Assembly (NCBI GenBank): GCA_947630535.1
Contig: CANRHZ010000010.1
Span: 1 to 46,863 of the forward strand
Direction of reading: 5' to 3'
Length of the DNA: 46,863 nt
Source of the DNA: Candidatus Gastranaerophilales bacterium
GTDB lineage: Bacteria; Cyanobacteriota; Vampirovibrionia; Gastranaerophilales; Gastranaerophilaceae
This document shows positions 1 through 46,863 of this stretch, piece by piece. The notes under the pieces were generated by a model, which was given only the letters and a program-made list of their open reading frames with translations, was not told where the DNA came from and made no database searches. Position 1 is the stretch's first letter. The number at the start of each line of letters is the position of its first letter. The position numbers were made by a program, and so were the translations under genes.

Positions 1-74
1 GGGATTAGCTCAATTGGTAGAGCACCTGCTTTGCACGCAGGGGGTTAGGAGTTCGAGTCTCCTATTCTCCACCA
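1..74 (+). tRNA. tRNA-Ala (anticodon UGC), missing its first two bases at the window edge
   Basis: The D stem is GCTC/GAGC, the anticodon stem CCTGC/GCAGG with loop TTTGCAC (anticodon TGC), and the T arm AGGAG-TTCGAGT-CTCCT. The 3' acceptor strand ATTCTCC is followed by discriminator A and an encoded CCA. Aligning the acceptor shows that window base 1 is tRNA position 3, so two bases lie outside the window. Position 3 (G) faces position 70 (T), the G3:U70 wobble that identifies alanine tRNAs. Confidence 0.95.
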
Positions 75-80
75 TTTATA

Positions 81-106
81 AAAAGAGCCTTAAAAGGCTC
101 TTTTTT
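81..106 (+). terminator. Rho-independent terminator of the tRNA-Ala gene
   Basis: AAAAGAGCCTT and AAGGCTCTTTT form an 11-bp stem with a 2-nt loop, followed by a T run. It starts 6 nt after the tRNA CCA. Confidence 0.9.
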
Positions 107-217
107 AGTGGTTTTTTTAAGGTCGAATCTGCGTTTTAGACTTGTTTAAATTTTAAAGTAAAAATTTTAAAATCGTCAAAACGCATATATACCAAAAGGT
201 TCAAAAGTTCGAGCCTC
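107..217. other. Intergenic stretch with a tRNA T-arm-like remnant
   Basis: No gene seen. Around 203-219 the bases AAAAG-TTCGAGC-CTCTT resemble a T arm (4 of 5 stem pairs) like that of the adjacent tRNA-Ala, but no acceptor or CCA follows. It may be a relic or chance. Confidence 0.3.
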
Positions 218-403
218 TTAACGGTCATTGTACTCCTCTAAAAAACTCTCTATAACTGTTTTTAAGAGTTCTTTTGGGATTTTTATATCTCTTGCTTCCG
301 CTAAAATACTAAAAAAATTTTGATAAAGAAAAATAGTTTCTTCTTTTGAATATTCTTTATCTTCAAATTGAATAATTATTCCTATATCTTTTTTTCGTTT
401 CAT
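218..403 (-). CDS. Small hypothetical protein (61 aa), possibly leaderless
   Basis: Not recognised. It is a charged, mostly helical-looking peptide with a basic start (MKRKKD) and an acidic/Leu-rich C-terminal half (KELLKTVIESFLEEYND), no membrane segment and no Cys. There is no Shine-Dalgarno, but a TATAAA box lies 7 nt before the ATG on the minus strand, with ATGACA 16 nt further up, so a leaderless mRNA is possible. Composition looks protein-like rather than random. It lies between the tRNA and a toxin-antitoxin-like locus, in a region with other decayed genes, and could itself be a remnant. Confidence 0.4.
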   Translation of the reverse strand: MKRKKDIGIIIQFEDKEYSKEETIFLYQNFFSILAEARDIKIPKELLKTVIESFLEEYNDR

Positions 404-477
404 AAAAATTTTTATAATGAAAACTATAAATTTGTCATGAAAAATTCTTAAAATACCCCTTTTTTATTTTGTAAGGG

Positions 478-505
478 TTGAAAATTGTCAACTATCGGTT
501 ATAAT
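478..505 (+). promoter_or_regulatory. Promoter of the putative antisense RNA
   Basis: TTGAAA (478-483), a 16-nt spacer and TATAAT (500-505). Predicted transcription start near 512. Confidence 0.65.
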
Positions 506-511
506 AAAAAT

Positions 512-592
512 ATCGGGGCGGTAGCTGGAACTACCGTAACCTACTTAAGAAATCGAAGTGGCACTTAACGCTTGCGTTGGGTGCCGCTTTTT
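512..592 (+). ncRNA. Putative antisense antitoxin RNA of a par/Fst-like type I system (~80 nt)
   Basis: The stretch starts 7 nt after a good promoter and ends in a terminator, with no plausible ORF. It has a 5' hairpin, CGGTAG-CTGGAA-CTACCG (519-536), and a 3' terminator hairpin. Its 3' third is the exact complement of the 3' end of the small hydrophobic peptide gene on the minus strand. Two internal segments, GGAACTACCG (527-536) and GAAATCGAAGTG (549-560), recur as GGAACTATCG (665-674) and GAAATCGAAGTG (678-689). The RNA can therefore also pair with the toxin mRNA leader just upstream of its Shine-Dalgarno. This matches the RNA II layout of the pAD1 par locus; the function is inferred from architecture only. 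Confidence 0.65.
557..592 (+). terminator. Terminator hairpin at the convergent ends of toxin gene and antisense RNA
   Basis: Outer stem GTGGCAC / GTGCCGC (one wobble pair), inner stem ACGC/GCGT, followed by TTTTT in the plus direction. The hairpin also covers the last codons and the stop of the toxin ORF, so the two transcripts overlap here. Confidence 0.75.
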
Positions 593-645
593 ATTATGTA
601 TAAAATCAACAAAAGTAATAATAAACTCAAATTGAATTCGTCCAT
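565..645 (-). CDS. Putative small hydrophobic type I toxin (26 aa)
   Basis: The peptide begins MDEFNLS, continues with six leucines and ILYII as one membrane-spanning segment (about residues 6-18), and ends with the basic tail KSGTQRKR. This is the usual build of Fst/TxpA-like membrane toxins: short, one helix, charged tail. The start is set by a very strong ribosome-binding site, AAAGGAGGT, 6 nt before the ATG. A longer in-frame ORF (to 747) exists but its extra part lacks a ribosome site and looks non-coding. The leader is about 110 nt, which is typical of type I toxin mRNAs. The convergent antisense RNA overlaps the 3' end. I see no clear match to the Fst family residue motif, so the family is unassigned. 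Confidence 0.65.
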   Translation of the reverse strand: MDEFNLSLLLLLLILYIIKSGTQRKR

Positions 646-764
646 AATTGACCTCCTTTCATTCGGAACTATCGACCGAAATCGAAGTGTTGATGTTGTG
701 CCGATGTTCTTTTGAAATGTAGGCTTGCCCCAATATTTAATTTTCAAAGTCCGTTTATATTTTG

Positions 765-770
765 ATTATA
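765..770 (-). promoter_or_regulatory. -10 box (TATAAT) of the toxin mRNA
   Basis: A perfect TATAAT on the minus strand predicts a start near 757 and a leader of about 110 nt. The -35 element is not clear. Confidence 0.45.
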
Positions 771-797
771 TAACAACTTTGCTTTTGTAAGTAAGAA

Positions 798-825
798 ATA
801 AAATAAATATGCATATTTATTTTAT
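798..825. repeat. 28-bp perfect AT-rich palindrome
   Basis: Fourteen bases on each side of the centre (between 811 and 812, core ATGCAT) are exactly self-complementary. It lies about 30-55 nt upstream of the toxin -10 box, a position suited to an operator, although AT-rich palindromes also arise by chance. Confidence 0.6.
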
Positions 826-1108
826 ACGAGCGTGTATAATTAAAACTTTATATTAAATGCTGAAAATTTTTCCAAAATTAAAAGATTTTTAGGTTGTTGC
901 ATAGTATTTACAAGGGTTTTAATACAATGTAATAAGTTCGAACATTGTCGCTTAACGCCCACCATTTAAAGAGAAGCAAAAAAGCTTCTTTTTTTATTTT
1001 ATTTTTATGTTATAATATCTAAATTTTATACAACCGTTAAATTGAAGCCTGATTTTTTATCAAATCATAGTTGGAAAACAATATAAATTAAACAATCATA
1101 AGGCCTAT
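826..1108. other. Gene-free stretch with a possible short transcript ending at a terminator
   Basis: TATAAT at 835-840 could start a plus-strand RNA of about 150 nt ending at the hairpin 968-995. Inside are an ACAATG...CATTGT stem (about 924-948) and the bases GTTCGAA and GCCCACCA, which recall a tRNA tail but do not fold as one. No convincing ORF is seen. Confidence 0.3.
968..995 (+). terminator. Rho-independent terminator, owner unknown
   Basis: AGAAGC (972-977), a 6-A loop and GCTTCT (984-989), extended by A/T pairs, then a T run. No intact gene lies upstream on the plus strand. Confidence 0.7.
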
Positions 1109-1699
1109 TTATGTATTATTTAACCACTTTATAATTTGACCCCTTATAAGCAAAATTCCGTTTTCAAACATAAATAAAGGCTTTTTTACATCCTTTGCAT
1201 TTGTTAATTCTTCAATCTCTTTAACTATTGCGCCTTTTTTTTGCTACCCCGGAGTATGTAAAAAAGGGAAATATGGTCTTATTTTCAAAGTTGTTATTTT
1301 TCAAAAATGCCTGTATCGGCAACGACATTGAAAAATTCCAAATGGGAGAGCCAACAAAAATAATGTCATAATCTGAAATATCAATATCTTTTATTTGAGG
1401 CAAAAACCCTTCTTTCATTTGCTTTCTTATTTGCTTAGACATTGTAAAATATTATTCGGGTAATTTTCAACTAATTCAATTTCTTTTATATCGCCCCCAA
1501 CAATGTAATTTATATTTTGTGCAACATTTTTGGTATTACCGCTATTTGAATAATAAAGCGTTAATATTTTTTTATCAGTTAAATACTCAATTTGGTTATA
1601 TTAAATATTTTTTAATTCATAGATTTTAAATATTGCCCCTATAAGGAACAAAAAAAGTAAAATATAAACTCCAATCAATAAAAACTTCATGATTTTCAT
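1109..1699 (-). pseudogene. Broken membrane-anchored flavodoxin gene
   Basis: Read together, three frames give an N-terminal hydrophobic anchor (KFLLIGVYILLFLFLIG), the FMN phosphate loop KILTLYYSNSGNTKNVAQ, the middle DYDIIFVGSPIWNFSMSLP strand and a C-terminal piece ending IKWLNNT. The lesions are a stop just after the anchor (LKNI-stop), a frameshift near 1440, and a frameshift in an A8 run near 1243. Domain order and anchor match the intact flavodoxin at 45743-46324, so this is a decayed paralog. FMN binding for the ancestor is family knowledge. Two starts are possible (1699, or 1690 with AAGGA upstream). Confidence 0.85.
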
Positions 1700-2170
1700 C
1701 CTTTTATATATGTTGAAATAACCCAAAAACAGGTATGGATAACCTAAAACTATTATACCATATAGTTAAGTTAGTTTTGGCAGGCTGATATTACGGCAGG
1801 AATTGAAATTTACCATTTTTCAATCTTTATGACAGTTTTATAAAATGGGCACGCATCCATTTTTTGTATTAAGCAATTAAAATTTTAAGATTAAATGACA
1901 GAAGGAAAACAAATAAAAAAAGAAAAAAGACGGCAAATAGACCGTCTTTTTTCAAAGAATAAAAGATTGTTATTTCTTATATTGCATAAAAAATAACGGC
2001 TCGAAGTTTTCATACTACAATGTTGGTTCATCTTTTCTTTCATCTTTTATTCATAACTATTAATTTTGATTTAAAGAAACTCCTGATAAAATATTTTGAA
2101 CATTTAATCCGCAAATATTAAAAAATTGTTACAAATACACTTTTTATTTTTTGTTTATTGCCCATCAAAC
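1700..2170. other. Intergenic stretch, nothing coding recognised apart from one terminator
   Basis: AT-rich sequence between the flavodoxin pseudogene and the pilin pair. Only short ORFs without ribosome sites are present. It contains the hairpin listed at 1923-1952. Confidence 0.5.
1923..1952. terminator. Bidirectional-looking terminator hairpin
   Basis: AAAAAAGACGG and CCGTCTTTTTT pair across an 8-nt loop; T runs occur on both strands. Confidence 0.75.
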
Positions 2171-2199
2171 TTGAAATATTTATTTTAAATTGATATAAT
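2171..2199 (+). promoter_or_regulatory. Promoter of pilin-like gene 1
   Basis: TTGAAA (2171-2176), 17-nt spacer, TATAAT (2194-2199). The sequence from about 2200 through the start codon is almost identical to that in front of the second copy. Confidence 0.75.
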
Positions 2200-2234
2200 A
2201 AAATTGTACTAAAATATAGATGGGAGTTTATTTT

Positions 2235-3214
2235 ATGACGAATTTGTTTGGAGCTTACCCCCCCCCCCCAAGGGATTAGGCGGATTTACTTTAGCTGAAG
2301 TATTGATAACACTAACGATTATTGGTATCGTTGCTGCAATTACTCTGCCAAGTTTACTTGTTAACGTCAATGACAAAGCATGGAATGCTCAAAGAAAAGC
2401 ATTATATGCAAGAATGAGCCAAGCAATAGGAGAGATGGACAGTGTATCCGGGTATGGTGCAGATGATATAGAAAATTCAGCGGAAAGCTTTATAATAAAT
2501 GGTTTATCCAAAGTATACAGAGTTCAAAACATCTGTAATTCAAATAACCTCACTGCATGCGGTATACCATCATCAATTATTGCACTAAATGGTACTACTC
2601 TAAAATTTCCAACAACATTAAATGAGCTAAACCCTTATTTTACCGAATATCCTCATGATGATGAAGAAGATTGGAGTTATAAGCCGCTTGATACAGACAT
2701 CAATGCTGCTGCCTTTGAAACAGTAAACGGTGAATCCGTTGCTCTTTTTTATAATCCAAACTGCGGCTCAAATGATACAAACATTGTATCTTACGCTCAA
2801 ACCAAAACCTGCGTTAATATGATATATGACCTAAACGGCCTAAAAGGCCCGAATGAAGTAGGAAAAGATGTAGGATTTATTACGGTTCTTTATAGAACAA
2901 ACAGTGTTGTTGTAGCCCCAAATCCATTTTCAATTGATGCTTCTGCATCTGCCAAATCATATAGCGATAATGGAGATGATGCTTCATCTGCCTGCACCAA
3001 ACAAGGAGATGATGCAAGGATACCTGATATTGATGAACTGGGCTCAATGTTTATTAACCGTTCTTTACTTGGTATCACTTCAGGTGTCTACTGGTCAGGC
3101 TCAATCATATCTTCAGGACAAAGAGGTGATGCGTTTAGACAACTTATGAGCGATGGAGGACGTCATAGATGCATCCGCACATTCACAAGCAGCGTTCGTT
3201 GCGTTAAAAAATAA
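2235..3214 (+). CDS. Pilin-like protein with C-terminal lectin-fold-like domain, copy 1 (frame switched OFF by poly-C tract)
   Basis: The natural start is ATG 2235, with GGGAG 8 nt upstream. It encodes MTNLFGAYP and then runs into 12 Cs (2258-2269). With 12 Cs this frame hits TAG right after the tract; 10 or 13 Cs would join it to KGLGG and the type IV prepilin motif GFTLAEVLITL with its hydrophobic helix. As sequenced, only an internal TTG (2303) can start the rest. The body contains conserved Cys pairs (NICNSNNLTACG, NPNCGSN, KTCVNM). The end (DARIPDIDELGSMF, YWSGS, final SSVRCVKK) resembles the Lcl/FISUMP-type C-type-lectin-like fold. It is likely a pseudopilin or surface pilin; the exact role is unknown. 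A homopolymer miscount cannot be excluded. Confidence 0.8.
2258..2269 (+). repeat. Poly-C tract (12 Cs) inside codons 8-12 of pilin-like gene 1
   Basis: Twelve uninterrupted Cs in AT-rich DNA, directly after the start region of the gene. Slippage by one base changes the reading frame of everything that follows. Confidence 0.85.
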
Positions 3215-3225
3215 TTTTTGTATAC

Positions 3226-3254
3226 ATCCCGCAAAGAAATTTTGCGGGATTTTT
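3226..3254 (+). terminator. Terminator after pilin-like gene 1
   Basis: ATCCCGCAAA / TTTGCGGGAT, 10-bp stem, 5-nt loop, followed by Ts. A similar hairpin follows copy 2. Confidence 0.9.
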
Positions 3255-3259
3255 ATATC

Positions 3260-3288
3260 TTGAAAATTTAAAAACAATTTGATAAAAT
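3260..3288 (+). promoter_or_regulatory. Promoter of pilin-like gene 2
   Basis: TTGAAA (3260-3265), 17-nt spacer, TAAAAT (3283-3288). The following 5' region duplicates that of copy 1. Confidence 0.7.
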
Positions 3289-3336
3289 GAAATTGTACTA
3301 AAATATAGATGGGAGTTTATTTTATGACGAATTTGT

Positions 3337-4326
3337 TTGGAGCTTACCCCCCCCCCCAAGGGATTAGGCGGATTTACTTTAGCTGAAGTATTGATAACAC
3401 TAACAATTATTGGTATCGTTGCAGCGATAACGCTACCTTCATTATTAGTTAATGTCAATGACAAAGCATGGAATGCTCAAAGAAAAGCCTTATATGCCAG
3501 AATGAGCCAAGCAATAGGAGAGATGGATAGTATTTCAGGATATGGCTCATCAAACGGGCAAAGCGACGCTGAAATAAAAGAAGGGGCGGCAGAAGCTTTT
3601 ATAATAGATGGACTATCTAAAGTCTATAGGGTTCAAAACATCTGTAATTCAAATAATTTATCTGCATGCGGAATACCATCAAGCATAATAGCATTGGATG
3701 GAACTACTTTACCTTTTCCAAAAAGTCTGCATGAATTAAATCCGTATTTCACTGAATATCCTGACCCTGAAGATTATTCAGAAGATGATTATAAACTTAC
3801 AACCGATATTAAAGCAGCCGCCTTTGAAACCGTTAACGGAGAATCCGTTGCCCTATTCTATAATCCAAACTGCGGCTCAAATGTTACCGACACACAATCT
3901 TTCGTCCAAACAAAAACTTGTGTTAATATGATATACGACCTGAATGGCCTAAAAGGCCCAAATGAAGTCGGAAAAGATGTAGGATTTATTACCGTTTTAT
4001 ATAGAACAAATAGTGTTGTGGTTGCACCAAATCCATTCCCGAGTGATGCTTCAACATCAACTGCGCCATCTTATAGTGATGATGGTAAAGATGCCGCAAC
4101 TCTATGTACTCAACAATCTGATGATGCAAGACTACCGGACATTGACGAACTTTCTTCAATGTTTATTAACCAATCTTTAATAGGTATCTCTACTGTTAAT
4201 TACTGGTCAGGCTCAGTCGTTTCTTCGGGAAAAAGCGGCCTTGCATGGAATCTATATATGCTTGATGGGGTTCGTGGCAGCTGCATCCGCTCGGGCCCAA
4301 GTTACGTTCGCTGCATTAAAAGATAA
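3337..4326 (+). CDS. Pilin-like protein with C-terminal lectin-fold-like domain, copy 2 (natural ATG out of frame at poly-C tract)
   Basis: This is a tandem paralog of the gene at 2235. The natural ATG is 3324 (GGGAG upstream), but 11 Cs (3347-3357) put it out of frame; 10 or 13 Cs would restore it. As sequenced, an open frame runs from TTG 3337 (MELTPPPKGLGG) without its own ribosome site. The order is prepilin motif GFTLAEVLITL, hydrophobic helix, Cys-containing body (NICNSN, NPNCGSN, KTCVNM), then DARLPDIDELSSMF, YWSGS and final YVRCIKR. The body is about 80% identical to copy 1, while the last ~35 residues before the VRC end differ at more than half of the positions. It is probably assembled or exported by the type IV pilus/type II secretion machinery. 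Confidence 0.85.
   Translation: MELTPPPKGLGGFTLAEVLITLTIIGIVAAITLPSLLVNVNDKAWNAQRKALYARMSQAIGEMDSISGYGSSNGQSDAEIKEGAAEAFIIDGLSKVYRVQNICNSNNLSACGIPSSIIALDGTTLPFPKSLHELNPYFTEYPDPEDYSEDDYKLTTDIKAAAFETVNGESVALFYNPNCGSNVTDTQSFVQTKTCVNMIYDLNGLKGPNEVGKDVGFITVLYRTNSVVVAPNPFPSDASTSTAPSYSDDGKDAATLCTQQSDDARLPDIDELSSMFINQSLIGISTVNYWSGSVVSSGKSGLAWNLYMLDGVRGSCIRSGPSYVRCIKR
3347..3357 (+). repeat. Poly-C tract (11 Cs) in pilin-like gene 2
   Basis: Same position as the 12-C tract of copy 1 but one base shorter, so the two copies sit in different frames. Confidence 0.85.
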
Positions 4327-4337
4327 TAATTATACTG

Positions 4338-4366
4338 TCCCGCAATTTTATTTTGCGGGATTTTTT
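4338..4366 (+). terminator. Terminator after pilin-like gene 2
   Basis: TCCCGCAA / TTGCGGGA stem followed by TTTTTT. Confidence 0.9.
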
Positions 4367-4522
4367 ATCTTTAGAAAAGTTATCATTTTTACCAAAAAGT
4401 TTTTATTTTTTCTCAGTGTTTTAGCTATAAAGCAGATTTTATTTTGTCAATTTATTTAATAAGAAATAAAAGCAAAAATTAATCTGCCACAAAAAATAAA
4501 ACGCATTTTTATCTGAATTTAA

Positions 4523-5104
4523 TTAAAACCAGTCAATCAAGGGTTTTTTTTCGCCAAAGTTGAAATGAAACCCTTCTGCAAAAGTGTCATCAGTTAACAT
4601 CTTATAGCTTACATTAAAAATTAAAGGCTCAATATCAAGCCCCGTTTCTTTAAACATAATCGGGGACACACAGTTTCTCTCTACATCATAAACGTTTGAA
4701 TAGTTAAGCCCCAATGAACAACAAAAAGGAATTTGGGGTTTTTTCCCTTCAACTTCCACCATGAGCCCGAAAGACCTGCATATTATCCCCCTGTATTCAT
4801 AGAGCGAACAGGATTTATCTATCAAAAACGGGCATTCATACATAAACCTTCCATCCCCGCTAAAGTTCTTTTTATCCTCTTTTACTTTCTTTATCTTTTC
4901 TTTTATTCTCTCTTGCAAATTCTTATCCAGCTTTGAAAAACCAAGCATAATATACTTGTACTCTATCTCGCTCCAAGGATACTCCCCTTTTTCGCAGCAT
5001 AGTGAGCAACCTTTTTTGCATTTGATATAGGGTTTTTGTTTTGCAAAAAATCTTTCAATTTTTTCGGTTATTATATTTAAATATTTAACGTAGTTTTCAA
5101 TCAT
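4523..5104 (-). CDS. YkgJ-family cysteine-cluster protein (putative zinc/iron-binding)
   Basis: A 193-aa soluble protein with the family's Cys pattern: C29, C33, C36, C37 (CKKGCSLCC), then CPFLIDKSCSLYEYRGIICRSFG around residues 108-130 and further Cys pairs. YkgJ/UPF0153 proteins are thought to chelate zinc or iron; the reaction is unknown. The start (5104) is 2 nt past the stop of the upstream glycosyltransferase, so the two genes are probably one transcript. No signal peptide. Confidence 0.85.
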   Translation of the reverse strand: MIENYVKYLNIITEKIERFFAKQKPYIKCKKGCSLCCEKGEYPWSEIEYKYIMLGFSKLDKNLQERIKEKIKKVKEDKKNFSGDGRFMYECPFLIDKSCSLYEYRGIICRSFGLMVEVEGKKPQIPFCCSLGLNYSNVYDVERNCVSPIMFKETGLDIEPLIFNVSYKMLTDDTFAEGFHFNFGEKKPLIDWF

Positions 5105-5105
5105 T

Positions 5106-6062
5106 TTACTTAAGCTCTTTATCTATTAAAAAACGTGGTCTGTCCTTTACTTCAAGCAAAATTTGCCCGACATATTCTCCGATTATTCCTATTGATAAAA
5201 TTTGAATGCCCGATATAAAAGACTCCCATATTTCATAAGGTTCAATTGCGTTTATATCGTGGTTTAATACAATTTCAACAAAAATTGTAACCGTCCAAAT
5301 TACAAAACTTGTTATCGCAATTAAAAGCCCCAAGAAAAATATAATCCTTAAAGGCCTTGTGGAATAAGATATAAGCCCTGATGCCGCAAGCTTTATTAAT
5401 GATTTAAAAGAAAACTTGGATTTTCCGAAAGCTCTTTCTTTTATGGAATAATCAACGTATGCGGTCTTTAAGCCCAATTCATAAAAAAGCCCCCTTAAAA
5501 AAAGGTTATTTTCCCTGTATAAATCAAGCATATCAAGCACTTTTTTGCTTACAAGACGGAACTCCGAATGGTTTGGCTTGATATTAACTCCGAGCGCATT
5601 AATGAGTTTATAAAAAAGCTCGGATGAGAGTTTTTTAAAAAAGCCGTATTCTTCGTTATTTTTTCTCACTCCCGCAACAATATCAAAACCTGCTTCATAT
5701 TTTTCAATAAATTCTTCTATTTTGTTTTCATCCTGTTGTAAATCGGCATCAATTGTTATTGCGGCATCAATATTGTATTTTTTAATCATTTTAAGACCCG
5801 CAAAAATTGCATTTTGATTTCCGAAATTTTTTGTAAACTTAATTGCCTTTATGCGCCCGTTTGAATCGTTGTATGCTTTTTCTATTATATTCCAAGTGTT
5901 ATCTTCGCTTCCGTCGTCTATTAAAAATATAAAGCTTTCGGGGGATATTTTTTCTTTTTCTATTAAATGTATTTTATATTCCCACAATTTTTTTAAGGTA
6001 TTTGGAAGGGATTCTTCCTCGTTATAACATGGAATAACAATGGCAAGCTTGGGCTTTGACAT
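5106..6062 (-). CDS. GT2-family membrane glycosyltransferase (DPM1/GtrB/ArnC-like)
   Basis: 318 aa from ATG 6062, chosen because GAGGAAA lies upstream; a longer frame to 6101 has no ribosome site. The GT-A domain opens AIVIPCYNEEESLP, has the acidic loop LIDDGSEDNTW and the metal/nucleotide site TIDADLQQD. Two C-terminal membrane segments follow (IIFFLGLLIAITSFVIW and the FISGIQILSIGIIGEYVGQILL stretch). Such enzymes move a sugar from a nucleotide to undecaprenyl phosphate for glycan or lipid modification. The substrate cannot be read from sequence. Cotranscribed with the YkgJ-type gene. Confidence 0.88.
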   Translation of the reverse strand: MSKPKLAIVIPCYNEEESLPNTLKKLWEYKIHLIEKEKISPESFIFLIDDGSEDNTWNIIEKAYNDSNGRIKAIKFTKNFGNQNAIFAGLKMIKKYNIDAAITIDADLQQDENKIEEFIEKYEAGFDIVAGVRKNNEEYGFFKKLSSELFYKLINALGVNIKPNHSEFRLVSKKVLDMLDLYRENNLFLRGLFYELGLKTAYVDYSIKERAFGKSKFSFKSLIKLAASGLISYSTRPLRIIFFLGLLIAITSFVIWTVTIFVEIVLNHDINAIEPYEIWESFISGIQILSIGIIGEYVGQILLEVKDRPRFLIDKELK

Positions 6063-6145
6063 AGATTTTTTCCTCAATAAACATAAAAAATAATACCACA
6101 ATTATACTATTTTATTGTTTTTTGTGTGTCAATTATATTTTATGG

Positions 6146-6151
6146 TATAAT
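6146..6151 (+). promoter_or_regulatory. -10 box TATAAT for the phosphohexomutase operon
   Basis: TATAAT 30 nt before ATG 6182, with a weak TTGTGT (6122-6127) 18 nt upstream; GGAG lies between box and start. Confidence 0.55.
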
Positions 6152-6181
6152 TTCCTTTGAAAATGGAGAATAGAAAAGACT

Positions 6182-8383
6182 ATGCGGGATTTAGAAAAGA
6201 TGTTGAAAGACGGTGTAGAAAAAAATACACCCGACTATATTAAACATGACAGAGTTTTTAACTACTTAGACAATAACGAATTGGAATTTAAACTCACAAA
6301 AGAGATAATGGATAAATTAAACCTGAAATCCTGGTTTGAAAACTACAAAAAAGAAGCAATGGTTTCAACCGCAGGAATAAGAGGCCCGCAAAATATTCTC
6401 TACCCCCACGACACAAGGTTTCCCATTAATACGGTGGGAATTACCCTTGCCACTCTTGCAAAGGCGCTTGTTTTAAAAGATAAATATCCGAACAAAAAGC
6501 TTGTAAAATTGGTTGGTTGCGAGGTTAGATACAATTCAAAAATTTATCTTGATTTAATCGCAAGAATACAGGCAAAACAGGGCATTAAAACCCTTACATC
6601 CAAAAACAGAGAAACTATTCCTATCTGGCTTGCATCTTTTCTTGCATTCAAACTTGATTTGGTCGGGGCGGAATATATCACATCTTCCCACGGTATTTCG
6701 GTTAAAAACGCAACAAAAGACCTGAACAATCAAGGTTCACAGTTTTTGCCGGATGAGTCCATGGAGTTTGTTAACAAGATGGAAGAAATTTTAAACACGG
6801 TTTACTCCAAAGGCGAATATTCAATTAAATTTTCTTCGTCAGATGATAAATTAATTGATGAAACGGTTATGGAAAAATTAAATAACGGAATTGACCTTTA
6901 TGTTGAATACCTTAAAACAACCGTTGCAGGGGAGAATATCTTAGATAAAATAAGAAAATTCGATAAAAAAATTGTTATAGATTCGGTTGGCGGGGCAAGT
7001 TATCGCACCTTGAGCAAAATTTTAGAAAAACTCAACATAGATAAAACCTACGATTGGCTTAATACGGAAGAAGACCCGTTTTTCCATTCAATCGGAAAAG
7101 ATATAAAAGACGGCAAATTTTATGATTGGTCTTTGGATATAACGGTGAGCGGGAAAAATGAAAAAAATGAAAACTATTTCCCCGTTATAGAATCGCTTCA
7201 CTATGAAACAAAATTAAAAGATTATCCGACAGGGACGGTTTGTTTAATCACGGACCCCGATCATGACAGGCTTTCTGTCGTTCAAACAGAAGATATTAAA
7301 AACTTACCCTATGTTAAAAAAGCGGGAGTTGACTATTCAAAACTTGATGAAAACAGAATTTTATGTATATTTTCCGCTAATCAGGCCTTTTTGATGATTA
7401 TGGACTATGTCAAAGAGGAACTGAAAAAAACGGGGCAATTTGATAATCACACCCGCTTTATGGTTAAAACCACGGCAAGTTCAAAAAGCTGGGATGAGTG
7501 GGCAAAAAATAACGGAATTAAGGTTATAAATACCCCTGTCGGGTTTAAAGAGATTGCAAATGTTGTAAAAAAAGTGGAATACCAAATTGAAAAAGGAATT
7601 CAAGATATTGTTGTCAGGGATATTTTTAACAATGAAATCCACCTTAAAAATTCGCCCAGAATGATATTCGGGGGCGAAGAATCAGGCGGGATGATAATAG
7701 GTTCAAACGATATTATTAAATCAAATAACGGAAGGTGCGCCCTTTCCATGAGGGAAAAAAGCGCAACAGAAGCGATTATTGCGGCTTCCGGTTTAATTTC
7801 CTCTCTTGATATTCCGCTCTTTGAGCACCTTGAAAATGTTTATAAGAACAACAACATCATAGCAAAATACGACGTTAGGGACGATATAGCATACTACAAC
7901 GAATCGGAACCCGATATAGATAAATTAAAAGAAGAAAAACTAAAAGGTGAAGCCAAAAGAACAAAAAACGACGTTTTCTATCTTGCCCTTGCAATAGGAT
8001 ACATAGAAGGCAAATTGAAATTGGATAATATTAAAGAGATTTTATCAAAAACATTTAATAACCTCTCTTTTGATAACTTATTATCCGTAAACTTTGTCGG
8101 GGACGGGACATATTTGAATTTTAAAGACAAATTTATTGAAATTCGCCCCTCGGGAACAGATGCCAAAACAAAAGCATACGCAGGGGGCTCCAATAAAGAA
8201 GAACTCGGCTTGTATTCAAAAACTTTAGGTAACTATTCGGGTGAGTTAAACGATACCTATAAAAAATATATTGATGAAAATTACTTAAACAAAGTAAAAG
8301 AAATATCTTATGATATATACCTAAAATACGCTAAAGAAGATGCGGACAAAAGGACATTTAATATACCCGACTACGATTTTTAA
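6182..8383 (+). CDS. Alpha-D-phosphohexomutase family protein (phosphoglucomutase/phosphomannomutase type)
   Basis: 733 aa, longer than the usual 450-580. Family landmarks in order: VSTAGIRGP near the N-terminus; the phosphoserine loop ITSSHGIS (about 165-172); the metal loop DPDHDRLSV (about 358-366), where most members have DGDxDR; the sugar loop GGEESGG (about 497-503); and the phosphate loop RPSGTDAKTK (about 654-663). It interconverts hexose 1- and 6-phosphates; which hexose is unclear. First gene of a plus-strand run; the aminotransferase starts 19 nt later. The length comes from extra segments in the middle and C-terminal parts. Confidence 0.85.
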   Translation: MRDLEKMLKDGVEKNTPDYIKHDRVFNYLDNNELEFKLTKEIMDKLNLKSWFENYKKEAMVSTAGIRGPQNILYPHDTRFPINTVGITLATLAKALVLKDKYPNKKLVKLVGCEVRYNSKIYLDLIARIQAKQGIKTLTSKNRETIPIWLASFLAFKLDLVGAEYITSSHGISVKNATKDLNNQGSQFLPDESMEFVNKMEEILNTVYSKGEYSIKFSSSDDKLIDETVMEKLNNGIDLYVEYLKTTVAGENILDKIRKFDKKIVIDSVGGASYRTLSKILEKLNIDKTYDWLNTEEDPFFHSIGKDIKDGKFYDWSLDITVSGKNEKNENYFPVIESLHYETKLKDYPTGTVCLITDPDHDRLSVVQTEDIKNLPYVKKAGVDYSKLDENRILCIFSANQAFLMIMDYVKEELKKTGQFDNHTRFMVKTTASSKSWDEWAKNNGIKVINTPVGFKEIANVVKKVEYQIEKGIQDIVVRDIFNNEIHLKNSPRMIFGGEESGGMIIGSNDIIKSNNGRCALSMREKSATEAIIAASGLISSLDIPLFEHLENVYKNNNIIAKYDVRDDIAYYNESEPDIDKLKEEKLKGEAKRTKNDVFYLALAIGYIEGKLKLDNIKEILSKTFNNLSFDNLLSVNFVGDGTYLNFKDKFIEIRPSGTDAKTKAYAGGSNKEELGLYSKTLGNYSGELNDTYKKYIDENYLNKVKEISYDIYLKYAKEDADKRTFNIPDYDF

Positions 8384-8402
8384 ACAAAGAAGGACAAATA
8401 AA

Positions 8403-9659
8403 ATGGATAAAACAAAAAACAGTTTGAAGGCTAAGTTTAACGACTATGTACAGTCGCTGGAAACTTATATAATGTTTCAAATCAAACAACGTCAGCTTGA
8501 ATTAACGGAGGAATTAATCAAGAAAGACAGAAAACCTATAGCTTTATCTATGGGCGCTCCCGTTGATATGGTTCCAAAATTTGCCGTTGATACCTTAAAA
8601 TCGGTTTTGGACGACCCTTCAATTCATACCTATTCCACCCCGAAGGGTGAAACATATTTTCTTGAAGCAATTTCAAAGAGAATGAAAAAAAGGTTTAATG
8701 TAGATGTTGATTCCAAAACGGAAATTTTTTCTTTAATCGGCTCAAAAGAAGGTATTGCAAACATTGTAAGAGAGCTTATAAACCCGAGCACAAAAGAATT
8801 TGAAAAAGATATTATACTTTGCCCGAACCCCGGATATGCAAGCTATAAAGAAATGGTAAAAGTATCGGGGGGCTTATGTTACGGCATTCAAATGACCCCT
8901 GAAAACAACTATATGCCTAATCTTGAAGAAGAATTAAAGAACCTCATAAATAAAGGGTATAAAGAAGAAAAAATTAAAGCCCTGATTATAAATTATCCGA
9001 ATAACCCTCTCGGTGTGGTTTGCAGCCCTTCATATATGCAAGAGTGCGTTGATTTTTGTCTTAAACACAATATTATACTGATTTCAGATAATGCCTATGC
9101 CGAAATATACTTTGATGAAAACGATAAGCCAAGAAGCATTTTGGAATTTAGGGGGGCAAAAGATATAGCCGTTGAATTTCACAGTTTCTCAAAACCCTAC
9201 GCAATGACGGGCTGGAGGCTTGGATGGGTATGCGGCAACAGTGAAATAGTTTCAATGTTTGGCAAATTGAAATCCACAATTGATACGGGCATATTTAAAG
9301 CCCTGCAATTAACAGGCGCTAAATTGCTTGAGTCTGAAGAAGGGGAAGAATATATAAAGCAGGCAAATGCCAAATTCAAAAATAAAATACAAAACTTTGT
9401 ATACGGGCTAAATTCGCTCGGCTATGATGTTAAAATGCCTAAAGCCGCCTTTTACCTCTGGATGAAAATTCCAAAAAGATATGAAGGTGACTCTAAAAAG
9501 TTTGCGGACGATTTACTTGAAAAATCGGGCATTGTTGTAGTTCCGGGTGAAGCATTCGGAGATTTGGGAAAAGGATATGTCAGAATTTCCGTTGTTGCAA
9601 GCGAAGAAAACCTTAATACAGTGATTGAAAGAATGAAAATTGACGGATTTCAATATTAA
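8403..9659 (+). CDS. Class I/II PLP-dependent aminotransferase (aspartate/LL-diaminopimelate aminotransferase-like)
   Basis: 418 aa from ATG 8403 (AAGGAC upstream; the open frame extends further 5' without a ribosome site). Fold-type I landmarks: PNPGYASYKE, INYPNNPLGVV, ISDNAYAEIYFDE and the PLP lysine K264 in SFSKPYAMTGWRLGW. The C-terminal domain ends VRISVVASEENL. The nearest subgroup by motif is the aspartate/DapL cluster, which would place it in lysine/peptidoglycan or amino-acid metabolism, but the substrate is not decided. It lies between a phosphohexomutase and hisH, whose start overlaps its end by 20 nt. Confidence 0.85.
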   Translation: MDKTKNSLKAKFNDYVQSLETYIMFQIKQRQLELTEELIKKDRKPIALSMGAPVDMVPKFAVDTLKSVLDDPSIHTYSTPKGETYFLEAISKRMKKRFNVDVDSKTEIFSLIGSKEGIANIVRELINPSTKEFEKDIILCPNPGYASYKEMVKVSGGLCYGIQMTPENNYMPNLEEELKNLINKGYKEEKIKALIINYPNNPLGVVCSPSYMQECVDFCLKHNIILISDNAYAEIYFDENDKPRSILEFRGAKDIAVEFHSFSKPYAMTGWRLGWVCGNSEIVSMFGKLKSTIDTGIFKALQLTGAKLLESEEGEEYIKQANAKFKNKIQNFVYGLNSLGYDVKMPKAAFYLWMKIPKRYEGDSKKFADDLLEKSGIVVVPGEAFGDLGKGYVRISVVASEENLNTVIERMKIDGFQY

Positions 9660-10242
9660 AGTTGCAATAATAGATTATGATGCGGGAAACGTTAAGAGCA
9701 TAGGAAATATGCTCTCGTTTCTTGGTGTTGACTACATTATAACTTCAGACAAGAATAAAATTAAGGCTCAAGACAAGGTAATTTTTCCGGGGCAAGGGCA
9801 TTTTGAACAGGCGATGAAAAAATTAAAAGCCTTTGATATGGTATCTTTTATTCAGGATTTAACCTCATCGGATAAAGATTTTTTGGGTATTTGTCTTGGA
9901 TTACAGATTTTATTTGAAAAATCAGAGGAAGCTCCAAACATAGAAGGTCTAAAGATATTTAAAGGAGATGTCCTTAAATTTAAAAAAGGGAAAACCCCTC
10001 AAATTGGTTGGTCTGAAATAAAAACGACTGAAAATAACACATTTTTGGATGATGAGTATTTTTATTTTGTCAATTCATATTACATAAACCCGCTTGATAA
10101 AAATATTGTAAGTTCAACTTCAAACTACTACATAGATTACCCTTCATCAATTCAATATAAAAATGTTACTGCCGTTCAATTTCACCCTGAAAAAAGTTCA
10201 ATTCAGGGAATGAACTTTTTTAAAAAGTGGCTAAAAAAATAA
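9640..10242 (+). CDS. hisH: Imidazole glycerol phosphate synthase glutaminase subunit (HisH-like)
   Basis: 200-aa class I glutamine amidotransferase. It opens VAIIDYDAGNVKSIG, has the oxyanion strand PGQGHF, nucleophile C85 in GICLGLQ, and H182/E184 in FHPEKSS: a complete Cys-His-Glu triad. HisH supplies ammonia to HisF in histidine synthesis. No HisF or other his gene lies in this window, so the partner must be elsewhere; HisH/HisF paralogs also serve surface-sugar amidation. The start is a TTG inside the end of the aminotransferase gene, which implies translational coupling. Confidence 0.85.
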   Translation: MTDFNIKVAIIDYDAGNVKSIGNMLSFLGVDYIITSDKNKIKAQDKVIFPGQGHFEQAMKKLKAFDMVSFIQDLTSSDKDFLGICLGLQILFEKSEEAPNIEGLKIFKGDVLKFKKGKTPQIGWSEIKTTENNTFLDDEYFYFVNSYYINPLDKNIVSSTSNYYIDYPSSIQYKNVTAVQFHPEKSSIQGMNFFKKWLKK

Positions 10243-10253
10243 AGGATAAAATT

Positions 10254-11984
10254 ATGGATGAATTTAATTACGGATTAAGCATTGAAGAACTTGAAAAAAG
10301 GACGGATAAAGAATATTTAACAGAGAAAAAAATGTTAAAAAAAGACTCAAAAGAGTTCCTTAATTTATCGCAAGGGGATAAAAAAGCGCTTCAACACCTT
10401 GTAAAGGCTGCATACATTTTAGAAAAAATCAACACCACCCTTGATAACAGAAAAAATCACTCCTTTAAAAAATGGCTTGAGGGTGAAATCCAAAAGGGTG
10501 AAAAAAGAGCTCAATTAACAAAAATTTTATACGACGCCCAAAAAGGGATTTGCGCCGTGGATTGTGAATCAAATAAAATTTCGCTTGAAAAAAACACTAA
10601 AGAACTCCCCCAAAAGGGCTTATATCCTGAAGATTTAACGGTTGAAAAATTTCATCAAATCCTTATCAAAATGCTAAATGAGGGAAAAATTGATGAAGTT
10701 AAAACAATTTTAAACCAGCGCTCCGTTGTTGAATGGGACGGGGAATACTTAAAGGGGATTGATTATATCAATTATTTCAGTGAAGATTTTTCCTCTATGG
10801 CAAAAGAATTAATTTTGGCAAGCGAAGTTTCATCCGACAAAGATTTTAATGAATTTCTAAAATTACAAGCAGATGCCCTCTTGAAGGCTGACCCTATGTT
10901 GGATGCTTATGCGGATAAAAAGTGGGCAACCCTTCAGTACACTCCGCTTGAATTTACAATTACAAGAGAAAATTATGAAGATGAAATGACGGAAACCGTA
11001 ATTGAAAATAAAGAATTAAAGGAACTCCTTGATAAATACAAAATAACCCCCACCCCGAAAGATTTTTTGGGAGGCAGAGTGGGAATTATAAACAAAAAAG
11101 GAACGGAAGCACTTTTAAAAATCAAGGAATATCTCCCTTCTCTGGCTTCCAAAATGCCTTATTGTGATGAATACGAGCAAAATATCAGCCCCGATAAAGA
11201 AACAAAACAAACAATGGTAGATGTGGATTTAGTTGCCGTAACGGGAGATGTCGGACAGTTCAGGGGCGGAATTACTTTGGCTGAAAACCTTCCGAACAAC
11301 GATAAACTGTCTTTAACAATCGGCGGAGGAAGAAGAAATGTTTACCACAGACAAATAAGAACCTCTGACCCCGTTAAGCTTCAAAAGAGGCTGGATGCCA
11401 TATTGGATAAATCTCAGCACTCGCTCTATTTGGATGAAGCCGACCACTGGTTTACAATAGGGCATGAAAACGCACATTCGCTCGGGCCTAATAAAGGGAC
11501 AGAATCTTTAGGCAAATATACAAGCATAATTGAAGAAAATAAGGCAGATATGGGTTCTCTTGCATTTGTGGATTATCTTGTGGAGCTCGGGTATTATACA
11601 GAAGAACAAAGAAAACAGATTATAGTAACATTTATTGCGGATAACTTTTTAAAATCCAAACCGAATTTGGCTCAAGCGCACAGAGTAAGGTCGGTTATGC
11701 AAAATTATTTTATGTTTAAACATAATGCCTACGTTTTAAATTCGGACAATAAAATCCACGTTAATATTGATAATGTTGTTCCTGCCGCAAAAATGATGCT
11801 TGATGAAATTATAAAAGTTCAGATGTCTAAAGATTTTACAAAGGGCGAAAATTACGTTTTATCTAACTTTATTTGGACGGATGAAATGGAAATTATATCG
11901 AAAAAATTAAAAGAGGTTTCAAAAACTCTGAACGGAAAAGTAGTATCCGAACTTGCCGAAGAATTGCTTAAATCAACCGTTTAA
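10254..11984 (+). CDS. M49-like (dipeptidyl-peptidase III family) zinc metallopeptidase, HExxH variant
   Basis: 576 aa from ATG 10254 (AAAGGAT just upstream). The zinc site is HENAHSLG (H403, E404, H407) followed by EENKADMG about 25 residues later. DPP III enzymes have HExxGH plus EExRAD; some bacterial and plant members carry the five-residue HExxH form seen here. Expected activity is cytosolic removal of N-terminal dipeptides, or a related hydrolase role. No signal peptide. The gene begins 11 nt after hisH and is probably cotranscribed. Other regions (a VDVDLVAVTGDVGQFRGG stretch, then IGGGRRNVYHRQ) also look family-like but I could not assign residues. Confidence 0.75.
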   Translation: MDEFNYGLSIEELEKRTDKEYLTEKKMLKKDSKEFLNLSQGDKKALQHLVKAAYILEKINTTLDNRKNHSFKKWLEGEIQKGEKRAQLTKILYDAQKGICAVDCESNKISLEKNTKELPQKGLYPEDLTVEKFHQILIKMLNEGKIDEVKTILNQRSVVEWDGEYLKGIDYINYFSEDFSSMAKELILASEVSSDKDFNEFLKLQADALLKADPMLDAYADKKWATLQYTPLEFTITRENYEDEMTETVIENKELKELLDKYKITPTPKDFLGGRVGIINKKGTEALLKIKEYLPSLASKMPYCDEYEQNISPDKETKQTMVDVDLVAVTGDVGQFRGGITLAENLPNNDKLSLTIGGGRRNVYHRQIRTSDPVKLQKRLDAILDKSQHSLYLDEADHWFTIGHENAHSLGPNKGTESLGKYTSIIEENKADMGSLAFVDYLVELGYYTEEQRKQIIVTFIADNFLKSKPNLAQAHRVRSVMQNYFMFKHNAYVLNSDNKIHVNIDNVVPAAKMMLDEIIKVQMSKDFTKGENYVLSNFIWTDEMEIISKKLKEVSKTLNGKVVSELAEELLKSTV

Positions 11985-12010
11985 TTGAAGATATAATCCT
12001 AAAGTAAGGG

Positions 12011-12016
12011 TATAAT
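12011..12016 (+). promoter_or_regulatory. -10 box for a leaderless helicase mRNA
   Basis: GGGTATAAT with only 6 nt between the box and ATG 12023; transcription would start at or next to the start codon. No Shine-Dalgarno is present. Confidence 0.6.
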
Positions 12017-12022
12017 TTTTTT

Positions 12023-15000
12023 ATGCTCGAAACTATACCTAAAACAGTAAATAAAGTATTTGGCGGAAACTTTATAAAAAGAGTTTCTCAATATCTCCAT
12101 GACTGTATAAGAGAAGAAGTTCAAAGCTCTACATTCAGAAACCTTAAGGGAGATAAAGATAATAAGTGGGTTTTTCTTGAGGGCGATGAAGTTCTTTTTA
12201 CAAAATTTGATACCCCGCTCATACTTGGCGGGGATAATCCATATTTAACCGAATTAATGATACAATCCGAGGTTAATCAAAAGGAAAAACACCTTTTATA
12301 CGGCTTTTTGTTTTTGGTAGGAAAAAACGGCAGATTAAAAAAGAATAACGAATTTTTAACCCCTCTTTTATATGCACCATGCAAAATTGAAAGAATGGGG
12401 AAAAATCTTTCCGTATCAATTTTGGAAGATAACCTTTCTCTTAATACGGGCGCACTTTCTCAACTTATTAAAAAAGATGATGAAGATGAAATTGATGCAA
12501 TGCTTCAGGGGCTTATAGACGTTGTGCCCGAGCTTCCTTTAAATGAAGAAAAGCTTGAAATCTTTTTATCCACACTAAAATCAATCATTCCTGATGTCGA
12601 AATAGAAATGAACGGCTCAAATTCGGAATTGCTTCATCAAAATGAAGATGAGTTTTATTCAAATACAATTGAGAATATAGACGAATTTAACTTTGAAGAT
12701 TTTGATTCAATTGATGTTATAAAACAAAAACCCAAGGTAAATCTTGATAAGTTAATTTTAAAAAGAATGCAGTCGGTTATTTTAACAAAACGTCCGACCG
12801 TGACAGCCGGAGTTTTACATGAATTAACCTTAATATCGGAAAAAAGCCCCGGTGTTATTAAAGAAACGGCTCTTGGGGTGATACTGGATGAATATACGGG
12901 ACAAAAAGAAAAAGATTATAGAGACACTGCGTCCAAAGACTTTTTTCCCGTCACGCCGCTTAGTCTTAGTGATTCACAAGAAGAAGTTATAAAAAAGATT
13001 GAAAACAACAATTTTCTTGCAGTATACGGCCCCCCCGGTACAGGTAAAAGCCAGACTATAGTTAATCTTGTATCCCATTTAATTGCAAACAACAAAACCG
13101 TTCTTGTTGCATCAAGAATGGATAAGGCGGTAGATGTTGTGGCAGAAAGGCTGAATGAATTGGGTGCGCCTTTTATTGCTCTCAGAGCAGGAAGGGCAAA
13201 TTACCAAAAGCAGCTCTATTTTGACTTGCAAGAATTAATTTCGGGGAAAGTTGAACTCAATTCACAAGCTTATATGGATTCAGTTCTCGTGGATACACCC
13301 GATATGAAACAACTTCTTGATGAAATTTCAAGGCTTTCTTCTCTGGCAGAAAAAATCATACACCTTGAAGAAGAATACTATAAAAATTTTCAAGAAAAAG
13401 AACTCAACTTTCCCGCAAAAGAAAATTTCAAATATATAAAACGTGAACTTACCACAAATGAAATTGAAAACCTTAAAAATATAATGGAAAAACTAAAAAG
13501 TTACGTTAAAAAAGATAACATTATAACAAAGGTTTTAATTTGGTACACGCTTAAAAAAATTAAAAAAATCCTCAACATAAAAAGAGCGTTTAGCACTGAA
13601 GATATTATTAAAAAGCTTGATTTTGAGCTTGATACAGAAAATATTGAAGCAAAGCTAAGAGAAATTGAAGATGAGATATTAAAAACGGGAAACCTTCATC
13701 AAATTTTAAATAAAATTGAGGTTTTATCCTCTAAACAAAAAAAGCTTGCCGTTGATATCCTGAAAAATAAAAGAAGAAATTCAATAAAAGAGCTTCTTTC
13801 CGATCAGGAAAAAAGAAGAAGGCTTATTATCCACTCAAAATCCCTTGTTTCAAAAAAAGCAATGTTGCAAAATAAACTTCTCGAACAGGAAGATTTTAAA
13901 CCCCTTCTGAACGCTTTTCCCTGCTGGTGTACAACGACTTATGCAATTTCAAATTCAATCCCCATGAAAAGCGCTCTTTTTGATGTGGTTATAATAGATG
14001 AAGCAAGCCAATGCGATATTGCAAGTTGTTTTCCCATTTTATACAGGGCAAAAAAAGCAGTCATAGTGGGAGATGATAAGCAGCTTCCGCACCTTTCATT
14101 TTTGGAAAAGGCAAAAGAGCAATCGTTTTTAAATCAATACAATATTGATGACAAATACCAGTTAATGTGGAGATTTAGAACAAATTCAATGTTCGATCTT
14201 GCAAACTATTATTCAACCGAACCTGTTTTATTGGACGAACATTTCCGCTCCCCAAGGTCGATTATTGAATTTTCAAGCAACGAATTTTACGGCGGAAGAA
14301 TTAAGGTTATGAAAAATTCCGACGATAAAGACTCTCCCGTTGAATTGATACATGTGCCTGAAGGCAAGGTAGACGTAGATATTACAAGAAATACGGTTGA
14401 AGCTGAAGCGGTTATTAAGAAAATATCGGATATAATTGCAAAAGACGAGATTGAAAATCCTGATAATCCAACTTCCATTGGTGTTTTATCCCCGTTCAGG
14501 GCACAGGTTGACTTAATTAAAAAAGATATAATGCAGGTTTTCAGTTTGGAAACCATACAAAAACATTCAATAGAAGTAGGCACCGCCCATACGTTTCAGG
14601 GTGATGAAAAAGACATAATGCTTATGTCGTGGGCAATTGCGGATAATTCTAAATCGCAATCGCTCACCTTCCTGCAAAAACCGAATCTGTTTAATGTTGC
14701 AATCACAAGGGCAAGAAAAAAGATTATAAACTTCCTATCAAAAGCTCCAAACACAATTCCTGAGGGTCTTTTAAGGGATTATATAGAATACGTCCAAAAT
14801 GCAAAAAATATGCATGAAAACGGTTTAAAACAAAATTTTAAAAACGACTTTGAAAAAGAGGTTTATAAAGAATTAAAATTAAACCTTCCCGATAAAAAAA
14901 TTCAAGCGGGCTTAGAGATTGGCGGAGTAAGCGCAGATATTGTAATAGATAATACGGTTATAGAAATAGACGGTGTTCAAGATAGGGTAAAATCCCGCTA

Positions 15001-15133
15001 TACAAATATGAAAAAGCAATCCATATTGCAAAGGTGCAAATTTAAGGTTATGAGAATTACAAAAAGAGAATGGATAAATTCTAAAAATGCCTGCATAATA
15101 AGAGTTTTAGATAATATATCAAAAGAAAATTAA
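12023..15133 (+). CDS. SF1 (UPF1/DNA2-like) helicase with C-terminal restriction-endonuclease-like domain
   Basis: 1036 aa. An N-terminal region of unknown fold (1-300) precedes Walker A YGPPGTGKSQT (about 335-345), a long inserted coiled-coil-rich stretch (about 430-620), Walker B VVIIDEASQCD (about 655-665), motif III VGDDKQLPHLSF, motif IV SPFRAQVDLI, motif V AHTFQGDEKD and motif VI NVAITRARKK (about 891-900). The last ~110 residues (SADIVIDNTVIEIDG, later RCKFKVMRITKREW) look like a Vsr/DUF559-type nuclease fold with an acidic core. This resembles large helicase-nuclease proteins used in repair or phage defence; no partner gene is seen, so the role is open. Leaderless promoter, own terminator. 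Confidence 0.85.
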   Translation: MLETIPKTVNKVFGGNFIKRVSQYLHDCIREEVQSSTFRNLKGDKDNKWVFLEGDEVLFTKFDTPLILGGDNPYLTELMIQSEVNQKEKHLLYGFLFLVGKNGRLKKNNEFLTPLLYAPCKIERMGKNLSVSILEDNLSLNTGALSQLIKKDDEDEIDAMLQGLIDVVPELPLNEEKLEIFLSTLKSIIPDVEIEMNGSNSELLHQNEDEFYSNTIENIDEFNFEDFDSIDVIKQKPKVNLDKLILKRMQSVILTKRPTVTAGVLHELTLISEKSPGVIKETALGVILDEYTGQKEKDYRDTASKDFFPVTPLSLSDSQEEVIKKIENNNFLAVYGPPGTGKSQTIVNLVSHLIANNKTVLVASRMDKAVDVVAERLNELGAPFIALRAGRANYQKQLYFDLQELISGKVELNSQAYMDSVLVDTPDMKQLLDEISRLSSLAEKIIHLEEEYYKNFQEKELNFPAKENFKYIKRELTTNEIENLKNIMEKLKSYVKKDNIITKVLIWYTLKKIKKILNIKRAFSTEDIIKKLDFELDTENIEAKLREIEDEILKTGNLHQILNKIEVLSSKQKKLAVDILKNKRRNSIKELLSDQEKRRRLIIHSKSLVSKKAMLQNKLLEQEDFKPLLNAFPCWCTTTYAISNSIPMKSALFDVVIIDEASQCDIASCFPILYRAKKAVIVGDDKQLPHLSFLEKAKEQSFLNQYNIDDKYQLMWRFRTNSMFDLANYYSTEPVLLDEHFRSPRSIIEFSSNEFYGGRIKVMKNSDDKDSPVELIHVPEGKVDVDITRNTVEAEAVIKKISDIIAKDEIENPDNPTSIGVLSPFRAQVDLIKKDIMQVFSLETIQKHSIEVGTAHTFQGDEKDIMLMSWAIADNSKSQSLTFLQKPNLFNVAITRARKKIINFLSKAPNTIPEGLLRDYIEYVQNAKNMHENGLKQNFKNDFEKEVYKELKLNLPDKKIQAGLEIGGVSADIVIDNTVIEIDGVQDRVKSRYTNMKKQSILQRCKFKVMRITKREWINSKNACIIRVLDNISKEN

Positions 15134-15164
15134 ACCTTTTTCTTTTTTTGTATAAATAAAACAA

Positions 15165-15198
15165 GACTCCGCAAAAGTCTTGCGAAGTCAGCTTTTTT
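15165..15198 (+). terminator. Terminator after the helicase-nuclease gene
   Basis: GACTCCGCAA / TTGCGAAGTC (one wobble) with a 5-nt loop, then AGC and six Ts. Confidence 0.8.
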
Positions 15199-15251
15199 AG
15201 CTTAAAGATTTTTCTTGTGTTGTTAGGTGTATTTGTTGTTAAATGCTTAGT

Positions 15252-15494
15252 TTAAACCAATATATTTAATTTTGTTTCTTCCAACCCTTTTTCAATACTT
15301 TTTGCTCTTGATTGAATTGTATTAAAAAAGGGAAAGACGGTTCCGACAAACCCTGTAAAAAGTCCGCCTTCCACCATATTGTCTTTTGGAGAGGGAACAT
15401 CAATACCATAATTAGTCTGGACACCTGCTTTGAAGCTGATGTTCTTTCTAATTAGTGTATTATTTACATTATTTATTTCACTTATTTTTAACAT
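15252..15494 (-). CDS. Small lineage-type protein with ISFKAG motif (80 aa), function unknown
   Basis: Not assigned. The N-terminal third is Asn-rich and polar (KISEINNVNNTLIRKN), followed by ISFKAG, a Gly-rich middle with one short apolar patch (GGLFTGFVGTVFPFF) and an acidic/basic C-terminus. I associate such short leaders ending in FKA/FKG with gut Melainabacteria hypothetical proteins, from memory only. A weak AGGA lies about 15 nt before the start. It sits alone between two plus-strand operons and converges on the helicase terminator. Confidence 0.6.
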   Translation of the reverse strand: MLKISEINNVNNTLIRKNISFKAGVQTNYGIDVPSPKDNMVEGGLFTGFVGTVFPFFNTIQSRAKSIEKGLEETKLNILV

Positions 15495-15873
15495 TTTGAT
15501 AAATTATTTTTCCTATGTGGTTTTATTTTTAGTGTAAAAAAAACACTTTATTCTCTATGCTTATATTATTACCCCAAATTTTTAATTTGTCAACCCCTAT
15601 ATAAATTTTTTGGAAACCCACATATAGTAAATGTTTTACTCAAATTAAAAAATATTTTTTCTAAATTTTAATAAAAAGTGTTCATTTGACAATTAAAAAA
15701 TAACCCTACCCGATAATTAAATTTTACCCGACTCTCTAATTGACAAAAATTATCTTTGTTTGACCAAAAATAAATTTTTATATCCGCTATACGGTTAATA
15801 GACTGCTTTGTAATTTTTTCAAAACAAAAAAAGAACTAATATCATAAACTATAATTAACTTTGGAAAATATTT
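15495..15873. other. Intergenic region before the efflux operon
   Basis: Strongly AT-rich, no ORF with a ribosome site. CTATAAT at 15849-15855, about 20 nt before ATG 15874, is a likely -10 box for the efflux operon. No riboswitch-like fold recognised. Confidence 0.5.
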
Positions 15874-17196
15874 ATGTATAAAACTTTCCTTTTAATTTTA
15901 TCCTTTTGCTTTTCTTTTCTTTCGGTATCGGCTAAAGCGGCAAATTCCTATGCAATAAACCTTGAGTGGTTTAACAACTTTAATGACGAGCTTCTTGTTC
16001 AATATATAGTTGAGGGGCTTAATTACAATAAAGACGTAAGAATTGCAAAAAATAACATCTTAAAATCAAGACAGGAAAAAAACTTAAAAATTTCTGATGA
16101 ATTTTTCAATGTTGATGTGGGCGCAAATTACCTTCTTTTAAAAATTCCAAAAACCGCAATACCATTTAATGACATACAAACAAACAGTTTTGCGCTCCCT
16201 TTTGTCGTAATGTGGGAAATTGACTATCTTGGGAAAAATTATAATAAAATCCAAAAGGCAAGATTTGATATCGAAAACTCCTGTTTTGATTTAAAGTCGG
16301 CAAATTTACTTGTGGCAACGGAAATTGCATCAAGTTATTTTAATATCTCAAGTTTAAATAAACAAATTGAATACAAAGAAATGATGGTTGATATGCTTGA
16401 TAAAATATATAAAAGAAGAAAAAAGATGTATGATTTCGGGGTTATATCTTCCATTGAAATTAATTTGGCCGAGGATTTATACCTAAGCGAAAGAAATTCG
16501 TTAAATAAACTCTTAAAAGAAAAAATCGCTTTTTTAACACAACTTGCACAACTAATGGGAAGAAGCCCTTATGAAATTGACGATATAAGGGTTAATCAAT
16601 TTGATAATATCACATATAAAGGGATTTACCCCGAAAACCTGAACGGGAGCATAATTTTAAACCGCCCAGATATTATGAAACTTGAAAACGAAATAAAAAA
16701 AGCAAAAATAGATATAACTATCGCAAAAAAGGATTTCTTACCAAAATTAAACGTGGCGGGGGTTCTTGTTTTTTCAACCGTTGTTCAAAATTTTGGCTGG
16801 AAGGGTGCGCTTGCAGGGCTGCTTGCGGGAGCAACCCAGAATATATTTGACGGCGGGAAAAGAATTTTCACCCTTAAAAAAACCAAAAGGGAATATGACA
16901 TAGCGCTTGAAAATTACCTTAAATATGACCTTATGGCCCTAAAAGAAGTCAATGACGCTCTTTACAATTTAAAATACGATTATGAAATTTATTTGGGAGA
17001 AGAAAAAAGGGCAAATCTTGAAAATTCAAATTTTATAAAAATTTATAACTCTTATAATAAGGGTGCAAAAAGCTATATTGACTATGCAAATGAAAATATT
17101 CAAAACCTCAAAAGCAAAAATAACCTTGTATCCTCTAAAAATCAAAATTTTATTAACCTTATAACCCTTTATAAGGCTGTAGGCGGGGCGCTATAG
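15874..17196 (+). CDS. TolC/NodT-type outer-membrane efflux protein
   Basis: 440 aa. A signal peptide (KTFLLILSFCFSFLSVSAKA, cleavage near residue 22) has no lipobox Cys. Two repeated outer-membrane-efflux regions follow, with long helical stretches (around 90-230 and 270-430), an EIDYLGK segment like the family's W-E-D-x-x-GK motif, and the second-repeat landmark RPDIMKLENEIKKAKIDI. TolC-like trimers form the outer-membrane duct for periplasmic adaptors and inner-membrane pumps. First gene of a five-gene operon; the adaptor starts 3 nt after its stop. Confidence 0.88.
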   Translation: MYKTFLLILSFCFSFLSVSAKAANSYAINLEWFNNFNDELLVQYIVEGLNYNKDVRIAKNNILKSRQEKNLKISDEFFNVDVGANYLLLKIPKTAIPFNDIQTNSFALPFVVMWEIDYLGKNYNKIQKARFDIENSCFDLKSANLLVATEIASSYFNISSLNKQIEYKEMMVDMLDKIYKRRKKMYDFGVISSIEINLAEDLYLSERNSLNKLLKEKIAFLTQLAQLMGRSPYEIDDIRVNQFDNITYKGIYPENLNGSIILNRPDIMKLENEIKKAKIDITIAKKDFLPKLNVAGVLVFSTVVQNFGWKGALAGLLAGATQNIFDGGKRIFTLKKTKREYDIALENYLKYDLMALKEVNDALYNLKYDYEIYLGEEKRANLENSNFIKIYNSYNKGAKSYIDYANENIQNLKSKNNLVSSKNQNFINLITLYKAVGGAL

Positions 17197-17199
17197 ACT

Positions 17200-18024
17200 A
17201 TGAAGAAAGTTGTTATTATAGCTTTTATTGTTCTTTGTATTGTTTTTGGGGGGATTTATCTTTACTTTAAAAACAAAGATAAAAACACAATAACGCTTTT
17301 CGGGAATATCGAAATAAGGCAATCAGACCTTGCCTTTCGGGTATCGGGAAGGCTTATAAAACTTTATAAAGAAGAAGGGGACGAAGTAAAAGAGGGGGAA
17401 CTCTTAGCAGAAATTGACCCCGACACTTATAAAACGGCTCTAAACCTTTCAAAGGCGGATGTAAGAGAAAAAAGGGCTCAAAAGCTCCAAAAAGAGGCGG
17501 TTTATAATTATAACTATCCTCTTTGTTCGGATTTTACAATATCAAAAGAAGAATGCTCAAATTTAAAATACGAAAGGGATTATGCAAAAAGCGCATACGA
17601 CGCTTCGGTTGCAAATCTTGAAAAGGCGATTATAAATCTTGATGATACAAAGCTTTATGCCCCTTTTGACGGCATTGTCTTAAGCAGAATAAGAGAAAAA
17701 GGGACAATTTTAAATACGAATGACGTTGTATATTCAATTTCCATGGAAGAACCAATCTGGATAAGGGCATACATTGAAGAAAAAAATTTAGGAAAAATTA
17801 AACTCGGTCAAAGTGCGCTTGTATATACGGATTCAAGACCAAAAAACCCCTATTTGGCACATGTAGGTTTTATTTCCCCCGTTGCGGAATTTACTCCAAA
17901 AACCGTTGAAACGGCAACCTTAAGAACCGATTTAGTTTACAGACTCAGAATAATCATAGATAAAAAAGACCCCTATTTAAGGCAGGGAATGCCCGTTACC
18001 GTGAGGATAAAAAATGAGGGATGA
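17200..18024 (+). CDS. HlyD/YbhG-type periplasmic adaptor protein
   Basis: 274 aa. One N-terminal membrane anchor (VVIIAFIVLCIVFGGIYLYF, residues 4-23), then the first lipoyl half (FRVSGRLIKLYKEEGDEVKEGELLAEID), a helical hairpin of about 70 residues, the second lipoyl half (LYAPFDGIVLSRIREKGTILN) and a beta-barrel domain to the end. It joins the ABC-2 pump to the TolC-like duct. Its 3' end overlaps the ATPase gene by 11 nt. Confidence 0.88.
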   Translation: MKKVVIIAFIVLCIVFGGIYLYFKNKDKNTITLFGNIEIRQSDLAFRVSGRLIKLYKEEGDEVKEGELLAEIDPDTYKTALNLSKADVREKRAQKLQKEAVYNYNYPLCSDFTISKEECSNLKYERDYAKSAYDASVANLEKAIINLDDTKLYAPFDGIVLSRIREKGTILNTNDVVYSISMEEPIWIRAYIEEKNLGKIKLGQSALVYTDSRPKNPYLAHVGFISPVAEFTPKTVETATLRTDLVYRLRIIIDKKDPYLRQGMPVTVRIKNEG

Positions 18025-19738
18025 TATTTTATTGAGCGTAAAAAATTTGAATAAAAAATTTTTTGATACAGAAGTTATAAAAGATATATCATTTACCCTG
18101 AAAAAAGGTCAAAAAGCCGCATTAATAGGCCCTGACGGCTCCGGAAAAACCACTCTTTTAAGACTTATATCGGGACTGATGCTCTCAGATAATGCCTGCA
18201 AAAATAAAGATGATAAATCAATTTTGATAGATAACCTCTCCCCAAATACTGATTTATTAAAAATTAAAAAAATTATAGGATATATGCCCCAAACATTCGG
18301 GTTGTATGAAGATTTAACGGTTGAAGAAAATTTAAAGCTCTATGCCGGCTTAAAAAATGTTAAAAAGGAAGAACAAAATGAGCTTTTTGAAACTTTATTG
18401 AATTTTAGCGGTCTTACCAACTTTAAAGACAGAATATCGGGGGCACTTTCAGGCGGAATGAAACAAAAACTCGGGTTATCCTGTACCCTTTTATCAAGAC
18501 CCAAGCTTTTACTTTTAGATGAACCCTCAGTCGGGGTAGACCCCGTTTCAAGGAGAGATTTAATCCAAATAACGGACAAGTTGTCTAATGAAAATAATAT
18601 AGGGATAATCTGGGCTACAAGCTACTTAGATGAGGCAAAGTTTTTTGATAAGGCAATTTTACTAAAAGAAGGTAAAAAAATATACGACGGCACCCCGAAT
18701 AATGCCAAAAAAGTAATGGAAGGGCTTGTTTTTCATGTTAATCCGAAAAATCAAGATAAAAGAGAGCTTCTTGATTTAATAGTAAAAAATGAAAAGGGAA
18801 TTTCAGATGCCATTATAGAAGGGGATAAAATCAGGGTTGTTTTTGAAAACAAAGAAGCAATCAAATTTTTTAAATACGAAAAAGAAGAAATTGAGCCTAT
18901 CTTTGAAGATTTTGTTATGTGCGCCCTTGGCGGAAGGAACCCTGCATTCTATACAACAACAATAAAACCTAAAACAAATCCAATAGACATCCCCTATATT
19001 GAAGCAAACGGCTTAAGCAAAATTTATAAAACAAAAAACGGCGAATTTAAGGCGGCAGACAATATAACTTTCAAGGTTTCAAGGGGGGAAATATTCGGGC
19101 TTTTAGGGCCAAACGGCGCAGGGAAATCCACAACTTTTAAAATGCTGATAGGGCTTATTAAATCAAGCGGGGGAAATTCTAAAATAATGGGTTTTGATAT
19201 AAAAGAAAACCCCCTTGAAGCAAAGAAAAATTTCGGTTATATGGCACAAAAATTTTCTTTATTCGGGAATTTAAGCGTAAGGCAAAACATTGATTTTTTT
19301 AGGGGCGTATATTCCATAAAAGAAAATAAAAAAGAGGAGATACAAAAAATAATCGAAGGAATGGAACTTGACAGATACCTTGATAAAAATGCTTCAAGCT
19401 TGCCTTTGGGGTTTAAACAGAGGCTTGCCCTTTTGTGCGCCACAATTCATAATCCTCCTGTTTTATTTTTGGATGAGCCCACATCAGGGGTTGACCCCAT
19501 TTCAAGGAGAGAATTTTGGATGAGGATAAATGAACTTACCAAACATAAAACCACCGTTCTAATTACCACACATTTTATGGATGAAGCCCAATTTTGCGAC
19601 AGAATCGCTCTTGTCTATAAAGGAAAAATTTTAATAACCGATACCCCCGACAACCTTAAAAATTCGGTAAAATCGGAAAAATTGAAAAACCCCACAATGG
19701 AAGATGCTTTTATAGAAATTATCAAAAAGGCAAATTGA
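18014..19738 (+). CDS. ABC transporter ATPase with two fused nucleotide-binding domains (YbhF-like)
   Basis: 574 aa, two complete NBDs in one chain. NBD1: Walker A GPDGSGKTTLL (about 39-49), signature LSGGMKQKLGL, Walker B LLLLDEPSVGVDP. NBD2: Walker A GPNGAGKSTTF (about 363-373), degenerate signature LPLGFKQRLAL, Walker B VLFLDEPTSGVDP, H-loop TTHFMDEA. The tandem arrangement and the two separate permease genes that follow match YbhFSR-type drug exporters. Residues near 280-320 form a linker. Confidence 0.9.
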   Translation: MRDDILLSVKNLNKKFFDTEVIKDISFTLKKGQKAALIGPDGSGKTTLLRLISGLMLSDNACKNKDDKSILIDNLSPNTDLLKIKKIIGYMPQTFGLYEDLTVEENLKLYAGLKNVKKEEQNELFETLLNFSGLTNFKDRISGALSGGMKQKLGLSCTLLSRPKLLLLDEPSVGVDPVSRRDLIQITDKLSNENNIGIIWATSYLDEAKFFDKAILLKEGKKIYDGTPNNAKKVMEGLVFHVNPKNQDKRELLDLIVKNEKGISDAIIEGDKIRVVFENKEAIKFFKYEKEEIEPIFEDFVMCALGGRNPAFYTTTIKPKTNPIDIPYIEANGLSKIYKTKNGEFKAADNITFKVSRGEIFGLLGPNGAGKSTTFKMLIGLIKSSGGNSKIMGFDIKENPLEAKKNFGYMAQKFSLFGNLSVRQNIDFFRGVYSIKENKKEEIQKIIEGMELDRYLDKNASSLPLGFKQRLALLCATIHNPPVLFLDEPTSGVDPISRREFWMRINELTKHKTTVLITTHFMDEAQFCDRIALVYKGKILITDTPDNLKNSVKSEKLKNPTMEDAFIEIIKKAN

Positions 19739-19741
19739 AAT

Positions 19742-20866
19742 ATGAATTACAATATAGTTAAAGTTTTCACAATAAAAGAGTTTAAGCAAATTTTAAGGGA
19801 TATATCAAGCATATTAATTGCGTTTTTTCTTCCTTTGATTTTGTTATTTTTATTTGGTTTCGGGATAAATTTTGATACAAATACCGTTAAAATCGGGGTA
19901 ATAAACGAGGATAACACCCCTTTAAGCCGTGACATTATACAGAGCCTTATTAATTCAAGATACCTTGATGTAAGTTTTCAAAAAACACAAAACGAAGCTT
20001 CAAAACTCTTATCCGGAGGCAAAATAAGAGGATATGTAACATTTCCCAATAACTTTTCCGTTGAATATAAAAAAAATAAAACGGCAAAAATTCAAATTAT
20101 AACAGACGGCACAGAGCCAAACACCGCAAAATTTGTTTCCTCTTATGTAAAAGGAAGCATTCAATCTTACCTTGATTATAAGGCAAATGAAGTTAAAAAT
20201 ATCAGCCCGAAAGAAAATATCAACCCCATTGTAAGATCCTGGTATAACCCCGCACTAAAGAGCACTTACTTTGTTTTACCGGGGTCTTTGGCTATTATTA
20301 TGACAATGACGGGAACCGTCCTAACCGCCCTTGTTATTGCAAGAGAATGGGAAAGGGGAACAATGGAAGCCCTTTTAACAACGGAGATTACCAAAGAAGA
20401 ATTTGTTTTATCAAAATATATTGCCTACTTTATTTTGGGTTTTTTATCAATTGTGTTTTGCCTTTTTGTAATTATTGTGTTTTTTAGAGTCCCTTTTTAT
20501 GGCTCGTATATCATTCTTTTAATTGTATCTTCCCTTTTTATGCTCAATGGAATAGGGATGGGGCTTTTAATTTCAACCGTTTTTAAAGACCAGTTTACAT
20601 CAAGCCAGATAGCGGGCACCGTTGGTTTTATGCCCTCTATGATGTTATCGGGGCTCATATATGAAATTGATTCCATGCCCCCTTTTATAAGGGCATTATC
20701 TTATATAATCCCTGCAAAATATTATGTATCCGCAATTACAAGCCTATTTTTATCGGGAGTGGTAGTTAAAACGCTTATTTTAAATTCTCTTTATATGCTT
20801 CTTTTTTCGTTTGTAATGTACATACTTGTCTTGAAAAACACAAAAGAGAGGATTGAAGAATGCTAA
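19742..20866 (+). CDS. ABC-2 type permease (YbhS-like)
   Basis: 374 aa. One N-terminal membrane helix (ILIAFFLPLILLFLFGFGI), a large extracytoplasmic domain (about 45-180), then five more hydrophobic helices. The family signature is visible as AREWERGTMEALLTTEI between helices 2 and 3. It is one half of a heterodimeric export channel; the partner gene overlaps its end by 7 nt. Confidence 0.9.
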   Translation: MNYNIVKVFTIKEFKQILRDISSILIAFFLPLILLFLFGFGINFDTNTVKIGVINEDNTPLSRDIIQSLINSRYLDVSFQKTQNEASKLLSGGKIRGYVTFPNNFSVEYKKNKTAKIQIITDGTEPNTAKFVSSYVKGSIQSYLDYKANEVKNISPKENINPIVRSWYNPALKSTYFVLPGSLAIIMTMTGTVLTALVIAREWERGTMEALLTTEITKEEFVLSKYIAYFILGFLSIVFCLFVIIVFFRVPFYGSYIILLIVSSLFMLNGIGMGLLISTVFKDQFTSSQIAGTVGFMPSMMLSGLIYEIDSMPPFIRALSYIIPAKYYVSAITSLFLSGVVVKTLILNSLYMLLFSFVMYILVLKNTKERIEEC

Positions 20867-21975
20867 AAGAAAAGTATGGCGCACTATTCAGCCTTATAAA
20901 AAAGGAATTTTATTCTGTCTGGCGGGATAAAAAAACCCGCTCCGTCATATTTTTGCCCCCCATATTACAACTTTTTATATTCTCATACGCAGCCACTCTT
21001 GATATTCAAAATATAAAAATCGGGGTTTTAAACAGAGATAATACGGAAATTTCAAGAGAATTCATCCGCCAAATTAAATCGAGCAGATACTTTACCAAAA
21101 TATACAACCTGAAAAACGAAAATGAATTAAAAAGGGCAATGGATGAAGAAAAAATAAGGGTGGCAGTTTATATAAATAACGACTTTACAAAAAAATATAA
21201 AGCAAAAAATAATCCCGATATTTTAATTATCACAGACGGCAGACACACAAACGCAAGCCAAATTATAGGCGGGTATATATCTGAAATTGCAAGCTCCTTT
21301 ACTTTGATGGGGCAAAAGAAAAAAAATTCAATTATAGAGTTTGAAACAAAAGACAGATTTAACACAAACTTAAACTACCACTGGTTTATAGTTGCGTGTT
21401 TAACAGGTATATTGCCCATGACAACAGTTGTTTTGCTCTCCTCTTTATCCCTTGCAAGAGAAAAGGAAATGGGCACATTTGATGAATTAATTGTAGTACC
21501 GCTAAAACCCGTTGAAATTATAACGGGAAAGGTTATAATCCCTTTGCTTTTTGGAATTTTAGACGGGATTATAATATTAATTCTTGCTATCTTGTTTTTT
21601 AAAATCCCCTATCAAGGCTCGTTTATTTTATACGTTTTATCTCTTGCTTTATTTTTGCTCTCCGTTGTTGGTATCGGGCTTTTTATATCCTCTTGGGCAA
21701 AAACCCAGCAGCAGGCTATGCTTTATGTATTTATATTCATGTTCCCCGCCATAATGCTTTCAGGATACACAACCCCGATTGAAAACATTACCCCGAAAGC
21801 CTTACAATATTTAACCGTATTAAATCCTTTGAGGTTTTTCCTTGTAATTTCTAAAGGAATAATTTTAAAAAATATGAACTTATATTACGTTTCTTTAAAT
21901 TTAATTCCAATCATTATTATTTCAATAATAACTTTAATCGGGGCGGGGCGGGCTTTTAGAGGAAAGCTTGAATAA
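20860..21975 (+). CDS. ABC-2 type permease (YbhR-like), second subunit
   Basis: 371 aa with the same plan as its neighbour: helix near 28-45 (SVIFLPPILQLFIFSYAA), extracytoplasmic domain, then LAREKEMGTFDELIVVPLKP and C-terminal helices. Last gene of the TolC-adaptor-ATPase-permease-permease operon, which carries every part of a tripartite exporter. Substrate unknown; drugs, lipids or polyketide-like molecules are typical of the family. Confidence 0.9.
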   Translation: MLKEKYGALFSLIKKEFYSVWRDKKTRSVIFLPPILQLFIFSYAATLDIQNIKIGVLNRDNTEISREFIRQIKSSRYFTKIYNLKNENELKRAMDEEKIRVAVYINNDFTKKYKAKNNPDILIITDGRHTNASQIIGGYISEIASSFTLMGQKKKNSIIEFETKDRFNTNLNYHWFIVACLTGILPMTTVVLLSSLSLAREKEMGTFDELIVVPLKPVEIITGKVIIPLLFGILDGIIILILAILFFKIPYQGSFILYVLSLALFLLSVVGIGLFISSWAKTQQQAMLYVFIFMFPAIMLSGYTTPIENITPKALQYLTVLNPLRFFLVISKGIILKNMNLYYVSLNLIPIIIISIITLIGAGRAFRGKLE

Positions 21976-22017
21976 AACCTTCTCTTTAGAGTAATCAATG
22001 TATTTTTGACCGCTTTA

Positions 22018-22047
22018 TTGCATGGCGGGTAATTTTAATGGTATAAT
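22018..22047 (+). promoter_or_regulatory. Promoter of the third pilin-like gene
   Basis: TTGCAT (22018-22023), 18-nt spacer, TATAAT (22042-22047). Confidence 0.65.
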
Positions 22048-22082
22048 AACTTTGGTTCTAAATTATGAAAGGTAATTTAATT

Positions 22083-22775
22083 ATGAAAAAGAGCTTAGCT
22101 TTTACATTGGCAGAAGTATTGATTACTTTGGCTATTATTGGTGTAGTTGCTGCGATGACAATTCCTTCTGTTATTGTTAATACAAACCAATCAGAATTCA
22201 AAACAGGCTTAAGAAAAGCCGTTTCGGTTTTGAATTCATCTTTAACAATGAATATGGCACTTGAAGGTGAAACGCCATACGATAACGGAAACTTATTCGG
22301 ATACCTTCAACAACATATGTCTGTTATGAAATCAACAACAAAACTTGATTTCAATCATGATGGAAACTTGGCTTTCTATACAACAGACGGTATGAGATTT
22401 GAAATTCCTACAACTTCAAAAACTTTTATTATGCATGAATCAACAGGCTCTGATAATAATAACACACTTACATTCAACGACAAAGTTAATAATGGGGGTA
22501 CTTCCGGCGATTCAGTCAGCTACATCGGTGCTTGCGGTTCAAGCGGACTTGCAATTAATACAAATAACACCGCAAACCATCCTTGCATGATTATGGTTGA
22601 CGTTAACGGGGATAGAAAACCGAACCCGAATGCAAATAGCAATACTAACGGATACTTATTCCCTCAACCTAACGATAAACTCTTAAGGGATGTATTTACC
22701 ATCATGATTACTGATGAAAAAGCAATTCCTTATGGTGTTATAGCTCAAAAAGCTATGTATCAGGCTCAAAAATAA
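22083..22775 (+). CDS. Type IV pilin/pseudopilin-like protein
   Basis: 230 aa from ATG 22083, preferred over the in-frame ATG 22065 because GAAAGG lies 9-10 nt before it. A very short leader MKKSLA precedes the prepilin site F-TLAEVLITL and the helix AIIGVVAAMTIPSVIV. The rest is Asn/Thr/Gly-rich with a late Cys pair (GACGSSG and HPCMIMVDVNG), as in minor pilins with a disulfide loop and a possible calcium-type Asp/Asn loop (VDVNGDRKPNPN). Unlike the two genes at 2235-4326 it has no homopolymer tract and no lectin-like tail. Confidence 0.88.
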   Translation: MKKSLAFTLAEVLITLAIIGVVAAMTIPSVIVNTNQSEFKTGLRKAVSVLNSSLTMNMALEGETPYDNGNLFGYLQQHMSVMKSTTKLDFNHDGNLAFYTTDGMRFEIPTTSKTFIMHESTGSDNNNTLTFNDKVNNGGTSGDSVSYIGACGSSGLAINTNNTANHPCMIMVDVNGDRKPNPNANSNTNGYLFPQPNDKLLRDVFTIMITDEKAIPYGVIAQKAMYQAQK

Positions 22776-22800
22776 CACGCATGTTAAAAAAATAATTAAT

Positions 22801-22834
22801 AACCCCGTTTTTTATATCAAAAACGGGGTTTTAT
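22801..22834 (+). terminator. Terminator after the third pilin-like gene
   Basis: AACCCCGTTTTT pairs with AAAAACGGGGTT, followed by TTATT. Confidence 0.9.
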
Positions 22835-22863
22835 TATACAAATAAATGCAAATTAAAAATCAA

Positions 22864-22899
22864 AAAGCACCCCATTTTATTATAGCTATGGAGTGCTTT
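22864..22899 (-). terminator. Terminator of the RHH gene
   Basis: AAAGCACCCCAT / ATGGAGTGCTTT (one mismatch/wobble), followed on the minus strand by a T run. Confidence 0.75.
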
Positions 22900-22929
22900 A
22901 CAAACTTTTTAAACTCTATAATACTAATT

Positions 22930-23118
22930 TTAATCCAGCAAGGCTTCTAATATTGATGCATTTTTTGTTGCCAGTGTATTTTCTCTGATTTTTGATCTGT
23001 GGATATATGTTCTTAGAGCTTCACGGATAAGTTCCGAACGTGAACGATTTTCCGTGTCTGCAATTTGGTCGATTTCATCTAAAAATTTTTCGGGCATTGA
23101 AATTAAAACTCTTGCCAT
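22930..23118 (-). CDS. Ribbon-helix-helix (CopG/ParD-type) DNA-binding protein, orphan
   Basis: 62 aa. The N-terminal beta strand ARVLISMP is followed by two helices with the turn ENRSRSELIREALRTYI, the standard CopG/ParD/NikR RHH core. The short C-terminal tail is polar. AAAAGGAG lies upstream. RHH proteins of this size are usually antitoxins or autorepressors, but no toxin ORF lies next to it: upstream is a 156-nt gap and then the end of gcvPA on the same strand, downstream is its terminator. It may act on a distant promoter. Confidence 0.85.
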   Translation of the reverse strand: MARVLISMPEKFLDEIDQIADTENRSRSELIREALRTYIHRSKIRENTLATKNASILEALLD

Positions 23119-23274
23119 TTTTTATTCTCCTTTTAACTCTTTTTTTCTCTTTCCGTTTTCGAGGTTTTTCCTCTCTACATTTATATAAACAAATTATCTA
23201 TAAGAAAATTGCTTTTTTTATATTATTTTTATATATATTTGTAATAAATCTTAACAAAAGAGAACTTTGCTTGC

Positions 23275-24531
23275 CTATAGCCCTTTTAGGGCATTTACAT
23301 ATTCATATATATCATTGTCGTCAATAAATTCGGTTGCATGGATTGTAACGATATTTTCATCCGTTTTTATTCCGCCAAGAATATTGTTTTCTTTTAAAAT
23401 AGATAAATACTTATCAGGACTTATGCCCTCTTTCATTTTCACGCTAAAAGTGTTAAAAAAGTTTTTATTTACGGTTTTATACCCTATTTTATCAAGCTCA
23501 TAAGATAATTTATGGGCATAACAGTATCCCATATTTGCAATCTCACTTAAAGACTTTGCCCCGATTAAAGAGAGGTATAAAGTTGCACAAAGAGCCGTAA
23601 GTGCCTGATTTGAACAGATATTTCCCGTTGCCTTACTTCTTCTTATATGCTGCTCTCTGGCTTGAAGGGTTAAAACGTATGCGATTTTGCCTTCTCTATC
23701 TACTGTTTTTCCGACTATTCTTCCCGCAAGCTGCCTTTTATACTCATCTTTTGTGGATATAAACCCGCCGTATGCACCCCCGAAATTAAGCCCGAGACCA
23801 AAGGGCTGATAATCTCCCGCAATAATATCCGCAGCGGGCGGCTCTATAACAGAGAGGTTTGATATATCAACGCAAGCTATTATAAGCTCTTTTCCCTCTT
23901 TTTTGGGTATTTGATTTAATTCTCCGTCATATTCGGGGTATGAGTATATTTTGCCTGCATATATGACACCTTCATCAGGCGCACTTGATATTGTATAATC
24001 AATGTCTTGCGCCCAAAGATAGGTCTTTATAACTTCTATATAATTAGGGTTTAATTTATTTGAAATAAAAATGTTTTTTACTTTGTTAATCCTTACCGCC
24101 ATAAGGCAGCTTTCAGCACATGCACAGGCGCCGTCATACACGGATGCATTAGACACATCCATGCCTGTAAGGTTACATATCATGGATTGAAACTCGTACA
24201 TAATTTGTAATGTGCCTTGCGAAATTTCAGGCTGATAAGGGGTGTATGCCGATAAAAATTCAAATCTTGAAGCAACATAATTAATGGCAGAGGGTATATA
24301 TTTTTTTTGAGCCCCGCCGCCTAAGAAATTTATATAATCCGTTTTATTTTTCTTTGATATGCTATATAGCCTTTTTTGCGCTTGCATTTCGCTTATCGGA
24401 TTATAAAGCGCCAATTCCTCCATCCTGCATTCTTCAGGAATAGTTTCAAAAAATTTATCTATGCTAAAAGCATTGATTTCATCAAGCATTTTTTGTCTGA
24501 TGTCATCTGTGTGTGCTTCAAAATTCCTCAT
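23275..24531 (-). CDS. gcvPA: Glycine dehydrogenase (decarboxylating) subunit 1
   Basis: 418 aa, the N-terminal half of P protein as found in two-subunit enzymes. Landmarks: NFLGGGAQKKYIPSAINYVASR, TPYQPEISQGTLQIMYEFQSMICNLTGMD split by conserved residues, SVYDGACACAESC, and GADY-like IAGDYQPFGLGLNFGGAYGG. With GcvPB, GcvH and GcvT it splits glycine to CO2, ammonia and methylene-THF. The PLP-binding subunit GcvPB is not encoded downstream, where the operon normally continues. It starts 6 nt after gcvH. Confidence 0.92.
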   Translation of the reverse strand: MRNFEAHTDDIRQKMLDEINAFSIDKFFETIPEECRMEELALYNPISEMQAQKRLYSISKKNKTDYINFLGGGAQKKYIPSAINYVASRFEFLSAYTPYQPEISQGTLQIMYEFQSMICNLTGMDVSNASVYDGACACAESCLMAVRINKVKNIFISNKLNPNYIEVIKTYLWAQDIDYTISSAPDEGVIYAGKIYSYPEYDGELNQIPKKEGKELIIACVDISNLSVIEPPAADIIAGDYQPFGLGLNFGGAYGGFISTKDEYKRQLAGRIVGKTVDREGKIAYVLTLQAREQHIRRSKATGNICSNQALTALCATLYLSLIGAKSLSEIANMGYCYAHKLSYELDKIGYKTVNKNFFNTFSVKMKEGISPDKYLSILKENNILGGIKTDENIVTIHATEFIDDNDIYEYVNALKGL

Positions 24532-24537
24532 TGTTTT

Positions 24538-24930
24538 TTATGCTACTTCTTCTTTATAATCTTCATATTCAAGAAGCCCTACCGTATCTTCGCTCGGGTT
24601 TGATGCTTCAATTTTAACCAGCCAGCCTTTTTCATAACAGTCCTCATTGATAATTTCGGGCGAATTAATAATCGCTTCATTAACTTCAACAATTTTGCCG
24701 CCAATGGGCATGTATATTTCAGATGCCGCCTTAACCGATTCTATTGTTGCAAAAACTTCATTTTTTGAAAAGCTTGCGCCTATTTCAGGGAGTTCAACAA
24801 AAACAATATCTCCCAATTGCTCAATTGCATAATCCGTTAAGCCTATTGTGCAAAGGTCTCCATCTTCTAAAACCCATTCATGGGTGCTAGAACAAAGTAT
24901 TCCTTCAGGTACTTTTGTTTGTTCGCTCAT
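24538..24930 (-). CDS. gcvH: Glycine cleavage system H protein
   Basis: 130 aa. The lipoylated lysine lies in TIESVKAASEIYMPIGG, and the surrounding strands (EWVLEDGDLCTIGLTDYA, LGDIVFVELPEIG) are typical. It carries the aminomethyl group between P, T and L proteins. Its start overlaps the end of gcvT by 4 nt (ATGA type), so the two are translationally coupled. Confidence 0.95.
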   Translation of the reverse strand: MSEQTKVPEGILCSSTHEWVLEDGDLCTIGLTDYAIEQLGDIVFVELPEIGASFSKNEVFATIESVKAASEIYMPIGGKIVEVNEAIINSPEIINEDCYEKGWLVKIEASNPSEDTVGLLEYEDYKEEVA

Positions 24931-26072
24931 AAGTTATCCTTTTTGTTTTTCTTCTCTATAAATGGTTTTTTTACAATTTTAGCATTGTATTGTTTATTTC
25001 TTATCATAATATTAACTGTTATGCCAAGTGTTTTTTCTAAAGTGTTAAGTGATGTTTCATTATTTACATCAAGATAAGCTAAACCTATATTTTTCTTTAA
25101 TACGGGAGAAGGGCCGCCCGAGGTAACAACACCTATTTTTTTGCCCTCATAAAAAACTTCATACCCGTGGCGGGCAGGGATTTTATCTTCCATAATAAAG
25201 CCCACAAGTTTTTTTGATTTGGGGACTGTACCGTTTAATTGCCCCATTATAACATCTTTACCGTTATAATCTTCTTCTTTGTCTTTTGCAACGGACCAGC
25301 CAAGCCCCGCCTCAACCGGAGTAACGGTTTCATCCAAGTCGTTCCCGTACAAATGGAGCGCAGCTTCAAGCCTTAGAGTATCTCTTGCACCGAGCCCGAT
25401 GGGTAAAATCCCAAATTCCATGCCATCTTCAAGAATTTTATCCCAAAGATAAGCGGAATAATGATTTTTAACGAGTATTTCAAACCCATCTTCTCCCGTA
25501 TAGCCCGTTCTTGCAATTAAAACATTTATGTTTTTAATTTCTCCCCTTTTGATGGAGAAAAACTTTGGCTGGTTTTCTTTTTTAATTCCCATTTTTTCAA
25601 TTAATAAAGAAGCCTTGGGCCCTTGTACGGCAAGAAGGGAATAGTTATGAGAATCGTTAACAATGTTAACATCAAACCCTAAAGAGTTTCTTACCATCCA
25701 GTTCAGGTCGTCATCAATTCTTGAAGCGTTAACTATTAAAAGGTAATCTTTATCTATTTCATCAAGTCTGTATATTATTAAATCGTCTATAATTCCGCCG
25801 TTTTTATTTGTAAGTTGACAGTATAGGGCCTTATTTTTTGTTAACTTTGAAACATCTTGAGGCACAAGCTTTTGTAAGAAATTCAGAGAATCTTTTCCCG
25901 ATATAAAAACTTCTCCCATATGAGAAACATCAAAAAGCCCCACGTTTTGCCTTACTGCATTATGTTCTTCAAATATAGAGGTGTATGAAACAGGCATGAG
26001 CCATCCTGCAAAGGGGGTGAGCTTTGCATTCAATTTGGTCTGTTCTTCATATAGAAATGTTTTTTTATCCAT
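24927..26072 (-). CDS. gcvT: Aminomethyltransferase, glycine cleavage T protein
   Basis: 381 aa. Landmarks: LTPFAGWLMPVSY, FDVSHMGEVFISG, the folate/lipoyl region GGIIDDLIIYRLDE, ARTGYTGEDGFEI and GLGARDTLRLEAALHLYG. It transfers the one-carbon unit to tetrahydrofolate, feeding the pool handled by FolD, which is encoded two genes upstream. The gene follows alr by 10 nt. Confidence 0.95.
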   Translation of the reverse strand: MDKKTFLYEEQTKLNAKLTPFAGWLMPVSYTSIFEEHNAVRQNVGLFDVSHMGEVFISGKDSLNFLQKLVPQDVSKLTKNKALYCQLTNKNGGIIDDLIIYRLDEIDKDYLLIVNASRIDDDLNWMVRNSLGFDVNIVNDSHNYSLLAVQGPKASLLIEKMGIKKENQPKFFSIKRGEIKNINVLIARTGYTGEDGFEILVKNHYSAYLWDKILEDGMEFGILPIGLGARDTLRLEAALHLYGNDLDETVTPVEAGLGWSVAKDKEEDYNGKDVIMGQLNGTVPKSKKLVGFIMEDKIPARHGYEVFYEGKKIGVVTSGGPSPVLKKNIGLAYLDVNNETSLNTLEKTLGITVNIMIRNKQYNAKIVKKPFIEKKNKKDNL

Positions 26073-26082
26073 TTTTGCCTTC

Positions 26083-27228
26083 TTATCTAACGTAAACCCT
26101 GGGAAGTCTAACTTTAAGCCTGCATGTTAATTCATAATTAATTGTGCCTAAAATTTGAGCCCAGTTATCTACCGATAAAAAATTATCTTTATCATACCCT
26201 AAAATTGTTATTATGTCTCCAACTTTTACATCAAGGCCGCTTACATCAAACATCATCTGATCCATTGTAATTCTTCCGATTTGAGGAACATAAACCCCTT
26301 CTATTGAACCTTGAATTTTTCCCGATAAGTTCCTTGAAATGCCGTCAGCGTACCCTATTGGAATTGTTGCAACTTTTGTATCTTTATTTGCTTTATATAT
26401 GTGTCCGTAGCTTACCCCTTCTCCCTTTTTTATTGTGTGTATGTTTGTAATTCTGCCTTTAACCGAGATAAGTTGTTTTAATTCAGGCAACTTACAAATT
26501 GGTTCAACCCCGTATGTTAAGGGGGACAGGCCGTATATAACAATCCCCAAGCGTATTAAATTGTATCTGTCATCATCCAATATAAAAGCGCCCAGACTGT
26601 TTTGAGAATGGATTTTGAGGTTTTTTATATCAATGTTGTCTAAAACGTAGTTAAATCTTTCTGTTTGGTTATTTAAAATTTCTCTGTTTTCGGCATCTGC
26701 AAAGTGCGTAAAGACGCCCGTTAATTCAAGACAATCAAGGTTTCTTATTTTATTTATAAAAGAAGGTGCATTTTTATAATTTATGCCTATCCTGTTCATT
26801 CCCGTATCAACTTTAACCTGAACTTTAAGCTTTTTATTACACCTTTCATACAAAAGTTTTAGAGCTTCAATATGTTCATCATTAAATACCGAAATTTCTA
26901 TATCATAGTTTAGTGCGGCTTCAAATGCCCAAACGGGAACGGCTCCAAGTACAAGTATGGGGCATTTTATTTTATTTTCTCTAAGTTCAATCCCTTCATC
27001 AATTGATGCAACCGCAAGAGAATCTATTCCGCAGGCAAGCAAAGTAGGTGCGCTCATAAGACTTCCATGCCCGTACCCGTCCGCTTTTATAACCGCCATA
27101 AGGTGCTTATTTTCAACATTTTTAATGCATTTTTTGATATTTAAAATGTTTTCTTCAAGATGTCCCAAATCAACCTCGACCCAGGAATCTCTGTGTTTAT
27201 TGGTAAAGCTTGTTCTTACGTTTTTCAT
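26083..27228 (-). CDS. alr: Alanine racemase
   Basis: 381 aa. PLP lysine K48 in AVIKADGYGHG; second-subunit catalytic Tyr region GVSYGHIYK; landmarks VDTGMNRIG, THFADAE, YGLSP and ATIPIGYADGISR. It makes D-alanine for peptidoglycan. The start codon directly abuts the folD stop codon, with no gap, so ribosomes probably pass from one gene to the next. Confidence 0.95.
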   Translation of the reverse strand: MKNVRTSFTNKHRDSWVEVDLGHLEENILNIKKCIKNVENKHLMAVIKADGYGHGSLMSAPTLLACGIDSLAVASIDEGIELRENKIKCPILVLGAVPVWAFEAALNYDIEISVFNDEHIEALKLLYERCNKKLKVQVKVDTGMNRIGINYKNAPSFINKIRNLDCLELTGVFTHFADAENREILNNQTERFNYVLDNIDIKNLKIHSQNSLGAFILDDDRYNLIRLGIVIYGLSPLTYGVEPICKLPELKQLISVKGRITNIHTIKKGEGVSYGHIYKANKDTKVATIPIGYADGISRNLSGKIQGSIEGVYVPQIGRITMDQMMFDVSGLDVKVGDIITILGYDKDNFLSVDNWAQILGTINYELTCRLKVRLPRVYVR

Positions 27229-28074
27229 TTATGCCCCTTTTTGAGATAAATACAATTCTAAAGTATTTTCCATAAGTTCGGCAACCGTCATTGGCCCAAT
27301 TCCCCCGGGGACAGGTGTTATATAGGAAGCTTTTTCTTTTACCCCCTCAAAATCAACATCTCCCCTGATTTTGCCCTCATCATCTCTTACAATTCCGACA
27401 TCAAATACAACAGCGCCTTCTTTTATCATATCTTTTGTAATAAGGTTTTTTTGCCCTGCGGCGGATATAATAATATCTGACATTTTTGCAAGTTCGGATA
27501 AATTTTTGGTTTTTGAATGTGCCGTTATAACGGTTGAATTTTTTTTGGACATTAAAACAGAAATTGGCTTCCCTACAATATTTGAGCGCCCGATAACAAG
27601 TGCAACTTTACCTTCGGTATCTATTTTATACTCGTCTATAAGTTTAATTATCCCCTTTGGAGTGCAAGGGATTATAGAATTAATTCCTTTAAAGAGTTTG
27701 CCCGCATTAAATGAATTAAACCCGTCAACATCTTTATTCGGAGAAATTCTGTCAATAAAATCGTTTTCTGATAAGTGTTTTGGGAGAGGAAGCTGCAATA
27801 AAATCCCGTTTACATTTTCATCTTTATTTAATTTTTCAATTTCGCCCAAAAGTTCTTCTTTTGATATTTTTTCATCCAGCTTAACCAAAAAAGAGTTAAA
27901 CCCCGCTTCTTTAGCCCTTTTTATTTTGTTGTTAACATAAATCTTGCTTGCCGCATTTTCCCCGACGATAATAACCGAAAGAGTGGGCTTAACATCAAGC
28001 TTTTGAACTTTTTCTTTAATGTTATCAACTATTTTTTGAGCTATGCTTTTTCCGTCTATAATTTTTGCTGTCAT
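27229..28074 (-). CDS. folD: Bifunctional methylenetetrahydrofolate dehydrogenase/cyclohydrolase
   Basis: 281 aa. Landmarks: KIYVNNKIKRAKEAGF, GILLQLPLPKHL, DVDGFN, PCTPKGI, the NADP site GRSNIVGKPISVLM, VVFDVGI and TPVPGGIGPMTVAELMENT. It converts methylene-THF to formyl-THF. Being in one operon with gcvT, gcvH and gcvPA fits one-carbon supply from glycine. Confidence 0.95.
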   Translation of the reverse strand: MTAKIIDGKSIAQKIVDNIKEKVQKLDVKPTLSVIIVGENAASKIYVNNKIKRAKEAGFNSFLVKLDEKISKEELLGEIEKLNKDENVNGILLQLPLPKHLSENDFIDRISPNKDVDGFNSFNAGKLFKGINSIIPCTPKGIIKLIDEYKIDTEGKVALVIGRSNIVGKPISVLMSKKNSTVITAHSKTKNLSELAKMSDIIISAAGQKNLITKDMIKEGAVVFDVGIVRDDEGKIRGDVDFEGVKEKASYITPVPGGIGPMTVAELMENTLELYLSQKGA

Positions 28075-28077
28075 AGG

Positions 28078-28809
28078 TTATCCTTGCGGCATATTTAGTC
28101 TTGAATAAACAGTTTTTAAAATGTTTTCAAATTCATCTGAATCAATTTCATCTTTAAATTCGGGGATAATTCCAAGTAAACTTAACCCGAGAGAATTTAT
28201 CCCTTCAAGTAAAATATTTGCGTTATTTTTGTCGGATACTTTATTTAATATTACCCCGAATTGCCCGTTTGAAGCGTATTTATTAGAATTTTCAAAAATT
28301 TTGTTTGCTAAATCTATTGATTTTAAATCAGGATTTGAAATCAAAAGGGTTGTGTCAATCGGATAGTCAACAAGCTGATTTAAATATTTGAGGTCATATT
28401 CGCAATCAAAGATTACAAAATCATACCTTTCAACAAGTTTTACAAGCGCATCATTCATCTGCTTTGTAATGGGACATCTGCACTCTTTTGAAGCAACAAA
28501 AGAAGATGAAACAATATCGACGTTGTTATCAACTTCAATTAAAATATCTTCAAGCGCCCACTCTATATATTCCTGTTTTGTCATTTTACTCGGGATGCCC
28601 GTATTGTATTCATGCTTCCCGCTTCTTATTCCGTAAATTGTTTTATCAATCGTAATTCCGAAAAACTCGGACAACTCTCCCGTTAAATCGTTGTCCACAA
28701 GAAGAATGCTTTTGTCTTTGAATTTGTTTTTGATAATATTTGACAGGTGATACGTGACGGTTGACTTTCCGCTTCCGGATTTTCCGATTATTGCAATTGT
28801 TGATGTCAT
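28078..28809 (-). CDS. ParA/MinD/CooC-like P-loop ATPase
   Basis: 243 aa. Walker A is GKSGSGKSTVT (residues 8-18), followed by LLVDNDLTGELSEFFG and a FVIFDCEYDLKYLNQL Walker B-like strand; later FGVILNKVSD. Such ATPases position proteins or insert cofactors. The CRCPI pair is the only Cys-containing motif. It is the first gene of the folD-alr-gcv transcript, 3 nt before folD. Its target is unknown. Confidence 0.75.
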   Translation of the reverse strand: MTSTIAIIGKSGSGKSTVTYHLSNIIKNKFKDKSILLVDNDLTGELSEFFGITIDKTIYGIRSGKHEYNTGIPSKMTKQEYIEWALEDILIEVDNNVDIVSSSFVASKECRCPITKQMNDALVKLVERYDFVIFDCEYDLKYLNQLVDYPIDTTLLISNPDLKSIDLANKIFENSNKYASNGQFGVILNKVSDKNNANILLEGINSLGLSLLGIIPEFKDEIDSDEFENILKTVYSRLNMPQG

Positions 28810-28860
28810 AAAAACCTTTAGATAATGTTTATAAATTAATTTTATTATAAAATCTAAATT

Positions 28861-29865
28861 ATGAAAAATGTTAAATGTAAAAATGTTTTATTTATTAACT
28901 ACGGAGGAATAGGAGATGAAATACTGTTCCTGCCCGCTATACAAGGTTTTAAAAAGCTTTATCCGGATTGCAAAATAACCCTTGCGCTTGAAAAAAGAGC
29001 AAAAGGCATAAAAACCTTAACAAACCTTATAGATGATATTATTGAAGTTGATATAAAATCTTCGTTTATAAAAAAAGTATTAAGCATTTTAAATTTAATA
29101 GTTAAGGCAAGATTAACGGGGTTTGATACCGTAATTTCAAGCGGAAAGTCACCCTTGGTTTCAATTATTTTGTATTTAACCGACATAAAAACAAAAGTAG
29201 GGTATAAAACAAAAACCTCGTTTTTATTGGACGGTGAAGTTCCCCTGAATGAAAACTCTTATGCAGGGAATATGTATTTTGATTTAATAAAACCCTTTGG
29301 TCCCGTTGAATTTGAATTGCCAAAAATTTTATACGACAAAGATTTTATGGTTCCATACAAAGAAAACGACTTTGTTTTAATTCATCCGGGGGTTTCCCTT
29401 ATGAGCGTTAAAAAGCACATATTAAAATGCCCCTCTCCCTCTTTTTGGGTAGAGCTCATAGATGAACTTATAAAAAGGGGAGAAAATGTTATTTTAGCGG
29501 GCGGAGTTGATGATAAAAATACGGTTGAATTTATTTTGGATAACATAAAAGAAAATGAAAAATTCCGTTCAATGTATATGAAAACAAAGAGTTTATATGA
29601 AATGGCCGGGTTAATTAAAAAATCAAAATTCCTCCTTTGTTGTGATAGCGCTCCTTTACATATAGGTGTAGGGGTTGGGGCAAATATTAATGTTATCTTT
29701 GCTCCCACAAACGAAAATAAACTTGTTCCAAAAATGTGCAATATAAAAGTAATTAAAAAAGATATAAATTGCAGACCTTGTCTTTGGGATAAAAGAAAGA
29801 CAAACTGTGAAAAATCGGATTGTCTTAATATTTCCCCCAAAGATGCTCTAGACTGTATGAAGTAA
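28861..29865 (+). CDS. GT9-family glycosyltransferase (heptosyltransferase-like)
   Basis: 334 aa. The N-terminal GT-B domain opens VLFINYGGIGDEILFLPAIQG. The C-terminal domain has FVLIHPGVSLMSVKKHILK, VILAGGVDD and LLCCDSAPLHIGVGVGANINVIFAPT, the ADP-sugar-binding face of GT9. The C-terminus carries four Cys (DINCRPCLWDKRKTNCEKSDC), seen in some members of the family. It adds heptose or a similar sugar to a lipid-linked glycan. There is no Shine-Dalgarno; a TATAAA box ends 9 nt before the ATG, suggesting leaderless expression. Divergent from the ParA-like gene. Confidence 0.85.
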   Translation: MKNVKCKNVLFINYGGIGDEILFLPAIQGFKKLYPDCKITLALEKRAKGIKTLTNLIDDIIEVDIKSSFIKKVLSILNLIVKARLTGFDTVISSGKSPLVSIILYLTDIKTKVGYKTKTSFLLDGEVPLNENSYAGNMYFDLIKPFGPVEFELPKILYDKDFMVPYKENDFVLIHPGVSLMSVKKHILKCPSPSFWVELIDELIKRGENVILAGGVDDKNTVEFILDNIKENEKFRSMYMKTKSLYEMAGLIKKSKFLLCCDSAPLHIGVGVGANINVIFAPTNENKLVPKMCNIKVIKKDINCRPCLWDKRKTNCEKSDCLNISPKDALDCMK

Positions 29866-29977
29866 TGTAACGCACTTTATTGCGTTTAGAATTTTTGTAG
29901 TGTAAAATTTTATAGAAAATGTGCAATTTTGAGCATATTTTTATTGTATTACCATTTATCCTGTAAAGCGAGGAAAT

Positions 29978-31228
29978 ATGAAACTTTTGCAAAAATTATT
30001 TATGACATCTGCATTGGCATCAGCTATGTTACTAAGCTCAAATGTTGCAAATGCACTGAATATTGTTGATGTTCCCAATACATTTTGGGCTAAAAATGAG
30101 ATAATTCAGTCAATTCAAAATAACTACATTCCGCCCAAAGGGGATAAATTTTATCCCAATTCTCCCATAACAAGGGCAGAATTTGCAAATGCAGTATATA
30201 ATGTTATTCAAAGGGGACAGGTATCGTCTGATTATCAATTTTCAGACATTACACCAAGCACTCAATACGGTTCAAACATTTTAACCCTATCTCAACTTCA
30301 AATTGTGTTCGGGTATCCTGACGGCGAATTTAAGCCTGATAAACCCTTAAAAAGAAGTGAAGCTTCAAGCGTTATTGCAAACATTATAAAAAGCGATTTT
30401 TGGAATAAATCCGTTCTTGACAAATTCCAAGATAAAGATGATGTTCCGGAATGGGCAGAACTTTCTTACATAAACAATATTGTAAACGACGTTTATGTTA
30501 ACTACCCCAATTCAAAAGTTTTATTGCCGAATGAATATCTTACAAGAGCACAAGCTGCGGTATTAATGTCCAAATTATCATACGCACTCAATCAGTATAA
30601 AACTTCATACCTTCCCCAAGACGAACTTGAAAATGTTTCGGATGAAGATGAAGATAAAGTGGTTCCCGTATTTGTCGGAACGGATACTCTCGGCGAATTT
30701 AAACACTCATACAAAAATACTGTAAATATTTACGATACAAAAAAAGTAATTCAGGCAGGAAATATTGTTCCCGTTCGTGCACTTCAAAGAGTTGATGCAA
30801 GAAAAGTATCTGAAGGCGAGCAATTAGCTTACGTTTCACCCAAAGATGTTTATTCAATTGAAGGCACAAAACTTTATTCCGAAGGAACAAAATTCTTAGG
30901 ATATGTTGATAGCGTTGAAAAATCATACTGGTTAAAAAGACAACATAAAGCATACATTGTATTTAACAAAGCAGTTTTAACCGACGGAACCGAATTTCCG
31001 GTTGCGGGTGTTTTATATTCAACCTACAGAGGCAAAGTAGTTAAAGAAAAAGAAAAAGATACACTAAAAATCGAAAGAGATGCGACTAAACAGTATCCAA
31101 GGGACATAAAGGCATACAAATTCACAGATAAGCTTGTTCCTGTTATCAAATATGAAGATTCAACAAAAGACAATTTGTTTATGTTAATAACGGGCGATAT
31201 GATTATTCCCGATTCATCAACATTATAA
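29978..31228 (+). CDS. S-layer-homology (SLH) domain protein, secreted
   Basis: 416 aa. Signal peptide 1-26 (cleavage after NVANA). Three SLH repeats follow: about 28-85 (TFWAKNEIIQSI, FYPNSPITRAEFANAVYNVI), 88-148 (FSDI, FGYPDGEFKPDKPLKRSEASSVI) and 150-205 (FQDKDDVPEWAEL, YLTRAQAAVLMSKL). The C-terminal half is beta-rich without a known family; it has no OprB porin barrel of the cyanobacterial type. SLH repeats bind pyruvylated wall polymers, so it probably links outer layers to the wall. GAGG lies 4 nt before the ATG; own terminator. Confidence 0.88.
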   Translation: MKLLQKLFMTSALASAMLLSSNVANALNIVDVPNTFWAKNEIIQSIQNNYIPPKGDKFYPNSPITRAEFANAVYNVIQRGQVSSDYQFSDITPSTQYGSNILTLSQLQIVFGYPDGEFKPDKPLKRSEASSVIANIIKSDFWNKSVLDKFQDKDDVPEWAELSYINNIVNDVYVNYPNSKVLLPNEYLTRAQAAVLMSKLSYALNQYKTSYLPQDELENVSDEDEDKVVPVFVGTDTLGEFKHSYKNTVNIYDTKKVIQAGNIVPVRALQRVDARKVSEGEQLAYVSPKDVYSIEGTKLYSEGTKFLGYVDSVEKSYWLKRQHKAYIVFNKAVLTDGTEFPVAGVLYSTYRGKVVKEKEKDTLKIERDATKQYPRDIKAYKFTDKLVPVIKYEDSTKDNLFMLITGDMIIPDSSTL

Positions 31229-31248
31229 ATTTATAAAACTTAAACTTT

Positions 31249-31278
31249 AAAAACGTCCTATAAAAATAGGACGTTTTT
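31249..31278 (+). terminator. Terminator after the SLH protein gene
   Basis: AAAAACGTCCTA / TAGGACGTTTTT stem followed by further Ts. Confidence 0.9.
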
Positions 31279-31299
31279 TTATTATTAATATTTTTTTGT

Positions 31300-31305
31300 T
31301 ATAAT
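31300..31305 (+). promoter_or_regulatory. -10 box for a leaderless TPR-protein mRNA
   Basis: TATAAT 8 nt before ATG 31314; no Shine-Dalgarno is present. Confidence 0.55.
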
Positions 31306-31313
31306 TTATCGGT

Positions 31314-33107
31314 ATGAAGGCTGATGAAAGTGAAATTTTAAATCTTTTAGACAAATCATGCGCTCTTATATCGGAATCTAAGTTTGTTGATGCGCAAAAA
31401 AAACTCTTAAGAGCGGTTATGATTGCCCCCGATAATATAGAAGTTAACAGAACTCTGGGGCTCTGTCTTGTTAACCTTGAAAAGTATCATGAAGCTGAAA
31501 AATATTTTGAACGTGCGGTTAAATTGGATAAAACCGATGCAAATTCTTGGTTTTACTATGCATGCTGCCTTGAAAAGCAAGATGAATATCAAAAGGCTGA
31601 AAAAGCCTATAAAAAAGTAATATCCCTTAGAGAAGAATACTATGATGCATATAAGAGTCTTGCGGTTTTATATCTAAAAACGGGAGAATATGAAAAAATA
31701 ACAAAAAAACTCTCCCGCATAACAGAGGTAGGAAAAGACGATTACCAATCATTTTATATAATGGCATCCGCCTATATGGCAACGGGGGACGAAAAAAAAT
31801 CCTCCGAGCTTTTAAAAATTGCTCATAAAATGATGCCCGCCCACATCCAGATAATCAACAATTTAACAAGTTGTCTTATAGCATCAGGAGAGCTTGAAGA
31901 AGCTAAAGACTTCATTAATAAAGGACTTAAAATTGAGCCTGATAATTCGCAGTTGAATTTTAATTTGGGGACAATATACCAGCTTCAAAATGATACAAAT
32001 AGTGCAATTGAGCACTTTTCAAAGGCATACCTTAAAGACCCCGCCCCCGCAACACTTACCTCTCTTGCATCCTGCATGGTAAGTATCGGCAACTATCAGG
32101 AAGCTTATAAATACTATAACACCCTGCATAACCTCTATCCCGATAAACAAAACTACACAAATAACCTTATAAAATGCGCAATAGAATGCGATTTATACGA
32201 CAAAGCCCTGGTAGAAATTGATAAAATGCTTGCAATAAACCCGAAATCCGTAGAATTATTGAAGAAAAAAGGGTTTTGCAAAAGAATGCTCGGGGATTAT
32301 GAAGGGGCAATTGATGTTTTAGAGGAACTTGTAAAAAAAGGCAAAATAGATTATGAGGTTTATTACAATCTTGGAATTTCAAAAGCCCGCAATAAAGATT
32401 TAGAGGGCGCAAAAGACGCACTTAAAAAGTGTATATCGTTAGAACCTGACAATCCTTGTGCAAGAAAAGATTTGGGTATAATCTACCTTTATATGAATAT
32501 GGTTGATTGGGCACAGGACGAATTAAGACAGGCATTTGAACTTGAACCGTATAACGGGGAGTATGCATATAATTACGCTTTTTGTTTGTATAAGGGCGGA
32601 AACTACACAGAAGCCGATAAGATGTATAAAATGTCAATTTCTCTTGATGATAAAAACTCGATTTATTATTCATCATATGCAGATAACCTTATAATGCTTC
32701 AAAAGAAAGAAGATGCCATTCAAAATTACAAAAAGGCAATTTTATTAAACCCTAAGAACATACAGGCTAATTTCGGACTTGCAAAAATTTATTACTCCGA
32801 AAAAAAATATGCAATCGCAAAAGAGCTTTTAGAAGATTTGATAGGATATACAAATGATGCTGAGATATTAAATGCCCTTGCAATGGTATATATGAATTTA
32901 AAAGAATACGAAAAGGCAATAGGCATATTTAATAACCTTCATCTTGTTTATCCGGATAACCATATTGTATCTTGCAGCCTTGCAAAATGTTATTTAAAAA
33001 TAAACGATAAAAAGAATGCCAAAATATACGCAAAAGAAGCCCTCAGGGTTTTTAGCGATTATGATGAGGCCATAAAAATTTTAAAAGAGGTAAACAAAGA
33101 TGAATAA
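31314..33107 (+). CDS. Tetratricopeptide-repeat protein (597 aa)
   Basis: Almost the whole chain is made of about sixteen 34-residue TPR units with the usual W/L-G-Y-A-P pattern, for example NRTLGLCLVNLEKYHEAEKY and YYNLGISKARNKDLEGAKDA. No catalytic domain, signal peptide or membrane segment. It would act as a protein-protein scaffold; the partner is unknown. It overlaps the trpS start by 8 nt, so the two are coupled, and it has its own leaderless-type promoter after the SLH terminator. Confidence 0.9.
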   Translation: MKADESEILNLLDKSCALISESKFVDAQKKLLRAVMIAPDNIEVNRTLGLCLVNLEKYHEAEKYFERAVKLDKTDANSWFYYACCLEKQDEYQKAEKAYKKVISLREEYYDAYKSLAVLYLKTGEYEKITKKLSRITEVGKDDYQSFYIMASAYMATGDEKKSSELLKIAHKMMPAHIQIINNLTSCLIASGELEEAKDFINKGLKIEPDNSQLNFNLGTIYQLQNDTNSAIEHFSKAYLKDPAPATLTSLASCMVSIGNYQEAYKYYNTLHNLYPDKQNYTNNLIKCAIECDLYDKALVEIDKMLAINPKSVELLKKKGFCKRMLGDYEGAIDVLEELVKKGKIDYEVYYNLGISKARNKDLEGAKDALKKCISLEPDNPCARKDLGIIYLYMNMVDWAQDELRQAFELEPYNGEYAYNYAFCLYKGGNYTEADKMYKMSISLDDKNSIYYSSYADNLIMLQKKEDAIQNYKKAILLNPKNIQANFGLAKIYYSEKKYAIAKELLEDLIGYTNDAEILNALAMVYMNLKEYEKAIGIFNNLHLVYPDNHIVSCSLAKCYLKINDKKNAKIYAKEALRVFSDYDEAIKILKEVNKDE

Positions 33108-34110
33108 AAAAAGCATACTGTCTTTAATGCGCCCGACGGGAAAATTGCATTTGGGCCACTATCTGGGGGTTTTAACCAACTGGATAAACCTTCAGGAAGA
33201 TAGTGAATATGATTGCTACTTTGGTGTTGCAGACTGGCATGCGCTGACTACTAAATTTGATGAAACGGACAGCCTAAAACAAAATACAAATGAAGTCCTT
33301 CTCGATTGGTTATCTTCCGGGATAGACCCTGAAAAATCAAACATATACCTTCAATCTTTAATACCGGAAACCGCTAAGTTGCATATATATTTAAGTATGG
33401 TAACCCCTATGAACTGGGCGCAAAGAGACCCTACCTTAAAAGATATGGTTAAAATTATGAAAGAAAAAGGCTCAAATGAAGAATATTCTTACGGCCTTAT
33501 CGGGTACCCCATTTTAATGGCGGCAGACATTTTAACTTTCAATGCGGAGTTTGTCCCCGTTGGTATTGATCAGGTTGCCCATATTGAAATTGCAAGGGAC
33601 ATTGCAAGAAGGTTCAACAACATATATAAAACAGACCTTTTAATTGAGCCAAAACCAAAATTAACCCAAATTCCTTTATTAAAGGGTTTGGACGGGAATA
33701 AAATGGGAAAATCTTTCCATAACGATATTAAAATTTCAGATACAACAGAGCAAACAACAAAAAAAATTATGACGGGAATAACCGACCGCTCACGCTTAAG
33801 AAAAACAGATATAGGGCATCCTGATGAGTGCGAAGTTATTTATCCTTATTGGGAAATATTTGCAAAACAAGAGCAAAAAGAAGAAATCAAATGCGCCTGC
33901 GAAAAAGGCGAAATTGGTTGTGCCGAATGCAAAAAAAGGCTTGCTCAAATCGTAAATGAAAAAATGAACCCCATAAGGGAAAAAAGAAAAGAGCTTGAAT
34001 CCGACACAAATAAAGTTAAAGAAATTATTTATGAGGGCTCAAAAAAAGCAAGAATAAAAGCAAGGGAAACCTTAGAAAAAGTGGAAAGTACGGTTATGAT
34101 ATACAGATAA
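33100..34110 (+). CDS. trpS: Tryptophanyl-tRNA synthetase
   Basis: 336 aa, class I synthetase. It opens LSLMRPTGKLHLGHYLGVL with the HIGH-type motif HLGH, has the Trp-pocket strands CYFGVADWHALTT and YPILMAADIL, and the KMSKS-type motif GNKMGKSFHN. An insertion with paired Cys (KCACEKGEIGCAECKKR, about 266-282) could bind zinc. Charges tRNA-Trp in the cytosol. It ends in a strong terminator. Confidence 0.93.
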   Translation: MNKKSILSLMRPTGKLHLGHYLGVLTNWINLQEDSEYDCYFGVADWHALTTKFDETDSLKQNTNEVLLDWLSSGIDPEKSNIYLQSLIPETAKLHIYLSMVTPMNWAQRDPTLKDMVKIMKEKGSNEEYSYGLIGYPILMAADILTFNAEFVPVGIDQVAHIEIARDIARRFNNIYKTDLLIEPKPKLTQIPLLKGLDGNKMGKSFHNDIKISDTTEQTTKKIMTGITDRSRLRKTDIGHPDECEVIYPYWEIFAKQEQKEEIKCACEKGEIGCAECKKRLAQIVNEKMNPIREKRKELESDTNKVKEIIYEGSKKARIKARETLEKVESTVMIYR

Positions 34111-34113
34111 TAA

Positions 34114-34141
34114 ACAACCCCCTTAAAATAAGGGGGTTGTT
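34114..34141 (+). terminator. Terminator after trpS
   Basis: AACAACCCCCTT / AAGGGGGTTGTT with a 4-5 nt loop; it may also serve the convergent gene at 34161-34850. Confidence 0.88.
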
Positions 34142-34160
34142 ATCGTCAATCGAACAGTAT

Positions 34161-34850
34161 TTATTCTTTTTTTCTGTTTGAAATCAATTCTCCCGCTTTA
34201 TGCCCAAGGTTGTATGCAAGAATTGAACCTGCCACAAATAAAAGGTCTACTCCTACTTTAACAAGGGTTTGTTTTGCGCTTCCATTCGGAGTTGATGCCA
34301 AATCTTTAAATTTTGTCCTTAAAGTTTCTGTAAGTTCTTTTATTGTTGATGAATTATTTAATATTTTTGCGGCTTTTCCCGCAAGACCGGTTGTTGCTTC
34401 GGGTGTATTGGTGGCTGCACTTCTTGCATATTTCATTATTGCTTCCATGCTGAACATTGCGCCCATTGCGGTTGTTTCTTCAATTAATGCGGCATACTGG
34501 TCATCATCTTTTAATACTCTGACTCCGGCTGCCACACATAAAAGAGGGTTAACCGCTTTTTGGGCAATTGCACCAATTTTTGTTCCGGCGCCCGTTGTTT
34601 CTACCGCTTTATCAAGAGTACCCGCCTTTCCGCCGAGTTTTTCAAAAACGGTTTCTATGGCATCATCAGAGGCTTTTAAAAATGTTTCACTTTTATTTAG
34701 GAAATTTGAAAATATTGAGCTTGAGTGCAAAACATCATCTGTCGCACCTATAGTCTGACATGTGCCGACCACACCTCTTGTTGTGTCGTCCTTATCTATA
34801 CATTTGCCAAAGTTTCTTCCCGCAAATAATACTGATGAAACAAAACCCAT
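34161..34850 (-). CDS. Hypothetical protein (229 aa) with apolar patches, function unknown
   Basis: Not recognised. It is rich in Ala, Gly and Thr, with an N-terminal FVSSVLFAGRNFGKC stretch, a KAVNPLLCVAAGVRVL segment in the middle, and one likely membrane helix near the C-terminus (GVDLLFVAGSILAYNLG), ending in KKE. GAAGG lies about 14 nt upstream. It stands alone, converging on trpS and divergent from the DUF1015 operon. The base use is like that of its neighbours. It is probably a lineage-specific envelope-associated protein. Confidence 0.65.
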   Translation of the reverse strand: MGFVSSVLFAGRNFGKCIDKDDTTRGVVGTCQTIGATDDVLHSSSIFSNFLNKSETFLKASDDAIETVFEKLGGKAGTLDKAVETTGAGTKIGAIAQKAVNPLLCVAAGVRVLKDDDQYAALIEETTAMGAMFSMEAIMKYARSAATNTPEATTGLAGKAAKILNNSSTIKELTETLRTKFKDLASTPNGSAKQTLVKVGVDLLFVAGSILAYNLGHKAGELISNRKKE

Positions 34851-35002
34851 ATAAGTATAACTGCCTTCTAAACTTCCTTACTTAAATAAAGTATTTTTTG
34901 TATTTTAAATTGCCCGTAATTTAAAATTTTTAATATTTATTTACAACATTTTTACTTTTTAATAAAATCAATAGGTAAGATACGTTTGAAGGAGTTTTTA
35001 AA

Positions 35003-36274
35003 TTGGAAATTCAACCTATTAATGCAATTATTTATAATCAGGAAATTGTCGATATAAAAAATGTAATAGCGCCTCCTTATGATGTTATTACAAATGAAGA
35101 ATGCGATAAATTATACGAAAAAGACCCGTATAACATTGTAAGACTTATCCTGACAAAAGGTGATAACAGATACCAAGATGCTAAAAAGTTCTATGACGAT
35201 TGGATAGAAAACAAGGTTTTAATTCAAACGGATAAGCCCGTTATTTTCTATATGGTTCAAAAGTACACAACCGATTCGGGCAGAAAGATTGAAAGAAAAG
35301 GGTTTATTGCAAGAAATAAAATTGAAAAATTTGAAACAAAAAAAATCCTTCCCCATGAATATACAATGGGCGGCCCAAAAGAGGACAGATTAAAATTAAC
35401 AAGGGCAATTAACGCAAACTTGAGCCAAATTTTTATGGTTTACACCGACCCTTCAATGACAATCGAGCATAAAGTGGCATCAAAATATCTTTTTAAAAAA
35501 CCGTTTATAGACGTGTTTGATGATAACGGGGTTGAACATATTGTACATATCATAGATGACCCGTTTGATATTGAAATAATTCAAGAAACACTTTCCGATA
35601 AAACCCTTTTAATTGCTGACGGGCACCACAGATATGAAACCGCAATGAATTATTCAACAGAATCAAAAGACATGGAAGCTCAGTATGTTATGAGCTATTT
35701 TACCAATTCATCGGATGACAATTTAATAATTTTCCCAACCCACAGAATAATCACAAAAAGTTTTGATAACAAAACAATCTTGGATAAAGTATCAAAATAC
35801 TATGATATAACAAGGCTTCCTTTTGACAGTTTTAATAAACTCCAAATTAAAAAACAGTTTTTGGATGAAATTGAAAAATCCAATGAGCAAAAAATCACAA
35901 CCGGACTTTATTTGAGGGGTGATTCTTCCTTTTATATTTTAAAATTAAAAGATGAAGCAATATCTTTAATTGATGCTCCGGATGTACTTAAAAAACTTGA
36001 TTTGGTTGCACTTCAAGAGCTTATTATCACAAAAGAACTTAAATACACAAAAGAAGAACAGATGGCTCAAGAAGGGATACAATATATCAAACAAGAGTTT
36101 GAGGCGTTTGATATGATTGAACAAAACAAGGCTTATGCAAGCTTTATTATGGCATACCCTAAAATGAAAGATATTGTTGAAATTTCAAAGGCAGGGTACA
36201 GAATGCCTCAAAAATCAACTTATTTTTATCCTAAACTATTATCCGGCATAGCAATAAATCCGCTTCATAAATAA
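35003..36274 (+). CDS. DUF1015-family protein
   Basis: 423 aa starting at TTG 35003 with AAGGAG about 8 nt upstream. Family landmarks: the N-terminal VIAPPYDVITNEE, NIVRLILTKGD, GFIARNKIEKFETKKILPHE, and the hallmark LIADGHHRYETAMNY around residue 205-220. It ends with YFYPKLLSGIAINPL. DUF1015 proteins are soluble and widespread; no biochemical role is firmly known to me. Its stop overlaps the start of the isoamylase-type gene (TAATG). Confidence 0.88.
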   Translation: MEIQPINAIIYNQEIVDIKNVIAPPYDVITNEECDKLYEKDPYNIVRLILTKGDNRYQDAKKFYDDWIENKVLIQTDKPVIFYMVQKYTTDSGRKIERKGFIARNKIEKFETKKILPHEYTMGGPKEDRLKLTRAINANLSQIFMVYTDPSMTIEHKVASKYLFKKPFIDVFDDNGVEHIVHIIDDPFDIEIIQETLSDKTLLIADGHHRYETAMNYSTESKDMEAQYVMSYFTNSSDDNLIIFPTHRIITKSFDNKTILDKVSKYYDITRLPFDSFNKLQIKKQFLDEIEKSNEQKITTGLYLRGDSSFYILKLKDEAISLIDAPDVLKKLDLVALQELIITKELKYTKEEQMAQEGIQYIKQEFEAFDMIEQNKAYASFIMAYPKMKDIVEISKAGYRMPQKSTYFYPKLLSGIAINPLHK

Positions 36275-38376
36275 TGACAAAATACCTTAATACAAATTCA
36301 TATATGAAATACGGCGCAAGCTATAATAAACCTTTAAAAAGTGTTGATTTTAAGCTTGTATCTCAAAGTGCAAAAAATGTTATAATTGAGCTTTTTAATA
36401 ACCCTTTAGGCGATATTCCGTTTTTTGAAGCCGAGATGGAAAAAGAGGGGGACACTTTTAGAATATCTGTTCCTATAAAAAAGGTTTTTAAAAAAGGTGA
36501 TGTAATATATTATGGCTATAGGGTTTTTGGCGAAAATTTCATAAAAACAAGAGAATATAAAAAAGGAAGCGATATAGGTTTTATATCAAGGCTTGATAGT
36601 GACGGAAACAGATTTAATCCTAACAAAATAGCATACGACCCTTATTCAATTGAATTATCCCATACTCATTCAAGTGTATCAGAGGATATGAAACAATTTA
36701 GGTCGGGCGGAGAAAATTACATATCGGATAATTCAAAAATTGCCCCTAAAACCGTTTTTAAAATTATAAAAGAACAAAAAATAAGAAAACCAAAAATAAG
36801 AGCACTTAAAGACGAAATTATAGCGGAAGTTCACCTTAAAGATTTAACCCGCCTTTGTAAAATGAAAAACAGAGGAACATATTATGCAGCGTCAAAATTT
36901 GTAAAAGAAATTAAAAAAACAGGGGTTACAATGGTTGAATTTTTGCCCTTGTGCGAGTTTGATTCCCATATAGAAAAAGGAAACCACTGGGGATATATGC
37001 CCTTAAATTACTTTGCAATTAAAAAATCCTTTTCATCGGATAAAAAACCATATGGTGCTCTTTATGAATTTAGAAAACTCATAAATGAATTTCATAAAAA
37101 CGATATAAAAGTCTGTCTTGATGTTGTATACAACCATACGGCAGAAGGCAAAACGTACGGGGATAATGAAGATGCAAACCTTTTTTCCTATGCCCTGATT
37201 GATAACAAAAACTATTATAAGCTGGCACAAAATGCGCACTACACAAACCATTCGGGGTGCGGAAACGACCTTAATACAATAAATAAAATTTCCGGTGAGC
37301 TCATATTAAACTCGCTCAGTTTTTGGATTAATCAGGGAGTGGACGCTTTTCGCTTTGATTTAGCGGTATGCCTTATGGATTCATCTTCTTCAGGGTATGC
37401 AATGTATGATAAAGATAAAGGAATTCTCTCTTTATTAAAAAAACGTCTTGAAGATATGGGGCACACCGTTAATTCTCCAACCGAAGCAAAAGACGGAATA
37501 AATTTAATAGCGGAACCCTGGATGTGCTCCGGTGCATATAATTATCAGCTTGGAAACTTTCCTTATTATTTTGCGGAATGGAACGATATTGCAAGAGATG
37601 TAATAAGAGCTCAATCCATTCGTCCGAATAATGTTAACCCGTATGCCATAAGAAACATTATTGAAGGTACCAACACAAAATTTAAGGGGGATTTAAGAAG
37701 CATAAACTATGTAAGCTGCCATGACGGCTTTTCCCTTTTTGATTTAAACACATATAACAGGCCAAACCCTTCAACAAAGGGGGGATTTATCGGGGAGATG
37801 TGTTCTAATTATTCTGATAATATTATGGAACAGGATAATGCAATAAGAAAAGAGATTTTATTGCTTATGGTTTCATACGGCATCCCTATGATTCAATTCG
37901 GAGATATTTTCCTTCATTCAAAGGAAGGAAATAATAACAGTTACAACCTTGATAACAAAATAAACAGAATTAACTATAAATTGGATAAAAGAAAACAAAA
38001 ACTGAATGAATATATACTAAAACTTATAAAATTCAGAAAAGAAAATAAGATTTTTTCTCAAACATATTATAAAGACACCCTTGAATACTATTTCCCGAAT
38101 TCAAAAAGAATAGATGATAATGATGAGTCCTATTGGAAAAATAATTCTTCAAACATAATTTGCTTTAAGGTGGCGGATATAAAAAACAGTTTTTACATTG
38201 CAATTTCAAAAGATAAAAATCCTATTAACTTAACTCTTTTGAAAAACTCCAAAAATAAAAACTGGTTTTTAATTGCCGATACAAAAAAAGATTTTATTGA
38301 CCTTAAGGGCAAAAAAGCGGATTATAAAGAATATCTGCTCGAACCATACGGAGCCGTTATATTTAAAGAAAAATAA
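36274..38376 (+). CDS. GH13 isoamylase/GlgX-type glycogen debranching enzyme
   Basis: 700 aa. An N-terminal CBM48-like domain (about 10-95) precedes the catalytic barrel. The four GH13 motifs are DVVYNHT, GVDAFRFDLA (Asp nucleophile), LIAEPW (Glu acid/base) and NYVSCHDG (His-Asp). The C-terminal beta domain ends LLEPYGAVIF. It hydrolyses alpha-1,6 branches in glycogen-like glucan. Translationally coupled to the DUF1015 gene; the M20 peptidase starts 11 nt after it. No signal peptide, so it is cytosolic. Confidence 0.9.
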   Translation: MTKYLNTNSYMKYGASYNKPLKSVDFKLVSQSAKNVIIELFNNPLGDIPFFEAEMEKEGDTFRISVPIKKVFKKGDVIYYGYRVFGENFIKTREYKKGSDIGFISRLDSDGNRFNPNKIAYDPYSIELSHTHSSVSEDMKQFRSGGENYISDNSKIAPKTVFKIIKEQKIRKPKIRALKDEIIAEVHLKDLTRLCKMKNRGTYYAASKFVKEIKKTGVTMVEFLPLCEFDSHIEKGNHWGYMPLNYFAIKKSFSSDKKPYGALYEFRKLINEFHKNDIKVCLDVVYNHTAEGKTYGDNEDANLFSYALIDNKNYYKLAQNAHYTNHSGCGNDLNTINKISGELILNSLSFWINQGVDAFRFDLAVCLMDSSSSGYAMYDKDKGILSLLKKRLEDMGHTVNSPTEAKDGINLIAEPWMCSGAYNYQLGNFPYYFAEWNDIARDVIRAQSIRPNNVNPYAIRNIIEGTNTKFKGDLRSINYVSCHDGFSLFDLNTYNRPNPSTKGGFIGEMCSNYSDNIMEQDNAIRKEILLLMVSYGIPMIQFGDIFLHSKEGNNNSYNLDNKINRINYKLDKRKQKLNEYILKLIKFRKENKIFSQTYYKDTLEYYFPNSKRIDDNDESYWKNNSSNIICFKVADIKNSFYIAISKDKNPINLTLLKNSKNKNWFLIADTKKDFIDLKGKKADYKEYLLEPYGAVIFKEK

Positions 38377-38387
38377 GGAAGATAATT

Positions 38388-39611
38388 ATGGAACTGATTG
38401 AAATTTTTGAAACTCTTGTTAAAATACCTTCTCCGTCTTTAAAAGAAGATAAGGTTGCAAATAAAATTATTGAAATCGTTGAAAAAGAAGGCATAAAGGC
38501 AAGAAAAGATTTATACGGAAATGTTTATTTAAAGGTGGATGGAACCGACCCTCAAAAAAAACCTTTGATGTTATCTTCTCATATGGATGTTGTCGGGGAC
38601 GATTCACCGATTAACCTTGTATACAACAATGAATTTATTGAAACGGACAAAAAAAGAACTCTTGGTGCCGATGATAAAGCAGGAGTGGCAGCGGCGATTA
38701 AACTTGCAATTGATATTAAAAATTTTGATTTTCCCCATGGAGGACTTGAAGTCACCTTTACAAAGGATGAAGAAAACAACATGACGGGAATTGAAAATGT
38801 TGAATTTGATAAAATTGAAGCGGAAGATGTCCTTGTTCTTGATTCTGATAAATTGGGAAATTTTGAAATCTCAGGGGCCGGATATTCAAAGTTAAATATA
38901 AGTGTAATAACTCCTTTTGGCGGACATTCGGGGCTCGATATAGCGGATAAAACGAAGTTAAATGCGGCAAAATTAATAGCAGAGCTTGTAAATGAAATCC
39001 CCCAAGGGGTATACAAAAAAGATGATTACGGGGTGATAACCTCAATAAACCTTGGCTCAATCGTTGGGGGCGGAGTTGATAATTCAATTTATGCGGCAGT
39101 TGAAAATAAAATAGAAAGGTCGGATGCCGCAAGGTATGTATGTCATAAATCAATGTCAAATTTGATTAATACAAAAGGTTACGCTCACTACTCTTTAAGA
39201 AGCTCAAGCAAAGAATTAGAACTTGAATTAATTGATAAAATAAAAGGAATAATTGAAAACTTCAACAACAAATATAAAGACCTTGCAAAGGCAAGCATAG
39301 AAATTGAAGAACACCTTCCGATTTTTGAAAAATCGAATGACAAAAGAGCAATTGAGGTTGCAAAAAAAGCGGCTCAAAACATAAATCTTCAAATTAATGT
39401 CCAATCCTTCCATGCAGGGGCAGAAACCCACATTTATGCAAACAGAAAAAACAAATACAATATTCCTTTTCGCCCCGTTTTGCTTGGAATAGCGGATGTT
39501 TACAATATGCACTCTCCTTATGAAAAAATAAATGTCGACTCTTATAAAATAGGGTATAATTTTATTAAGGAATTTTTTAGCGAGTACAATAAAATAGCTG
39601 ATGATATTTAA
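38388..39611 (+). CDS. M20-family metallopeptidase (PepT-like)
   Basis: 407 aa. Zinc and catalytic sites: SSHMDVVGD (His, Asp), LGADDKAGVAAA (bridging Asp), FTKDEENNMTGIEN (catalytic Glu and Zn Glu), VLDSD (Asp), and a final FHAGAETHIY His. The dimerisation domain lies at about 175-290. It resembles tripeptidase T and other cytosolic aminopeptidases that trim short peptides; the exact peptide preference is unknown. AAGGAAGAT lies before the start. Its end overlaps the transporter gene by 11 nt. Confidence 0.88.
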   Translation: MELIEIFETLVKIPSPSLKEDKVANKIIEIVEKEGIKARKDLYGNVYLKVDGTDPQKKPLMLSSHMDVVGDDSPINLVYNNEFIETDKKRTLGADDKAGVAAAIKLAIDIKNFDFPHGGLEVTFTKDEENNMTGIENVEFDKIEAEDVLVLDSDKLGNFEISGAGYSKLNISVITPFGGHSGLDIADKTKLNAAKLIAELVNEIPQGVYKKDDYGVITSINLGSIVGGGVDNSIYAAVENKIERSDAARYVCHKSMSNLINTKGYAHYSLRSSSKELELELIDKIKGIIENFNNKYKDLAKASIEIEEHLPIFEKSNDKRAIEVAKKAAQNINLQINVQSFHAGAETHIYANRKNKYNIPFRPVLLGIADVYNMHSPYEKINVDSYKIGYNFIKEFFSEYNKIADDI

Positions 39612-40503
39612 AATAGTTAGATTTAAAGCAAATCTGGCACTTTTTTTAACTGCCCTCATCTGGGGAACAACATTTGTTGCCCAAAAAACCGCCATGGATA
39701 ATATGGGCCCCTTTACCTTTAACGGTTTAAGGTGCCTTATCGGTGCATTTTCACTTTTTATTATCGGGTTTTTTATAAAAGATGATACAAAAAGAAAAAG
39801 GAGCAAATTAATTGAAGGAGGAGCCTTCGCAGGAAGCCTTTTATTTTTGGCGCTTACTTTGCAGCAGGCGGGAATTGTTTCAACATCCGCAGGCCATGCG
39901 GGGTTTGTTTCTTCTCTTTATATAATTTTTGTTCCGCTTTTTTCACTTTTATCGGGCAAAAAAATCTCTGCTAACGTTTGGCTTGGAATAATGCTTGCGC
40001 TTGTCGGACTGTATTTTCTTTGCGTGAAAGACGGTTTTTCAATAGGCCAAGGAGATATAACGGTTTCATTTTCCGCTATTTTCTTTGCACTTCATATAAT
40101 TTGTATTTCGAAATACAGTAAAAAAACAAACCCCATTCACCTATCTTCCCTTCAATTCCTTTTTGCGGGGCTTTTTTCAATGTTTTCATCATTTTTGGTT
40201 GAAAAAATTACATTAAACGGAATAGTAAATTCAACAACGGAATTATTTTGCGCAGGGGTCTTATCCTGTGCGGTCGCATTCACACTTCAAATCAGCGCAC
40301 AAAGGCATGTTAAACCTTATATAGCATCTTTAATATTAAGTCTTGAATCGGTTTTTGCCGTTTTAGCGGGGTATTTTATCTTAAATGAAGTTTTAACCTT
40401 AAAAGAGATAATAGGGTGTGTTATTATGTTTATTGCCCTATATTTAGCGGAAAATAAAAAACCTTATATACAAAGCAAAGATAAAAAGGTTATTAAAAAA
40501 TAA
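39601..40503 (+). CDS. EamA/DMT-family transporter
   Basis: 300 aa with ten hydrophobic helices in two EamA halves. The first half opens ANLALFLTALIWGTTFVAQKTAMD, the second starts near SFSAIFFALHIICISKYS. LLFLALTLQQAGIVSTSAGHAGFVSSLY is the conserved end of half one. Such proteins export amino acids, nucleotides or other small metabolites. It overlaps the peptidase gene, so it may export peptide breakdown products; this last point is inference. Confidence 0.88.
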   Translation: MIFKIVRFKANLALFLTALIWGTTFVAQKTAMDNMGPFTFNGLRCLIGAFSLFIIGFFIKDDTKRKRSKLIEGGAFAGSLLFLALTLQQAGIVSTSAGHAGFVSSLYIIFVPLFSLLSGKKISANVWLGIMLALVGLYFLCVKDGFSIGQGDITVSFSAIFFALHIICISKYSKKTNPIHLSSLQFLFAGLFSMFSSFLVEKITLNGIVNSTTELFCAGVLSCAVAFTLQISAQRHVKPYIASLILSLESVFAVLAGYFILNEVLTLKEIIGCVIMFIALYLAENKKPYIQSKDKKVIKK

Positions 40504-40520
40504 CTTGTTAATCCCCATTT

Positions 40521-41636
40521 TTATTTATTGATATTAGAATATTTCGGATTTTTAAATTTTATTCTAAAGCCTGATAAAGATAGAATTTTATGGCTTTTAT
40601 CGTAAGAATTTTTAATGGAAAATAAATTTTGTAATAAGCTATATGTTTCCCTTTTTAAAATTGACTTATTAAATGTGACAAAATTGGGACACCTGTATAA
40701 TTTAAAAAATAGTTTATTTTTTGTTAGCACAGGGTTTTTGCCGATAAATTCTTGAATTTTCTCATAAGCTTCAAAATAATATTCAGGCCCAAGCATTCTA
40801 TAGCCATAGCGAATTCTTGAATATATTTCATCAAACATATATGAAATATGTTCACCCCCCCCCCCCGCAAAAATGGTTTTTTTATTTTCTTCAATAAAAT
40901 CGAGAAACTGCTGATTAGAGTATATAAAATCAAAAAGATAATCTTTTTTTGTATGTGCCCTCATATGCCCCGTTATAGAATTTTTGTTACCGATTCTATA
41001 ATTATATAAAACCTTTTTTAACCCATAAAAGGTCTTTGAATAGCAAAGATACTTATAATTAAAAATCACATCTTCATGGGTATACTTTTCAAGGTATGCA
41101 AGGTTATATTTATCAATTAACTCTTTTTTGTAAATCTTATTCCAAACAAAGGGGTTTAAATTGGATAAAGTTTTATTTGTTACATTATATAGACCTTCAA
41201 ATCTAAGTTTATGGAAATCTTTTATTGCGGGTGTGATTTTAAAATTGTCTATGCTTATAATCTTGCAATCACACACAACCATATCGGCATTTGTTTTTTC
41301 CATGGCATCTGTCATACATTCAACCATATCTTTTTCGTAATAATCATCCCCGTCGCAAAACATAATATAATCTCCGGATGCTTTTTTAATGGCATTGTAT
41401 CTTGAAATTGCACACCCGAGGTTTTCTTGTTTGTATGCTTTTATTCTTAAATCTTTTTTTGAATATTCTTCAAGTATTTTCCATGAATTGTCTTTTGAAC
41501 CGTCATCAATACAAATTGCTTCAAAATTTGTGTATGTCTGATTAAGAATGGCTTCAAGGCATTCATTTAGAGTATCTTCACAATTATATACAGGGATTAT
41601 TATTGAAACTTTTTTCATAACTTGAACATCATCCAC
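40521..41636 (-). CDS. GT2-family glycosyltransferase with an in-frame poly-G tract (currently ON)
   Basis: 371 aa; the true start may be the inner ATG 41618 (MKKVSIIIPVYNCEDTLNEC). GT-A landmarks: ICIDDGSKDNSW and the DxD-like MFCDGDDYYEKDM. There is no membrane helix, so it is a cytosolic transferase on a lipid-linked or growing glycan. Around residue 257-260, twelve Gs encode four glycines (TIFAGGGGEHISYM). One extra G gives an immediate TGA, one fewer gives a wrong frame that ends about 45 residues later. The gene follows the nucleotidyltransferase fusion by 8 nt and is cotranscribed with it. Confidence 0.88.
   Translation of the reverse strand: MDDVQVMKKVSIIIPVYNCEDTLNECLEAILNQTYTNFEAICIDDGSKDNSWKILEEYSKKDLRIKAYKQENLGCAISRYNAIKKASGDYIMFCDGDDYYEKDMVECMTDAMEKTNADMVVCDCKIISIDNFKITPAIKDFHKLRFEGLYNVTNKTLSNLNPFVWNKIYKKELIDKYNLAYLEKYTHEDVIFNYKYLCYSKTFYGLKKVLYNYRIGNKNSITGHMRAHTKKDYLFDFIYSNQQFLDFIEENKKTIFAGGGGEHISYMFDEIYSRIRYGYRMLGPEYYFEAYEKIQEFIGKNPVLTKNKLFFKLYRCPNFVTFNKSILKRETYSLLQNLFSIKNSYDKSHKILSLSGFRIKFKNPKYSNINK
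40855..40866 (-). repeat. Poly-G/C tract (12 nt) inside the GT2 gene
   Basis: Twelve Cs on the plus strand, encoding Gly codons on the minus strand. As sequenced the full-length frame is open. Confidence 0.85.
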
Positions 41637-41644
41637 ATTGTATT

Positions 41645-43525
41645 TTACACCAAACTGCTCGAAAAATATTTAAATTGGTATGGTTTTTTCTCAAGGTCAT
41701 CTTCATATATTGCTTTTAATTTAGATAGCATTAAATCGTTATCTTCTTTTGAATTTATTGCAATTCTTATGTAATTTTTACCTTCAAACCCCATTTTATC
41801 GGAACAGTCTTTTATCAAAATGTTTTGCTCAAACATTTTTACACACAATTCTTTTGAGCTTTTTATTTTATCGCTGAATTCAAGATTAAGCTCGCAGAGT
41901 ATATAATTTCCGCATGATTTAGAAGGCCGAATAAACGGCATAGTTAACAGTTTATCAAAAACTTCATTTCTGTTTAAAACAATTTTCCTGCAAGATTGAA
42001 AATAATTTTTCTTGTATTTGTTTAATATCTGCAAGAAAAATTCTCCGAAAGAATTAATATTCCAAACAGGCAAGGATTTTCTCATTGTTTCCGTTAATTC
42101 ACTATCCCCCGATGCCATAACACCAAGCCTTATTCCTGCAATTCCGTATGACTTTGAAAGAGATTTTATTACAACAAGATTTTTATATTTTTTTAATAAA
42201 AATGAGTCTATAAGGGTGTTATTCTCACTCCCGTCCACAAAATCCACAAAGCTTTCATCCAATATTAATTTTTTGTTGTTGATTTTAAAATAATCCAAAA
42301 TATCAATAACAGACGTTTTATCAATGTAGTTTCCGCTCGGATTATCGGGATTAACCAATATAAGCGTATCAATTTCTTTTGAAAAATTGATTAAATCTTC
42401 TTTTGTATAACTAAAATCTTTATTTTTTGGAATAAAATAGTGGGGGTTGGCTTTTTTATTCAATCTTGCGGGATATTCCTGAAAAGTTGGTAATATTATC
42501 CCTATTTCACCTTCCAATTTGGGCATTATGGTGTTTATTAATTCTGCGGCGCCGTTTCCTAAAACAACCTGATTTTCTTCAACATTGAATATGTTTGCAA
42601 GAAGCACTCTATCTGTTTTTTGTCCTGAGGGGTATTTTACCAGTAAATCATAACAACAGTTTTTAATTTCTTTTAACATTCTATCCGTCGGAAAATACGG
42701 GTTAGTTAAATAATAAAAGTCTTTAATACCGTCAAATCTCCAAAAGCCGCCATATCTTTTTGTTAGATTATCATACTTTCGGGTTAAATCTTCGCAAAAA
42801 ATAGTTTCTGCAATGTCATAATCTTGCAGGTCATCAACCTCATACCATTTTTCACCGTTCAGTTTCAAAGCCCTTAAATTGTGTTTCTCCAAAGAAAGAA
42901 GAACTCTTAACACCTGTTCATAGTATTGGTTTTCACCCATTGTCTGATAGTATGCCTCTAAAAATGGCAGATAATCTTCCTTTATAAATTCCTTTGAAAA
43001 TTTGTATATGTTTGCCGTCTTATAGTATTCGTTTATGTTTTTGATATTGAAGTGCTCTTTTGGTATAAATGCGGTTATTTCGTTTTCATCATTTATTGAT
43101 ACAACCGTACCGTCCATATATGGTTTACATCTGTCAACAACGGCAAGGTTCGGGAAGGGATTATTCAACAGTTTATCAAGAATTTTTTCTTCATAAATTA
43201 AATCGCTTTCTAAAAGGATGGTATCTTCTTCAACAAAGTAATCTTTCGCTAAATAAAGAGAATATATGTTGTTTGTTTTATCGTAAACTTTATTTTCGAC
43301 ATAAATAACGGGAATACCGTTATAGCTGTTTTTTATAACACTTTTAATTTCATCCCCGCAAAAACCCGTTACTATAATAATTCTTGTTATATTAAATTTT
43401 GTTAACTTATCGAGAGAATGCTCTAAAAATGTTTTACCCAATATCTTAACCATTGATTTTGTATGGTTTTGGGTTTTATTTTTTAATCTTTTTCCCATTC
43501 CGGCAGCTAAAATTATCGCTTGCAT
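41645..43525 (-). CDS. Nucleotidyltransferase-aminotransferase/decarboxylase fusion protein
   Basis: 626 aa, two domains. Residues 1-240 form a sugar/alcohol-phosphate nucleotidyltransferase (IILAAGMGKRLKNKTQNHTKSMVKILG, later ILLESDLIYE), closest in style to LicC-type phosphocholine cytidylyltransferases. Residues 260-626 form a fold-type I PLP domain (NPDNPSGNY, LDESFVDFVDG, PLP lysine in VIKSLSKSYGIAGIRLG), HisC/CobD-like. If CobD-like, it could decarboxylate O-phosphoserine or -threonine and pass the amino-alcohol phosphate to the first domain for CTP activation; this is inference. AAGGTC lies upstream of the start. It feeds the GT2 gene that follows. Confidence 0.85.
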   Translation of the reverse strand: MQAIILAAGMGKRLKNKTQNHTKSMVKILGKTFLEHSLDKLTKFNITRIIIVTGFCGDEIKSVIKNSYNGIPVIYVENKVYDKTNNIYSLYLAKDYFVEEDTILLESDLIYEEKILDKLLNNPFPNLAVVDRCKPYMDGTVVSINDENEITAFIPKEHFNIKNINEYYKTANIYKFSKEFIKEDYLPFLEAYYQTMGENQYYEQVLRVLLSLEKHNLRALKLNGEKWYEVDDLQDYDIAETIFCEDLTRKYDNLTKRYGGFWRFDGIKDFYYLTNPYFPTDRMLKEIKNCCYDLLVKYPSGQKTDRVLLANIFNVEENQVVLGNGAAELINTIMPKLEGEIGIILPTFQEYPARLNKKANPHYFIPKNKDFSYTKEDLINFSKEIDTLILVNPDNPSGNYIDKTSVIDILDYFKINNKKLILDESFVDFVDGSENNTLIDSFLLKKYKNLVVIKSLSKSYGIAGIRLGVMASGDSELTETMRKSLPVWNINSFGEFFLQILNKYKKNYFQSCRKIVLNRNEVFDKLLTMPFIRPSKSCGNYILCELNLEFSDKIKSSKELCVKMFEQNILIKDCSDKMGFEGKNYIRIAINSKEDNDLMLSKLKAIYEDDLEKKPYQFKYFSSSLV

Positions 43526-43544
43526 TCTATAGACCTTAATTTTT

Positions 43545-43572
43545 TTGTTATAAAATTAAACTGACTTATAAA
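43545..43572 (+). promoter_or_regulatory. Promoter of the methyltransferase gene
   Basis: TTGTTA (43545-43550), 16-nt spacer, TATAAA (43567-43572). Predicted start near 43579 puts the poly-G tract in the 5' leader. Confidence 0.5.
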
Positions 43573-43625
43573 TATTAGCATAGAAAACCATGTTTTTTAA
43601 GAAAAAATTGAAGTAAACAACAATA

Positions 43626-43636
43626 GGGGGGGGGGG
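43626..43636 (+). repeat. Poly-G tract (11 Gs) in the ribosome-binding position of the methyltransferase gene
   Basis: Eleven Gs end 2 nt before ATG 43639. No other Shine-Dalgarno exists, so the tract itself must serve as the pairing site for 16S rRNA. Confidence 0.85.
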
Positions 43637-43638
43637 TA

Positions 43639-44358
43639 ATGAAAAACAGGTGGATTGAAATATGGAACAAAAGAGAAATCGATAAAGATTTCTCAAATCT
43701 GAAAAATTCAAAAGAAACATATTTCGAATTAAAAAGAATTGACGGCTACGATTTATCAAAAATTACTCATCAGGCTTTTTTAAATCAGCACGAAATTATA
43801 AAAAACAACATTGCTAAAGGTTTTAATGGAAACTTTAAAAATGTTAAGAGCATTTATGAAATAGGGTGCGGGTGCGGAGCAAACCTTTATATGTTTGAAT
43901 TGGAAGGCATAAAAGTTGGCGGCGGGGACTATTCAAATACTCTTATTAATTTAGCAAAAAGGATTATTAAATCTGATGATATTGAATGCCTTGAAGCCAT
44001 AAATATTGATGAAAACCCAAAGTATGACGTAATATTATCAAACGGTGTCTTTGAATATTTTGAAAGTATAAAATACGCTGAAAAAGTGCTTGAAATTGCC
44101 TATAAAAAAGCAAATAAAGTAATTGCACTTGTAGATATATATGATGAAACCAAAAAAGACGACTTCTTTACATTCAGAAGGCAAAATGTTAAAGACTTCG
44201 ATAAACTCTATAAAGATTTACCGAAGTTATTTTATAAAAAGGAATTTTTTATTGATTTTGCAAAAGAACACAATATGAAGTTGGAATTTAAAGAAGCCAC
44301 CCTTGAAGGTTATTGGAATAATGCCTTTATATTTAGCTGCTATATGTACAAAAATTAG
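43639..44358 (+). CDS. SAM-dependent class I methyltransferase
   Basis: 239 aa. SAM motif I is IYEIGCGCGANLYMFE (about 73-88), followed by the acidic strand VGGGDYSNTLI and the post-motif YDVILSNGVFEYFE. The N-terminal part (residues 1-65) is charged and likely helical. It is divergent from the nucleotidyltransferase fusion, 113 nt away, and probably belongs to the same decoration pathway, either as an N- or O-methyltransferase of the head group or sugar. Translation likely depends on the 11-G tract just before its start. Confidence 0.85.
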   Translation: MKNRWIEIWNKREIDKDFSNLKNSKETYFELKRIDGYDLSKITHQAFLNQHEIIKNNIAKGFNGNFKNVKSIYEIGCGCGANLYMFELEGIKVGGGDYSNTLINLAKRIIKSDDIECLEAINIDENPKYDVILSNGVFEYFESIKYAEKVLEIAYKKANKVIALVDIYDETKKDDFFTFRRQNVKDFDKLYKDLPKLFYKKEFFIDFAKEHNMKLEFKEATLEGYWNNAFIFSCYMYKN

Positions 44359-44391
44359 CCAGCTAAAAAAGTGTTTTTATGGGCATTACTT

Positions 44392-44772
44392 TTATTTATT
44401 ATCAAGAATAACCGATTTTATATCAACCTTGATGGAATTCCACTCACGGTCAACTTCTCCTTCAAGAATTACCTTGTCGGAAGAACCTACGTTAATTCCG
44501 CCCCAATCTTCATCATCTATTTCAATAAGGACTGTCCCTGATTCGTCTTTAAAGGTGTATTCTTCGTTTCCGACTTTTGATATTATATATCCCTTTAGGG
44601 TTATATATTCATTATCTTTCAAATTTTTTACATCTTTAGCAAGAGTATATTTTATATCTTTTGCACCAATATAGCCCCCTTTTTGGCTATTTAATCCTGT
44701 GTATGCCCCAAAAGAAGTTAAAGATAAATTAAATGCTAAAATTAAACCCAAAATAAACAGTACTTTTTTCAT
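44392..44772 (-). CDS. YgiW/YdeI-type OB-fold (BOF) periplasmic protein
   Basis: 126 aa. Signal peptide KKVLFILGLILAFNLSLTSFG (cleavage near residue 22-23), then a BOF domain: TLKGYIISKVGNEEYTFKDESGTVLIEIDDEDWGG broken by family residues, and KVILEGEVDREWNSIKVDIKSV. Members bind small cationic ligands or respond to stress and metals in the periplasm. It stands alone, convergent with the methyltransferase gene and divergent from the MBL-fold gene. Confidence 0.88.
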   Translation of the reverse strand: MKKVLFILGLILAFNLSLTSFGAYTGLNSQKGGYIGAKDIKYTLAKDVKNLKDNEYITLKGYIISKVGNEEYTFKDESGTVLIEIDDEDWGGINVGSSDKVILEGEVDREWNSIKVDIKSVILDNK

Positions 44773-44932
44773 TTTTATTTACCCCTTTTTTGTTTTATTT
44801 ATGCTCATTATTTAAATTTTGTCAATAGGTTATATAGTATTTATTGGCGGGGTATTTAAAAGTTTTTACGGTTTAGTTGTATAATTTAAGAATTTGAAGA
44901 TAATATTATAAAAAGGGAGATAATATAAGAAA

Positions 44933-45700
44933 ATGAAAATTCATCAAATAAGAAATGCAACAATAATTGTTACATACAATAACAAAAGATTTTTAATTGA
45001 CCCTTGGCTTATGCCAAAGGATTATATGGCGGGGTTTGATGTAGGTTTGAATTCTGATGTAAGGCAACCTAGATGCGAGCTTCCGATTTCCGTTGATAAA
45101 ATTGTTGATGTTGATGCGGTTATTTTAACCCATTATCATCCTGACCACTGGGATGAGTTTGCTGCATGTGCAATTAATAAAAACATCCCTTTCTTTGTAC
45201 AGTCTGAAATAGATAAAAGTATTATTGAAAACTTAGGTTTTAGGGATGTAAGGGTGATAAGTGAAAACGGTACCGACTTTGAAGGAATAAAACTATATAA
45301 AACCAACTGTGAGCACGGAAAAAGAGAAACTGTAAAACCTTTATGCAAAAAAGCGGGGTTACCTTATGATGCTATGGGAATAGTTTTTAGGGCTCAAAAT
45401 GAAAAAACTTTGTATGTTGCGGGCGATACCATTTGGTGTAAAGAAGTAAAAGAAGCTGTTGATAAATTTAGCCCCGATATTATTGTTACAAATTCATGCG
45501 GTGCTACCGTTATAAATGGTGAGCGCTTGATTATGGATAAAAACGATATGAAAGAAATTTCATCATACTCTAAAAATTCAACCATTATTGCAAGCCATAT
45601 GGATACTGTAAGCCACCTGACAGTTACAAGAGATGATATTAAAAGTTTAAAGCTTGAAAATGTTTTAGTACCTGATGATAATGAAATATTGATTTTTTAA
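44933..45700 (+). CDS. MBL-fold metal-dependent hydrolase (UlaG-like)
   Basis: 255 aa. The zinc motif is LTHYHPDHWDEF (about 64-75), preceded by FLIDPWLMP and followed by LYVAGDTIW (Asp ligand) and IASHMDTVSH (His). UlaG-type hydrolases open lactones or phosphoester-like substrates; the substrate here is unknown. GGGAG lies 14 nt before ATG 44933 and a TATAAT box at about 44880. It ends at a bidirectional terminator shared with the flavodoxin gene. Confidence 0.9.
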   Translation: MKIHQIRNATIIVTYNNKRFLIDPWLMPKDYMAGFDVGLNSDVRQPRCELPISVDKIVDVDAVILTHYHPDHWDEFAACAINKNIPFFVQSEIDKSIIENLGFRDVRVISENGTDFEGIKLYKTNCEHGKRETVKPLCKKAGLPYDAMGIVFRAQNEKTLYVAGDTIWCKEVKEAVDKFSPDIIVTNSCGATVINGERLIMDKNDMKEISSYSKNSTIIASHMDTVSHLTVTRDDIKSLKLENVLVPDDNEILIF

Positions 45701-45701
45701 T

Positions 45702-45732
45702 AAAAAAGCTGATAATTTTATCAGCTTTTTTT
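45702..45732. terminator. Bidirectional terminator between MBL-fold and flavodoxin genes
   Basis: AAAAAAGCTGATAA / TTATCAGCTTTTTT with a 2-nt loop and T runs on both strands; the two genes converge on it. Confidence 0.9.
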
Positions 45733-45742
45733 GCGAGATTAT

Positions 45743-46324
45743 TTATAAATTAGCATCCGCCCATTTTTTTAGCTCCTCTTTGGTCGGATTATTGTTAAAT
45801 AGTTTACCTTCTTTTATTTCTGTTGAATTTGCCACACTTTTTTTCAGGTTTTCAACCGTTTTTCCAAAACCGCTTCCCCCGGATGTTGCAAAAAGGACAA
45901 TTTTTTTATTTGAAAAATCGTGTGCTTCTAAAAATGTATTAACAATGGTGGGCGCTATATACCACCAGATGGGAAAACCTAAAAATACGGTATCGTAATT
46001 TTCAATTGAAAAATTATCGTTAACAATCTTTGGGCGGGAATTATGATTATCCATTTCAATTGTACTTCTTGAATTTTTATCCATCCAGTTTAAATCCGCA
46101 TTTGTATATGGAACCTCGGGTTTTATTTCATAAATATCAGCATTTATTGCTTCAGCTAAATTTTGAGCAACTTGCCTTGTTGTTCCTGTTGCACTAAAGT
46201 ATGCAACCAGCACTTTTTTGTTCATATTTGTATCCTCCTTTGCACTTGTTTTATCAAAAAATAGCAAATAATGCCCTAAGATAATAGCAACTAACCCTAA
46301 AATAATAAGAAATATATTTTTCAT
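45743..46324 (-). CDS. Membrane-anchored flavodoxin
   Basis: 193 aa. An N-terminal anchor (IFLIILGLVAIILGHYLLFF, residues 4-23) is followed by the flavodoxin domain: FMN phosphate loop AYFSATGTTRQVAQ (about 42-55), YDTVFLGFPIWWYIAP (about 109-124, two aromatic FMN-stacking residues) and LFATSGGSGFGKTVENL. It is an electron carrier or quinone-reductase-like protein outside the membrane or on its inner face; topology is uncertain. AAAGGAG precedes the ATG. It is the intact relative of the pseudogene at 1109-1699. Confidence 0.9.
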   Translation of the reverse strand: MKNIFLIILGLVAIILGHYLLFFDKTSAKEDTNMNKKVLVAYFSATGTTRQVAQNLAEAINADIYEIKPEVPYTNADLNWMDKNSRSTIEMDNHNSRPKIVNDNFSIENYDTVFLGFPIWWYIAPTIVNTFLEAHDFSNKKIVLFATSGGSGFGKTVENLKKSVANSTEIKEGKLFNNNPTKEELKKWADANL

Positions 46325-46367
46325 TTATTTTCTCCTTTTATAATTCTAATGAATTGTAAATACGCCG

Positions 46368-46430
46368 TCAATCGTTTACCTGCTTTGCTCCCGTTACAAG
46401 AACAACTTTATTTTTAAAATATTCTCTCAT
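46368..46430 (-). pseudogene. Stub of a short-chain dehydrogenase gene
   Basis: A start codon with a strong ribosome site (GAGGGG) opens MREYFKNKVVLVTGA, the exact beginning of the SDR Rossmann fold (KVVLVTGA then normally xxGIG), but after KQVND a TGA ends the frame at 20 codons. Everything else of the enzyme is gone. The stub sits between the flavodoxin gene and an intact-looking promoter, which suggests a deletion in an SDR-flavodoxin operon. Confidence 0.65.
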
Positions 46431-46601
46431 TTTATAACCCCTCCTCTCCTCCATTTTTTTGTTTATAAAAATCTTATTTTAATTTTTTTTTGAACTTTTT
46501 ACTTGTTCAATAGGCAAAAGTAGGATAATTAATATTATATATAAAACCTTCCATTCAAACACCGGGCATTATTTTATTCGTATTAAATACTCCTTTTTGT
46601 A

Positions 46602-46616
46602 TTGACACAATGTCAA
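46602..46616. promoter_or_regulatory. Operator-like palindrome TTGACA-caa-TGTCAA
   Basis: A perfect 6-bp inverted repeat with a 3-nt spacer, lying directly at the expected start point of the minus-strand promoter at 46620-46648. This position suits a repressor of the MarR/HxlR/TetR kind; the regulator is not in the window. Confidence 0.5.
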
Positions 46617-46619
46617 AAT

Positions 46620-46648
46620 AATATATCATTATACCAACGTTATGTCAA
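46620..46648 (-). promoter_or_regulatory. Minus-strand promoter ahead of the SDR stub/flavodoxin
   Basis: On the minus strand TTGACA (46648-46643), 17-nt spacer, TATATT (46625-46620), followed by the palindrome and by AAAAGGAG. No start codon with a real ORF follows that ribosome site, so the first gene of this transcript seems lost. Confidence 0.6.
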
Positions 46649-46679
46649 TAAGAAAACTTAGCATTTTAGGAGTGTACCA

Positions 46680-46853
46680 TCACCCTGAACTTTGCAAAGC
46701 AAATAGACAAGAAACGAGCCTTGTAAGTTTTGAAGTATGCACTAAAATTACACTTTTACTGTCACCCTGAATTTATTTCAGGGTCTTACCAGCGCAAGAA
46801 TATAACATGGGATTTATGCACTACTCAGATGCTGAAACGAGTTCAGCATGACA
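46680..46853. repeat. Intergenic palindromic repeat, two units in opposite orientation plus a half unit
   Basis: Unit 1 (46761-46786): GTCACCCTGAA...TTCAGGGTCT, a hairpin of 8 bp. Unit 2 (46827-46852, minus strand): GTCATGCTGAA...TTCAGCATCT, also 8 bp. Both follow GTCAnnCTGAA-n5-TTTCAGnnTCT. A half unit TCACCCTGAA lies at 46680-46689. Small mobile palindromes of this build occur between genes in many bacteria. Confidence 0.7.
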
Positions 46854-46863
46854 TTTATTATCT

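Follow-up and report, generated by a model that had tools for sequence, protein, structure and literature searches.

The eleven-G homopolymer (G11) in front of the methyltransferase gene is, from its sequence context, best explained as the Shine-Dalgarno sequence (SD) of an enzyme that would methylate a surface-glycan headgroup, in a genome where slippage-prone G-runs abound; we give this reading a probability of about 0.68. The G-run itself probably recruits the ribosome, with GGGGG pairing to CCUCC of the 16S rRNA tail, and replication slippage would change its length, as seems to happen with the tracts of other genes here. The most likely effect is translation that stays high and almost unchanged from about 9-10 Gs up, with a loss of expression once the tract falls below about 8. 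The net outcome would be a gene that is usually on and less often in a low state, not a fine rheostat.

Position of the tract and start of the gene

The window, i.e. the whole stretch of 46,863 nucleotides that was analysed, carries the tract on its forward strand at 43626-43636, or -13 to -3 relative to the methyltransferase ATG. The start codon, at 43639, directly follows a TA dinucleotide. Close upstream of this ATG no second SD is seen besides the G-run, and the sequence agrees with the first-pass annotation, which had eleven Gs ending 2 nt before an ATG without any other SD. The tract length, a single consensus value taken from a metagenome-assembled genome (MAG), lies in the slippage-prone range for homopolymers in or next to a gene (about 8 or more).

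Table 1 Features around the G11 tract in the window.
Feature	Position	Strand	Basis
Family 2 glycosyltransferase, G12 tract in frame at 40855-40866	40521..41636	-	ORF, domain
Divergent nucleotidyltransferase fused to a CobD/HisC-like PLP enzyme, 626 aa	41645..43525	-	ORF, domain matches
Candidate weak promoter, TTGTTA-16-TATAAA	43545..43572	+	Putative, by eye; absent from the consensus-scan list
Presumed leader, A-rich, without C-runs, predicted unstructured	43580..43625	+	Sequence, folding
G11 homopolymer, presumed SD	43626..43636	+	Sequence, pairing and spacing estimates, family class
TA dinucleotide separating the tract from the ATG	43637-43638	+	Sequence
Class I SAM-dependent methyltransferase, 239 aa	43639..44358	+	ORF, Pfam domain, homologue-supported start

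The encoded protein matches Methyltransf_12 with 36.9 bits (cut-off 30) and contains the SAM-binding motif EIGCGCGANL, of which GCG.GANL is conserved in the alignment of homologues. A single-sequence pattern search of the genome contigs finds no relatives; a three-sequence profile finds ten, the closest named one being 68% identical. Together with the GFTLAEVLITLTIIG prepilins, this closest named relative places the organism with Candidatus Gastranaerophilales. Three homologues, from two other genera, align with the methyltransferase from residue 1, and most of ten further relatives, in named genomes, share this start residue. At that start several relatives have ordinary SDs, for instance AAGGAG in L075/L158. 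With the start residue shared, the G11 therefore stands where relatives have their SD. The homologues also rule out a true start further downstream, which would have refuted the first-pass annotation by its own terms. One homologue, that of L164, appears to start later because its frame is shifted by a G8 tract.

Predicted pairing with the ribosome and estimated effect of tract length

The 16S rRNA tail GGATCACCTCCTTTCTA is found in two genomes of the same genus; this exact tail is absent from the MAG, whose own tail is not assembled. Against ACCUCCUUU the tract pairs with -10.7 kcal/mol, the median over all 38 window ORFs of at least 150 aa being -3.45 kcal/mol. It outscores the first start of each of the other 37; one internal alternative start of another window ORF pairs better, at -11.8. 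Complementarity to the 16S 3' tail is accompanied by a suitable spacing, good from about G8-G9 up. This strong pairing, in the SD position of the correct start, supports the earlier claim that the tract is the ribosome-binding site.

Expression at other tract lengths was estimated from SD pairing plus spacing, in the style of the RBS Calculator, with parameters after that tool and a simplified helix search. The relative rate is 0.06 at 6 Gs, 0.75 at 7, 1.4 at 8, 2.0 at G9 and 2.4 at G10, and stays flat (2.3-2.45) from there to G18, because a sufficiently long homopolymer always offers the best register. In this model a one-base change near G11 should matter little, unless a G-quadruplex, a small RNA or transcription senses the length.

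The first-pass annotation had proposed a graded translational rheostat, where each G gained or lost shifts the pairing register or the spacing and expression changes stepwise around G11. We regard this as unlikely. The tract does span the SD position, and leader G-runs grade expression elsewhere: in Helicobacter pylori the tlpB-hp0102 leader has a variable G-repeat (a series of 6-16 Gs), which is the target of the small RNA RepG and exerts graded post-transcriptional control (PMC8295292). That precedent, however, operates through the small RNA, and the register of a homopolymer is free. Nor does the estimate bear out grading near G11, as it is flat from about 9-10 Gs and drops only below 8.

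A threshold switch has a small chance of being correct. Eleven or more Gs would permit a two-layer intramolecular quadruplex (4x2+3) that hides the SD, and 10 or fewer would leave it free. When its quadruplex option is on, ViennaRNA folds the tract into two layers from 11 Gs and into three from 15; the energy parameters for two-layer quadruplexes are generous, and we treat the fold as hypothetical. G-tract structure has also been suspected in Bifidobacterium (PMC9187656). Such a fold would have to compete with the ribosome, and the other genuine leader tracts of the family (see below) have 11-12 Gs as well as 8-10.

G-runs in the genome and in homologous genes

The window contains 18 overlapping G8 matches, against 0.7 +/- 1.2 in shuffled sequences, and the 1.85-Mb genome has 58 runs of at least 8 Gs. 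Among 55 distinct tracts examined, 15 near contig ends were left out; of the 40 scorable ones, 37 fall at some tract length inside an ORF of 100 aa or more, which leaves three exceptions, the methyltransferase tract among them. Prepilin paralogues of the genome show 10 to 13 Gs between near-identical flanks.

Two prepilin-like genes (MTNLFGAYPPP...GFTLAEVLITLTIIG) are found in the window itself, with C12 and C11 runs near their 5' ends (2258-2269 and 3347-3357); at the assembled C-run length neither gene reads in frame from its ATG (2235 and 3324, respectively). Genome-wide, their paralogues are many, with near-identical flanks and other tract lengths, and many lie at contig ends. Elsewhere in the genome, L042 (G000:C16:7870-15600) has four G11 tracts within 5 kb, near or inside ORFs, and L061 (G000:C42) carries at 1493-1508 a G16, the longest run seen in the genome, with a LicD gene about 2 kb away.

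Four homologues of the methyltransferase, L164, L165 and L166 from Lachnospiraceae and L167 from Gastranaerophilales, have a G8 or G9 inside the gene, at three different places of the coding sequence (L164 2492, L165 2622, L167 2789), with L166 identical to L165 in its tract and truncated ORF. The genes of L164, L165 and L167 are out of frame at the assembled tract length and open at others (G7/G10, G8/G11 and G7/G10, respectively). Judging from these sequences, the methyltransferase has apparently come repeatedly under slippage control, through the frame in the relatives and, presumably, through the ribosome site here.

Leader G-runs across the family

We surveyed 383 genomes of the family, which as members of one family are not independent, for homopolymers in front of ATGAAA starts only. 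Runs of at least 8 Gs end 1-6 nt before ATGAAA in 39 places and 7-26 nt before it in 63. As a control we took the mirror runs of at least 8 Cs (38 places at 1-6 nt), preferred over a backward pattern because the latter also catches coding tracts. After removal of duplicates, a start was counted as genuine when an ORF of at least 70 aa begins at that ATG and the tract is not entered from upstream by an ORF longer than 15 codons.

At a spacing of 1-6 nt, 11 of 38 poly-G starts are genuine, against 1 of 37 for poly-C (Fisher p 0.003). The sole poly-C case is an artefact, a C52 run at a contig end, without which p becomes 0.0004. By spacing, the genuine G cases number 11 at 1-6 nt, 3 at 7-10 nt and 3 at 11-26 nt, one of the three distant ones with a GAGGAG of its own; 14 of the 17 thus lie no more than 10 nt from the ATG (binomial p 0.0003 versus an even spread over 26 nt). 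The placement of G-runs is therefore specific both in strand and in position, as an SD role predicts, and supports a recurring class in the family where the G-run would be the ribosome site.

The genuine set comprises two tandem copies of a 1142-aa secreted protein and further secreted proteins of 1506 aa and 2247 aa, as well as a UDP-glucose dehydrogenase, a glycoside phosphorylase and an aldo-keto reductase; several of its proteins have no Pfam match. The tandem 1142-aa genes, in L141 (1865-5290 and 5639-9064), have a common leader with G11-T-ATG in each and no Pfam match. In L052/L094, from two genera, an N-terminal extension of one gene (MKDFF/MKDSF...) contains the G-run, G11 or G9, and a second ATG lies 4 nt past it.

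One may tentatively go further and see in these loci a contingency class of the Gastranaerophilales, in which a mutable homopolymer is itself the SD and, by slippage, switches the translation of surface genes at a threshold (below 8 Gs, or by a quadruplex from 11). Such a class would be set apart from frameshift and promoter-spacer switching.

The run could instead be incidental, slippage-prone yet neutral, with the AT-rich unstructured leader alone driving translation. G-runs are indeed common in this genome, and several window genes have weak SDs by their pairing scores. We find this improbable in view of the bias for G over C and of how closely the runs gather near the ATG family-wide, to which the coding tracts in the same gene family among relatives can be added.

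Upstream region and other modes of switching

The promoter-like match in Table 1 would set the transcription start near 43580, with about 45 nt of leader before the tract. It is a mere guess, because the promoter-consensus scan omitted the match and chance alone readily yields others like it: the scan of the window gave 5, versus 9.8 expected. Between the tract and the ATG the sequence contains no -10-like hexamer, which places the G11 outside a plausible -35/-10 spacer. Hence the first-pass annotation holds in that the tract is not in the spacer, and its promoter about 50 nt upstream is only a guess. A promoter-spacer contingency locus of the porA/nadA type was likewise rejected, the weak promoter-like match sitting upstream of the tract. 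Inside the leader, a mini-ORF (ATG TTT TTT AAG AAA AAA TTG AAG TAA, 43590-43616) terminates before the tract.

Targeting of the tract by a C/U-rich small RNA, in the manner of RepG on the tlpB leader, is very unlikely: the position in the leader and the length resemble the tlpB repeat, but in tlpB the ribosome-binding site is marked separately from the repeat.

A classical frameshift contingency locus, with its start codon upstream of the tract, would fit the genome-wide preference for long ORFs given above, but is extremely improbable here, as none of the three frames enters the tract from an upstream ATG, GTG or TTG, no long ORF spans it at G10-G12 and homologues start at the ATG after it. 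It would need initiation at AUU; the extension that this codon would start, which runs through the tract and is in frame at a length of G9 or G12, lacks an SD and is unlikely.

Gene neighbourhood and probable function of the enzyme

The fusion of a nucleotidyltransferase with a CobD/HisC-like enzyme that lies divergently from the methyltransferase is likewise its neighbour in L158 and L161. In the family 2 glycosyltransferase, the G12 is in frame at 371 aa and the product is shortened at plus or minus one G; it is a coding contingency tract near the G11 site. Relatives of the methyltransferase adjoin genes for a LicD-like transferase, AEP aminotransferase, PEP mutase and phosphonopyruvate decarboxylase.

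The organism's own genome has two LicD genes. No PEP mutase was found in it; the headgroup here would therefore not be a phosphonate made that way, and we dropped the phosphonate route for it. The target of the methyltransferase is probably an amino headgroup, of the phosphoethanolamine or aminoethylphosphonate type, placed by a LicD-type transferase on a surface glycan.

Relation to known systems

Slippage switches are known mostly as frameshift or promoter-spacing devices, and tuning via the ribosome-binding site itself is rarely described. Our search of the open-access literature, a limited negative, returned no case of a homopolymer that is itself the SD; papers on Treponema polyG tracts and meningococcal fHbp gave none either, and in none of tlpB, uspA1 and espR is the run the SD.

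The closest likeness is with tlpB, a variable G-run in an mRNA leader that controls a surface-glycan gene. There, however, the repeat is the target of a small RNA and the ribosome-binding site is separate, whereas the G11 stops 2 nt short of the ATG, with no rival SD candidate. In Moraxella catarrhalis uspA1, G8-10 give low and G11-12 high mRNA in strain 195ME, an effect reported as transcriptional (PMC7302503); the G8-G12 tract upstream of the ORF and the length-dependent expression are similar, but uspA1 acts at the mRNA level. Mycobacterium tuberculosis espR also has a G-run in its leader, a G7 in the 5' UTR where a single-G insertion changes translation via leader folding (PMC11898584); in contrast to ours, that tract begins 144 nt from the start codon, at the 5' end of the RNA.

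Pilus genes of Bifidobacterium undergo slippage in intragenic G11-12 tracts (PMC9187656). These too are surface genes of a gut bacterium, and similar coding tracts occur in this genome and in the methyltransferase homologues; frames are switched there, whereas here no standard-start frame crosses the tract. Surface tailoring clusters with AEP/PntC-LicD are known, methylation not being mentioned in the text of the paper (PMC6697681). PEP mutase, AEP aminotransferase and LicD-like genes similarly neighbour relatives of the methyltransferase, but its own genome differs in that no PEP mutase was found, and the window has the nucleotidyltransferase-CobD/HisC-like fusion.

For the lineage studied here, our literature searches found no report of phase variation, the one paper returned being on flagellins. 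The family-wide set of genes with leader G-runs makes it testable whether a homopolymer can serve as SD, and the reading proposed here would also place contingency loci in relatives of cyanobacteria, a gut lineage that is little studied and largely uncultured.
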